Positions 1 through 64,000 of a stretch of 64,000 bases of DNA are shown piece after piece. The DNA comes from Nereocystis luetkeana (Eukaryota; Sar; Phaeophyceae; Laminariales; Laminariaceae). The notes under the pieces were generated by a model. That model did not search any database. It had not been told where the DNA came from and saw nothing but the letters and a program-made list of their open reading frames with translations. How positions within the stretch are numbered: position 1 is the stretch's first letter; each line of letters begins with the position of its first letter. A program made the translations under genes and the position numbers. Location of the stretch: positions 8,331,338 to 8,395,337 of the forward strand of contig JARUPZ010000013.1 of the NCBI GenBank assembly GCA_031213475.1. Direction: 5' to 3'.

Positions 1-2600
1 GACGTGGATGAAAGCCGTCCAAGATATATATATATACATGGAACCACGTAAAACCACGACGTAACTGCAAACTCGGCTGGGCTGGTCGTTGCTCTGTTTT
101 TTTGTTGGCTTTCAAGGCGAGAGCTATTTTATGGCATTTGTTTTTGCTGCCGGTCGCTGCGTACGGCTGGTACGAGGGACAAACGCCTGGCCTGCCGTGT
201 TCTCCCCTTCTCCGCCTGCGACATTCCCGGGATTTCAAGTCAACCATAACCTCGAAGGGGAACCTTGTATTCGAAGGAATCGGCCTGCTGCAAGAATGAC
301 AACGGAGGAAGATTTGGAAGCCACAGGAAAAAAATTGACCCCTGTGGCACTAATATGCATATGAATGTGATGCGGGCGATGCCTGCTGTGCCCCGCCGTC
401 GGAGCGAAGCCCATGCGCATACATGCACGCATGGATGCATACATGCGTGCGTGCGTGCGTGCGATAATTTTTCGAGATTTTCTCCTATCTTTTCCTCTCG
501 CAACATGTTATATTACGGCCTGAGCCTTAAACCTCTTCAAAAATAAAAACGAAAAAATAGACAAAGAAGCTGATTGCCCCCCCCACCCACCAACACACAC
601 CCCCACCCACCCCCGTCCCCTACCCCCTCACACCAGGCTACTACTGTAGCTACTGCTGCTGCAGTTCCTCGCACACTTTGTACTACGAGGACAGGGAACA
701 AGCCGAAACTACAGAACACCTTCATGAATCCAAAAAAGTTACACAAAAGTTCAATATGTTACTATTAATATTAATACTGCATCTGGTATATATATGGAAT
801 GCCATTTCGATTCGTCCCGCACACATGTGCCCGATTAGTGTGGCAGCCTGGCAAAAGTACAACAACAACCCCAGCAGCAGCAGCATCCTCATAGCTTTTG
901 CTTCCTCGGGCAATTACACCGAAGCTCAGTTTATAAACTATTCTTAGCAAACCACACCGCCACACGAACTAGAGAAAATCGACTACATATACTGTAGAAC
1001 TGGTTCAAAATCAAACACTAGAAAATAGTCTTCCCCACGCGCTTTGCTCCATCCACATCCATCGCCTTCGAAAAAAACAAAATCCAAGCGTGGACTGAAC
1101 TACCGTACGAGTACTGGCCTGCAGGTGCGTACTGCTGTCACGTACTGTCACAGCAGTAGTCACTACGTACAGACATACCACCAGATAACAGCCTCGCCTG
1201 CCACGCCCTAAGAACGAAAACACGTCCTACAGCGCGCGACGAAAAGTTGGGCCGGACTCTAATAGGAAACGCCCACGTTACCTCAAAAGACCCCGGCAAA
1301 CTCCAAGCACCACAGCAGCCGAAAAAAAAAACACAAGTTCATGATCAGATCGTACAGGGTGGCAATACCGAAAGCCAAGCGTCTCTCGCCCACTATAGCC
1401 CCAAGCCATCTCGATCAAACAGACACGTCAAAACTGGCAAACTAGCTGCGTCGCTCATCGTTGCCCGGCGCTGCACCAGGGCACTCTGAGCTATAGCTGT
1501 GTAGCTAGAGACTAGCGCTACTATGATAACAATCACACAAGGCGCTACGAACGCGGGAGGGGGGGAAAAGGGGTTACGCAATGTAACCGCCACGAAAGCC
1601 AAGGCCAAGGTAGCCGTTTCCATGAGTAGTATCCTAACACCCTTACCTGCGTCGGTAAGTCCCCCCCCCCCCCCCCCCCCCCCCCCCTCACCCCGACACC
1701 CCTCCGCGAAAAACATCCCCCTCCAAAAAATAAAATACAAAAAACCGCAAAATTTGAATACCCGGATACAATGCCGCGAACATAAAACGCCTACCCACGA
1801 AACACAGCGCTGACGCAGACGCAAATCCTTCCCGAGAAAGAACAGCGTCCACCCTGCGGCTGCCTCGCGAGCAAGACCAGACTCGGACTCACGAGCGAGC
1901 GCCTGCTCGCTACCAAAGCGCGAAGGCACACACGAGTGCCATCAAAACCAGGACCAACAGCGCGTGCGCGAGGCCGAGTCCGTCAATGCCTGCCCGCTCT
2001 CGGTGGCATGCGAGCAAAGCAGGCAGAGCCTAGCAACTCATCCTGCTCCAAAAAAGCTCACCGAGAAGCCTGCCTCCCGAGTGGGGGCATTTCCTCAACA
2101 AAAACCACTCAACACAGAAACAATCGCACCAAAACCGTCCGTCCAGTGGTAACGTACCGAACGAATCAATCCAAAGACAAGAGCGCGCACGCCCCCAACA
2201 TCCCGCCCACACCCCCTACAACCACACACGAGAGCTGAACCCGTCACCCACAGCAACAAAAATCAAGAGTAAAAAAAAAATCGGAGTGACGGGATCGGAT
2301 CCATCGGTGGGTCAAAATTGCCAAACAAAACACGACTTGTCTTCACGACCAACATCAAAAACAGCAAAAAAAAAAAAAAAAAAAACACAGGATCCAAACC
2401 TCCCTCCCCATCCCAACCCCCCCCAACCCCGGCCTCGCCCCCACCGCCAATGTGCCGCGGCTCACAAAAGGCCGGCGTGAGCCAACTCTCAGGGGTAAAA
2501 GGACATTGTGCCTCTGCATCTATCTCAATATTTGCGTACCAAAAGGGGGTGTGACCGCGTCATCTCGGCCCCATAAAAAATCTCCAATATCATGAGTATC
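1..2600. other. Intergenic, no gene recognised
   Basis: GTGC repeats at 447-465, a C run near 1662-1688 and an A run near 2365. Frames of up to 178 codons exist but are low-complexity or overlap the C run. Confidence 0.5.
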
Positions 2601-2607
2601 AAGATAA

Positions 2608-2690
2608 TCAAGAGAAATTATCCGACCACCTCCACTCGGAACGAGTATCGAGAGTATTAAGAGCAACAGCCAACCAATAAACGGCTTCCG
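2608..2690 (-). pseudogene. Decayed tandem duplicate of the last eEF3 exon
   Basis: About 300 bases past the eEF3 stop, the minus strand reads VALNTLDTRSEWRWSDNFS and then TGA. This parallels the true end, [17 protein letters not shown] and TGA. The surrounding DNA of both copies also matches (AAGATAATCAAGAG against CAAGATCCAATCAAG). A third weak match lies near 2790-2850. No acceptor was identified, so it is probably a fossil lying in the 3' UTR or just beyond it. Confidence 0.5.
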
Positions 2691-2911
2691 CTCGCCATGA
2701 CAACGAGTGGCAAAATAAGCGACCTACAGCAGTAGTCAAGTCACCCAGCGACTCCCACCTGGGTGTTAAGCACCAAGGTCATCAGGAGCAGATACCGAAC
2801 AGCTTCCGTTCCATACTAACGGCTCGAACGGGTGTCAGGTGCTTGCTACCTACTAGTGTGCCGCGAGAGTGGTCTTCAATAACATGAGCTACAGAAAAAA
2901 TCAAGATCCAA

Positions 2912-5900
2912 TCAAGCGTAGTTACCCAACCACTTCCATTCGGGGCTCTTGTGGTTGAGTGCCTTCACGAAATCCGGGAGGGGAATGCCCTGCTTTTCCG
3001 CGATCTTGCCGATTTTTCGCAGCTGCAGCGAGATAAGATCGAGATTCGGGAGCGAGGAAGGAGGCGCATTTCGGATCAGGTTCGGTATCGACAACAAGGG
3101 CAGCGGTGACAACACCACCGTATGGGGATAGGATAGATACGCAATACATCGAATACCGCCCTGGCCCTTTCAGGACTGCAGTCCCGTTTTTGGAGGACAA
3201 ACTACTCTGAATTTCAGTGGTTTGTCCCGAAAACGGAGCCGCAGTTAAGGAAAGCGTTAAGAATCATTGTCCGTAACAACATGTGCTCGAAACGCTCCCG
3301 AAAAAAAATTCTGCGACACACAGGCAGGCCGAAAGGCAGATATCCATAGTTATTATCGTTCTTCAATTCATCACCTCATCTCGATGCTTCACCAACTTCC
3401 GCGCTGTCCAATAAAAAAAATGGTGAAGGAACAACTCAGGTGTAGGTAGGTATATGAGGTAAATCGAAAAAAAAAAAAAAAAAAAAAACAGGTGGAACAA
3501 TTGGTGCGCCTACAGTGCGTGTTTAGTGTAGCCGTAGTGGGGGGGGGGGGGGGGGGGGGCACTCATTATCATGAATGGCCGTATTCGTATAACCATAGAC
3601 CTTCTCGCCCCCCCACAATGCCGGGACGGAGACAGTTGGGTTTTCACCGACCAGAAAGGAGGGAGGGAGGGAGGGAGGGAGGGGGGGGGGGGAGGGTGTA
3701 CTCGATATGATGGGTGTGCGTGTGGGTGTTTTCTCACGTTCTTTTTGTCGAAAGCCTTGAGGGTCTTCGGATTGATGAGGTTGTCGAACTTCACAACCTT
3801 GTTAGAGCAGCCGCCTGACTTCGTCGCGGCTTCCTCCTCCGCCTTTTCGGCCGCCTCAGCCGCCTTTTTCGACGTCTTCTTGGCCGTCTTAAGCTCCGTC
3901 TAATACAGGTACAGGGAGGGGGGGGACAAAAAAAGAGAAAGTTACGTACCGCCAGCGTTTCCCACGCAACACCCCAAGTGGTTATTACGGGGGGCTAGTA
4001 AATAGGACCTATGGTACAGACTGAATCCTATATATTTACACATTTTACTAATAATATTTGGTCCTATTTACTATGGCCCCCCGTAATAGTCTGGTCAACA
4101 AAAAGTGGGTGTGCAGGTCGGAAACGGGCCGACTATCACCATCACATGCAAAAAAAAAAAAAAAAAAAACTTGTACAACCCACCACCGGCAATATACCAA
4201 ATATTCACGTACCTGGTGCATTCTACTCTTTGACGGAAATGTCATGGATAATCGGGATCAAAAACATGGAAGGCGAAGCGGTCCCCACATTTCTGCCCAC
4301 GGTGTTGATAGAAACCACGTGTATACAACGGAGCGGGCTTTGCTTGCTGCGTGAAAGCCTCCTCCAAGACGCTCACTCGTGACCGCGTTTCCTTCTACCT
4401 CGTTTACAAGTTAACGGGACAAGTCAAGTGTGGAACCTTAATCCCTTTAGAACCGAAGTCCCGTTTTGGGGACAATCCAGTCAAAGTACAAGTAAGTTGT
4501 CCCCAATATTCCCCCAAACGAAACTTTCAGTCCTAAAAAGGGTTGAAAATCTCAACAGGGGACCGACCGTCACACACAACAAGCTCGCCGTATGGCAACG
4601 GGCGAGTTTTTTTCCTTGCGACAAATTAATGCGACAACAACAAGGCTGTCACACGGACGCACCTCCTCCGCCTCTCCCATGGTCTGCAGGCGGCCTCCCT
4701 CCAGCAGCCACGTCTCCGTGGTGATGGCGTTCAGGAACTCTGAGTTGTGGGAGATGATGATCACGCCTCCGCCGAACTCCTTGATGCCGAGCGTCAAGGC
4801 GCCCAAGGCTTCCCTGTCGAGGTAGTTCGTGGGCTCGTCGAGAACGAGGAGGTGGGGACGGCTCCACATCGCCGCCGCGAGAACCAGCTTAACCTGGAGG
4901 ACGAAAAAAGAAATAAGACGAAAAACCGGTGGTGTGGCGGTTGTCGCGGCGAGAGAAAAGGGTGCGGGCGGGTGGAATGAGACCAGGGGATGAACAATTG
5001 CGCGAGGTGTACGAGCATTGAATATATCCGAAGGCGGCAGCAGCGAAAGCAGCAGCGAAAGCAGCAGCGGCAGCGGCGACACGCCCAGCAAGCACCAGCA
5101 GCAGAAGCAGCTGCAGCCGCAGCATGCAGCAGACGCAGCGACGGCGCCCGCAGCAGCCTACAACAGTCGCACATCAGCAAGCAGCAGCAAGCAGCAGCAA
5201 GCAGCAGCAAACAGCAGCAAACAGCAGCAAACAGCAGCAAACAGCAGCGAACAGCATCCGCAGCAAAACGTCGACGCCTATTACCTTCTGCCCTCCCGAG
5301 AGGCCGCCAATCTTTCCGTAGACGCTGAACTCCTTCGCGAGAGCGAAATCGTCGAGATGGCCCTGAATCTCCTTCGTCGTCACCGGCCGGTTGTCGGTAC
5401 CCGCAGCCAAGGCCGCCATCCTAGCGTCCGCCTGCTGGACCAGCTTAGACAGCCCGCGCTTCTCGAGCTCCTCTCGGGCGATGTAGCTGGTACGCCGTGT
5501 GGACACGGGTGGAGAAAAGCAGCGGGGGGGGGAGGGAGGGGGGGGGGGGGGGGGGGGTAGGGGGGATGTGGAGTCAGGAAGAGAAAGATGATGGCGGGGT
5601 TGATTGAAAGAGATGAAAGAGGACGAGAGCGGCATCAGATTGGAGATGAAAAATAAGGGGGGGGGGGGGGGGGGGGGTGGCTCTACCAGAGGTGGCATAA
5701 CCGGCATGCGACTGCATGCGTGATACAGTTCGTACTCGCAAGTGTATTCCGCAGAATACGCACCTCCTCCCTCCAGCCATTGTTGGGTATATAAACTAAT
5801 GTGTCATCCCCCCCGTCCCACTCCTTTGCCGTCCCTGAAACTCCCCGATCCTCTCCCGCCCACACCTTGCCCACATGTATGCATCTCGCTAACCCCAACG

Positions 5901-8900
5901 CCTCAACCCGTCTGCCCCTTCTCATGGCGTAAGAAAGGATAAATTTACGAGAAAATTCTCACCGGTTGTGCTTGGCCGACATGCCGACGAAGGAGCACTC
6001 GTACTTGAGCACCCTGCCCTCAAGGCGACGGCCCAAGATGTTCTCGACCTGTCCCACCGTGTTCTGGCGTTCCTGCTCGTCGTCGGTCATCTTCATCAAG
6101 ATGTTCTTCTCCGCGACCTCCCTGAAAAAAGACAAAAAAAAAAAAATAGACGAAACAAGAAAACAAACAAAATTAAGATAAGGAAACTTATACGAGGTAG
6201 AAGGCGGGAGAATACCTTACACGACCTCTCTCAAGAACTGAACTTAATTCATTTATTTATTTTCAAGAAAAAAAAAACAAAAAAACGAGAGAAAAAAAAT
6301 GACAAGTTACGGGTCAGGAAGAAAAAAAGATTTGACATCAGTGTACAGCAAACACCCCGCACGTACACAATTAAATTTGACCCATACTTCCGAAATTCAT
6401 TCGAGCCGAAGAAGGGTGAATGAAGACAAACGAAAAAAAAAAACAAAACAAACAAACAAACAAACAAACGAAACCAAACGAAAGTAACAAAAACGCCTGT
6501 AACGTCCGTAGGTAGCACGTTGGTACGGGTATATGGCTTGCGTAAGAGACGGCAAGGACCACAATCGAAAACAAACACGCTCACACACGCTGTTCCAAGG
6601 TTTTAGGTGTCGGAAAGCAACATTTGTTTTGTGTTGGAGATCAACTTTTAGGGGTCGGGGAAGCACGGCAATATGAGCGTCGGGACTGCAAGCTTCAGGC
6701 GTGGCAAGTTGCTCGGCGACTTCGCAATCGACTGTTCCTCGCTCGGTGGCCAAGGCATCGAATCGACGGGTCCACCTAAGCAGCAACCGGGTGTCTTCCA
6801 CGAACACCTGGAATATACTTTTGCCGACTACATATGCTGTGTCATTTATTTATTTTTTACGGGGGACTATAGTAAACAGGACCAAATATTGTTGGTAAAA
6901 ATAGGAAAATAAAGGTTTTTGCGTGTACCGTAGGTCCTTTTTACTATGGCCCCCCGTAAATAGTACGGATTGGTCTTTTCTTACCTGTCAGTCCCGTCCC
7001 CCGTGCCGAAACGCCACTGCATGTACTGGACGGGAGACATCTCCAGGTGCTTCTCCACGTGGTGCAAGCTGTGCTGGGCCATGTAGGCGATCCGAAGGTT
7101 GTGATGAGACCACACCTGTCCAAAATTCAGAGAGCAACGTTGGCGCCAAGCGGCAGCAGCGATACAGAGCAACAAACGATAGGAAAAGAAGAAAAGGAGT
7201 GAGATGCAATAACATGTGCGTGGTCGATCCATGCCCGAACCAAACAAACGAAAAACTACGAACAGAGAACCAACAACAACGAAATCATCCCCGTTTTTAC
7301 GCCGGTCGCGGCAACCATGTATGGGTATATGCCTCCTCCCTCACCTCTCCACAATGCCGTCACGCCAACCCAACAACAATCTCGCGAACCCCAATCTCCC
7401 CACCGGGAAAAAACCCGAACCCCAGTACGTGAAAATGCCATAATCATCTCCCCTTCAAAAACACGTTCACCACACCGCAACAAACCAACCTACACTAGTT
7501 CCAAGTAGTTGGGACACGAAAAAAAGGGGTTTTCAACATGCCTCCCCCTTCTTCCAAAAACATGCCTCCACGCTCTCACCTCTCCGGTCTGCGGCTCCGA
7601 CTCCCTCACGACCATCTTGATCAGGGTCGACTTCCCCGCCCCGTTCACTCCAGTCACACCGACCCTGGAAGCCAGGCACAGCTTAAGGCTTGCCCCCTCT
7701 ACCTGAGGCTTCGTCGATCCGGGGTACTGGTAGCTGCATCCCCTCATCGTCAAAATGTTTTTGGTCGTGGAGGTGATGCCGTCCAGGGGTCCGGGGTTGG
7801 GGAACTTGAAGCGCAGCGATGCCGCCGCCAGCTCGTAGTACGACCTGAACGCGAAACACACACAAACACACACGCACGCCAGATTTGTTTTTTGGTGGAA
7901 TTTAGTGGAATTCCTTTTTTTGTGGAATTTAATGTCAAGTGTCAACAAATTTCCTGCTACAAACTGTACACATATTGTTCATATGTTCAATGTACTACTA
8001 GTGGTATACGGCGTCGTGTAGACAAATGTGCTACAGATTAATAGTACGACGCAAGGGACGCCAGGAACAGTCCCTTTCTGCATTGTCCTGTGATCACGGC
8101 GTTCTTTGCTCTTCATTCCGAGCGTTTTCTTTACTATTTGAAGGGATGGACGATGCGAGGGATCGACAACAGTGTATGTACGTATGAGCCGTGTCTGCTG
8201 TACCAAAAACGTTGTTGTCGTGTTGTCGCAATAATGCAATAAGACTGTTCCGGCCCCCTCCCCCATATGACGTGAGAATACCCCCCCCCCCCCCCCCCCC
8301 CGTACCCCCCTCCCCTCTCCACGGCCGGCCTCGCTGCAAAACAAAAACTCACTTTGCCTCGGGCTTGAGGCTGATGAAATGCTTCAGCCCGCCGTGGTAA
8401 GGCACGAGCTTCAACGCCTCGTAGTGCAGGACATCGGTGACCATGTCTTCCAAGAACTTGGTGTCGTGGGAAACGCAGATGACGGTGACGTCGGTGAGTC
8501 CTGTCAAATAGTCGGTCAGCCACTTCACGGCGTAGACGTCCAGGTGGTTCGTCGGCTCATCGAGGAGGAGCACCTGTTCAAAAGGCATAAACAAAACGTC
8601 GAGGGGGGGGAGGGGGGGGGGGGGGGTGATAAAATTAGTACATGGGGTGATAACTGAATACACGGTTGGTGCATGAATATCATACACGGGTGATAAATAG
8701 AGGCATGAATGAATCGAACGGCCCCCTATTGACTGCAAGAGGAGAACCACCTTTTGCGCCCAAAAGGCCGATGGGGTGGGGGGTGGGGGGGGGACGAAAT
8801 AACTACAGGGGTGATAAATAAAAACACTACCAGGTAGTAATAAAGGAACACGTGCGTACTGAATGGAAGTGCAAGAAGGGGACGCAAAAACGGGCAAAAA

Positions 8901-11900
8901 AGGAAAAGAAAGGGGTGTGATGAAATAAACACATGAGTAACGAGTGAAAGCTCATCTCCCACTATTTTACGGGGGACCGTAGTTAATTGGACCTACGGTA
9001 CACACAAAAACATTTATGTATTCGTATTTTTACCATCAATATTTGGTTATATTTACTATGGTCCCCCGTAACAGAATGGGAGAGGAGCAGCACCTCTGGC
9101 CTCAAAAAAGGTCGAGTGGGCGTGTGTGACAACAGGAATACATGGGTGATAACTGAAGGCTGGTATTGAATGAAAGTCGAGGAGGCGTGCTTGTTGCGTC
9201 AGCAAAAGGCCGAAAACGTTTGTACGTACGCATGAATTATGGCAGCAGTGTGAGCGATCGTACCTGAGCCTCCTGCAACATAGCGCGTGCGAGAGCGAGC
9301 TTCATCTTCCACCCTCCGGAGAGGGACGTGATGGGCGCCGCCTGGCCTTCCTCGTCGAAACCGACTTCCGCGAGCGTTGCCGCCACCTTCTCTCTAGGAA
9401 CACCCTTCAGCTCGTCCACGTTGCACGTGTAATCGATGATGCTCGTCGCCACCTGAAGGACAAAACATCAAATAAATTAAAACGTCAAAACATGCGAGTA
9501 TCCCAATACTACCAGCGTAAAAATAAATAACCGTGTAAAAATATCCCAACATTAAAATATTCCCTGCTGGGTTGAACGTGAACTCTAAAGATTCTGCGCG
9601 GACATAATTAATCTGTGCCCTACGAACCAGCACAAAATCTCATAACGGCATGTTAGGGTCCAGATGATCTCCTTATAAATGATTCATCGTGATTTGTTCC
9701 ACGAGCGAACCCTTCCCACCCCGTTTCCACCCCTAGTCTCGACTCACATCGCTTCCGACGATGTCGTGTTCGACGAAGACGGTCCGCAGCTCTGTCGGCA
9801 ACCCGTCGATGGCTCCGTTCGCGATGTTCCGCATCAAAGTCGTCTTTCCCGCTCCGTTGGGGCCGAGCAGTCCGTACCTGAACGCAATATGACAGAGAGC
9901 AAGCGAACGCGACAAAAACGTAGGAACGGACCGTGAGAACCAGCGCCAGAGACGAAAAGGTTACAAAAATCGATCAGCGCAATACGGCAGCCTTGCGGTT
10001 CGGCTGCTGCTTAAGCTTGATTGACCGCTCAACCTAAAAGGCTGAACGCGTCCTCCCACACGAGCAACCCTATTACGGGGGACCACAGTAAATAGGACCA
10101 AACATTATTGGGAAAAATAGGTAAAACATAGAGGTTTCTGTCTGCGCCATAGGTCCTATTCACTATGATCCTCCGTACTAACAGTGACAGAAACATCCTC
10201 ACCAGGTACATACCTCGATTTCGAAGCAGTTTGCACAGGCCGAAAAACGGGAGGGCAGTCCTAACGGAGCGAAAATACAAAAATACAAAAAATACCACAC
10301 TGTCCAAAAATGTACGCATCGCTTGTAAATTTCTAGTTCATCCCTTACGACGCTCAAGATTGTGGGCAGAGTGGTAGGCCTTCCTTCTGACCCTTGCAGG
10401 ACCGCAGAGTCCCGTTTCCGGAACAAACCAGTCAAACCCTAGGACATGTGTGCCCCAAACGGGACTGCAGTCTTAAAAAGGGTCAAGGCCATGGAAAAAA
10501 GAGGCGTTCATGAGCCCAAAACGACCGGTCTCCTCGTGCCCCCTGCAAGGCCTGCGCCTGCACCTACTGTCAGGGAGACGGAATATCTAGCAAATAGTAT
10601 GGGATCCATCAAGCAAGGGTACATAAACGAAAGAAAAAAATGTCACCTATTTTTTTCTAGTCCTAGACAGGGAGGGGGGGGGCGGGGGGGGGGTCACTAA
10701 AGCCGAGTGAAAAAACGAGAATAAAATTAATAACCCGAACCCCGCCAGGTACATATTAATAGTTTGTTTTCAACCCATGAAACGGTGAAGAGTTTTAATC
10801 CGTTTTTTCTTTTTTGTCCGAATTTCCCCGCATCAAATCTGGCGGCAGCGTTTGAAGTACAGGGAGAACACTTGCCGGACACAATACACCCATACCACAC
10901 CCAACTCGGTCTCCACTAAATAGCAGCACCGTTGGACCAAGGGGCACCAAACCCGCCCCCCTCAAAGGAGCATTACTTCGCGTCTTTGGGACATGGGCAC
11001 CGATCCCGTTGCCCCAAAGTAGTAGCTTCCTTGCGGACACCGTGGGCACACCGTGGGCAAACACGATCGCACGCACGCACGCACGCACCTGTGTCCGGCG
11101 AGCAGCCTGAGCCTTGTGTTGTGCAGCAAGATCTTCCCGCCGTAGGCGAGCGAGAAGTCGATGTTGCACAGCTCCGCCGCGTCCCCCTCCTCCACAGCGT
11201 CCGCGTAGGAGTGAGCGACGGGAAGGAAGGACTCGTACACCAAGGAGGCGTCTTCGTCTCCCATGGATGCCCTCAGGTAGGGAAGCACGGTCTGATGCAG
11301 CGGCGAGCGCCAAAAAAATGGGGGGGGGGGGGGGGGGGGGGGGGAAGTCGAAGAGGTACTTGCTCACTTGTCGCTTGCCTTGGTCATATCATGTCTGACC
11401 TTTCACCGCGCATCGCTTCGGAGACGGAGCACGATCATTACTCCTAATAGAGACACCTCCAACAGTTGTGCGTGCGTGCGCCCAATATGTTGTTTTGGGG
11501 GGTCTTTGGGGGGGGGAGGGGGGCGGTTGTTAACCCTTTTAGCACTCCAGTCCGGTTTTAGGGACACACAACTCAAATTCCAAGTAATTTGTCCCCAATT
11601 GTCCCCAAAACGAGACTGCAGTCCTACAAGGGTTAAAGGAAGAAGGGGGGGCGCAACTGCAATAAAAAAATAAGAGACGACATCGTTGTGCCAGTGGCGA
11701 CGGTGGAGAGAGAGGCGAGGTCAGAGGTTGCTGCGGGCTCTTCTGCAGTGCCATTGGGGGAAATACTGCACCGATCACCCTAACGCCAAACACAAAAAAA
11801 AAACGGGGGGGGGAAATCAACCCAGACACACACGTGAAACATTCAGGGGAGTATACAGTACCAGGTACCAGGGTACACGTTACCACAAGCTTTAGCTGTT

Positions 11901-14900
11901 ACAGACAGGACCCGTAGTTCCTGATTGTAGTACCGATTTGAGCATGTATATGAATTTCGAGACCGGTAGTCACCGCTGTCCCCGTAACGCACATCCGTCA
12001 TAATATTGAACTCCAAAGTACCACACAAACGACCTACAGTACGTACTCCGAATTACTACTACTATTGCGCACAAAACGCCTCCGCGCACCTGTTCCCAGT
12101 TCTCGTTGAGTGCGGGCCCCGATTGTCCGAAGCCGTGCAGCACCAAGCATGCGCACAGAGACGCTACGAAACCCACCACCGCGTCTGCCGGAGGGGCAGA
12201 GCGGGCAGCTCCCATGGCTCGCTCGATCTCTTTCCTCATGTCCGCTGTTACCTTCTCCATCTCCTCGTCGCTAGGGCCTGCCCGAAGAAGCATAGACAAG
12301 CAAAAATAAAAAAAAGGAAACAAGAAAGCAAAAAACATGAGCAAAAAAGCATGGAACAAAAAGAGAAAAAAAAAACTGACCGGGGCATGTAAAAAAAAAA
12401 AAGGTATGTACTCCGCTGCCACTGCTGCGAATACACTACAAAAACCAACACGGTGAACAACGATTCTCATACCATCCCATCCCATTACACAGGACTCCAC
12501 TCCCTCGAATGTCCCACGCCGCCTTATCTCGCCCAACTCCCCCCCCTGAAACTCAACCCACCCGACCCTACCCCATCCCATCCTACCTCCGAAGGAAATT
12601 TCGCGACATCCTGGGAGGCAAGGTTACCCGATAAATAATGCGACATGCACCTACGTTTCATCCCAGTCCAGTCCACTCCGCCTCACCCCATCCCGCCCCA
12701 TTTTATCCAACCCTATTCCATGTCATCCCCCACCCCATCCCACATACATTAGTGCCCGCATCATACGCGCCAGGCACAACGCCGGCCCAATATGTAGCGG
12801 CAACCGGCACAACTATATACTCCGCACACTGGCATACTGGCCGTAGCAATCCCATCCGTGCCAAGCGATTTCACTGGCACCACATTATAGAGGGCAGCCG
12901 GCACCATCACTACTCAACCGGCACTACCACTACTCAATCAACCGGCACTATCACTACTCAACCGGCACTACCACTACTCAATCAACCGGCACAATCACTA
13001 CTCAATCAACCGGCACTACCACTACTCAATCAACCGGCACTATCACTACTCAATCGACCGGCACAATCACTACTCAATCGACCGGCACTATCACTACTCA
13101 ATCAACCGGCACTATCACTACTCAATCAACCCGCACTATCACTACTCAATCAACCGGCACTACCACTACTCAATCGACCGGCACTACCACTACTCAATCA
13201 ACCGGCACTATCCCCACCTGAAAGGCCGGCCTTGGCTCTGTCTGCGACGTGGCCCACGCCGAGAGCCTTGGTGAGGGAGTCCACGGCGCCCTGCGCCTCT
13301 CCCTTGGCCTCCTCGTCCGCCGTCTCGTCGACCGCTCTCCTGAGAGCCGGCAGCAACATGGGGATGAAGGGGGCCACGTCCTCCGCCTCCGTCACCAGCT
13401 TGCACATGTTGCCGATAACCTGGCGATATCATGGCGACACAACAGCAGTGTCACGTCGTTAACGGCCCGATAAAAGACAAGAGCAGTATTTATTAATAGT
13501 ACCAACAGGTCGACAAAAAAAGGCGTGTTGATGGAGGGGGGGGCAAAGTCGCGATGAACGCAGCCAAATACTCGCGCTTCCGTCACTATAAATAGCTCGA
13601 ATATGTTGCCGAAAACCGATAGCCCAGTAGTATATTACAGTAGTAACATAGTACTGCAGCATGACGTGAAATATATATATATGTACCAAAGAGCATAACT
13701 GGAGCAGTGTTAGTATTCAAAAACAGTCAACAAAAACCAAAACGGCGTGTTGATCGAGAGAGGGGTGGAAGGGGGGCAGCGTCGGGATGGAGAAGGGAGC
13801 CACACGCTCCGCACATGTTGCCGACAACCTGACCAGACGAAACCGAACACAAAACAAAAACACGGCCGAGCCAAGACGCACCATCCCAGCCTTGCGGTGC
13901 ATGTTGCTCTGCCGGCTCTTGAGACACTTGCTCAGCAGCGGCGCGATAACGGAGAGGGTGGCGCGGTCGACGCGGATGACGAAGGTGGTCGCGAGTAGAG
14001 CGTCCAGCGTGCTCTCCGTCTCCTCGGGCTTGGCGATAACTCTCACCAGACGGTCGACCTGTCGTTGTTTCAAGACAAAAGACGCGTCACATCGCAGACA
14101 GGATAAAAATAAGCACAGCAGTATGATGGGCAGATATGGCGTGTGAACAGAGGGGGGGTCGTAAACACTTTACCATCCTGGCCGATAGAATAAGGTCCGC
14201 TTGGTCTTCATGTTGACGTCTAAACGGTTATTATAATCGAGACCAGAGCGGTAGCTGGTTTTTGAGTCCATCGTGGGATATGATGAGCATATATATAGCC
14301 CCCGTCCCCTCGAAAGAGCGGTGGATGATGTTCGCAGTTTTGCAGCTAATACAGATGATACACCAGGCAGTACAACCAAAAAAGCGTCCACATACTCACG
14401 AGAGGCTCGATGTCGGGGTTTCCAATGCAGGCGCATGCCGCGAGGAGGGCGTGCTTCGAGGACGCCTGGACCTCGCGCTTTGTATCCCAAATCTGGAGCA
14501 AAACATGGGACGAACGGAGGGGAAGGGCAAGGGGTATATATATAGAGAGAGCGACACGAAGGGGTGGAAGGAGGTCAGCGTTCAGACTCTCGCCCGTCAA
14601 AGCGGACGGAACAAATTGACAACCATTTGGGACGTGAAAGAGCGTCATGATAATAACTACTGTAGGGTGCGACTGTGACATGGCTGAACGCACGTAACGG
14701 GTGTACCAACACTCCAGAGCAAGCCAACGTAACGCAAAGGAAGAAATCAACGAGACGGCCGAGGTAAATAAACCGACGTAACGCCAACACAAATGAAAAC
14801 CGACGCAACGAACGCCAAAACAAACAACGTAACCCCAAAGTGAAATACCAACACCGACGAAACGAACTACGCCAAAAATAAGGACACAACCGGTACGGAA

Positions 14901-17900
14901 ACCAACGGATTGAAAAAAAGACAGACGAAACGAGGACTGGCGGACGGACGCACCTGGTGCGAGACGACGGGTACGATCTCGGGCAGCGCCAGCGCCACTT
15001 GGGCAGGCGAGCTCTCGGCCAGGATGGCCATCACCTCCAGCGCGCCCGCCTTTATCCTCCACCGATCGCTCTCCACCGCCCTCGTGATCTCGGGCAGGAC
15101 AACCCTCACCGCGTGCGGGTTGAGCGCGCGCGCGATCGCCGCCCCGGCCTCCGCCGCGGCCGCCCTGACCGGCGCCGCCTGCGACCCGTTCGCGACAAGC
15201 ACCAGCGGCAGCAGCGCCACCACGTACGGCTCCCCGCCGGCTCCGGCAAGCTGACACATGGCGTGGACCGCGAGCAGGGCGCCCTCACGAGCCGCGGGCG
15301 CGCTCCCCTCGACGAGGAACTCCCTCAGCTGGGCCTCCACCCAGGGGGCCTCCGCGTTCGACGCGGCGATGAACTTCGCCACGGCCACCGCCGCTCTTCG
15401 TCTCTCCGACGCGTCCCCCGCGTCGCCCAGAACGCCGCACCGCTCCGCGATGGCCTGCAGCCGCTCCCCGTCGTCCATGGCCCTGATGACCGCATCAGAG
15501 GGCGCCGCGATGTCGCCGCTGGCGACCTTCGCCGCGTTGCGCACCCACGCCGTCAGCTTGGGGCCAGCGGCGCTGGCCGCCTTCGCTACCGCGGCGGCAG
15601 CCGCGACGGTGGTAACCGCCGGCTTCGGCGGCGAAGCCGCCGCAGCCTTCGGCCGCGTCACTCGCAACGGCGTAGGCGCGGCCACCGGGGCCGGGGGCGG
15701 CACCAGGTCAGCGTTAACCTCCATAAAGAGGCGCGTTGATCGGGTCTTCATGGCCTTGTTCTCGGTGTCGCGGGTGGCCTCGGCGGCCTTCCTGGCGGCT
15801 ACGGCGGCGGGGGTTTTCGAGGCAATGACGGCGTTCTTGTCCGAGGCCGGGGGTAGGGGGGGCGCAGTCGACGCCGCAACGGCGGCCGTGTTGGAGGTGA
15901 ACTCCTTGAGGGCGGCCAGCGCGCCGCGGCGGTCTCCAGCGGCCTCGCGGACCTCGGAGAGACGGATGCGGAGGGGGCGCGAGCGGCCGTAGTTTCCCTT
16001 GGTTTCCGCGATGTTCACGCACTTGCTGAGAGCCTCCGCGAGGGCTTTGTTGTCGTTGCCCGTCTCGAGGAATTCCACGAGAGCGCGCCATGCCTTCGGG
16101 TTTTCCGGCGCTACCTGCGGAATCGGCATCAAGAGTGCATGGTGGCGGTTAGTCGAGAAATATCGTCGGTTTTACCGTGTGTAGCGAGCGGAGGGGTGGG
16201 GAGGGAGCGCGGGGGGGGGGGGCCCACTCTAAACACACAACATAGGACGACAAGGTACAGGGGGGGGGTAAAAGCAGACGGGACAAACTCCCAAAAAAGA
16301 TCGTAGCTCGAGATCGGGGGTTGGAGGGAGCTTACCGCAGAATATACCTGATATACAGAATACACTACTGACCCAGATACCACGTATCTGGTACAAGGTA
16401 CGTATGTCTTATTAATATTAATAGCAGTATACCTGGTATGGGATACGGGTGCACCCAGTAGGCAAAGTTTAATTTTATTCTGTCCCATAATATAAGCACT
16501 GGTTTTACACTAATTGTTCAACTACGCGGTGATGTTTTTCCGAGACAACAGTGGTACACCGTTTCCATCTCCCCTATCGACAAGGATGCATGCAACCCGC
16601 CCACGCTATCATCATACGTCGCACAAACACAAGTTCACATCTGCCGGACAGAATATACCTACCAGACTGCATGTACCAGGTTCACCTACTGTACACACGG
16701 GTATTTATATTAGTAATAGTCGCTGTTCTAGAGAGAGTGCAGCAGCAAGAAAGAACAAGCGCCGGCTTCTACTACTAATAGTATAGCGTCACGTTCGATG
16801 TTTACCGACGCTAAACTCTTCACACAATTTGAAAAAGTCGGAGGACCAAGGAAGTCCCAACACGGGCCCTTCAACAAATACCCCTGGTCATGTGGTGACA
16901 AATCAATCATGCCACATGCACACCAGGTCAAACTGCACGTGAATGTCACAACGCTACTGCGAGACTACTGAGAGACGAACTGCTGTTGCCTGGGACTGCT
17001 ACTGCTGTTGTTCAGTTGTTCAAGATCAACCACAGCAGTGCCAAGAACGCTATTGGCAGTCAAGACGAGCCATCACACAACATAAAAAAAAAGAACACCA
17101 TTATCTTCGACGGAAATGTAAGGGGCGTTTGGTCTTCATATACAACCCTGAACGCTGTTTACACTTCCATCCGCAGCAGTGGTGCAGGAGTACCAGATGA
17201 ACTATCGGTACATACAGCAGTAGATGGATCATGTACCACTGGTACACACGGCTGTCCACAGAGGTGCGAGGAGTTCCATTTATTGCCATACTTCCTGTAG
17301 GTCAAATGCTGCTGCCTGTGCTGCCCACGAATTTTGCACTAATCCTCGTTTCGAATGAACATCATACATCAAAATCGAACGCTGCTGCTGCTGCTGACTC
17401 CTGTGTCAAATATCGCAACTCCTCATCCAGGTGACAAGCTGCGCCAGAACAAGCACGCCAGAACAAGCACACCAGAACAAGCAGCACCAAGACCAGCACC
17501 AGGAGCAGCAGCTCGGCGACAGAATAGACTTGCCACAATACGTACGAGTAGTGTAAATATGACCCTGTCCGGAAAAGCACGGAGTGATTGCATACGAATT
17601 ACAGCACCAAGATCGCCCTTACATTTCGAGACAAAAGTAGTACTCCGTAGTATTAACGTGTTAACCGCACGAGACTGCCACCAGCGTACGTCGGGGATAC
17701 CAGGTAAAAGGCTGTGAAACTTGTCGCAACTTCTAATTTTTCAGTCATGCATAAAGAACATTGCACACCCCGCCACCTCTCCACAGCACAGCAGCCGCAG
17801 CAGCATCTGCCGCTCGTGTATGTACCAGACAGAGATTAGATAGACGACATCGAACACACGGCACCCAAAACAACCACGGCGGTGACACCAGCGGCACCGT

Positions 17901-18013
17901 CATCTCACCTTCGTGGCCTCGTGCAATCTCTGCGAGGCGATAGTTCGGTCACCCGCCGCGATCGCCGCTTTTCCTTCCAACAGCAAACCGCCCACTGCCG
18001 GCTTAGACTCCAT
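2912..18013 (-). CDS. eEF3: Elongation factor 3 (eEF3)-type ABC ATPase with N-terminal TPR extension, 17 exons
   Basis: eEF3 is a ribosome-bound ATPase that helps release tRNA from the E site during cytosolic translation. My model joins 17009 bases-spanning exons in transcription order: 17909-18013, 14954-16114, 14400-14492, 13882-14058, 13218-13419, 12090-12277, 11089-11291, 9748-9877, 9264-9452, 8353-8573, 7580-7844, 6985-7115, 5963-6121, 5285-5486, 4663-4893, 3738-3899, 2912-3022 (ranges given low-high, read on the minus strand). They sum to 3930 nt, 1309 residues plus TGA. Every intron is GT-AG and every junction keeps frame. Domain order: TPR-like 1-110, Ala/Pro/Lys linker 111-250, HEAT 250-675, ABC1 679-890, ABC2 with chromodomain-like insert 890-1219, charged tail. 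Family members are usually near 1050 residues, so about 250 are extra. The ATG at 18013 has a strong context (GCCATGG) and the frame is closed by a TGA 30 nt upstream; a further 5' exon spliced to the AG just upstream is possible. Function is very likely; exact 5' end is less sure. Confidence 0.5.
3165..3255. mobile_element. MITE family B (piggyBac-like), eEF3 intron 16, diverged
   Basis: CCCTTTCAGGACTGCAGTCC opens the element and GTTTGTCCCGAAAACGG lies near the right end. The right arm is eroded. Family B copies are about 95-115 bp with arms CCCTTTTAGGACTGCAGTCC around GTTTTGGGGAC. Confidence 0.5.
3561..3656 (-). repeat. Dispersed repeat R7 (C/G-run bordered), eEF3 intron 16
   Basis: The inverse of the R7 consensus: ATGGCCGTATTCGTATAACC, ATAGACCTTCTCGC, CAATGCCGGGACGGAG, TTTTCACCGACCAG. 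It is bordered by a G run on the left and GGGA repeats on the right. Confidence 0.5.
3984..4086 (+). mobile_element. MITE family A (TA target), eEF3 intron 15
   Basis: About 103 bp with terminal inverted repeats TTACGGGGG...CCCCCGTAA and an asymmetric AT-rich core. TA flanks both ends. Forward orientation is defined by the core ACCTATGG...ATATTTGGTCC. The left end has a small deletion (GGGGGGCTAG). Confidence 0.5.
4434..4552. mobile_element. MITE family B, eEF3 intron 15
   Basis: The left arm carries GAAGTCCCGTTTTGGGGAC and the right ends CAGTCCTAAAAAGGGTT. It is slightly longer than other copies because a TTGTCCCCAATATTCCCCC segment is duplicated. Confidence 0.5.
5034..5270 (+). repeat. CAG/CAA-rich triplet tract in eEF3 intron 14
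   Basis: An interrupted CAG run (CAGCAGCAAACAGCAGC type) lies just downstream of the donor of exon 14 (5284). On the transcribed strand it reads as CTG/TTG. Long reading frames across it encode only Q, S or L/C runs and are not genes. Confidence 0.5.
6857..6959 (-). mobile_element. MITE family A, eEF3 intron 12
   Basis: TTACGGGGGACTATAG at the left end and CTATGGCCCCCCGTAA at the right. The core orientation is reversed (ACCAAATATTG first). It sits just downstream of exon 12. Confidence 0.5.
8967..9071 (+). mobile_element. MITE family A, eEF3 intron 9
   Basis: TTACGGGGGACCGTAG to CTATGGTCCCCCGTAA with a forward core. It lies in the intron between the two exons carrying the ABC1 signature and Walker B. 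Confidence 0.5.
10073..10177 (-). mobile_element. MITE family A, eEF3 intron 7
   Basis: TTACGGGGGACCACAG to CTATGATCCTCCGTA with a reversed core. The right end carries several substitutions. Confidence 0.5.
10389..10484. mobile_element. MITE family B, eEF3 intron 7
   Basis: CCCTTGCAGGACCGCAGAG at the left and GGGACTGCAGTCTTAAAAAG at the right. The TTAA flanks have mutated. Confidence 0.5.
11318..11465 (+). repeat. Dispersed repeat R8 (G-run headed), eEF3 intron 6
   Basis: A G run, then TACTTGCTCACTTGTCGC, TTGCCTTGGTCATATCATG, CGCTTCGGAGACGGAGCAC and TACTCCTAATAGAGACACC. Same order as 61182 and 62560, and inverted at 21255. Confidence 0.5.
11532..11636. mobile_element. MITE family B, eEF3 intron 6
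   Basis: TTAA then CCCTTTTAGCACTCCAGTCC on the left; CTGCAGTCCTACAAGGG then TTAA on the right. TTAA at both ends is the target duplication of piggyBac-type elements. Confidence 0.5.
12898..13212 (+). repeat. 24-bp minisatellite in eEF3 intron 5, touching the splice donor
   Basis: About 13 units of ACCGGCACTATCACTACTCAATCA, with variants, are tandemly arranged. The array ends about five bases from the donor GT of exon 5 (13217-13216), so the transcribed intron begins with the array complement almost at once. Confidence 0.5.
13505..13625 (-). pseudogene. Second, more decayed duplicate of eEF3 exon 5
   Basis: The segment GATGAACGCAGCCA to ATGTTGCCGAAAACCGATAG aligns with the 5' part of exon 5 at 13355-13425. 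The adjoining GGCGTGTTGAT block recurs at 13745, so the duplicated unit includes intron sequence. The acceptor AG is lost here (TCG). With the copy at 13727-13831 this makes three tandem versions of one exon. Confidence 0.5.
13727..13831 (-). pseudogene. Duplicate of eEF3 exon 5 start, inside intron 4, with intact acceptor
   Basis: On the minus strand, CAG at 13829-13831 is followed by GTTGTCGGCAACATGTGC, encoding VVGNMC. This closely copies the start of the real exon 5 at 13419 (VIGNMC after the same CAG). Similarity fades after about 60 bases. The frame runs 33 codons to a TGA at 13727, so inclusion would truncate the protein before both ATPase domains. It may be a fossil or a poison-type exon. 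Confidence 0.5.
15890..18013 (-). other. TPR-like N-terminal segment of the eEF3 gene (exon 1 and start of exon 2)
   Basis: Exon 1 (17909-18013) encodes 35 residues ending [15 protein letters not shown] and joins in phase 0 to exon 2, which opens [15 protein letters not shown]. Read together they give helix-turn-helix units of TPR type: small residues and G/D turns at AAIAAGDRT, then [16 protein letters not shown] with [14 protein letters not shown], then [21 protein letters not shown]. About three motifs are visible in residues 9-110. TPRs normally bind peptides or other proteins. Canonical eEF3 starts directly with HEAT repeats, so this segment is an addition. Since TPR and HEAT coding share the uninterrupted 1161-nt exon 14954-16114, the fusion does not depend on splice prediction. 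Confidence 0.5.
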
Positions 18014-18278
18014 GGCCGTTCCCGTTGTCGCCTGCTCCGCCTGTCATCACGTAATTTTACATCAAATCATCATCATCATCATCATTTGAGCATTTGCACC
18101 AGATATCGAACGCAACGAACATACGCTGTACAGGTAGTACCTCGGGTAGATCTTACGATCTAAATCATTGACAGTATCTACATCATCTAGATGCCTAAGG
18201 CCACTTCTTACAAGCTGGTTTCCCATCGGTTATTTTTCCGACTATTTTTCCGACTGGATTGTGAATAGCCACCCTTCT

Positions 18279-18374
18279 TAACCCCTTCACTACCGCAGTC
18301 CCGATTTGGGGACAGACCAGTCTAATTACAAGTGAATTGTCCCCAAAACGGGACTGCGGTCCTAAAAGGGTTAA
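18279..18374. mobile_element. MITE family B, intergenic, well preserved
   Basis: TTAA then CCCCTTCACTACCGCAGTCC; CGGTCCTAAAAGGG then TTAA. Inner arms GATTTGGGGACAGACC and ATTGTCCCCAAAACGG pair with each other. It is the clearest example of the TTAA flanks. Confidence 0.5.
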
Positions 18375-18619
18375 CCTGCCGCCATCATGGGATGCACAGG
18401 ATCTGTACAGCACAGTATAGATCCAAACATAGGAAGATGTCCTATTACTGTCATGCGGGCTGTGCGGCTTCCCCCCGACAAAGTGAGCTAGACCATACAG
18501 ATCATACAGATCAGGGGTATATGATATATCTGCCTTCAAAGATCTAGATAATGATCTGTACATGATCTGTACATGATTTGTCCGAGGTGGATGAAGCATG
18601 GGGATGATACGTATCCCAC

Positions 18620-18662
18620 TCTCATTCCAAGTGAATTGTCACCAAAAACGAGCAGCAATCTA
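18620..18662. mobile_element. MITE family B, partial
   Basis: Only the central-right part (CATTCCAAGTGAATTGTC, ACCAAAAACGAG) remains. Confidence 0.5.
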
Positions 18663-20750
18663 TGTACACGGAAAATAAGAAACACGGGAGGCATTATACT
18701 GACGAACCCATTATCAATACGTGAGAAATCCAGCGAGTCCAGCGAGTAATGAACCCAGCCTGGACCAGCTTCCAACCTGCTTTAAAAATAATACCAGGTA
18801 CATACCAGGTACACAGTAGTATTGATAGTGTGTACCAGGTAGTTACAAGCACGTCGGGTATAGGTGTCGGGTGCTCTATTAATAGTACTCATAGAACACG
18901 TACAACACATCAGTTGTTGTATTCTAGCTCATCATCGCCCAGACAGCCGGTACAATGAACAATGAGTAGTATCTGGTGTACGGGTGAGTAGTGTGTCTGG
19001 TGTACAGAGCGGTGCGTGTGGTTTGCCTGGTACAGAGTACTAGTACTGGTGTGCCTGGGGGAGGAGGCAATCACCTGCTCTGGCACGAGTACAGCGAGCA
19101 GACTGGTGTCCTACTACGCTTACGAGTATACCGCCGTGGTTGTGCAGGGAAATTTTAGGCAACAGCTTGGATCACCGCCATACATATACATACATGCGTG
19201 ATACAAACAGCAGTACCCGCGGTACAGCAGCACAACGTAGCACAACATACCAGGAGCCAGGTAGCGGTAGTAGATACAGCAAGCACCAGAGAATAAACAG
19301 ATGGAACAGAAGATAGATGCCACCGATAGTCAGGGCCGGAGTCCAATACACACGATGCGGAGGATATAAGTTGCGTCTGTTCCGCTTCGAGACCCAATAC
19401 ACGTCACGCCACAAGCAAATTACGAGAAAACATATACCAGGTGCCTGGTAGCTGATACCGGATGGACAACACAGAACAGCAGTATTTAATATACCAGGTA
19501 AAGAACACTCTGCCCTGCTTTTGATCTGCCCACTGATGCGCTGACCAACGCCGATGCTACTCATCAGAGCAGCTCTACGCTGTGAGCCTCTGGCGAAAAA
19601 ACGCATGATATGTATGGACGCCACAGAACGGAAAACAGTGTGGCATACCAAAACGTAGACCACGGTTGTCGGAACTAACGCATTGCCTTGTCGGCTGAAT
19701 GGTGAATGGATGGGGAAGTGAGTATGTGGTGTCTGCAAAATTATCTCCAATCACGAACGGCTGGCTGGCTGGCTGGCAGGCTTGGGTGCTCCGAAAACAT
19801 AATATAACCACAAACTATTTTGAAAAAAAAAAACGAACCAAAAAAAGCAAGAGGCAACGGCTACCCCGGAAGCAGCGCGGCAAACCAACGAGAGTCGGAT
19901 CACGTGGCTACTGTGGATACAGGGCGCGCCAGGGCGTCTGATCGCCATCGAGAATTTTTGGGTGGCGATGGGCTCGAGCACCCTCGCCGGGCAGTGAGAA
20001 GCTTCCTCTCACCAGCTCGTAAAAAGCACAGAAAAATGGAACAATGAGAAATTGAATAAATTGCGAACCCAGCCGGTGGCTGTCAAGTCAGCGGATTACA
20101 TGGTCCCCTCGGGTCAAATGCCAACCACCGAGCCCCGCGCCGCGTTACAGGGAACCAACGAGGCACAAAACGAAGCTGGGGGTGTGGGTTGGGGCGTGTT
20201 GCTGGGCTAGTGAGGCTGTGCAAGCAGTGCGTTTGTGGGATGGGAGGACAGCCCAAGGCGATATTTTTTGTTGCACGCTACCTGGTACATACGTACACGC
20301 ACGCACGCAGCGGCAGCACCAGCAGCAGCACCAGCAGCAGCAGTTTGGCCGCAAAGGAACGAAAACGTTAAGTGCGGACGGTCTCGCCACCCGATGCTAT
20401 CACACACCACCCCCACTCACCGTTCCCATCGCTTTCGTGGTGATGTCTAGCCCTAGTCGCGGCCCGAAACGTAGCCACGTAGCTGGTGCTTTAGAGCTTG
20501 TGGGCCTAGAGCGGAGGAAGGGGTGCCGGGGGGGGGTATCCAGGAAAGACCCAGAACGCGTCATCATTCACGCCTCGGTGGGGGGGTTCCATGTGTCGGT
20601 TCGACGAACTCCACTGAAACGGCAATATCTTCGTTGATTGTTCTTTGTTTTACAGTACGAATTTATTTGCCGATTCGCCGCACGCGCATGCTGCCAGCAA
20701 CAACAGTGATACACCGGAAAGGAGAACTTCGAGAGCATGACCGCGAGTAA

Positions 20751-20784
20751 ACCCCTTTCAAGACCGCAGTCCCGTTTTGCTAAT
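20751..20784. mobile_element. MITE family B, left end only
   Basis: CCCCTTTCAAGACCGCAGTCC then CGTTTTG, after which similarity stops. Confidence 0.5.
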
Positions 20785-21254
20785 AGTCTCCATATTTGAA
20801 TAGTACGGATCGATACTGTGCTGTACGATATACCTGGTACGATATATGTCGCAAGATGAGATACTGCTGTTACGAGACACACTACTTATTATTACCAACC
20901 AGGTATTAAATAACAAGTAGATGCCGCATGATTAGTCATCGTGCAGTAGTAGTAGCCGTGCCTCGGGTTACATACGTACCAAGTATAGTGAAATAAATGC
21001 ACAAAAAAAAACATCAGTCACGTTGTGTCAGTTCTCTCCCGATCGGTCGATACTCGAATTTGCAAACTGCGTCATGCAATGTCCGCGCGTTTGTTACGTC
21101 GTACGCGCCTCACCCGGTGTGTTTTACTTGTGGTGATGGTGTGCTGACACCCCGCCCATACTTCCCGGGGGGGCCGAATCTGAAAAAAAAAAAGACGTTT
21201 GGTCCACGAGTTATTTTGTGTTTCTGCCCGTGAGCGCCCAACTAACTGCTGAAT

Positions 21255-21395
21255 CATGATGGTATGTATCTCCATTAGGAATAGGAACGGTGTGCTCCGT
21301 CTCGAAAGGGATGCGTCGTCGATGGTAAAATGACCAAGACAAGAAACAAATGAGACACCCTCCCCCACCCCACTGCCCCCCCCTACACGATACCA
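21255..21395 (-). repeat. R8 repeat
   Basis: ATCTCCATTAGGAATAGG, GTGCTCCGTCTCGAAAGGG, GATGGTAAAATGACCAAG, ending in a C-rich run. Confidence 0.5.
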
Positions 21396-21719
21396 GGTAT
21401 ATAGGTTGGGCTGGCCGGCCGTTGGCGACGACACTGTAAAACATGCCGCTCACTATACTTGAGCTATAGACTAGCAGGCAGGGTGGTACTGTTTATATTT
21501 TATTTTACTTTCTTTTGGCGGTCGGTTACAGCTGTGGCGATCGAGTTGGATCATTTGTGCGGGGTAGAGAACATTTACTCCGCACAAGGAGAATGATCGT
21601 ACCCCGCAGTATGTGTTTATGGTAAGGCACACCCAAGAGGCAGTTAGGGCCGTTCCTAACAAACAAACAAAAAACACTAATCGTGAGGTTTTTTCGAGTC
21701 TTTTCGCGGATCGTGGTCC

Positions 21720-22815
21720 GCGGCCCGCGGGTCGTGGTCCGCGGCCCGCGGGTCGAGTGACAGGGTGTTAAAAATGTCACGGGTCGGGTCGGGTCGGGTC
21801 TGTTCAGGTTAGTATTCAAAATCTCAAGGGCCGGGCCGCGTTGAGTCAAGAGGTTTTCAAATCTCGCGGATCGGGTCACGTCGGGTCAAGAGTTTTTCAA
21901 ATCTCATGGGTCGGGTCGGGTCAGAATGGGAAATTTTCAAATCACGCGGGTCGGGCCAGGTCGGGTCAAGATTAGGTGATGAAAAGCTCAAAAGGGTCGG
22001 GTCAGGTCATGACCCGCGAGAAATGAGTCTCACTCGCCGGTCCGGCCACTATGAGCTGTTTCTTGCTGACCTGCGGGTCGGACCCGTGCATCCGGCTCGC
22101 GAACCCGACACTTGAACACTTCCCGCTTTCTTACCCACAGTCTCTTCTCTCATGCCAAAAAATACTCTATATTACTCCTCTGGTATCTCTTATCACATTC
22201 GACCATAAAAACACCGCCAAAATAATCCATGTACGCATGCCTGCATCCATCCATACAGCAATGCCACATATCGCTGCGGGGCACAAAAACGAATAGTAAA
22301 CTTCTTTTGAAGCGTTAACCCACCGGCCGGATCCGGGGGTCGAACCTGCGGGTCAAGATATATGGTATCGCGGGCCACAAGGTGACCCGACCCATATAAT
22401 TCCCGTGTCCCACGGGTCAATCGGAAGGTGCTGGCGAGTCGGGTCAGGAGCTTTTGAATCTCGCTGGTCGGGTCGAGTCGGATCAGGGGATTTTCAAATC
22501 TCGCGGGCCGGGACCCGACCCATATAATTCCCGTGTCCCACGGGTCAATCGGAAGGTGCTGGCGAGTCGGGTCAGGAGCTTTTGAATCTCGCTGGTCGGG
22601 TCGAGTCGGATCAGGGGATTTTCAAATCTCGCGGGCCGGGTCCGGCCGGTCTGCCGCTTTTCATTTCTCTCGGGTCGGGTTGGGTCGGATCAGGAGGCTT
22701 TGAAAATCTCGCGGGTCACAGGTCGGGTCAAGTCAACACGCCTCAAATTTTTCGCGGGTCGGGTCGGGTCAGGTGACCCGGCCCGACCCGACTCGACCCG
22801 TGAAGTCTAACCTGA
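21720..22815 (+). repeat. Degenerate GGGTCGGGTC satellite-like region
   Basis: Many CGGGTCGGGTC, CGCGGGTCGGG and TTTTCAAATCTCGCGGG units, with inverted GACCCGACCC units at the right end (22770-22800). No reading frame in it looks real. Confidence 0.5.
22384..22639 (+). repeat. 128-bp tandem duplication inside the GGGTC region
   Basis: GACCCGACCCATATAATTCC starts at 22384 and again at 22512; the two units look identical by eye, so this is a very recent duplication. Confidence 0.5.
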
Positions 22816-23168
22816 CTCGCGAAAAGCCCTGTTTTTTTTCATGAATCTTTTTTTTTGTTATGAATCGTGTTACGCAGCTACTGGAAAGATAGCTTTAACT
22901 TTCAGTGCTGCATGTTCTGACAATGTATGCCGATACTTTATCTTCCGCAAAACCAAGAGGAAAATCGTTCGGCACTGTGCTGCTGTCTTGCAGAAAGTGT
23001 AACTTTAAATAGCTACCTTCTGAAATCTTACTCACAAATATTTAGAGTCGGCAGTCAGCATACTGCTTAAATCTACCTAAACCTCAGACAGAATAAGCCA
23101 CCAATGAGTAATCTCCGCTCTGAAGGCTTATTGCACATAATACACGAAAGCACAGGATACGAGTACTA

Positions 23169-23282
23169 TTACGAGGAACCATAGTAAATATGACCAAATA
23201 TTGTGAGAGAAAAAAAAGGGAAATGTAAGGTTTTTATGTGTACCGTAGGTCCTACCAGGTATTTCCTATGGTCCCCCCTAAT
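23169..23282 (-). mobile_element. MITE family A, intergenic
   Basis: Diverged copy. The left end is TTACGAGGAACCATAG and the right end CTATGGTCCCCCCTAA. An extra TACCAGGTA lies near the right arm. Confidence 0.5.
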
Positions 23283-23449
23283 ATACAGCCTACACCACCA
23301 TGATGACCGGAAATGTACGGCTATACTATATGCTCATTGATATGTTAAGATCGACGGCACACGACGGGGGGGACACTGTGTATCTCCCTGGGCAGGTTTG
23401 CCTATAATGAGTCGGTACTCGTCGGTACTCACGTGTGTTGTTTGCTTGC

Positions 23450-23640
23450 AGATGAAATATGAAGAGCAACTTTATTCCTTTCGTGCACGGGGAGACTGAG
23501 ACCAAGCTCGTGCGTCTCTGGAAAACCCCTGGTTTCCCACCTAAGATACGCCTTCCAAGTACAAGTACTACAAGTACGATCCCAGTGCATGAACCCAGCT
23601 AATTGCCGGGCTTTCAACCTCATTCAAGGCAGTATCATAA
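23450..23640 (+). repeat. Dispersed repeat R5, copy 1
   Basis: CCTTTCGTGCACGG, GAGACTGAGACCAAGCTCG, AGATACGCCTTCCAAG, ACGATCCCAGTGCATGAACC, CAACCTCATTCAAGGCAG. It matches 53290-53490 in order. Confidence 0.5.
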
Positions 23641-23914
23641 CAGCTATACCTGGTATGTATACCAAGCGCACCATATGTTTCCGTTTAGAGTGGTCCTACA
23701 GCTGGACAAACCGTACCACCATATATAACAACAGAAACTGTAGTACTTTGCGAGCATGTGTAGAAGGGGTGTGATCAACGTGTCACGACCAAGGGGGTAT
23801 AAAACCATACATGCATGTATGTATAACATAGATATAATACTTCGTACCAGGTATGTATCCATAGGCATGGTACATACATGTGTACGTCGCAGTGTGCGGG
23901 CAAAGGTCGTATCT

Positions 23915-24588
23915 ATACATTCGGCATACCAGGTACGACGGAATACGGCACAGCAACAGCAACTCTGTCGGCTTGTTTTTTATGACAGCAAGAAACAACA
24001 GAAGAAGTCTGTTCTTTTTGGTCCGTGTTGCCTTGTCGATGTCGAGAAAAACGAAATAAAAAAAATGACGGTTTCATCGGTTTCGTGGTATTATTATTGT
24101 GGCGGTTGGACTGCTGTGGAGTATGTGTAAGTCCACGATCTAGAATCTATTAATAGACGCTTTTGCCAGAAGGGACGAGCCGCAACGGGAGCTGTGCCCT
24201 TCCTCCCCTCGGCCTCTGGACAGAAACGAAACCTCGCCGTGTACGCCAAGCAAAAAACGCCCGCACGCCGAGCCGACGACAACGACCGCCCCACCTGCAC
24301 AACTAGCAGCATCCCACCCTTCCAAGGAACGACCCATTTGCTGTGCCCTGGTGACTGGTGACCCCAGCAGACCACCCCTGCCTAACCTTCAGTACGACAG
24401 TACCCGGCCAAAGAAGCGATCTTCGTTTTCCACCACAGCTGCAGAAGAAGTGCAACGGCAAACAGGTACCTGGTATGCTATACGGAGACTACACGCACTA
24501 TTAATAACGAGAGCATCTCTGCTTCTACCCGTCCGTACCGCGGAGAGACAGCTGAGGAGGCTATTGTGCGCACAACCGTCACACGACA
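23915..24588 (+). other. Conserved 5' flank of acidic-protein copy 1
   Basis: Shares ordered blocks with 41780-42500 and 43080-43630: TGTCGATGTCGAGAAAAACG, CGGTTTCATCGGTTTC, TCCACGATCTAGAATCTA, and CTCTGGACAGAAACGAAACC. The three flanks are thus copies of one upstream region. It probably carries the promoter and 5' UTR, but I recognise no defined element. Confidence 0.5.
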
Positions 24589-24603
24589 ATGAGGCAGGGG
24601 GGC

Positions 24604-25522
24604 ATGATGACGCTATTCCGCGCGCAGGCGTGTGCTGCATTGCTGGCGGTCACGTGCTGCCCCAGCCCGGCGAAGGCCTTCGTGCCTATGCGGCGGGGGG
24701 GGCCCAGCAACGTCGTGGACAGACGATGCGTAGACGACCTAGCAACGACGAGGGACGCCGCGAAAGGAAGCGGCTTCTTAGCAGGCAGCCCACTGCCTAG
24801 CATAGGGAGCTGCAATGGCATCGACGAGACTGAGGTGCCTCTCCCCCGGGCACCAAGTGCGAAAGGGCACGCCGAGGCGTCCGGAGGCACGGTGTGCCCG
24901 CTCAGGCTGTACGATATTTTTTACATGATTGAGGTGGGTCTTTGCTCAACTCCAATGCTGCGTCGAGTCGAGGGGAAGTATATACTCGCAGCTGTGGCCG
25001 TGATACTGCGGTCTATACGAGTACCTCCGGCTAGCACACTTCTCTGCCGGAAGTATGTATAGGCTGCAGTTACTGTGTGTCTCTGTTATCTCAGTTACAA
25101 TTTTAAGACAGGCGCTGTTGGTGTTCGTGTTGATGTGTAGTTGTCTGATTCGCGGTGCGTATATACTTGGTCTATGTACGTACAGGCACCGTACGGTAGG
25201 CGCACCATATTGCACTACTCTACAGCAGGCCGAACCCCGCTGTTAACATGCGTTGCCCTACTCGTACATCGGTCGGGTACTATGCCTGGTCTCTATTAAA
25301 AGTAGCAGCTGAGAGCCGATTCCCACGAAAAGCATTATGTCGAGCGGGCGTTGTGTAGGGGTGGGGGGGGCGGGGGCGGGGCCCACCGGTTGCTCCGGCG
25401 AGGAATCGTATGACTTAGTACTGTAGCTACTGCTGTGGTGCATCAAATATAAACCGCGAACTACAGTATATCGTCGTCATCACCATCCACACCGCCATCA
25501 TCATCAACAACACCACCATTAA

Positions 25523-25563
<41 letters not shown>

Positions 25564-28500
25564 CAATCAGCACCATCATCACCAACATCACCATCCTCAT
25601 CATCATTGCTATCGTTATGTCCCCGATCCTTGGTCCCTGATTTAAGATTTATTGTGTCGTTCTGGCACAGATGCTGCTGTAGTGTCTTATCGCATCGACA
25701 ATCGATCTCATGGCCCTTTCCGTGTGTGTGTCTAGCAGACCTGCGACCTGGGAAGCACCGTCGGTGTCGAGGGCCAGGAGCCCTCAGGCGAAGAAGTAGA
25801 AGAAGAAGAAGAAGAAGAAGAGGCCGTGCCCAAAGGGGAGGCGGGAAACGAGATCACTACCATCACCGACAATGTGGTAGAAGAGAAGGAGGAGAAGGAG
25901 TGGGGCGTGGACGAAGGGGAGCAGTGGGAGGAGGAGGAGGAGTGGGAGTGGGTCGTGGACGACGAAAGTCAGAGGGAGATTGCTGACATTGCGATGAGGA
26001 TCACCGAGCCAGTGAGGGAGGAGAGGGAGACCGTCGTCATGACGATCGACATCACCGAGCTTGAAGGGGGGGGGGGGGGAAGAAAGGAGGAGGAGGAGGA
26101 GGAGGAGGAGGAGGAGGAGGAGGAGTGGGAGATCGACGAGGAGAGTCAGAGGGAGATTGCTGGCATTGCGATGAGGATCACCGAGCCAGTGAGGGAGGAG
26201 AGGGAGGCCGTCGTCATGACGATCGAGCTGGCGGAGCCCGAGAAGAGGGGCAAAGACAGAGAGGGGGAGGAAGAGGAGGAGGAAGAGGAGTGGGAATGGG
26301 AGATCGACGAGGAGAGTCGGAGGGAGATCGCTGACATTGCGATGAGGATCACCGAGCCGGTGAAGGAAGAGAGGGAGACCGCCGTCATGACGATCGACAT
26401 CACCGAGCTTGAAAGGGGGGGGAGAGAGAGAAAGGAGGAAGAGAAGGGGGGAGAGGAGGGGGAGGAGGACGAGGGGAGAGGGGAGGGCGAGGAGAGGGGG
26501 GGCGAGCAAGGGGGGGAGGAAGAGGAGGAAGACGAGGAGGGGGAGGGGAAGGGGAAGGAGGAGAGTATGTCTTCTTCTGGACGGACCCCGCCAAATGCTG
26601 GCACTGCGGAGACTGCTTCTGTTGCTGCTGCGGCCGCTCCGATCGCGGTCCCTGCCTCTGTGAGTCCTGTGACCCAGTCTGTTCCCGAGCTCGAGTGTTG
26701 GCCTCTGCCTGGACTGCTCGTGAAGGACGGAGTGAGAAAGACGCGGGACCGACCAGTCGTAGCAGTTTCCCACGGGACCGCTGTCGGTAAGTGGCCTTTA
26801 GAGTCTCTCCCTCTCTCGGCTCGCTGCTTCTGAAGTCCCTAAAAATACTAGGCGCGCTTGTGGAACACTCGACACGTAGATCGAGTGTTCATGCTGTGCG
26901 CGACATCCTACCGATTTGACGTGCCTGATAACGCACATTGCACATGATGGACGACGACGGTTGTTTCGAAACTCAGAATTTGTAAGCTCAGCACCTGGGC
27001 AGGGGCACTTATGACGTGTAGGCGTGTTCATCACCTCTAACCCGCTTGGAAGTTCAGAGGGGAAAAATTGCAGGGGCACCTATGATGTGTAGGCGTGTTC
27101 ATCACCTCTAACCCGCTTGGAAATTCAGAGGGGAAAAATTGACGACAAACAGTGCCACGATTGCAGCGACGACCACTGCGTGGTTGGGACATGATTCAAT
27201 GATTGGAAATGTACCTACAGTAGAGAAACACTGAATGCCGGGTTCACAGGGCACGAGGAAAACTCTTTTTTTTATTGGTGTTGTTAGAAGACGGCATTGC
27301 CCACGAGGCAACAATACACGACACACTTTTTTTTCCTGCCAGGGGACGTCGAAGGCGCATGACCTCGCCAAGGGGCACCCTCAAGTAGGCGTTTTTCCGC
27401 CGGGGGGATTTGAAGACGCCCGATCCCGCCTCAGACGTGATTCACTGTTTCACTTGATGATGCCCGAGGCGAGGCCGAGCGCCTGGAGTAAGGGGTCGTA
27501 GGTTGCGTCTTGGACAACACCCGCTCCCAACGACACCAACAAATCGAACTCCCCGTGCCCTGCGAACCCTGAACTCAGTGTTTTGCCGGTATTTTGCCGG
27601 TGCATTGCCGGTACATTGTCGGTACATTCGGAGCGATAGACGGCAGGGCGGGAGAGTGAGTGTCGTGCTTCCCGCACACGCTACCCGCTCCCACTTGATG
27701 ACCGAAGTATATCAAGAAAGATAGGCTACTAATCTGTGTGACCTGTGTGATATGTGTGAACTGTTTGGTCTACAGGAAGTCATGTTCGTTCGCCGGGCGG
27801 GAGCTGTATAATCTGCGTGATCCTAGGACGGGTTTCCTGGGTCGGGCCTGTACTACATAGATCCTGCACAACCTGTCACAACGGCAGCTTCTATAGGATC
27901 TAGTGGATCTATCGCAGATATGTCCCACGTGTGATGGTTTTCCCCTTTTTATTTCGTGTTTTCCTTCGTGTTTCCTCGGTCTTGTTTTTCGTCTCCCTTG
28001 GCATGTCCAGGAGTGATCAACGTAGACGAACACAGGTGACACTGGCATTAAACAACTCGCAGTTGTACACGGGAAGCATGACACTCACACACTCGCCCAC
28101 CCGCCCGCCCGCCCCGCCTCGTCATCTGCCGTCCTGAAAAATACACCGGAAATGTACCGGCAACGTACCGGCAATGTACCGGCAAAACTCTGGAATCAGG
28201 ATTCGAAGGGTACGGCGAGAAATTCAACTTGATGGTGTCGTTGGATGCGGGTGCCGGCCGAAAGGCAACCTGCAACCCCTTCTTCCGTGGCGGGTCTTGG
28301 AGGGCGCTGGGCTTCGTCAAGGGCACTATTGAGAGGAGGAGCAACAGCAGCAGCAGCAGCAGCAGCAACAGCCTCAGCAGCAGCAGCCTCAGCGGCGCCA
28401 GCAGGTCTTCTGTCCAGGACAACGTGGCTGCTGATTGGTCCAAGGTGGGTGGGCGATACTACTGCTGTAGTTTCTACTACCGAATGGTACTCTTTCTACT

Positions 28501-28651
28501 ATTAATAGTGGTACTATCAATGCTACAAACTACTCCTAGTAATACTACAACTACTGTTAATACTACTAGTACTAATTCTACTAGTACTAATACTACAGCT
28601 ACTATTAGTACTACTAGTAGTACTAGTACTACTCCCACCACTTCCTGCTAA
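24604..28651 (+). CDS. Acidic protein with bipartite plastid signal, copy 1 (three exons)
   Basis: Function unknown. Model: exons 24604-24933, 25739-26786, 28200-28651, GT-AG introns, 609 residues. Residues 1-25 form a signal peptide ending PSPAKA, followed by FVPMRR and a basic stretch. Phe at +1 is the hallmark of proteins entering red-lineage secondary plastids. Exon 1 ends LRLYDIFYMIE. Exon 2 opens TCDLGST and is dominated by Glu runs around three repeats of the type SQREIADIAMRITEPV then VVMTIDI. It closes with ELECWPLPGLLV and VVAVSHGTAV. Exon 3 encodes GFEGYGEKFNLMVSLDAGA, a Ser run, and a Leu-rich then Thr/Ser/Asn-rich tail made by ACT triplets. The paralogue stops 62 codons earlier; a small indel removed that stop here. 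I chose the MMT start because it is shared with copy 2; an in-frame ATG lies five codons upstream. The family conservation supports a real gene; the tail is doubtful. Confidence 0.5.
25480..25620 (+). repeat. CAT/ATC trinucleotide tract in intron 1 of copy 1
   Basis: An ATCATC run of about 14 uninterrupted units plus interrupted flanks. It is non-coding. Confidence 0.5.
27000..27141 (+). repeat. 71-bp tandem duplication in intron 2 of copy 1
   Basis: Two units starting CAGGGGCAC and ending GGGGAAAAATTG, differing at about five positions, so recently formed. Confidence 0.5.
27450..27568 (-). pseudogene. Orphan third exon of the acidic-protein family, antisense in intron 2 of copy 1
   Basis: On the minus strand an AG acceptor (GTTCAG) is followed by the family's exon 3 start in the same phase: FAGHGEFDLLVSLGAGVVQ, then TYDPLLQALGLASGIIK and TGA. 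It matches copies 1 and 2 closely and has no stop or shift. No partner exons 1 or 2 are visible upstream on that strand. Tandem TACCGGCAA units precede it as in the other copies. It is likely an inverted duplicate fragment, possibly still spliceable. Confidence 0.5.
27780..27915 (+). repeat. Dispersed repeat R6, copy 1
   Basis: CGCCGGGCGGGAGCTGTATA, GATCCTAGGACGGGTTTCC, CAACGGCAGCTTCTATAGG. It is related to 48690-48905, 50640-50785 and 58990-59200. Confidence 0.5.
28145..28190 (+). repeat. Short TACCGGCAA repeats before exon 3 of copy 1
   Basis: Three to four units of about 11 bases (AATGTACCGGC) lie directly before the acceptor. The same units precede the orphan exon (27590-27630, other strand) and copy 2 exon 3 (47010-47050, AATGTACCGAC four times). 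Confidence 0.5.
28508..28645 (+). repeat. ACT/AGT triplet-rich tract
   Basis: Imperfect TACTACT, TAATACTAC and CTAGTACTA runs. In the copy 1 frame it encodes Thr, Ser and Asn. A shorter relative lies at 47330-47440, after the stop of copy 2. Confidence 0.5.
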
Positions 28652-28864
28652 GGTTCATAATTGCGTTTGACATCCGACAATCAATGTTTCGCATGAGCTT
28701 CATCGTTGATCACTTATAAACATACGCCGAAATCAGGAGAACAGAACAGAGAAAAAAAAAGCTACAGTAGACTACTGGACTACAGTACCTTTGGCGTTGA
28801 TCACTCATAAACATTCGACGAAAGAGGAAAACCAAAATAATGAAACAGAAAAGGTCACTAGCTG

Positions 28865-29310
28865 GAGTACAGCAGCTTATTGCACTACAGTAGCTTATTG
28901 GACTACAGTAGCTTCTTGGGCCACTGTAGCTTATTGGACTACCGTAGCTTATTGGACTACGGTAGATTGTCGGGCTACAGTAGCTCATTGGACGAAAGTA
29001 GTATATTGGACTACAGTAGATCATTGGAATACCGTAGCTTATTGGACTACAGTAGATTGTCGGGCTACAGTAGATTATTGGACTACAGTAGCTTATTGAA
29101 CTACAGTAGATTATTGGACTACCGTAGCTTATTGGACTACAGTAGATTTTCGGACTATCGGAGCTTATTGGACTACAGTAATGTATTGGACTACAGTAGA
29201 TTGTCGGCCTACCGTAGCCTATTGGACTACAGTAGATTGTCGGACTACAGTAGATTATTGGACAACAGTAGCTTATTGAACTACAGTAGATTATTGGACT
29301 ACAGTATCTT
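28865..29310 (+). repeat. 18-bp minisatellite (TTATTGGACTACAGTAGC type)
   Basis: About 25 units. As 18 is a multiple of three, all plus-strand frames stay open; one reads (SLLDYS)n for about 150 residues. Flanks share CGTTGATCACTCATAAACAT (left) and CGTTGATCGCTCATAAACAT (right). There is no sign of a real gene: the repeat makes the frames. Confidence 0.5.
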
Positions 29311-29867
29311 CAACGTTGATCGCTCATAAACATTCACGAAACGAAAAAAAAAGAACACCAAGGGAAGCTAAAACCGAAAGTCAACCCTTCGCCCAAAGTA
29401 TCACTCCTTTCTGTTGCATCAGGTGTGTACTCTGTTCACCTATTATCACATATGCCAGACCATTGCTCAAGTGGACCGGACAAAGAGCTGATTCAACGAT
29501 ACCCATACAACAAAGATACTGTTTCGGCAGTACTGTTCTATATGTAGTCTGAGAGTAGGGCTGTACCAATAAATACGATGAATTATGTCAACTTTTTCAT
29601 TTTGAATGAATAACGCCCCGCACATTGTCAGAAGGCAAATAAAAAAAAATAGAAAAAATAACCTCCACATACATGTTGCTCGTAGCTGCTCACACAAGCC
29701 GTAATACTTTTTATATGGTGGCTATGCAAATCATACCGTCAATAGCATGCTGGTCACGCTACATGCTATCATTACGAGCTCAAAAGGGTGGGTTGGTGTG
29801 TCATTTCCGTCAGCGCGGGAGACAAGGGGGGCGACGGTTTCCCCCCCCCCCCCCCCCCCCGTACGAC

Positions 29868-29915
29868 TACGGTCATGCATGAGATCGAGTACATCTCTCC
29901 TATCGAGTACACCCC
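29868..29915 (+). repeat. R7 repeat, short copy between two C runs
   Basis: TACGACTACGGTCATGCATG, then AGATCGAGTACATCTCTCC and ATCGAGTACACC. C runs of over 20 bases lie on both sides. Confidence 0.5.
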
Positions 29916-29989
29916 CCCCCCCCCCCCCCCCCCCCCGCTCCCGAAAAATATAGGATTGTGATGCTCATACAAAACTAGCAGCTTTCCGT

Positions 29990-30240
29990 TCGTCAAGCAG
30001 CACTCCCCTTCTTTCTCGACCCCAGCCTCGCCAAGTTGCGCCCCTCCCCCCCCCTTCCCCCCGCACTACGCCCCCCTCCCCCCTCCCGCGGCCGCACGCC
30101 CAACCTCACTCTCCCACAGCCGCCGCCCCCCCCCTGCTCTCCCTCGCCCAACCCCCGCCCCCCCGCCCCGTCCTCCTCTCCACGGAAGGGTAGGGCACTC
30201 GTACACATTCTCGTCACGCTTGATCGTGCTTAGGTTTGGC
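29990..30240 (+). repeat. Dispersed repeat R3, copy 1 (C-rich)
   Basis: GTCAAGCAGCACTCCCCTTC, CCCAGCCTCGCCAAGTTGCG, a long C-rich part, then CATTCTCGTCACGCTTGATC. Same order as 47700-47990. It lies downstream of acidic-protein copy 1. Confidence 0.5.
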
Positions 30241-30577
30241 GCACATCTCTCAGATTTTTTTTTGTTTTTTTCCTGTGACATCGCGTTTCTTTATGCCCCA
30301 GCCGGAGCCTAACTGTGTGAGGGTCGGGTTTTTTCAGCGTTGACTGCGAGAGAACGAGCGAGCGCGATAGTTTGGGTTGATTACTTCGGCCGGATGGCAA
30401 ACGAAAACAATTTGACAGCAACAACGTGCCTGTGTCCTGGGGGGGGGGGGGTAAAGTCTGTTTGTTTTGGGGCGCAGATCGTATCGCCCTGTTATGAGCG
30501 GAGCCGTCCTCCAAATAGCTATCGTAGGCGGAGCGAAGGACATCCTCGGGCGAGGAACGAAAACTAAAGCAACGAGT

Positions 30578-30680
30578 CAGTCAACTCTTTTTCGCACCGC
30601 GGTACCGCTTCGGGGGCAGACTACTTAGAATTTGAGTGTATTTTCACTGCAATGGGAGTGCAGTCTGAAATAGGTCAAAG
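30578..30680. mobile_element. MITE family B, strongly diverged
   Basis: CGCACCGCGGTACCG, CAGACTACTTAGAATTTGAG and GGGAGTGCAGTCTGAAATAG keep the family order, but many bases differ. Confidence 0.5.
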
Positions 30681-30917
30681 GGCAGTTACTTTCGAACAAA
30701 GTTTGAGCCGAAATTTGCTGATTTCCCCATAGGATACACGAAAAACTAAGAGTATATATATATATATATATCGGCACCCCACTTTGAAAAAAATGTCAGG
30801 CAGGGGGGGGGGGGGGGTATACTGAAATCAATTCAAACAGAACTGGAAAAAACATGTTTTATCCAAGTTCCGACAAAAAAAACCGAGGCTTCAATTTGTC
30901 TTCAAATTCCGACAAGG

Positions 30918-31184
30918 TGGTGTTATAAGGATTACCCTGGGCTGAGTAGTCGATCAATTTTTTACCCCTATAGCTCAGTAGGTAACGCCATCACATTTGA
31001 CGTCTTCGAGGACACGGGTTCGAATCTCCCTCCGAGCGTTTCTTTGACGAGAAACTCTAGCCCGTGCGGTCCATAAAGACGCATCTCCCTGGTTCCCCAG
31101 GTGCTGTATCGACGCGGGTAGGTCAGAGTGCGGCCGTATACGGTACCGACGCCCCAAGCATCCCGCCTTTAAGAGCGGGGGAGG
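30918..31184 (+). mobile_element. tRNA-derived SINE, first unit
   Basis: Starts GGTGTTATAAGGATTACCC. A pol III box A (TAGCTCAGTAGG, 30971-30982) and box B (GGTTCGAATC, about 31018-31027) are spaced as in a tRNA. A tRNA-unrelated body follows with CATCTCCCTGGTTCCCCAGG. The acceptor and T stems do not pair properly, so it is not a functional tRNA gene. Confidence 0.5.
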
Positions 31185-31275
31185 AGTGTAATGAGGATTA
31201 CCCTGGGCTAGGCAACCGATCGGTATTTTATCCCTGTAGCTCAGTAGGTAAACGCCTTCACCTGGTACGTACAGT
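31185..31275 (+). mobile_element. tRNA-derived SINE, second (truncated) unit
   Basis: GAGGATTACCCTGGGCTAGG restarts the head of the element. A second box A (TAGCTCAGTAGG, 31237-31248) follows, then the unit breaks off at CACCTGGTACG. The pair forms a tandem dimer. Confidence 0.5.
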
Positions 31276-31355
31276 GGGTGCTCCGTTGACGCGTTTTACG
31301 ATGGCGGTAGCACATTTCTGGTGAAACGGTTTCCGAATGGCGGTGCTCCTTAACC

Positions 31356-31545
31356 CAAAACCGTCGGAATGCCGATATTGTTTCGAAAAATGACGTCTTC
31401 GTATACTTGGGCCATTAGGATTATTCCTCGGGATGCAATTTGGGTTTTGATGAAGCCAGTTTTCGGGTGAGGTATAGAGCTCCTTAAGTGAGGGGCCTCA
31501 GAAAACTTCGGGTGAACCTCTATCGTAGAACGCCTCCTATCACCT
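31356..31545 (+). repeat. Dispersed repeat R1, copy 1
   Basis: Shared blocks with 54650-54862 (inverted): AACCGTCGGAATGCC, TACTTGGGCCATTAGGATT, GAGGTATAGAGCTCCTTAAG, GAACCTCTATCGTAGAACG. A weaker third copy is at 35585-35725 (GGTGAGTTATTGAGCTCC). No gene is recognised in it. Confidence 0.5.
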
Positions 31546-31559
31546 TTTTTTCGCACCCC

Positions 31560-34090
31560 CCGATTTATTTCCCGTCTTGTTTTCTGACGCCTGCCGTCAA
31601 TACGTTAGCATCCCCGAGAGAGGGGAAACTCGTGCGTACCGTGTACCGAGCCTGGTTATTTTGTCTCGGCCAAAAAATCTGGTTAGATTTATTTTTGACA
31701 TGTGCTGTATTTTCCTGTTTGTCTGGACGAAACAAAAAAAAACATGAAAGAAAAGAAAATCAGGAGAAACGCTGTTGGATAAAATATTGCCCCCATTCCG
31801 TACCGGGTACCAGTTACTCTCGAAGCACAGAATGTTGGGTTGAGATTGATTCGACGGTTGGGAAGTTTCTGGGTTCTCGGGAGGTTTTGTTTTTGGCCAA
31901 AGCTCGTCCGAGCAAGAGCTTTCTTGGAGAAGAGGGTAAAAAGCGGAAAATAGGTATTTCCCCAAGGCTTGAGACTTTTTCCTTAAAAACGCTGTCCCCG
32001 CGACGACACGGATGATCTATTATGTTTTTACATTTATTTCGCGCGCGGGTGGGGGGGGGGGGGGGGGGGGGGTTTAAACGGCCCTGTTGTTATATTTTTA
32101 TTCGTATTCTGATAGGGGGGTTTCATACGGTAATGTGACCTTTTTTCAGACCGACCGTTTTTTGTTTTTCGTGTAACGCCTTCCACCCAGCTGGCGCATG
32201 TATGTACTCTGCTGCGATTATTCTCACTTTTTTATGGCCTTCCGAAAATTACGAAAGTTCAGTAAAAGGAAAAAAAAAAAAACATGGGAGGTGGCTTCCC
32301 GTGGTATGCGCCAGTATCAACATCACAGACAGACGTTGCATATGGGACAGAGGAAGCACACACTTACTTATAGCAGACAGTGTACGTGCAGCGGCGCCGA
32401 CCGGATGCTACCGATGATTGCTGATGCGCGTCAGTCTGTCACGCTCTCCTATACCAGCATGCACCACTGTGCATGGAAGCAGCGAATCTACCGCGGATTG
32501 CAGCAGAAATCCTAACCAAAAACAATGCACCAGGTACCGGGTCAAAATACGAGCACGCAGACAATTCCAAGCTTTATGTATACACCGAATGTTTATCGAA
32601 GAGCCTCAAAAAACAAAAAGCACACACACACACACACGAAGAGAACCAAAGCTATCTGTGCTCGCAACCTGATGAAGCAATCCCATACCAGGGTATGGGC
32701 TACTACCGTAAGAAGGAAATGTTGCCAGTGAAGACGTGAAAAGATAAAACGGGATTGCACCGAAAACAAGTCGCGTAACTATTTATTCCTGTGTTCATCC
32801 TTCGCCCTTCACCTAATCGTGCCCCCCCCCCCCTCCCCCCTCCCCCCTCCCTCTTATTTCTCCCTACCGGCGACAACCACCATCACCACCACCACGACCC
32901 CCATGGAATATGAACGGATCGTTGCACACAAGGCCGATGGGGAAAGAAAACGCCACCGAGGACGGAGAGACGCAGGAAACGCAGGTTTCCAGGGGCAAGG
33001 CCTGGGTCCGGCGGTGGTGGGGAGGAGTGACGTACTGAGAAATACCTACCCCTCCCTGAGTCGCCGGAGGTATTGGTAGATGAGTAGTCAGGTCAGCACG
33101 GCCTGCAGCGGGGAGTCTATGCACGAAACAGAGGCGTTTCTCCCAAGGGATTGCTTCAATCTACGCTGTATGTTGCGTACGGATTCCTCCCGTGTGTCGT
33201 AGTCACTGGCGACTCGATACATGCTGGGGTGTACCAGGGTAGGGATGTCTCTCCCGGTACTCCTGCCGTAGTGTGGTGAGATGGCGATATCTATGGTATA
33301 CTGGAAGGCTGCAGTGTGGTGATGGTGAAGGGTTGCCGGTATAGCTGGGAGAAGCACCTTCTGATGATCTTTGCCTCGCATGTTTCGCCTTTTTTTTTGT
33401 TTTTTTTGTTTGGCCCTCTGGCCCGGCTCGTCCCATCTGCTGCACCCCGCCCCGCATGATCGCCGAGCGGACTGATACGTACGAGGATGGCCTTGAGACG
33501 AACGTGCTCGTCTCAAAATAACGGCTTGCCGTCTGCGACATCAAAGCCAGGGAACATGGCAACTGTTTCTATAGGAATGCCTACTTCCAGGAATAGCAGC
33601 GCGTTCCCTCTTTTTCGCAGAACAGTCAAGCATACAGTAGTTCCGCCTGCATGTGGCACGACTAGGCTGTCGAAAAACATTGTTTTTTTCTCCCCTGGTA
33701 GGGTTTCCTAGTGGCGTGCGCTGGCGTCGTACTGCGGGGGGGCATAGTAATAAATAGTATTCAGAGCCCATGATGGGCCCAATAGCCATGTATTCCCCAA
33801 TGGTTACAGCCCATGTTTCGTTGTCATCACTAGTGACGGCTGTGCTTTAAAAACGAAAGGGTTGTTTTCTCTGATGCTCCTGTCCTTTTTCAAGCGACGT
33901 ACGGCTCGGAACCAAAGGAGCTTGAAGCCTTTCTTCAATTTCGAAAGAGGTGTTCTCCTTATTTTCGCCGTACCGACAGTAGATACCCCGTACATTATTC
34001 GTACAGTACATCTGTAGCTTGCAAGCTGAGCGACAGACGTGGGGTTATTTCTCCTGCTAGTATTAATACTGCTACTATTAATGGTACTAC
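31560..34090. other. Intergenic, no gene recognised
   Basis: Contains a G run near 32050, CA repeats near 32620 and repeat R2. Frames of 100-175 codons show no recognisable domain. Confidence 0.5.
32860..33600 (+). repeat. Dispersed repeat R2, copy 1 (about 700 bp)
   Basis: Ordered blocks shared with 55436-56140: CACCACCAC run, CAAGGCCGATGGGG, GGTCCGGCGGTGGTGGGG, GCCGGTATAGCTGGGAGAAG, ATGATCGCCGAGCGGACT, ACGAGGATGGCCTTGAGACG. There is no open frame of note. It may be an old non-autonomous element. Confidence 0.5.
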
Positions 34091-34098
34091 CACTTCGG

Positions 34099-34204
34099 TT
34101 ACGCTGGGCCATAGTGAATAGGGCCTACAGTACACACAAAAACCTATACATTTCCCTACTTTTACTATCAATAGTTGGTCCTATTTACTATGGTCGCCCG
34201 TAAT
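34099..34204 (+). mobile_element. MITE family A, intergenic
   Basis: Left end TTACGCTGGGCCATAG, right end CTATGGTCGCCCGTAA, forward core with ATAGTTGGTCC. It is followed 44 bases later by another copy. Confidence 0.5.
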
Positions 34205-34247
34205 CCTACTATAATTTAATATCAATACTACTTCTCAGCTACTACTA

Positions 34248-34352
34248 TTACGGGGGCCATAGAAAATAGGACCTATGGTACCCACAAAAACCTATATAAT
34301 TCCCTTTTTTTACGAACAATATGTGGTCCTATTTACTATGGCCCCCCGCAAT
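34248..34352 (+). mobile_element. MITE family A, intergenic
   Basis: TTACGGGGGCCATAG to CTATGGCCCCCCGCAA, forward core. TA precedes the left end. Confidence 0.5.
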
Positions 34353-35174
34353 ACTATTAATGGATGTTAACTATAGAATACCGCAGTAGTGTAAGGGGGC
34401 TACCCCGCTTTTAGCAGTAGATTTTGATCGCTTCGGAGACTGAGTTGCCACGGGTGCGTGGACTCTTCCAGCGCTCCTACCCGCTAGTATTTCCCATCAA
34501 TCTGAGTGCCGGGTATTCTGGACGATATGGAGTCTGTTGCGGGGAGAAAAAAAAAAAAATCCTTGTGCTACAAAGTAGTACTATTTGTGGTATGAATAGT
34601 ATGCGAGAGCTCGAAAACTTCGCTCGAAGTGTGGATGAGACATGAAAACACACACACACATTTTGAACGCAGAAGCTACACGATCAATTCCCTTGTGCGG
34701 AGTAGAGATGATTTTACCTCGCAACAAATGATCTCTAGCTCGACGGCCAGCTGTGGCCGACCGCACACACACAAAAAGACGGTGCCCTGGTTGTCTAGCT
34801 CACGTAGTGAGCGGCATGTTTTTACAGCGCCGTTGCCAACCGACCCCAACCCAACTTCTATAATAGGGGAGGGGGAGGGGGGTTTCTTAACCCCGTTTTG
34901 GACGAAACACTCGGAGGTAAGCGTCAGATTATTTGTGTTTTGTACAACAAGGAGAGGTCTCGTTGATATAGAACCTTCCATGTTTTTAGGTCATTGGATT
35001 CTACAGCTATGGATATGTACACCCTTTTATGTGTCGGTTTTATGTTTGGAGCGAGCGCTAAACATTGTCAGACGGCAAACGGACCAATCAGAATAGCATG
35101 ATAAACGGAGAAACACCAAACGCAATAGAAGGATAATTGAGGGCCAATGAAACGCCGGCGATGATGCAATAACG

Positions 35175-35277
35175 TTACGGGGGGGCATAGTAAATAGGAT
35201 CTAATACTGTAGCTAAAAATGGGTAAATATAGACTTCCTTGTGTGCAGCATAGGTCCTATTTACTATGGTCCCCCGT
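35175..35277 (-). mobile_element. MITE family A, first of a five-copy cluster
   Basis: TTACGGGGGGGCATAG to CTATGGTCCCCCGTT with a reversed core. It lies almost end to end with the next copy, with only about four bases between them. Confidence 0.5.
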
Positions 35278-35281
35278 TCTA

Positions 35282-35386
35282 TTTCGGGGGACCATAGTTA
35301 ATAGGACCTATGGTATACATAAAAACCTATATATTTGACCATTTTTACTAACAACATTTGGTCCTATTAACTATGGTCCCCCGTTC
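35282..35386 (+). mobile_element. MITE family A, abutting the previous copy
   Basis: TTTCGGGGGACCATAG to CTATGGTCCCCCGTT with a forward core. Two elements in opposite orientation side by side suggest insertion into or beside an existing copy. Confidence 0.5.
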
Positions 35387-35739
35387 TAGTAGCGCATTCA
35401 CAACGAAAGTGTTTCAACTGCAGCGCCAGCGTATTTCGTGCGGTGATTTCCTCATAACGGTATATCCCCAATCGAGTCACCCCACGGTAGGGGTTGCACT
35501 TTTTGGGCCAGAGGTTTCTGGCCAATAATTGAGTTTTTAAGCTAGGAACTACCAGTTAGAATGGAATTTATGCTCGTACATTCGTTTTAGGACTAGCGCG
35601 TACAAGTAAGTGCCGGTCGGGTGGCACGAACGAATTTCTTCCAAGCATTGCATCGGGTGAGTTATTGAGCTCCTAATGTCAGGGGCTCAGGGACCTCTGG
35701 TGCGCCCCTACTATGAGATGGCCCAATGGTTGGGCAATA

Positions 35740-35803
35740 CTACGGGGGGCCATAGTAAACAGGACCCAATATTGTTGGTAAAACAATAGCTATACATATA
35801 CCC
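35740..35803 (-). mobile_element. MITE family A, 3'-truncated copy
   Basis: Left half only: TACGGGGGGCCATAGTAAAC followed by a reversed core, lost after about 60 bases. Confidence 0.5.
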
Positions 35804-35823
35804 CAGGGTATTACCCCGCAATA

Positions 35824-35931
35824 TTACGGGGGGTCATAGTTAATAGAACCAAATGTTGTTGGTAAAAATTGTCAAACATCTAGTTTTTTTTTAAGTATAC
35901 CATAGGTCCTGTTAACTATGGTCCACCGTAA
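35824..35931 (-). mobile_element. MITE family A
   Basis: TTACGGGGGGTCATAG to CTATGGTCCACCGTAA, reversed core, TA at both flanks. It lies about 20 bases past the truncated copy. Confidence 0.5.
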
Positions 35932-36005
35932 TAGTATGCCGGAAAGTATCCCACGGATGACGTCGTACAGCTGTACACCAGTTTACGGTACCAGGTATTT
36001 TACTA

Positions 36006-36109
36006 TTACGGGGGACCATAGTTAATAGGACCAAATATTGCTAGTGAAAATGGTTAATATATAGGTTTGTATGCATACCATAGGTCCTAGTAACTATGGT
36101 CCCCCGTAA
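36006..36109 (-). mobile_element. MITE family A
   Basis: TTACGGGGGACCATAG to CTATGGTCCCCCGTAA, TA flanks on both sides, reversed core. It is among the best preserved copies in the window. Confidence 0.5.
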
Positions 36110-36874
36110 TAGTTATTTTACCGCGCCACTAGCAGCAGCGTGTTTCGTACGGTGCTTTTCGTGCAGCGGCGCATCTTTTTTATAGTACGCATTATACTTT
36201 GCCAGAGAGTATCATACGGACGACGTCCTACATACCGCTCGCTGTGGTAGTATTGTCTACCACAGTGATTTTTCCGTAGCAGCAGCGTACCTGGTATTTC
36301 GTGTATGCTGTGTTTTCCGTATAGCGGTACGTATATACCGTGAATATAAAGCTACCAGATATTACAGAGTGGTATGCAGCATGGCAGAGATTATCATCGC
36401 ACATCGTTGTTGTTTTTTTTGTTGTTGTTCTCACATTAACTCACAATACTTTGCAGTCCGTGGTCGCAGGACAGGCTCCAATAACTCTGGAGTGGAAGAA
36501 ATACCTCAAGTAAAACAGAGGCAAAAACAAAAAACAAGCATACGCACTCTACCACTGCGGACACCAGGGAAGCAAAAAGGAGACTACTAATAGCAGACAA
36601 AAACCTAAAAAAGAAGATGAAGCGAAGCAAAAAAAAAAAAAAAAAACAGAAGCAGATAGCAAAAAAAAAAGAAGGCAAAACGGACCATACTAACAAAGAC
36701 ACAAAGAGGTACAAACGGGAATGAAAGAAAAATGAAAAAAAGAAGGGACAAAAAAGCAATAATCACGGGCGGGGGGGAAAGAAAATACGAAAGGCAGGCA
36801 CTGGAGCATACAGACACGCAAAGTTGCACAGGTGGCACCATGCTAGTTACTTGGGTCCCAAAGAAGGGAGTGCA

Positions 36875-37474
36875 TCATGATGATGATGGCCATAACCAGG
36901 CTTCAGTCTGTTGGGCGGACCGCCTCCCCCCCCTCCCCCCCCCATTCCCCCTCGTCCCCCTTTCGCCCCCCCCCTCTTCCCTGCCATTATGTGCACTCGC
37001 GTTGGCGTCAACGTCTGTGATCGTGGTTGCAGCTATTCTTTGCCGTTCTGCCGATGCCTCCTTCTCATCTGTATGCCATTTCCGCATGAAGGCCTCCGCC
37101 CCTTCCTCGACCCGTCGGAACCATCTGCCGGCTTTTTGCGCTGCCTCGCGCCACCCTTCGAGCTTGATGCCGAACTCCTTGAGGTCCTCCTCAAGGTACC
37201 TCATCCAGTCCCACTCCTGTCCTCCGGAGTAACCCTTACCCCCAACCATCTCCCCAAACACCACCCTCTTCGGCAGACGCTCCTCTCCCATGCGTGTCAC
37301 AAAGCCCACGAACAAGAGCCTACGTCTGCGTACCATCGTCTCAACGCTTTCAGACTTTGTCCTGAGACGTGCGCTAGCATAGGATAGAATGTGGTCTTCG
37401 TGCTTTCGTTTTCGCCAGCCGATGCATCGGAGGAGCATCTTGTGGTATATCGTATATGGTACCAGGTGTATCAA
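36875..37474 (-). mobile_element. 5'-truncated LINE (non-LTR retrotransposon) reverse transcriptase tail
   Basis: The minus frame reads WRKRKHEDHILSYASARLRT, then ESVETMVRRRRLLFVGFVTR, LPKRVVFGEMVGGKG, and WDWMRYLEEDLKEFGIKLEGW. This is the conserved C-terminal region found after the reverse transcriptase domain of many LINE proteins (HILSYA, RRRLLFVGFV, RLPKRVVFGE). The polymerase domain is absent upstream, so this is a dead 5'-truncated copy. The last 40 or so residues (Gly/Arg-rich) are probably not part of the original protein. Confidence 0.5.
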
Positions 37475-38013
37475 ATGCTACACAAGCAGTAGCTAGCCTG
37501 AATAGCTTCATACACGAAGTAATGGGCGACATACACACATTGCATTACAGTATAATAGTAAAACACGCTACTAATAGAAAGACACCCACCCTTTATGATA
37601 CTGGTTTTCTACGTCGATTATCTCCCAAGCAGCCAGGGCAGGCACACACAACCAACCACTGGCGTCATGTTTTTATATTATAGTTTTCGTTGAGGTGTTT
37701 CCCATGTTTTTCATGTTGGAACGTTTGTTTTCCAATCCCGACTCGTATACAGCCAATACAGGCCAAGACGGGCCAGAAACAAGGCGGCTGGCCGTGCCGC
37801 TTTCGCATTGAGCGATATGATACGTGAAAGTTCTGAATTGCGAACCAATGAATCCTAAGACAAGTAAGCACCTGGTACTTACTTATGTGGACCACACGCT
37901 ATTAATGGTCCATCTAGTAGTACCTACTACATCATCATGTGCGGGACTAAGATACTAAGGGTCTTTGATATCTACACGAAACGTACCTTATATTCACGGA
38001 CCGAGTTGTAAAT

Positions 38014-38275
38014 GGTATCCCCTCTCCCCTGCTGTGGCGTTATGATTTGTAGCAAGCGTCCCCTCATCATATCTGGCAGGCGTTATCGCCTACCTTTCTG
38101 ATGAATGCCTCGCCCTTTCGTTCAGAAGACATGTGACGAGGCAAGCATCGACTGGTACAAGAGTCCATACCCCCTAACATCATCAAGCACCTCGTGCGAG
38201 AGACCAGAGCAGAGCCAAGGGCATCACCTGCTAGCGGTAGTCGGTCCCTAGGGTCGTACTGCCTCATACATAAAA
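38014..38275 (-). repeat. 270-bp dispersed repeat, copy 1, with partly conserved minus-strand frame
   Basis: Pairs with 39640-39910. The minus frame reads MRQYDPRDRLPLAGDALG... SRTRCLMMLGG... CLPRHMSSERKGEAFIRK, then VGDNACQI and a stop. Block conservation with copy 2 in the same frame suggests descent from coding sequence, probably of a mobile element. I do not recognise the family. Confidence 0.5.
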
Positions 38276-39113
38276 CTGGCGTCGACGTCGGCAGAGTAGT
38301 AGACGCTTTTGGCACCTGTTTGAGGACTTTCGCTCATCTTGTAGTCTGCTTTTTGGGCTTCTTGCTAGCTGTTTGTCTGATGGCTTCTCTTTGTGGTGGT
38401 CGCGTTCGAGAGTATCATATCCGCCGCTTCCCCAGCGCGTCGCGCGGTGAGACTGATGCAACAGCCGCTGTAGGTTCACGTGAAGAGACGGCCGAGACAA
38501 AAGGTAAGGGACGCAGGTGTATGCGGCAGCTGCGGAGCAGTGCTGCTCCGCTTCTCCTGGTTAAAATCTTCTTTGTTTAATGATTGCGAGAGCTCAGGAG
38601 GTGCTCTGGTAGAGAAGTGAGGTAGGGGGGGCGGCTCGACGCCCAGGTATACTCGTGCCAACCCCCGCCATACACTCTCTCCTAAATCTGATGTACTCCT
38701 GGATAACTTTCCTGTACCTACCGATCGTTCTTCTGGTATAGAACTTCTCATGTTACAGTCCGATCTCCGTTTAGGGGCATTGCCGGTACTCTCGTCTAAC
38801 GGGATATCCGCCTTGAAAAACATTTCAAAAACGTTCCTCTCGACCAACGGAATATCCGCCGGAATACTCCATTCTTCGGATTATTCTCGTAGTCCTGAGA
38901 CTAGAAAACTGCAGACTGTATTATCCAAATTTATAGCCCATGAGTACTTGGCTCATGTCACATTAGCCCACCCTGAATAGTCGCATATGCAGACCACAAG
39001 ACGGTCGAAGGATGATGACAAAGTAAAATCCCAAACGACCAGGAGAAGGGTGGTCGAAGATGCGGCTATTCGAAAAAAAGGAAGTGAGGCTATAGATTCC
39101 CCCACACCTCGTA

Positions 39114-39219
39114 TTACGGGGGGACCATAGTTAATAGGACCTATGGAAAACATAAACACCTATACATATGACCATTTTTACTAACAATATTTGGTCCTAT
39201 TAACTATGGTCCCCCGTAA
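39114..39219 (+). mobile_element. MITE family A
   Basis: TTACGGGGGGACCATAG to CTATGGTCCCCCGTAA, TA flanks on both sides, forward core. Well preserved. Confidence 0.5.
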
Positions 39220-39639
39220 TAGTAAGACGCGGGGGGTGTTTACTGAGCATAGCCACTGATGAAAGGGAGACCAAAGGAGAGGAAGACAGAACTCAAAGCG
39301 ATGTTGGACCGAACGACGTGAGAGATTTTTGTCGCATTGTCCTGGTCCGCCTGATTATCCGCCTGTTGGCAACACGGGCATCTATGTCACTGTGCTGCTG
39401 TGGTCGGTAGTGCCACAGCCCCTCTGTCACTGCTTGCAACAGGTAGACCCTTGCTGTCGTCTGATTCGTGCTGTTGACGTGTAATCATTTTCTACAGCTT
39501 TCCAAGTCAGAGGTGTGGGAGTGGGTTGTGAAGCGCCGCATCTTCGATCTAGTCTCCGAATTCTCCGGATTGGTTTGGTTGGTGCCTGAGTTTTCTATGT
39601 GAATCTACGGATACGGCCCTTCAGGGTGGGCTAGTAGTG

Positions 39640-39910
39640 TTGTGATACCCACTCTCCCCTGTTCCGGCATTGCCATTGGTAGCAAGCGTCCCCTCATCAT
39701 ACCTGGCCGGCGTTATCGCCTGCCTTTCTGACGAATGCCTCGCCCCTTCGTTCAGAAGACATCTGGCGAGGCAAGCAGCAACTAACACAAGAGCCTATAT
39801 ACGTAGCTTCTAACGTCGTCAAGCACCTTGTGTGACTGACCATAGCAGAGAGCCAAAGGCCTCGCCTACCTGCTATCAGTAGTCGGTCCATAGGCCCATA
39901 CTGCCTGAGA
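39640..39910 (-). repeat. 270-bp dispersed repeat, copy 2
   Basis: The minus frame reads LRQYGPMDRLLIAGRRG... SHTRCLTTLEA... CLPRQMSSERRGEAFVRK, then AGDNAGQV and a stop, parallel to copy 1 with indels kept in frame. Confidence 0.5.
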
Positions 39911-40139
39911 GTAGATTGTACGTACAACAGCAGCTAGCTGTACTACTGCTGCTGCTTGCTTTGTGCCTGTACCATACCCGTGCTATTTTTATTTATTCCA
40001 AGTACAAACAGTATATTTTGTTTTTAACGAGGAAAGATTACTTCAGGATGAAATGCGGATAAAATGGAAAATGCTCAACAGATACCAAGGAAGCCAACTT
40101 TTTCTTTCTCGTTTCGGAGGTGGGTAGATATCACCACAA

Positions 40140-40525
40140 GGCACCACAACACGGATTTTTGGGGTTCTAGGACCCTGATGTGAAGGTGTTACCTACTGAG
40201 TTATAGGGGTAAAAGAGCGATCGATTACCCAGCCCAAGGTAATCCTTATAACACTCTCCCCCCCTCTGAATGGCGGGATCTTTGGGGCGTCGGAACCGTA
40301 TATGCGTCCGTACGCTGACCTACCCGCTTCGTTTCAGTACCTGGAGAACCAGGGAGATGTGTTTTTTAAGGTGTGCACGCGCAAGCATTTCTGTACAAGA
40401 AACGTTCGAAGTGGGGTTCGAACCCGTGACCTGGACGACGTCAAATGTAAAGGTGTTACCTTCTGAGCTGTAGGGGTAAAAGACCGATCGATTACCCAGC
40501 CCCGGGTAATCCTTATAACACCAAC
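40140..40525 (-). mobile_element. tRNA-derived SINE, dimeric copy on the minus strand
   Basis: The complement carries GGTGTTATAAGGATTACCC twice. The full unit has box A-like AGCTCAGAAGGTAAC and box B GGGTTCGAACC, followed by the CATCTCCCTGGTTCTCCAGG body. The partial unit at 40140-40260 has a box A-like ATAACTCAGTAGGTAAC and no box B. The order of full and partial units differs from the copy at 30918. Confidence 0.5.
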
Positions 40526-40599
40526 CGTCAGTAAATAAGATAGTTGTAATCGCAGAATGGATACGTACGTCTAGTATCGAAGTTGCCGAGGAGATAGAG

Positions 40600-40990
40600 A
40601 TATACGTACGTACTATGTTCATACAGAACTCACGGGGTGTTGCACTGCATAGTATCTTCGTACAGGATACTATGCTCATACAGAACTCACGGGGTGTTGC
40701 GCTGCATAGTATCTTCAAACAGGATACTATGCCCATACGGAATTTCCGAGGTGTTACACTACATATTACGGGGGACCATAGTTAATAGGACCAAATATTC
40801 TTAGCAAAAATGGTCAAATATATAGGTTTTTTATGTATACCATAGGTCCTATTAACTATGGCCCCCCGTAATAGTATACGTAGTGCTCCCATACAGGATC
40901 CTCGGGGTGCAGCATCATATATTATCCTCATACAGGACTCACGGGGTGTTGCGCTACATAGTACCTTCTGACTCGAGGTTTTACGGGATG
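40600..40990 (+). repeat. 57-bp tandem array interrupted by a MITE
   Basis: CAGAACTCACGGGGTGTTGC occurs at 40624 and 40681, and a diverged unit at 40738. After the MITE at 40766-40871 further units follow (CCTCGGGGTGCAGC, GACTCACGGGGTGTTGC). Confidence 0.5.
40766..40871 (-). mobile_element. MITE family A inserted in a 57-bp tandem array
   Basis: TTACGGGGGACCATAG to CTATGGCCCCCCGTAA with TA at both flanks and a reversed core. The flanking DNA on both sides is the 57-bp repeat, so the insertion is younger than the array. Confidence 0.5.
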
Positions 40991-41779
40991 TCACGCTTGA
41001 AGTCGAGGGTGGCGCGTGCCCCCATCAGTTGAGGGTGACGCGTGCCTCTTTGCCAGTAGATTATAGCCGGTTGAAGACAGATTATATTTCTGTCTTCAAA
41101 ATCCAGCAGCTTCCCACCCCCCCTCTTAGCTCACTCGCCTCTTGCCCCCTTCGAGCAAGCCGCAAACTCATAGTAAAAGAGAACATCTCACGAACTGCGT
41201 CTGAGTTTGGCCAAGCACAGACACCTGTGTCACACTTCTTCTTCTGTGGATCATCATCACTGGTACCCTTGTCATCTCTCATCCTTCACACTGGGTCGCC
41301 GTTTAATGTCGCATACGGGTTTTCACCTATTTCGGCCGTTCGCGGTGCGGGCAAGAATTCGAGGTTTCGTTTTTGCGGCGGTGAGAGGCGATGCGAGATC
41401 GTAGGACACCAAAAATTCGCGAGGTAGAAGGTGCTTTGTGGTGACTTCTACTCAGTGCACCCCAGAAACGAGAAAAAAAAAAGAATGCTCTCTTGGTATC
41501 TTTCCAGCGATTTCTGTTGTTTTACGTTTCATCCTGAAGTTATCTTTTACAGCAGTAGTAGTAGCAGGTACATAGAGCACGGCAGGCAGTAAACAAAAAA
41601 ACATGGTACAATGGAAGAAAGGCCCGGGGTCAAAAGTGTCCACCCCCAAGCGGGTAACCATGCATACATGATGCATGCATCTATACGAAGTTGTATGCAT
41701 GCACCGTACATATTTTTTTACACTGCCCTACTGAGGTATGATGCAAATGCGCGTCGTAATTAATATGCGCCTGCACTTT

Positions 41780-42489
41780 AATGCCGGATCGTACGATGGA
41801 ATGCGGCAGGCAGCAGCACCAGCACCAGCACCAGCTTGTTGTGTGTCTGTCGATGTCGAGGGAGACAAAATAAAATAAAAAGGGCGGTTTCATCGGTTTC
41901 ATCTGATGATTGTGGCGGTTGGGCGGTTGGGCGGTTGGGCTGTTGGGCTGGAGTATGTAATTTCCAGGATCTACAAGTAGTAGTAGACGCTTTTTTTGCT
42001 AGAAGCAGGAGCCACAGGGAAGGGTGGGCTCATTCCCGCAACAGCTGTGCCCTTCTTCTCTCCTCCTCTCGACAGAAACGAAGCCTCGCCTTGCGCCCGC
42101 CACCATAGCAAAGCGCCGACTGCAGCAGTACCTACTGCGCAGTGAGCAGCAGGAGATTTTACCCGGTCGGCCCATCGACCGATTGCTGCATATTTCTTCT
42201 TGCTGCCCTGGCCCGGGCAGACCCTCCTCGCCTCACCTACCCGGCCAAAAGAAAACATCTTTTGTTTTGCGTGCACTACTACTGTGCAGAAGAAAGAAGA
42301 AGAAGAAGTGCAATAGACACAAAAACAGCAGTGTACACACAAACAGGTACCTTGAAACACGGAGACTACAATACCGCGGAGAGCCTGTTCTTCTACCCCC
42401 GCGTACTGCGGGGAGCTAGAGGTACTTACTTGAAAGTAAAGGAGACCATGATACCATACAACAACCGCACGAATATTTATCACGCATGA
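41780..42489 (+). other. Third copy of the acidic-protein 5' flank
   Basis: Carries the same blocks (TGTCGATGTCGAGGGAGACA, GGTTTCATCGGTTTCATC, TCCAGGATCTACAAGTAG). It leads into the start-less pseudogene. Confidence 0.5.
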
Positions 42490-42790
42490 CCATAAGGCAG
42501 GGCGACGATCATACGCCAAGCCGTTAGCTCGCTTCTGTCAGTGGGTGGGCTGCGATGAACCCGCCCCCGTGGTTGGTGTCCCCTCTACTCTTGGCGGTGC
42601 GCCGTCTACAGACTCCCTGTCTACCACGTTGTTGGGTGCGACCCGCCGCATTCATGCGGCGGGCAGTCAATGCGGCGGATCGCACCCAACAACGTGGTAG
42701 ACAGGGAGTCCATAGGCGGCACCCCCAAGAGAAGAAGGGTCACTTCCTTCACGGGGCCGGGTACTTCGCAGCCCGCCCATTGCTCCGCAG
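42490..42790 (+). pseudogene. Start-less, rearranged copy of the acidic-protein exon 1
   Basis: The 5' flank from about 41820 matches those of the two intact genes. At 42502-42530 the sequence ATCATACGCCAAGCCG stands where copy 2 has ATGATGACACCGAGCCG, so both start codons are destroyed. Signal-peptide coding is replaced by an inverted copy of the next part. The sense arm still reads MRRIAPNNVVDRESIGG, parallel to MRRAAPNHVVDRRSIDD in copy 2, then diverges and ends at a stop near 42802. No exons 2 or 3 follow. Confidence 0.5.
42611..42710. repeat. Long palindrome: 42-base arms, 16-base loop, made from gene-family sequence
   Basis: Left arm 42611-42652 and right arm 42669-42710 are inverted complements with a single mismatch in 42 positions; the loop is 42653-42668. 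Weaker pairing extends outward to about 42580 and 42745. The right arm is the sense NNVVDRES coding of the pseudogene. Confidence 0.5.
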
Positions 42791-43079
42791 AGGAAATACA
42801 GTGATAAATAATGTTGATGTCGTATTGTACCTATATCACCATGTCCGGAAATGTAAGGGTTGTAGTGAAATTGGTACCTATATAAAACGAACATTATATT
42901 TACGGACAAAGTGGTACAACTTACGGTATATTATCATACTTCCAGGCACAACGGCAACATTGCGTTGGAAGGACGTGGTAACAAAATGTCCACCCCCAAG
43001 CAGGTAATCATGTATGTGTATGCACGACACCACAAACATGTACCCAGAGGTGGGATACACATATATACACGTCGTGCAC

Positions 43080-43631
43080 GTATCTGAGCGACGGAACACA
43101 GCAGCAACAGTATTATCTATAACAACAGTACAAGCCGGTCTTCTTTTGTCCGTGTTGTCTGTCGATGTCGAGAAAAACAAAGTAAAAAAAAAGGGCGGTT
43201 TCATCGGTTTCATGTTTTTGATGTGGCGGTAGGCCATGAGTACATATGAGTCCACGATCTAGAATCTAGACTCCCAGACGGACAAGCTGCAAGGGGGCAA
43301 AGGGGAGCGGTCATTCTCGCACCAGGTGTACCCTTCTCTTTGTCTCTCGACAGAAAAGAGGCCTCGCCTTGTGCCCGCCGACACAGCAAAACACCCGTGA
43401 CCACTCCAGCACAACGAACAAGATATCTCGCCCGTTCTTCAGTGGATCGATCGATTGCTGCAATCTTCTTGCTGGCCCGACCCGGCCACACAGACCTCGC
43501 AGCCTCTGTTGACCTCTACCGGGCGAAAGAAACGATCTTCGGAGTTTTTTGCACACAACTACCAATACTGCGGGCGGTATACAACGGTCGGTACACGCCA
43601 GCAACCGAACGGCGAGGCAAAAGGCAAGACG
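43080..43631 (+). other. Conserved 5' flank of acidic-protein copy 2
   Basis: Same ordered blocks as the flank of copy 1, including TGTCGATGTCGAGAAAAAC at 43162 and GTCCACGATCTAGAATCTAG at 43250. It ends at the shared ATGATGAC start. Confidence 0.5.
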
Positions 43632-44871
43632 ATGATGACACCGAGCCGTTTGCTGATGGCTTCTGCTGCGCTGCTGGCGGCCGTGTGCTACCCCTACCCA
43701 GTCAAGGCGTTCGTGCCCATGCGGCGGGCCGCACCTAACCACGTGGTTGACAGAAGGTCCATCGACGACAACCCCAGGAGGAGGACGGACACGATTGAGG
43801 CAGCCGGACTCCGCACCGCCCGCGCGCTGCCCAACGGGGGATGTCGCGACGCCAAAGGCATGGCGCCTCTGCCCCGTGCGCCAATTGCGGGTGGCCGTCA
43901 ACCTGCGGAGGCGTCGAGGCGGGGCGGGTTGTGCCCTCCGCTCCGCCTCTTCGACGTGTTTCACACGGTGTTGGAGGTGGGTGGGGTGTTACTGTTCCAA
44001 ACTTGAGGCGCGTACGGGTACCGGTATGTATGCAGTTTTTACTGCTGTATTATTAATAGTACCAGATGTTTTTGTAGCCGTGGTGTCGCGGCTTGGCCGG
44101 GTATTTTATGTCTCTAAATATTGGTAACACTTGTATTGGATATTAGTATGAAAAAGGTCCTTACATTCGTTACATTAGAGTGGTATATCTCTGGCGGGTG
44201 ATCCACCTCCTTCCGTTGGGTCTACGTACAACATTGCCTGCTGAATACACGGTTGATCGTGCCAGGATACTACGTACACCTTTCGGAGTAGAGTAGCTGT
44301 GTTGTTGTGTTGTTGCTGTCGTTGTTGATGTCGATAATATTTGCCGTTCTGTCTGTAGGTTTGTGTGCTTAGTCTTCTGATTTTGTACACCAGTAGTTAC
44401 CTGTAGCAAATGTATACTATTACGGGGGGCCATAGTTAACAGGACCAAATATTGTTAGTAAAAATGGTTAAACATAAAGGTTTTTATCTATACCATAGGT
44501 CCTGTTAACTATGGTCCCCCGTAATAGTATCGGTGGAAAAAGAGGCCAGCATAATACAGCCTTCGTGTTGGTTACAGCAGTTATTGTTTTACTCGCCGAA
44601 CATAAGTACGAGGAGCACGGCTGAGCTCTGCCTTGCACTTTGCGATGCGTTTGCCAAGGTCCCTTGAGCCTTGGGCCTTGAGCCTAAAAGCCTTGCACCT
44701 TTACCTACAACCACCCCCCCCACCCACCCACCCACCCACATCACACAGGACGGGGTTGGGGCTCCCCCCACTCGCCTCTCGAACACAATCCGGTGCAGCT
44801 GTTCTGCATTGTACCCTGTGTGCATATTGCATACAGGTACCTGATACACGAGAGTGCCTTTCATTCTGTAG

Positions 44872-44905
<34 letters not shown>

Positions 44906-47320
44906 CTCTATCATCAAGATATCACGCTCCCGATCATCGATGGTTGAGTATCGTTCTGGCGCAGATGCTTTATTGTATGTATAGCCGTCCAGGATCGACC
45001 ACCCTGTCAACATTTTCCATGTACCCAGCAGGCGTGCGACTTGGGGGGCACTGGCGTTACCGAGAAGGACCCCTCGTGCGAAGAAGCCGCGCCGGCGAAG
45101 GAAGCGGGGGGCGAGATCGCCACCATGATGGCCAAGATGGTGGGGCGGGGGAAGGATGAAGAGAAAGAGACTCCGAGCGAGACCGTTGTCATGACGGTCG
45201 AGATGAAGACCGGTTTGGAGGAGGGTGGGGAGGGGGAGCCCGGGGGGGCAGGGGAGGAGGGGCAAGGGAGGGAGGAGGTCATGTCTGCTGGGCAGACCCC
45301 GCTCATTGCCAGCATGCCGGAGACTGCTGTATCTTCTGGCTCTTCTGCCGCTGTTGCTGCTGCTCTTCTTGCGTCGGCCCCTACTCCGACCCCTGCTCCT
45401 GTCCCTGCGAGCCCTGCGAACATGTCTGTTCTCGAGCACGAGCGATGGCCTCTGCCTGGACTGCTCGCGGAGGAGGGAGTGACGAAGGCCAAGCACCTCA
45501 ACGTCGTAGCAGTTCCCCATGCGGCCGCCGTCGGTAAGTGGCTTCTCTCCGACTGTCTTGCTCTCCGTTCACTGCTGCTCCTGCTCCTGCGTTCCGTAAG
45601 ATTCGAGAGAGAGAGGCTTGCTTCTGGAACGCTCGGCATGTGCGGCACTGTAGATCGAGTTCCCACGCTGTTGGGCGGACATGCTACCATGGTGCTTTCA
45701 TGTGCCTGGTACTCACAGATCGTTGTTGTTGTAAAATTTACCAGCTGGCAGTGTGTAGCGAGCTCGTTCCAATCATACCAACCCACAACCCACATACAAA
45801 AAAGAGGCATTATTTCAGGGGCGGCTTCAGGCATACCTGGTATTAATAGGAGATACTATTATATCATTCAGGCTTGAATAATCGACGAAAAATTACCAGT
45901 ACATTGCTGGGCAGTCTCCCTTACCTACAACTCTACTGACTCCTCGCCGAATCTGAAAAGGTGACGTTTACTTATGCTTCACCCAATCGTATCCAACCGA
46001 GTGACGAACTTCACCAAAAGTTTGTTCCCCTGTCTACCAGGTACTTCTGTGCTGTACATACGTACTCATTACCTACAGCAGTGTATGAAGATGCCTCTTG
46101 TGCATGATACATGATGGGCTATACCTGGTACAGCAGTATGTTGACGTTCAAAAATTCAGAGCAGGCAGTCGTACGGCAACTGCTGCTGTGCAAGGCGCCT
46201 ATGATGTATGTGTGTGGGTGTGTGCTCCTCACGATGCTGTTGCTGCTGCCAATCGACATGCAGGATATCCTGTGTCCGTGCTGATTTTCCATCCTATTGT
46301 AGCTAGATGCCTGGTGTAATACCATGCGTTTACAAGCTCTGCGTGCACCACCTACGAGACAAAGATGCCGCGGCTGCATCGCAGACGCACTCTGGAGGTT
46401 AGAAAATGTCATACCTTGCCAGCGTACTGGATGCAAGGGGCAGCGCGACCTGTCGCAGCAGAGGAAATAAAGAAAGAAAGAAAGAAAGAAAGAAAGAAAC
46501 AAACAAACAAACAAACAAACAAACAAACAAACAAACAAACAAACAAACCAGCAAGCAAACGAACATGCAAACGAACAAACAAGCAAACAAACAAACGAAC
46601 AAACAAACAAACAAACGAACAAACAAATTAGCAAAATTAAATTAAATAAAATAACAAACTTGGTGCATAGCGTTCCCGTTAGGTTTCGTTTCCCTTGGCT
46701 TGCTTTTTTCGGGGAATATTTTTGAGCGATCAACGTTGAAGGTACTACTGCAGGCCAATAGGCTATTGCAGCCCAACAGTCTACTGTAGGCCCATAGCTC
46801 TTTGGTTTTCCTTGGATTTCTTCTTTTTGCGGGGAACGTTTTCGAGCCATCAACGTGGAAGTTCGTGCTAAATATTGATTGTCGGACGGCAAAGACACAA
46901 TACGGCTGATTGACTTGTAGTGTAGTTTGTCCGGGAAGCAGAACACTCACTCACTCACTCACTCACCCCGCCCACCCCGCCCATCCCGCCCCACTGCCTG
47001 CCCTTCCAAATGTACCGACAATGTACCGACAATGTACCGACAATGTACCGAAATCGGGATGCGAAGGCCACGACGAACTCGATTTGTTGGCGTCACTGGA
47101 AGCGGGTGCTGCCATGGAGGCAATGTACGACCCTTTCCTCCGCCGGGGTGCTTCGAGGGCGCTGGACTTCGCCCACGGCTCTATCAAGAGGAGCAACCGT
47201 AAGAGCAGCGGCAAGAGCGACCGCAAGAGCAACAGCGGCAACGGCAGCAACAGGTCTTCTGTCCAGGACAGCGCGGGCGAAGAGAGGGGCGTTGCCGCTC
47301 CGTCCAAGGCGGGTGGATAA
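43632..47320 (+). CDS. Acidic protein with bipartite plastid signal, copy 2 (three exons)
   Basis: Function unknown; paralogue of the gene at 24604. Model: exons 43632-43976, 45032-45533, 47067-47320, 366 residues. Residues 1-26 are a signal peptide (MMTPSRLLMASAALLAAV...) ending PVKA before FVPMRR, again with Phe at +1. Shared blocks: NHVVDRRSIDD, PLRLFDVFHTVLE at the end of exon 1, ACDLGGT at the start of exon 2, ERWPLPGLLAEEGV and VVAVPHAAAV at its end, and GHDELDLLASLEAGA in exon 3. Exon 2 has only one degenerate unit of the acidic repeat (GEIATMMAKMV, ETVVMTVEM) where copy 1 has three. Intron phases match copy 1 (0 and 1). The AG that copy 1 uses for exon 3 is GG here; the next AG, nine bases on, keeps frame and is used in this model. 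The Lys/Ser/Asn-rich tail ends at TAA. Confidence 0.5.
44420..44524 (-). mobile_element. MITE family A in intron 1 of the second acidic-protein gene
   Basis: TTACGGGGGGCCATAG to CTATGGTCCCCCGTAA, TA flanks, reversed core. I see no copy at the matching place in the paralogue at 24.6-28.7 kb, so it probably arrived after the duplication. Confidence 0.5.
44870..44905 (+). repeat. AATC tetranucleotide microsatellite
   Basis: About nine AATC units in intron 1 of the second acidic-protein gene. Confidence 0.5.
46467..46640 (+). repeat. AAAG then AAAC tetranucleotide microsatellite
   Basis: About eight AAAG units switch to about 30 AAAC units with a few GCAA and GAAC variants. Long frames here encode only TNKQ or FVCL repeats. 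Confidence 0.5.
46690..46880 (-). repeat. Short inverted relative of the 18-bp minisatellite
   Basis: Contains GAGCGATCAACGTTGAAGG, which is the inverse of the flank at 29310, then two or three degraded units (CCAATAGGCTATTGCAG) and a second GAGCCATCAACGTGGAAG. It lies in intron 2 of copy 2. Confidence 0.5.
47008..47052 (+). repeat. AATGTACCGAC tandem units before exon 3 of copy 2
   Basis: Four near-identical 11-bp units end about 15 bases before the exon. They may take the place of a usual pyrimidine tract, which is missing here. Confidence 0.5.
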
Positions 47321-47448
47321 CCGATACTACTTTTGTATCCCTACAGTAGTATCTGTACTGCAAAATGGAACTATTTCTGCTGCTACTGTAAATAATACCA
47401 CTGCACTACAACTACTATTAATACTATAGTGTACTATTAATACTACTA

Positions 47449-47555
47449 TTACGGGGGGGGTCATAGTTAACAGGACCAAATATCGTTAGTAAAAACGCTT
47501 AAATATATAGGTTTTTATGTACACCATAGGTCCTGTTAACTTGGGTCCCCCGTAA
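47449..47555 (-). mobile_element. MITE family A downstream of the second acidic-protein gene
   Basis: TTACGGGGGGGGTCATAG to CTTGGGTCCCCCGTAA, TA flanks, reversed core. It lies in a run of ACT triplets about 130 bases after the stop codon. Confidence 0.5.
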
Positions 47556-47699
47556 TACTACTAGATTGCCACGACTACACTACTACAACTATTGTACGTA
47601 CTAGGTACCTGGCTAGCGTGTGATTTCCGTAACCCTGTGCCAAGGAGGACGACCTCCCTCCCCGGGCGTGAAGCGTTTTCGACGCCCATACAAAAAAAA

Positions 47700-47990
47700 T
47701 ATGACTCCGCGCGCCAAGCAGCACCCCCCCTTCATTCTCGCCCCAGCCTCGACAAGTTGCGTCCCCGCCCCCGCTTCCGCCTCCTGCACCCCCCCTCCAT
47801 CCAACTCCCCCTCCCGCCCCCGCTTACCTCCCTTCGCCCACCTTCAGCACTCGTCTCAGTACTCGCCCCAGCACCCGCGCCTGCACCCCCCCCCCCCCCC
47901 CCCCCCGCCCCCGCCCCCCCCTGCCGGCCCTCACACAAGTGGTAGGAAGGGTACCGGTACGCATTCTTATCACACTAGTAGTAGGTAGGG
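47700..47990 (+). repeat. Dispersed repeat R3, copy 2 (C-rich)
   Basis: GCCAAGCAGCACCCCCCCTTC, CCCAGCCTCGACAAGTTGCG, C-rich part, CATTCTTATCACACTAG. It lies downstream of acidic-protein copy 2, consistent with a segmental duplication. Confidence 0.5.
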
Positions 47991-48099
47991 GTTTGGTTTT
48001 GATGCACAATCCAGGTATGTTTTTGTTTAGTTTTGTGTCTATCACGTTTCGTCCGGGCAGATAATCGATTCCCACTTTTGTATGATCTAGATCCTTCAG

Positions 48100-48212
48100 G
48101 GCAGACAGATAGTCCTGGTCTGTATGATATGTATCATCTGCATCATCTTTATCATATGTATCATATGTATGATCTGTATGATCTGTAAGATCTGTATGAT
48201 CTGAATAGTCTG
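48100..48212 (+). repeat. ATCTGTATG-type microsatellite
   Basis: Nine-base units ATCTGTATG and ATCATATGT repeat about ten times. The same unit borders the R6 repeats. Confidence 0.5.
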
Positions 48213-48214
48213 TG

Positions 48215-48290
48215 TGAAGCCCTTAGTCCGCTGGGCTACCGGTAAAAGGTTATCCAATCGCCTACCCAATCTAAGCCTCACAACACTAGT
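48215..48290 (-). mobile_element. Partial copy of the second SINE family
   Basis: The complement shows TTAGATTGGGTAGGCGATTG, ACCTTTTACCGGTAGCCC and AGCGGACTAAGGG. Box B is missing. Confidence 0.5.
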
Positions 48291-48309
48291 TCGAAATATG
48301 AAGGATAGA

Positions 48310-48351
48310 CCACTGAGCTACTCAGTCAGCGCCGACTGAGTAGCTCAGTGG
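48310..48351. repeat. 18-bp perfect palindrome containing a tRNA box A-like core
   Basis: Arms CCACTGAGCTACTCAGTC and GACTGAGTAGCTCAGTGG with a six-base loop AGCGCC. The right arm contains GTAGCTCAGTGG, a tRNA D-arm type sequence. Confidence 0.5.
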
Positions 48352-48554
48352 CTTGACCTAACTATTTCAAACAAGAGAAGTACCTTGGGTTCCATACGGC
48401 CTCCCGCCGACAACATCCTTCGGGGTTGACCAGGCCCCTCACCAGCGCCTGGTTTTTCCTTCATATGGCCTCCCTCCCTAGTCGTCCGTTTCTTTCACCG
48501 TGGTTCTCTCAACTTGAAATCCCTTTCTCCCCCCTCGGCAGAAAAAACGGAAAT

Positions 48555-48665
48555 ACGACGTCTGCCGGGACTCGAACCCCGGACTTTTTGTTCTCAGTCC
48601 GTTGGGCTACTGGTACTGGTAAAAGGTTAATCAATCGCCTACCCAGTCTAAGGCATGTAACACCT
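48555..48665 (-). mobile_element. Second tRNA-derived SINE family
   Basis: The complement begins GGTGTTACATGCC, then ACTGGGTAGGCGATTGATTA, then a tRNA-like part with AGTAGCCCAACGG and box B GGGGTTCGAGTCCCGG. The head resembles that of the 30918 family, but the tRNA part differs. Confidence 0.5.
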
Positions 48666-48689
48666 GTCTGATGTGTATGATCTGAATTA

Positions 48690-48905
48690 TGCCTGGTATG
48701 TATTATCTGTATGATACATATGATGTGCGTGATCTGTATGATCTGTATGATCTGTATGATTCGTATTATTTAGTGTACGAGCAAGCTGTACAATCTGCCT
48801 GATCCTAGGACGTGTTTCCTGGATCGGATTTGTACTATTAACAGACAGATTCTACACAGCATCTTACAACGGTAGCTTATGTAGGATTTAGATGATCTAC
48901 TACTG
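48690..48905 (+). repeat. Dispersed repeat R6, copy 2
   Basis: TGATCTGTATGATCTGTATG units, then GATCCTAGGACGTGTTTCC, then ACAACGGTAGCTTATGTAGG. Confidence 0.5.
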
Positions 48906-49214
48906 TAGATTATCTAGACCATGATATGTACTACAGAATGTGAGAAATGCTATAGATACTGCAGTATCACCGGAAATAGAAAAACAAAGGAACTATGCAC
49001 AGAAGAAAAGGAAAAAGAAAACACCTTCGAGTTCTACTGTAATCAGGTCCATTGTTATCGAAGAATTTAGCATCCTCAATTTCCTGAAGTTCCACCTTTT
49101 TGTATCTGGTACCCTGGCATGCCGGAATAAATTCCGAAAGAGGAAGACCAGCGCTCCTGATTTTTTCCCCTCTGTTCGGTTTCTTGTCTAAGACTGGGTG
49201 GGGGTGGGTGGGGT

Positions 49215-49335
49215 GGGGCTATGCCATGCATGACCGTAGTCGTATGACCATAGACTCTCGCATCCCTGCATCGTCGGTACGGAGCACGTCTGGTTTTCAC
49301 GGACCGGGCAGCCATTGCTTGCTTGCTTGCACCAA
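49215..49335 (-). repeat. R7 repeat
   Basis: CATGACCGTAGTCGTATGAC, CATAGACTCTCGCATCC, ACGGAGCACGTCTGG, then GCTTGCACCAAGCGCG and a G run. Confidence 0.5.
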
Positions 49336-49664
49336 GCGCGCGGGGGGGGGGCGGGGAAACGCTTGATTTCCCTGCTTTTCTTGGACAGAAGAACAAAAAA
49401 GATAAAAAAAACAAGCTACCGCTCTACAGTGTAACATAACCTTGGATGTGAGAAAATAATGGCCGTAACGCCTGCCTCCCGGTCCCCATCAGTCGGTCAC
49501 AAAAAAACGATGGGCACGAAATAACTCCACGTTTGATAGCTCCATCCACCCATTCGATGGTTTCCGCCCTGCGATGTCTTCAGCCACAAGCGAGTTGTAT
49601 GTAGTCGTAGTTTCGGGACCCCCCCCCCCCGCTTACGGTGCCTACCCCAATAGCATCCCGACTA

Positions 49665-49770
49665 TTACGGGAGACCATAGTTAATAGCACCTATGGTCTA
49701 CACAAAAAAAACTGTATATTTACCTATTTTTACTCACAATATTCGGTCCTGTTAACTATGGCCCCCCGTG
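49665..49770 (+). mobile_element. MITE family A
   Basis: TTACGGGAGACCATAG to CTATGGCCCCCCGTG, forward core, TA on the left. Confidence 0.5.
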
Positions 49771-49774
49771 GTAG

Positions 49775-51170
49775 CATCCCTCTCGGGCAGGGGACACGCA
49801 CACACACGGAAACGTCAGCAGGAGTACGGGGGAACGTGCACATCTCGAACATAGCTATGATGATCCTTAGCCTCTGACCGTCTTTTCTCCCACCCCACGC
49901 CTGAAGCGCCCGGCGTCGGGGGACCCACCCGCTCAGCGCCGTGGCGCCCGCCCGAAGTCTTGACAATGAGAATTGCGAAGGAATCTCCGAAAATCCCTGC
50001 CCTGTCAGTCTTTTGGGCCATGGTCTCTCGACAGAGTGTATGCTTTCGAGTGGTTCTTTTCTGGCACGTCCTCTCCGACCTCCGACCCTTGGGGAGGGTC
50101 ACCTACCCGGCCGGCGTCGCCTTTGTGGGGGCCTGTGCGGGTGGCTGTATCTGGGACGTCGATGGAACGCCCCAGTAGCACATGCCACCCAGGCTTACTG
50201 TAGTTGAGAACTGCTATCCATAAAAAAAGTATGCCGGGATATATGAGAGAGATATCGCGTGTCACATACAGCCAGCAGCACTTACAGTGTGTACGCTAGC
50301 ATACAGCGGCAGCTGCAGTGGAGCTGTACCACGTGGCTGCGGAGATGTACAGCTGCAGCAGGGCTGCTACAGCAGCCACTGCTGTGACGGCGCCTTTCTA
50401 CGGAGCTGCGTTGTCGGCCATCGCGTGTTCCCTGAGTTGGAAGCTCATCCGCCTTCTACGTAGGATTCCGCCGCCGCTTTTTGGTGAATCGGCAAGTAGT
50501 CGTCAGCATGCTGTGCCGCCTTTTCGAAGCTTCATGCTCTCAATCTCTTGGCATCGAATCTCAGCCTCCTCCTACTCCTCCGCATTTTACGCACCTGGTA
50601 TCATATACAGATCAATCATGATCTAGATCATTAAGGGAAGATAGATGTGTTCATGATCTGTATGATCTGTGTGATCTGTATGAGTCGCATGATCTAGCTT
50701 ATGTTGCCGGGTGGGAGCCATACAGTCGGCATTATCCATAACGGTAGGTGAGGGGCTAGATGATCTGGATCATGATCTGTCCTATTTATACACTAGGTGT
50801 GAAATACTGGAAAAAAATGCTGATCCTAAAAAATAACCCCGCCGATCGGATCGTCACGATGTCGCTCCTCAAAACTCGTATGGGTCTGTAGAGGGGGAGA
50901 AGACGCGACAGGAAAAAAAAAAAACATCACGATTTACATCGTCGACAGCTCCCTTTGGGTAACTGCTGTATAGAGGGAAGCAGCGATGAAACACAAAACG
51001 ACCGTTACAGGATCGACAATCGGTTAGCCCGCGGGATGGTAAAATGTCTTGTCTGATCTCCAACGTCAGGTCGTAATGCGGGTCTCACTCTCGGTGCCTA
51101 TTGCACGCTCAAACTACTCGTGAGGCGGTTGACACGGCCAAAAATATTGAAATATCGTATTTTTAGTAGT
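49775..51170. other. Intergenic; moderately GC-rich stretch of unknown origin
   Basis: At 49800-50220 several frames on both strands stay open for 70-95 codons with ordinary composition, which could mark an old mobile-element gene with frameshifts. I cannot assign it. R6 copy 3 lies further right. Confidence 0.5.
50640..50785 (+). repeat. Dispersed repeat R6, copy 3 (shortened)
   Basis: TGATCTGTATGATCTGTG units, TTGCCGGGTGGGAGCC, then ATAACGGTAGGTGAGG and GATGATCTGGATC. Confidence 0.5.
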
Positions 51171-51174
51171 ATTA

Positions 51175-51277
51175 TTACGGGGGGCCATAGTAAACAGGAC
51201 CAAATAGTGCTAGTAAAACAGCGAAACATACTGGTTTCTGTGTGTACCGTAGGTCCTATTTACTATGGTCCCCCGTA
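51175..51277 (-). mobile_element. MITE family A
   Basis: TTACGGGGGGCCATAG to CTATGGTCCCCCGTA, reversed core. Confidence 0.5.
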
Positions 51278-51705
51278 GTAGCTGTTTTATGGGTGAAGTG
51301 AGGGTTAACTCGGCTCCTGCTGATCACTGATGACCATCAGCGATCGTACCCCCGCCCCCCTGACGCCTCGCGTACGAACGTACACATATTGCCTTTGACG
51401 AACGTACACATATTGTCTTTGCTTTCTCGTCAACGTTTGCTCCAACCATTTCTCGAACCACACCACCCACCACCCATCAATCACCAGGCATGTTTAATCC
51501 TCCCACCACTGCCTCAAGCTCTTCATTTTTTTTTCATACAATAAAAAAAAACGTGTTACGATCGGTGGTACCGCCTTACTCGCGTGGGCGGCGAGAATAA
51601 CAAAAATATACCGAATGCGCTTAAACAGGTAAAATGCTGTTACGGCAGATGACTGTGACTAGAACCAGACATGTTTTCGAAGACGTTCGTAGGGAGATAG
51701 GTCTA

Positions 51706-51810
51706 TTACGGGGGACCATAGTTAATAGGACCTATGGTATACATAAAAACCTATATATTACACCATTTTTACTAACAATATTTGTTCCTATTAACTATGG
51801 TCCCCCGTAA
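51706..51810 (+). mobile_element. MITE family A
   Basis: TTACGGGGGACCATAG to CTATGGTCCCCCGTAA, TA flanks, forward core. Well preserved. Confidence 0.5.
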
Positions 51811-53289
51811 TACCTGTTTTTTGGGCCCATCGTGGGGGCTAATCACTATGTACCTGGTATATGATACTATGTACCCCTCCCCGGTCGTCTCACGTAGTGT
51901 TCATGGTAAGGCACCCAAGAGGCGGTTACATAGTACTGCCATTGCTGTCTCTGGAAGTTACTACACCGGAAATTAAAATAGCTCATTGAAGCTGTCATCC
52001 GTATGCTATCCCGCCTCACAAGCGACTCTTAGTAGGATGCAGCCCACCCTTCATGCGACTCGTCGGACACCTCACGTTTCGCTTCGCGCTTGGTGCAAGC
52101 AACGTCTGCCTGGTCGGCGAAAACCCGACATGCTCCGTCCCGGAATTGTAGGGATGCGAGGGTCGATCGTCATACGACTACGGCCATGTATGAGATCGAG
52201 CACATCTCTCCTATCGAGACCACCCTCCCCCCCGCGTAATTGCTGAGTCTGTTACGCAAAATTTCGTGGGCTGCTTACTGCAATGTGCCTCACGAAAACA
52301 AATGTTCCCACCGTGACTTTTTTGAAAAAAAAAAAAAAATGTTTTGTTTTAGGCACGACCATACACGCTTTGGAAAACATACTTGGGGAGATAGATATGC
52401 CTGGGTTTTGGGGCCATATTGGGGGCGCTGACTGCTGTAGACCAGGTACTGTATGGGCCCCCTGATTGCTACTAACAAACCTGATACGCAAAATTCCACG
52501 GGCTACTTGATGGAATGTGCCTAACAAAAACATATGTAGATCTCGATGTCGAATGGAAACGTCTAGGGTACAAGGTTGCGAATCGGCTGTGTTTACCGAT
52601 TTTTAAAGTAACGGAATTCCGTTGTAGCCCGTACGTTTCCGATATATATATTGGGTTCATTTCTCTTCACAATAATCCGTGCAAAACCTGAGGATTTTTT
52701 TGGAATTAATTGGCTCAACATCGGGAAAAGAACATCGCGCCCCGATTTGGTGATTCCGACTCCGATACAACTTGCTCCGATCAATCGGGTTAATCGGTTC
52801 CGATTTGCCGATTCCGATTCCGATTTAAAGTGATGCTCAGTCGAGGAACCGATTCCGTCAGCAAAGTGCGAACACCACGACTCAAGAAAAAAACGTACCT
52901 CGTAAAATCCCCAAGGTCCGACGGTGACACGAGTGAGGCCATCCTTTCCGGTCAATGATTCTGGTTGCAAGTGAAACGTACATACTTCGTAAAATCCCCC
53001 CAAGGTTCGATATATGATACCATTGTACCATCGGTGATCATTGTTTCGCTTGCCACCAGACAATGTCCAGCGCGTGCGCATGTTCCAACCATGCCATCGA
53101 CATGCAATACGGAACGGCATCTACCGTAGCATACGATGACGTCAAAGCAACGGAAATTGCTGTCAGGGGCTTTACGCTGCGCCAGGCATGCATCGCATCA
53201 GTTTATCGAAATCAAGATCGGGACGCCTTGTATCCCTGCTTGGATTCGACTGTATTGAGCGGGTACTCGTCGGGAGTCGCGCGTGAAGC
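51811..53289. other. Intergenic, no gene recognised
   Basis: An R7 copy lies at 52065-52230. Near-duplicate TACTGCAATGTGCCTCACG and ACTTGATGGAATGTGCCTAAC blocks occur at 52275 and 52505, and TTCGTAAAATCCCC twice near 52905 and 52988. Confidence 0.5.
52065..52230 (+). repeat. R7 repeat, long copy
   Basis: CACGTTTCGCTTCGCGCTTG, GTGCAAGCAACGTCTGCC, GGAATTGTAGGGATGCGAGG, TACGACTACGGCCATGTATG, AGATCGAGCACATCTCTCC, ending in a C run. Confidence 0.5.
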
Positions 53290-53490
53290 TTGCTCCCGAG
53301 ACAGTAGAAGAGCAGCTCTCTATCCCTTTCGCGCACGGTGGAGACTGGGAGCAAGGCTCGCGCCTCGATAGGAAAAGCCCCCCATATTTTCCACTTTAAA
53401 GATACGCCTCCCCAAGCACTACAAATACGATCCCGATACCTGAACCCAGGCATTTGCCGGCCATTCAGCCTCGTTCAAAGCAGTACCTAG
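53290..53490 (+). repeat. Dispersed repeat R5, copy 2
   Basis: CCTTTCGCGCACGG, GAGACTGGGAGCAAGGCTCG, AGATACGCCTCCCCAAG, ACGATCCCGATACCTGAACC, CAGCCTCGTTCAAAGCAG. Confidence 0.5.
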
Positions 53491-54150
53491 AGCAAGCTGT
53501 CAAACTGCCCGGTTCAAAATGTCCCCATCGACATCACATCAGTCTCTCGCTGCATATTCCACCGTGCCACCACGAGTGAGAGGGAGGAACAATCGAGGTG
53601 GGGAGGAAAAAAAAACAAAACAATCGACTCGCATTTTCGAACGAGATCCCCGGTGCCCTTCCCTTTTTTTCTTGTCGAAGCCTTGGAGGCGTTTTTCACC
53701 CCCACGCACTTCTACGAAAACGTCGTACATGGGGTTTATTAGAGTGCTTGCGAATATTCTGGTTGGAAAAAAAAAAAAAATGATTTATGTTGGATTTCTT
53801 GTGGTCTTGTTTCCTGTGAACAAAAAATTACCCCAACCCACCACGGGCGTGAAACAATCTTCCTAAGGTTGCGTCAAAAAACGTGATCAGAATCTACCAA
53901 GCCAAGATTGTTCTCGGGTTGGGTTAACTCCTACGAAGGTTACATCCGCTGGGGGGGGGGCATTTTTACTAAAGGAATTTTATTCAGGAAAACAGCCCAC
54001 ATACAAAACCCCAATGAATCTGTGCCAAGTTTGAAAAAATCTTCGAAAACACATTATTGCCTGATGTGTCACCCGTGCCTGTCGCCCGACGAGGCGCTTC
54101 AACGTTGGACACTCATGAGGTTTCCCCCGACACTGGGACAAAAACCAACA

Positions 54151-54250
54151 GTGACCCTTTTAAGGCGAACTCCGGTCAGTGTCCGGGACGAACCACTCTA
54201 ATTCCAAGTAGTTTATTCCCTCAAACGGGACTGCAGTACTATCAGAGTCA
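54151..54250. mobile_element. MITE family B, diverged
   Basis: CCCTTTTAAGGCGAACTCC on the left and ACGGGACTGCAGTACTATC on the right, with ACCACTCTAATTCCAAGTAG in the core. Confidence 0.5.
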
Positions 54251-54649
54251 TGTCAAGGGAAGCCAAAAAACAAACGTGTATCCCGCCACGCAAGCGAGAG
54301 CGCGGAAATCGAGTCTCTCCTCCTCTGATGTAACTCCTGCGCAGGATCATAGCCATGGGGTTAACTTCCGTTCACTGTTCCTTGTTTTTTGTTTTTTTTT
54401 TCTCTTCCCCGTCCTACGGTGTGCCGCAAACGTCGTCAGTGTTGACCGCCAAAAACAACATCAAAAGAATCAGACGACCAACGCCACACCTGTTCACTTC
54501 ACGTCGTTGTGGCATGGCGAAACGATCGTAAAGCTCGATCAACACAGTAGCTCGCTTCGTCCATCCGAAAGCAATTTGTCCGTTCAATACCCGTGCTCCA
54601 AATCTCTGGTCGGGGGTGCATAGCGCGAAATAAGGTCGGCCAACAAAAC

Positions 54650-54862
54650 ATCGAGTAATATGGAGGCGTTCTGCGATAGAGGTTGGCCCTATTTTTTCTG
54701 AGGTTCCTCACTTGAGGAGCTCCATACCTCATCCGAAAACGGGCTTCAGAAAAAGTCAAGTTGCTTCCCGATGAATGATCCCCATGGCCCAAGTATACAA
54801 AAACGTCATTCTTCGAAACAAGATTGACATTCCGACAATTTTGGGTTAAAGGAGCCCCGTCA
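54650..54862 (-). repeat. Dispersed repeat R1, copy 2
   Basis: Inverted relative to the copy at 31356: GGCGTTCTGCGATAGAGG, GAGGAGCTCCATACCTCATC, CATGGCCCAAGTATAC, TTCCGACAATTTTGGGTTAA. Confidence 0.5.
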
Positions 54863-55097
54863 GACAGAAAAAAAATGCGGAAACGTGATACCTCTATCGT
54901 TGAAGGCGTCTATGCACGACTCTCCCGCAATGCTCTCGTACTCGCTATTCTGACTGGGGCCCCGGAGACGGGGCGTCGGAGCGACCTATCTCTTCACGAA
55001 CAAGTTTGGTGAAAACACACGCGTTTGCATCGCACACCCTCCACATCATCGCGTTCCCCTTGCTCACACACACTCACACCCCCGTCGTGCCCCCACA

Positions 55098-55312
55098 CTT
55101 CACGCTTCGCTTCGCGCTTGGCGCAAGCACCTACTGTCTGGTCGCTGGAAACCCAACTTGCTCCGTGTCGGCTTTGTAAGGATGCGACGGTCTATGGTCA
55201 CACGACCACGGCCATGTATGACATGAGTACTCCCCGCCCTCCACCCCCTCTCCTTTCTCTCCCCCGCCCCCATCTTCCCCTCGCCGGTGCCCCCCCCCCC
55301 CCCCCCCCCCGC
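55098..55312 (+). repeat. R7 repeat, long copy plus C run
   Basis: CACGCTTCGCTTCGCGCTTG, CTTTGTAAGGATGCGACGG, CACGACCACGGCCATGTATG, then a C-rich region with a run of over 20 C. Confidence 0.5.
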
Positions 55313-55435
55313 CTCCCCCGCTCCCCCGTTTCGTTCCTCCCACGCATTCGCTCCTCCCCTACCCCTTTCCCCGCCTTCTCGCTCCTCGCTCTGTTTTTTT
55401 TTTCTGTCAAACACGCGGGGACCATTCTACCACCA

Positions 55436-56140
55436 CTGCCATCACCATCATCCCCAACACCATCATCCCCAACACCACCGCCAACACCACCACCAACACC
55501 ACCACCACCACCACCACCACCACCGCCACGCTAATATATAACCGGACGATTGTACGCAAGGCCGAGGAGAGGGGAGGGGAGCGACAAGCACAGGTCGGAG
55601 ACAAGGCTAGAGGCAAGGCGCGGGTCGGGCGGTGGTGGGGGGGGGTGACTCGAAACCTGCCTTGAGCACGGCCACGGGTAACTTCTCCTGAAAAGCGGCC
55701 GGCAGCTTGCACGCTTACGCGACAGCTTGTGTGTGTGTGTGTGTGTGTTTTTTTAAATTATCTGCCCATACTGTGGTGTGGTGAAGTGACGACCGTATAC
55801 TGTAGTTGTTCGGTGGCGATTTTCACCCTCCTATTGAAGGGATGACACCATGCTGTAGTTAATGCTGTGATTCCATCCTGCGTAAGTAGATATAAGCGTG
55901 GGAGTTGGAGGGCTCCCGGTATAGCTGGGAGACGCACCTTCGGGTGATCGGTCTCGCATTTTTGTTTTTCGCGTTTTTTTGTCGTTGAGGCTCTCCAGCC
56001 CCGCAGGTCTCATTCGCTGTGACACCTCGCACCGCGCGGTCGCCGGGTGGACTACTGCGAGGATGGTGTTGAGACGCGTGATGCTTTCAAACCAGCGTTT
56101 TGCGGGTGGGAAACTATTTCTGGTAAGAATGCCCTCCGTC
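55436..56140 (+). repeat. Dispersed repeat R2, copy 2
   Basis: Blocks CACCACCACCACC, CAAGGCCGAGGAG, GGTCGGGCGGTGGTGGGG, CCCGGTATAGCTGGGAGACG, CGGTCGCCGGGTGGACT, CGAGGATGGTGTTGAGACG. Confidence 0.5.
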
Positions 56141-56189
56141 TTTTAGGAGTACCGCCTGGGCGATAGACAGGACGCAGCTCAACCTTCAA

Positions 56190-56345
56190 GCGACTCGCCG
56201 AACGCCTCGTCTTCCGATTCGCGCGATTGGTGCAGGCACCGTCTGCCTGGTCGGAGAAAACCCGGCGTTACTCCGTCTCGGCATTGTTTGGATGCGATGG
56301 TCTATGGCCATACGTCCACGGCCACGCGTTACATGGGTACCTTGC
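56190..56345 (+). repeat. R7 repeat
   Basis: CGCGATTGGTGCAGGCACC, GTCTGCCTGGTCGGAGAAAA, GGATGCGATGGTCTATGG, CATACGTCCACGGCCACG. Confidence 0.5.
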
Positions 56346-56737
56346 TCGTAGGGTCTGGACATGGCGTGTGCTGGGGTTACAGTGGCGTGTAGTTTGAGGT
56401 AGCAAACGGGCTCCTACTTCTGTGCTAGCCTACCTCGTAACAAAAACCTGTCCTGGAATGTAAAGACAACGTTGTGTTTACACTAAACAAGATTAGGTTC
56501 CTTACAACTCCGGACAGAGTCGTAGTTTTTATTTGGGTGAGTAAGAGGCGATCTCTGTATATGCATATATATGGTATGTAGTTCATTTTCGAAAGGTGCC
56601 ATTTAATTTTCGCAGTAAGAACATAATAATACGGCCGGTGGCTTGAAAGCTAAGCTAGTGTATTGTGCCAGGTAGTACACCGCGGCAGCAGATTCAGTAG
56701 TAGGAGGAGGAGGACGGGGGTGGGGTGTATTCGATAG

Positions 56738-56790
56738 GAGGTATGTACTCGGTCTCATCCATGGCCGTAGTCGGATGACCATAGACCCTC

Positions 56791-56795
<5 letters not shown>
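56738..56795 (-). repeat. R7 repeat, short copy beside GGA microsatellite
   Basis: ATCCATGGCCGTAGTCGG, ATGACCATAGACCCTC, then a G run leading into the GGA array. Confidence 0.5.
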
Positions 56796-56796
<1 letters not shown>

Positions 56797-56825
<29 letters not shown>

Positions 56826-56966
56826 GAGGAGGAGGAGGAGGAGGAGGAGGAGGAGGAGGAGGGGGAGGAGGAGGAGGAGGAGGAGGAGGAGGAGGGGGAG
56901 GGGGAGGAGGAGGAGGAGGAGAAGAAGAAGGGGGAGGGGGAGGAGGAGGAAGAGGAGGAGGAGGAG
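56797..56966 (+). repeat. GGA microsatellite
   Basis: About 50 GGA units with a few GGGGGA and GAA interruptions. The poly-Glu and poly-Leu/Ser frames here are artefacts. Confidence 0.5.
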
Positions 56967-57261
56967 TAAGATAACTGTAAGTGCTGTATTGTCAGATTTC
57001 GTGTTGCAGCTGTATCCCTCCGCAAAGAAAGGGACGCGAGTACGTATATATCCGTCCTTTACTGGACGGAAACATGCACCACTATTAATAATATGTTTTC
57101 TGAAACAATAAATGGAAACGATCCACAGCGAGATTCGAATCAACCCACCCGTACCGGGTTCCCCACGACGACGTCAGGCGTGGACGGAAGGGGTCACGCG
57201 TGATCATCCACAGCACCTAACCCCAAGCCGTTATCAGATGGCGTGCGGGATACATATGTAT

Positions 57262-57340
57262 TGAAAGAATAAGGCATGTGTCGAGGCTCTGCCTCTTTGA
57301 AGAGTGATGACAGAGCCTCGACATATGCGTTATTCTTTCA
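57262..57340. ncRNA. Candidate small-RNA precursor hairpin
   Basis: Left arm 57262-57291 (TGAAAGAATAAGGCATGTG...) and right arm 57311-57340 pair at 28 of 30 positions around a 19-base loop. Length and mismatch pattern resemble a plant- or alga-type microRNA precursor, but a small foldback element is equally possible. The strand is not known. Confidence 0.5.
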
Positions 57341-57390
57341 GGTTATGAGCCTCGTGCGTAGCTTTTTTTACGTACGTCGAACGTTACACT

Positions 57391-57666
57391 TTAGTTTGCC
57401 TCACAAAATGTGAATCTCGAGTTAAAAACCTGGAGAACCAGTTCCGAGTAGCTCTTTCTTCGTGACAGCCCGAGCGCTCGATGGTCTTTTTCCCCTCCGA
57501 TGGGCTTAAACCGAATGGTCTTACGTAAGATGGGTACACCCCTGCGCGTGCTCGTACCATTATATTTTATCAAAATCATCCTTAAGGAAGGGTTGGGGAC
57601 AGAATCAGCCTTAAGACGCCGCACGTCATGGGCTTGATTTGATGGATAAGATGGCCGCGCTGGCAA
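57391..57666 (-). CDS. Unassigned 91-codon frame
   Basis: Not recognised. The translation is compositionally protein-like (KADSVPNPSLRMILIKYNG, PILRKTIRFKPIGGEKDHRA) and lacks simple repeats, unlike most frames nearby. There are no neighbours of known function. It may be a mobile-element remnant or chance. Confidence 0.5.
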   Translation of the reverse strand: MPARPSYPSNQAHDVRRLKADSVPNPSLRMILIKYNGTSTRRGVPILRKTIRFKPIGGEKDHRALGLSRRKSYSELVLQVFNSRFTFCEAN

Positions 57667-57669
57667 AAC

Positions 57670-58860
57670 CGGGCAAGCAGGCAGTTAATACTCTACTCCA
57701 AACGTTTTTGCCTGATTTTCCTTATTTTTTGAAAAAAAAAAGGAAGCAGTAAAAAACAGGGAAAAGCAGGAAAAAATAATTTCCTACGTAAGTAAGTCAG
57801 GAAATGTGAGAAAAGCAGAGAGATCAGGAGCACCACTTGGCGATCCACTTTCACAAAAGAACAAAAGCGAAAGAAGGAAAAATCGGGATATTTTGGGACA
57901 ACTTGTTTTTCGAAAACAACGGACAACCCTATTATTCCAGCAAAAAACAAAACTTTTGGTTTCGTGATTTTTCTTGACATAAAAAAAAGCTACAGGGAAA
58001 GCAGGGAACCTTTCCGGGAAATGTAACAAGAGGTGAATGTAATCAGGAACGCTTGGAAATTTTTCTTCATACTGGGGGAAAAACGAAAAAAAAAACCCCA
58101 GCAAACTCAGGACAAAACGCCCTTCGATCATGATGGCCATGGCAGCAAATTGTGGGCTTCGCGAATTTCTGGATCTGCATCTCACGCTCTCTCCACATAA
58201 GATACCTTCGGTTGGTTGTTTGGTGAGCAGTCAGTACCTGAACACTTTTGCTGTACAAGTATTAACAGTAGCCACGGCAAATACAACAAAAAGTCCCGAT
58301 GTGGATGCCTCGCATGTGATGGCAATCATATCAGATCGTACCAGCAAACAGCACCCTTCCTTGTCCTCGGGACTCGGCCTGTGCCCCTGTGAGCGCCAAG
58401 GATAGCCTTGCTTTTCTTTCTTCTATTTTCCTCCTTTTTTTTTTTCTTTCTCTCTTTGTTTTGTTTTTCACCCCCTTTTTCTTTCCTTCTTTATTTTCGG
58501 GCGTGCGTACAACGCTGGGAGTGATACGGGATGGCATACCACAGCTCGACAGCACCGTTTCCCCTTAAGGACTGGTATGGCACTTGCTGCCCGTGCGCAC
58601 TATTTCGTGCTTGCTTGTTTGTTCTCTCGTTCTCTCCCATCGAGGTGCATTTCTGTCATTCCAGCCTGTTTTTGTGACCACATGCAAGGATTTCAGGGGG
58701 AAAAGTGAGCTATTCATAATGTGAGAACATCACCATCATCATCATAATCATCACCAAGTAGCTCATGTCCCCCGCAATGCCCTCACACAGCAGCACAACA
58801 CCTCCATTTTTTCTTCTGCCTCTCGTGCACCCCGGACACCCATTTCATTATTTAGGTATT
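57670..58860. other. Intergenic, no gene recognised
   Basis: A-rich and T-rich stretches with GGAAAAGCAGG-like units at 57750-58080 and a CAT tract at 58735. A 91-codon plus-strand frame at 58130-58405 has normal composition but no recognised motif. Confidence 0.5.
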
Positions 58861-58880
58861 TCAGGGCATGCACTTTTCTT

Positions 58881-58974
58881 AACCCTTCTAGAGCCGCAGT
58901 CCCGTTTTGGGGACAAACCAGTCAAATTTTAAGTAGTTTTCCCCCAAAACGGGACTGCGGTTCTAAAGGGGCTA
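58881..58974. mobile_element. MITE family B, well preserved
   Basis: AACCCTTCTAGAGCCGCAGTCC to GGACTGCGGTTCTAAAGGGG. The inner arms CCGTTTTGGGGAC and CCCCCAAAACGGG are nearly perfect. Confidence 0.5.
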
Positions 58975-58989
58975 ATATGTACTACTAAT

Positions 58990-59200
58990 ACGAGTACCAT
59001 GATCTGTATGATCTGTATGATTTAGCTCTCAAGTTGCCGGGTGGAGACAGATGAAGTCTGCACGGTCTGCACGTCGTGCACGTCTCCTGGCTTGGATCTG
59101 CCGTATGAGGCAGATCCTGTACAACCTCTCATAACGGCAGTTTAGGATCCAGATGATCTGCGTGATCTATCTGATCTATCTGTAGATAAAAATAGATAAT
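58990..59200 (+). repeat. Dispersed repeat R6, copy 4
   Basis: TGATCTGTATGATCTGTATG units, AGTTGCCGGGTGGAG, GGCAGATCCTGTACAACC, TCATAACGGCAGTTTAGG. Confidence 0.5.
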
Positions 59201-59689
59201 ATCCTGCCCGACGTGGGCGTGCAACACACTGTAGCTTGGTGGTAGCATTGTTAATAGGTACCTTGTATCAGACACCACCGGCACCAGGCGGTATGCAGCG
59301 TCTTCCTGCCCCCCCCCCCCCCCCCGAGGCCTTCGAAACATATATTTCAACGTGAAGCCAGAAGCAGCACTGCCAGTACCATGACAAACAGCCAGATCAT
59401 ACGAATCGCGCCCGAAGCGACCAACATCAAAAACCTAAAACCATACCGATCACGGCCGAAATAGTCAAAACGTAAAAAGTACCTCAAACGTACGAATCAC
59501 GTTCGAAATGATTATAAAAAAAAATAAACCCAAAACCACGCGAATCGCGCTTGAGAATTAGCAAAGTGAAACCCAAACCACACGAACGAAACACGCTCAA
59601 AAAGAAAATTAAAAACACATGGTAAGCTAAGGTTTGTACTGTAAGTGTTGATAACTACCTGGTATCCACTAGCAGGAAGCAGGTGGACC

Positions 59690-59691
<2 letters not shown>

Positions 59692-59731
<40 letters not shown>
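59692..59731 (+). repeat. C homopolymer of about 40 bases
   Basis: The longest of many C or G runs in the window. Others lie near 1662, 3540, 5540, 8281, 11318, 29840, 29911, 32050, 60319, 61302 and 62691. Confidence 0.5.
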
Positions 59732-59733
<2 letters not shown>

Positions 59734-60472
59734 CTCCAGCGGCTTGCGTGTCCAGTACAACAACTTGTCGCTTTCCGCGGTGGAGCCAAGCCAAGCTTGG
59801 CCAAGCCAAGCGACCACACGAGGAAGCAGCAAACATTTGGAGCGAGCATTTCTTCCCCCCCCCCCCCCTCCTCCTCCTCCTCCTCCTCCTCCTCCTCCTT
59901 CTCTTCGTCAACAACGACAAAGAAACAACAACCCTCAACAACATCACCTTTCACGTACAAAACACCGCAAAAAAGAGCAAATGAAGCAAAACGAGGCAAA
60001 AGCAGTCAAAAGCCCCAGAAGAGGGGGTGAGCGTACACGGACACCACCGACAAGCCGGAGACGAAAAAAACAAAAAAACAAAAACAAAAAAAAACAAACA
60101 AACGAAGCAAACACACGGCACGCACGCACACACACACCGAAAAAAAAAAAACTCGAGCAGGAAAAGAGCCCGCGCAAGACCAACCTGGAAAAGCCCCGCC
60201 GTCTCCGACCGAGGTATTCATTCATTTGTACGAGTATATAGCCAGCCAGTATCCCCCGGTGCACCCACCGACAATAACGAAAAAGAAAAAAACGAAGAAA
60301 ACACATCTCAAGGGGAATGGGGGGGGGGGGGGGGGGGGGGGGGCAGGGAGAGGCAGTTAAGACCGCACGTAGAGAAGTTTCACGCTTCGCAGACGATCGT
60401 GATCAGCTCCAAAGCTCTCTTCGCCCCCACGCCCCGCCACCTAGTCAACCGCCGAGCCATCCAGCTGCGGAC

Positions 60473-60482
60473 GCAGGCAGGT

Positions 60483-60528
<46 letters not shown>

Positions 60529-60529
60529 T
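60473..60529 (+). repeat. GCAG tetranucleotide microsatellite
   Basis: About 14 units of GCAG. Confidence 0.5.
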
Positions 60530-60804
60530 CGTCGTCTCCATATCATAAATAGTAACGCCCCCCCCTCCCCGCCCTTTCCATCAATCGAAGGAAGGCACAA
60601 ACGGACGAAAGATCGAACGAACGAATGTACGTACGCACACGCGCGCGCGCCGCGCGACGTATACAAGGTTAAGCACTACGGGAAATACACCCACTCCATT
60701 CAATATCATACCAACCCCCGAATCCCGCGTCACCATAAACACTCCCGTTTCTGCTCTGTTCATTTCGGCAAATATTTCCATTCCATCCCCCCCCCCCCGG
60801 CCCC

Positions 60805-60870
60805 GGCATTGTAGGGGTGAGAGGGTGGCCATGGCCATACGACTACGGCCACGCAGGATGTCGAGTACAC
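60805..60870 (+). repeat. R7 repeat
   Basis: GGCATTGTAGGGGTGAGAGG, CATACGACTACGGCCACGC, GTCGAGTACACCTCC. Confidence 0.5.
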
Positions 60871-61149
60871 CTCCCGCCCCCTCTGCCCCCTCTGCCCCCC
60901 CCACTTGTTCCCCACACTCCCGCCCACCCCACTTCACTCACTCACCCTCATCCCGTTCCTACCTCCACGTAACGTCACGAGCCCTCATCCCGTTCCTACC
61001 TCTACGTAACGTCACGAGCGGCGACCACCCCAATCCAGACAGCCCCCCGACCTCTATCCTCTCTCCCCGTCACGAATGGTTTGAGTGACAGAAAACGCCA
61101 ACAGGAAAAAACAAAGGCAAACGCAAAACGGACTCGCGGGGGCGGGGGG

Positions 61150-61282
61150 GGACAGGGGGGACAGGAGGGGGGGGGGGGGCGTACTCACTTGTTGCTTGCC
61201 CTCAAGTTTTTTTTACCATTGACCACGCATACGTTTCGAGGCGGATCACTGTTCCTACTCCTAATCGAGACACGCCTCCATT
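61150..61282 (+). repeat. R8 repeat
   Basis: A G run, GTACTCACTTGTTGCTTGCC, CATTGACCACGCATACG, TACTCCTAATCGAGACACG. Confidence 0.5.
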
Positions 61283-61569
61283 AGTTAGGCATGGAGAGGA
61301 GGGGGGGGGGGGGGGGGGGGCGAATCCCTGTCCCCTCCCCCCCTCACGTTCCTTAAAACACTCCTACACCTCACACCCCTACGCCTCTGTTGCGCCCGGT
61401 GCTTCCCTTCTGTTGGTCCATTTTCACAGTCTCGCGCCGTCTATACATCGATCGGGTCATGAAAAACCGACCGGCGCCCGACCCCCGTCCCATCCCGCCC
61501 TCCCCCCCGCCCCTGGTCCACCTCCTCGAAACAAACCAAAAGATGTACCCTTTTACCGCAACAATGCCG

Positions 61570-61935
61570 GGTAATGAGTACGTGTAACGATACACGAGTA
61601 ACGATTACGAGTAACGGCCACGGGTATTAATTACGGGTAACGATTACGGGTAGCGATTAAGAGTAACGATGCACGAGTAACTATTACGAGTAACGGCTAC
61701 GGGTATTAATTACGAGTAACGGCTACGGGTATTAATCACGGGTAGCGATTACGGGTAGCGATTACGAGTAACGATACACGAGTAACTATTACGAGTAACG
61801 GCTACGGGTACTAATTACGGTAACGATAACGGGTGGCGATTACGAGTAACAATTACGGGTAACGAATACGAGTGACGATAACGGGCAACGACAACGGGTG
61901 GCGATTACGAGTTACCGATAACGATTACGGGTAAC
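61570..61935 (+). repeat. 13-bp minisatellite (GGGTAACGATTAC type)
   Basis: About 27 degenerate units such as GAGTAACGATTAC and GGGTAGCGATTAC. It is not a canonical telomere repeat. Confidence 0.5.
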
Positions 61936-62520
61936 AAACAACGCGGGTAGGGAGGGACACCGTGGTGCGTGCTCGGCGTTTGCGGCTCGTGGCAGATATC
62001 GAATAACGGGCAGAGCGAAGAAAAAAAAAAAGAAGAAAAAAAAACGTTCGTTCGTTCGTTCGTTCGCGTCCGCCCCCACCCACTCGCCCGTTCGCACGCT
62101 CGCATGAAAAAGACAACCCAGGCACCCCTCCCCCCCCCCCCCCAAAAAAAAAAAAGTCGATGGATTGGAAACCCTCACGTCATCAATCAAGTCAAGCACA
62201 CGCGTATTCAACATAGAGAGGCATCAACCCGCTCATGACAGTGCCCTCGTTCGGGTCCATGTTTCGCATAATAAAAGGCTCACGTACCCCCAGCTTTGCG
62301 GCCGGTCAACTTTTGGTGTATTCAAAGAGGATTTTCATTTGACGAAAAGAATATTCCAGGAAAACCGTGGGCACGTATCATACATTAGTAGTCTCTGCCG
62401 TCGCGCCATCGAAAAAAACACGCCGCTAGTTTTCGCCCCGCGATCGACGAAAAAATGTGCTAGCGTCACCCTTTTACCCTCCTACGAGAAACTAAACCGC
62501 TGGCCTCCAACATGCAAACA

Positions 62521-62717
62521 CGGGGGGGGGGGGGGGGGGGGGGAGAGGGAGAGGGGGGGTACTCATTTAGTAGCTTGCCAAGACTCGTTCGTTGCTTGCC
62601 TTAGTCATATGACCATCGACCACGCATCCCTTCCGAGTTGCTTGCCTTAGTCGTTTGACCATTGCCCGTGTATCCCTTTCGAGACGGGAGGGGGGGGGGG
62701 GGGGGGGGGGGGGGGGC
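62521..62717 (+). repeat. R8 repeat, doubled, between G runs
   Basis: A G run, GTACTCATTTAGTAGCTTGCC, TTGCTTGCCTTAGTCATATG, CATCGACCACGCATCCC, then a second TTGCTTGCCTTAGTCG unit and a G run of over 25. Confidence 0.5.
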
Positions 62718-62784
62718 AAGTGACATGAATCCCCCGCCGCGAAGAACACGCGGCAGGGCTCAATTGCAACCCCCCCCCCCCCTA

Positions 62785-62900
62785 CCCTTGCGAGGGTCTA
62801 TGGTCATACGTACGACTTCGGCCATGCATGATATCGAGTAATTCTCTCCTATCGAGTACACCCCATACGACCACGGCCATGCCTGTTATGAGCCCCCCCC
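62785..62900 (+). repeat. R7 repeat, two short units
   Basis: GAGGGTCTATGGTCATACG, TACGACTTCGGCCATGCATG, ATCGAGTACACC, then a second CATACGACCACGGCCATGCC; C runs on both sides. Confidence 0.5.
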
Positions 62901-63044
62901 CCCTATCGTTCCATGCACACAGTGCACACCCTCCCCTCCTCTTTCCCTCCAAGTACATCATGACATTGACTAAACCAAAACAAAAAAGGTCAAAATACGC
63001 CATATGCATACACTTCGACAATAGGCCGAGGAGTAGTCTACGAT

Positions 63045-63830
63045 GTGTGATCCTAATCGGTACATGGAATCGGAGTCGGTAAACGGAATCGCTAGGCGAA
63101 TCGGTACCCGAAATGTTGATCGAATCAGCAACCTGACTGGACTGGTGGCCTAGGCGGTAACCCTGAATGGTAATTTGACTGTAAACCTTGGGCGGTAACC
63201 TGAATGGTAACCTGACCGGTCACCAGATTGCTGGCCTGGCCGGTAACCTGACCCGTAACAGAATCGGTGAAAAAGCCGGTGACCGAATTGGTAGCCTGAA
63301 CAGTAGCCGAAAAGGGCAACCTCACCAAACCCTCAATGGCACACTAACCAGTTTATCAAGCGGTAAACCACTCGGTGAATCAATCGATAACCTACTCGGT
63401 AAATCAATCGGCACACCAATCGGTTTACCACCCGCGGTACACCAACCGGTACACACCAACCGGTACACACCAATCGGCACACCAATCGGTACATCAATCG
63501 GTAAATCAGCCGATACACCAACCCGTACACTAATGGGCACACCAATCGGCACACCAATCGGCACAACAGCCGGTACACCAATCGGTAACCAATCTTTCAC
63601 CCAATCGGTAAACAAATCTCTCACCCAATCGGTAGACCAATCGCTCACCCAATCGGCAAACCAATCGGCAAAGCAACGAGCAAACCAATGGGTAAACCAA
63701 TCGATAAATCAATCGGTACACTAAGCGGTCAACCAATCGGTATACTAAGCAGCCAAACAATCGGTCAACCAATCCGTGTAACCTAATCGGCAAACCAATC
63801 GGTAACCCAATCGGAGAACCAAACGGCGAA
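63045..63830 (+). repeat. 12-bp minisatellite (AATCGGTACACC type)
   Basis: More than 50 degenerate units built on AATCGGT, denser to the right, running up to the assembly gap. In one frame it reads (TPIG)n, which is a consequence of the repeat. Confidence 0.5.
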
Positions 63831-63856
63831 TCGCCCCTCGCCCCCCCTCCTCCGCG

Positions 63857-63956
63857 NNNNNNNNNNNNNNNNNNNNNNNNNNNNNNNNNNNNNNNNNNNN
63901 NNNNNNNNNNNNNNNNNNNNNNNNNNNNNNNNNNNNNNNNNNNNNNNNNNNNNNNN
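63857..63956. other. Assembly gap of 100 N
   Basis: Exactly 100 undetermined bases, a conventional placeholder size. True gap length is unknown; it adjoins the 12-bp array, a likely cause. Confidence 0.5.
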
Positions 63957-64000
63957 AACCCTTTCAACCCGTTTAGTAACGCAGTCCCGTCTTGGGGACC
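63957..64000. mobile_element. MITE family B, cut by the window end
   Basis: Starts directly after the assembly gap with AACCCTTTCAACCCG; ACGCAGTCCCG and TTGGGGACC then reach the last base. Confidence 0.5.

Follow-up and report, generated by a model that had tools for sequence, protein, structure and literature searches.

In the brown alga Nereocystis luetkeana, a truncated tandem paralogue of two apparently intact genes, here called P, carries an inverted copy of its own exon 1 in the place of the signal-peptide part and forms a long palindrome. The one other truncated copy of this exon clearly found in the 465-Mb genome, here called C, is also a foldback, with its U-turn at the opposite end of the same exon segment. 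We read the two loci as products of two probably independent inverted duplications, each probably made by a template switch, that are now candidate hairpin-siRNA loci and probably for the most part decaying; we put the probability of this reading at roughly 0.6. The analysis started from a 64-kb window (C13:8331338-8395337) of an assembly of 1987 contigs, and positions given below without a contig or locus name refer to this window.

Intact paralogues and the truncated copy

The window holds two apparently intact members of the family, A and B (Table 1). Exon 1 begins, by eye, with a signal peptide followed by A-FVP, and the first introns, by our reading of the splice sites, measure about 800 bases in A and about 1050 in B. 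Six exon pieces of A and B gave nothing above cut-off in Pfam, the sole match having an E-value of 0.22, and no relative of exon 1 was confirmed among viral or prokaryotic contigs. The family has the appearance of a small, fast-evolving one whose products may be secreted or plastid-targeted. Exon 2 of A is a long stretch, acidic and rich in Glu, in which a unit like ESQREIADIAMRITEPVREERE occurs three times; that of B is shorter and lacks this unit. The EsV_1_7_cys domain is expanded in brown algae; in this genome 150 matches to it were scored, from 1718 candidates.

Table 1 Coordinates of the intact paralogues, the two foldback copies and a repeated element.
Feature	Position	Strand	Remarks
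A exon 1	24604-24933	+	intact paralogue
A exon 2	25739-26786	+	ends before GTAAGT
B exon 1	43632-43976	+	NHVVDR; by eye also signal peptide and AFVP; 3' end deduced from a GTGGGT donor
B exon 2	45032-45533	+	ends before GTAAGT
P 5' flank	41844-42282	+	common to intact paralogues; possible promoter/5'UTR
P ruined double start codon	42508-42513	+	ATCATA where B (43632-43637) and C have ATGATG
P left (inverted) arm	42539-42652	+	reverse complement of exon-1 sequence, in signal-peptide position
P inner left arm	42611-42652	+	41/42 complementary to 42669-42710
P spacer/loop, 16 nt	42653-42668	+	contains additional partial copy ATGCGGCGGG
P right (direct) arm	42669-42782	+	colinear with B exon 1 from 43719 on
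C direct arm	L021:1603-1769
C inverted arm	L021:1772-1938
MITE-like element, examples	44414-44530; 40764-40877; 35279-35391; 51703-51812		15 further places

The 5' flank of P matches that of B (43156-43562) at 64% over 455 columns, and the stretch 41848-42093 matches 24034-24241 of A at 67% over 250 columns. A block of about 55 bases near 41850-41905 (GTCGATGTCGAG...GGCGGTTTCATCGGTTTCAT) is strongly similar across P, A and B, which suggests a promoter or 5'UTR element. An earlier account of this DNA, the sequence-only reading, had described P as a pseudogene that shares the family flank, has lost both start codons and has its signal-peptide part replaced by an inverted copy, and we find all three to be so. 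Upstream of the palindrome the exon start is still recognisable, with its two start codons ruined; by eye these differ from the intact form by one substitution and a one-base deletion. The part that is missing, some 60-70 nt from the exon start to ATGCGGCGG, is occupied by the inverted copy. The 3' part of exon 1 is gone as well, with exon homology stopping near 42794, and no exon-2 match was found between this point and the start of similarity to B's own 5' flank near 42974.

Geometry of the palindrome in P

The same reading had described a hairpin with 42-nt arms, one mismatch and a 16-nt spacer. This is correct for the inner part of the structure and falls short of its extent: complementarity runs outwards over 42539-42782, which is C13:8373876-8374119 in the assembly, giving arms of 114 nt that are 77% complementary when compared without gaps. 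Gapped pairwise alignment of the arms leaves 16 mismatches in 112 gap-free columns, one in the inner 42 and 15 in the outer 70. Self-BLAST of the locus returns an opposite-strand match of 80% over 249 columns with an E-value of 1.35e-56, which rules out a chance origin. The pair 42461-42483/42801-42823, considered as an outer extension, was rejected as short (23 nt, 74%) and asymmetrical.

Both arms derive from the gene. Positions 42670-42794, on the right, align with 43719-43841 of B exon 1 at 70%, and the left arm is that same segment inverted, at 67%; each arm matches exon 1 of A as well as of B, the genes of the possible target family. The + strand folds at -223.6 kcal/mol, against a mean of -127.85 for shuffled sequences (z -16.5), and none of 100 shuffles was as stable; for the - strand z is -16.2. 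P thus has a long inverted repeat of the kind that characterises hpRNA and endo-siRNA loci, whose RNA could pair into an extended duplex. An Rfam scan of the window gave no match at gathering score, although a new gene need not match, and a tRNA scan of the window with ARAGORN gave nothing.

A second foldback with a different U-turn

Exon 1 of B, searched as protein against the whole genome, matched at three places, namely itself, A and C24:1567940-1568200, the last being C. With exon 1 of C as query, the search returned A, B, C, the inverted arm of C and P (E 0.58), together with a weak place on contig C29 (E 0.27, 33% identity). Exon 2 was found genome-wide at A and B, plus a weak place on contig C2 (E 0.034, 28%); in the 8.6 kb downstream of C it was not found, the best E-value being 0.37.

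C retains the start codons and the signal-peptide part, runs into a stop after 71 codons and then folds back, the foldback occupying C24:1568042-1568377. Its arms of 167 nt match at 132 positions, which corresponds to 79% complementarity, and its fold has a z of -17.3, with none of 100 shuffles as stable. The U-turn of P lies at the ATGCGGCGG (5') end of the exon segment and that of C at the opposite (3') end. The conserved flank block is partly degraded in C, and a MITE lies within its 5' region (L021:1360-1470).

In a neighbour-joining analysis with 500 bootstrap replicates, run on multiple alignments of a cruder kind than the pairwise one, the arms of the same locus group together at 0.72 for P and 0.71 for C, and the two cross-pairings tested reach 0 and 0.008. 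Leaving out the inner 42 columns lowers the arm grouping to 0.49 and 0.51, with cross-pairings at 0.01 and 0. Because the arms pair within loci, the two foldback events look independent, and the U-turns of P and C are probably separate in origin.

Frequency of foldbacks

We scanned 19 control stretches of 10 kb each (190 kb) for foldbacks whose arms measured 80 nt or more, were complementary at 70% or more and were separated by a gap of no more than 60. The three that were found are all repetitive, two belonging to the MITE family of the window and one lying at L026:600-894. Non-repetitive foldbacks numbered zero in these 190 kb, so that for a locus of 500 bases the rate has a 95% upper bound near 0.8%. 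The same scan of the window returned P and one MITE pair. C is the fairer case of the two, because it was found through protein similarity and not by a search for hairpins. That both truncated copies found are foldbacks speaks against our preferred reading, since it is hard to obtain from undirected mutation. The low control rate would allow for selection, or for an exon with an unusual tendency to fold back.

Several inverted repeats of other kinds occur in this DNA. A MITE-like element, palindromic and about 110 bp long, has the ends GGGGG(A/G)CCATAGTTAA(T/C)AGGACC and is present at 19 places in the 64 kb as well as in the 5' region of C. A 17-base pattern taken from it hit one viral contig, L001, with exact matches of 20 and 18 bases and none longer, and was dropped as uninformative. 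A second foldback element family, of about 300 bp, includes L026:600-894 and, in the window, 38088-38252 and 39718-39899. The palindrome at 48286-48375 has 45-nt arms and no spacer, contains GACCACTGAGCTACTCAGTCAGC, which looks tRNA-like by eye, with no tRNA called there by ARAGORN; at 58879-58975 there is a short-spaced inverted repeat with 48-nt arms at 81%.

Decay and age of the arms

Our first multiple alignment missed a 2-nt gap and counted 32 outer arm differences in P, against 15 in the gapped pairwise alignment. Multiple alignments of this cruder kind underlie some of the identities and the bootstrap, as well as two results for P in this section: its polarised counts and its arm distance of 0.297. 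Polarised arm differences divide 10 to 14 in P and 13 to 13, with 9 ties, in C. On the + strand, transitions that keep pairing stand to those that break it as 3:4 in P and 5:11 in C; an excess of pairing-keeping changes, sought in the arms of P and C in this one genome, was not found. The arm differences look like neutral decay.

The near-perfect inner block of P stands out from this pattern at a change point at position 42 (permutation p 0.045, or 0.031 when indels are counted). We prefer these permutations to a Fisher test of inner against outer columns (p 0.0047), for which the boundary was chosen post hoc; a leading-run p of 0.0016 comes from a statistic picked after the block had been seen. 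The arms of C have no such inner-to-outer gradient. At sites where A and B agree, P has kept the shared base at 26-27 of 29 in the inner block, against 30-31 of 44 outside it, as some constraint would also produce; overall, the case for constraint is weak. The near-perfect block is equally expected from homogenisation of the arms, because template switching, reported to make the arms of inverted repeats more alike (PMC8604942; PMC3820800), gives that pattern.

The Jukes-Cantor distance between the arms of C is 0.246; between those of P it is 0.158 by gapped pairwise alignment and 0.297 by multiple alignment. Distances between copies are 0.429 for P and B, 0.395-0.429 for C and P and 0.503 for C and A. 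Because the arm distances are smaller than the copy distances, each copy seems to have been in place before it acquired its foldback. The age contrast is weak in the case of P: if the larger arm distance (0.297, SE 0.062) is taken, its error overlaps that of the distance to B (0.429, SE 0.082).

Proposed origin of the foldbacks

We propose that a reversed copy of about 114 nt of exon 1 came to occupy the signal-peptide position after P had split from B. The most likely mechanism, and the simplest, is a U-turn, in which DNA synthesis switches template to the opposite strand. C, on another contig, would have arisen by another U-turn, probably separate from the first, at the opposite end of this segment. 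Decay of the arms at the two loci would since have been mostly neutral, and a later switch of template between the arms of P probably made its inner 42 nt alike again. The sequence itself shows the anatomy, its recurrence, how far the arms have decayed and the matches to silencing domains; we infer the template switching, the order of events and the homogenisation. If the flank of P is active, it would give a hairpin transcript with an imperfect duplex of about 115 bp; siRNAs that a Dicer might cut from it would fit B best and A weakly.

The sequence-only reading had seen in P the birth of a small-RNA gene by inverted duplication. The anatomy favours it, in the inverted duplication itself, the family flank and the second foldback C; on the side of function, the neutral-looking decay speaks against it. 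As an account of how P arose, and as a candidate, it appears reasonable, and a functional role is unproven.

It is possible, although we think it the less probable account, that the exon is simply prone to fold back, or that truncated copies of this gene are born by replicative template switching, so that foldbacks recur without selection and the inner block of P is the latest arm correction. Two different U-turn points would fit such recurrence, as would the sharp 42-nt block beside the loop, given that homogenisation of arms by template switching is known. Against it stands the apparent youth of the foldbacks relative to the duplications, which is clear for C and less so for P.

Complementarity to A and B

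Predicted guides from the two hairpins, the candidate siRNA loci of our preferred reading, were compared with A and B by a plant-style target score (G:U 0.5, mismatch 1, doubled at positions 2-13), in which lower is better. The best 21-mers of P score 3.0 against B (one mismatch and one G:U) and 4.0 against A (one mismatch and three G:U). The best guide for both paralogues starts at 42617, with 4.0 for A and 3.5 for B. The idea that 42 nt represent two 21-nt Dicer registers was dropped after an informal look, as this start is out of that register.

Scores of 4 or better are reached by 10 of the 94 21-mers of the antisense arm of P against B and by one of 94 against A. The arm of C gives four of 154 against A, the best at 2.5, and none of 154 against B. 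When A and B are taken as antisense to each other over the same segment, none of 148 reaches 4 in either direction. Taken over all of exon 1, antisense of either paralogue to the other attains best scores of 3 and 2, equal to or better than P, and shuffled hairpins (40 each) reach at best 4.0 against B and 5.5 against A. The complementarity of P and C to the paralogues thus appears moderate, with P seeming to lean on B and C on A, as simple relatedness would also predict. Good targeting of exon 1 in both paralogues, as the earlier proposal would have it, is so far not supported.

Domain searches of the genome gave matches to parts of a silencing machinery. The Piwi domain has five matches at one locus on contig C2; an intact Argonaute gene is unproved, because in three of these matches the reading frame is interrupted by a stop, perhaps through read-through of introns. 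RNase III has one match, on contig C7 (E 9e-6), RdRP has matches at two places on contig C10, and the Dicer_dimer domain appears below cut-off only (E 0.028). A 665-residue open frame, by eye similar to a non-LTR reverse transcriptase, adjoins the RNase III exon (L015:5404-7401). Homologues of Dicer, Argonaute, RDR1 and RDR6 are reported from Ectocarpus (PMC4513859).

Whether P, and perhaps C, is a working hpRNA locus, transcribed from the inherited flank, diced and repressing A and B, is doubtful on this evidence. Such a role would agree with the recurrence of foldbacks over one exon segment in both truncated copies, the similar 5' flank kept by P, the stability of both folds, the Argonaute, RNase III and RdRP domain matches, and the segment 21-mers that reach 4 from P to B and from C to A and not between A and B. 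On the other hand, targeting is moderate, with a single 21-mer from P to A and none from C to B; whole-exon antisense of the paralogues does as well or better, and shuffled hairpins come as low as 4.0 against B. The pairing-keeping changes are without excess, and in C the flank block is partly degraded, with a MITE in the 5' region. We consider it unlikely that the family is controlled by two independently born hpRNA genes derived from its own truncated copies, P acting on B and C on A.

Two further explanations are very improbable. Palindromes are a known class of assembly or library artefact, but the arms of a fold-back chimera would be near-identical, and here they differ at 16 of 112 positions in P and 35 of 167 in C. 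Miniature inverted-repeat transposons are many in this genome, one family alone being present at 19 places in the window, but each arm of P matches exon 1 of A and B, and whole-genome DNA searches found no dispersed copies, returning P alone for P and C and A for C; these searches score best candidates only and missed B for P, so that they leave rarity unproved.

Comparison with known foldback loci

The reading of P and C as gene-derived inverted duplications has counterparts in several lineages. The plant foldbacks MIR161 and MIR163 are described as born by inverted duplication of gene sequences (PMC1790633; PMC3237417), with the parental promoter region carried along in MIR163 (PMC1790633); the model is reported to extend to pseudogenes (PMC3237417), and rice pseudogenes are reported to yield small RNAs (PMC2708354). 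As in these plant loci, the likeness of both arms of P to a protein-coding family extends further than one small-RNA site, and the 5' flank, a possible promoter region, came along, as the promoter region did in MIR163. In contrast to them, P has moderate matches to its possible targets, belongs to another lineage and is known from sequence alone.

The hp-pncr009 hpRNAs of Drosophila are reported to be interspersed with 825-Oak genes, and their siRNAs and Dicer-2 dependence were measured (PMC10317233). Here too several hairpins come from one gene family, one of them lying between intact members, and the structure is a long duplex rather than a miRNA stem. Unlike the Drosophila hpRNAs, with their measured siRNAs, P and C are so far features of a DNA sequence.

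Among stramenopiles, Phytophthora is reported to draw 21-nt small RNAs both from gene families and from inverted repeats (PMC3804510), and inverted repeats are likewise the candidate source here; unlike what we propose for P and C, the Phytophthora small RNAs are, in the part of that paper available to us, not traced to a truncated paralogue with an inverted exon. The study of the pre-miRNAs of Ectocarpus, also a brown alga, saw no sign that they had come from protein-coding genes (PMC4513859), whereas P would be gene-derived. The repeats described in PMC8604942 resemble the block beside the spacer of P in that imperfect inverted-repeat arms are made more alike; they differ in being short and in yeast coding DNA, whereas the founding inverted copy in P exceeds 100 nt. 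Judged by titles and the beginnings of abstracts, the papers listed by our searches held no gene-derived foldback locus in brown algae, which leaves absence unproven.

In land plants, new small-RNA genes are known to arise by inverted duplication of their target genes, and the same origin has been proposed for Drosophila hpRNAs. The second foldback, C, with its different U-turn, is new and extends the observation on P: a four-copy family in which two copies are foldbacks with different U-turns offers a natural test between mutation alone and retention for the silencing of relatives. If control by two hpRNAs were true, it would be a brown-algal counterpart of the target-derived hpRNAs of Drosophila, and small RNAs would come from gene sequence in a lineage whose known miRNAs reportedly arise otherwise (PMC4513859).
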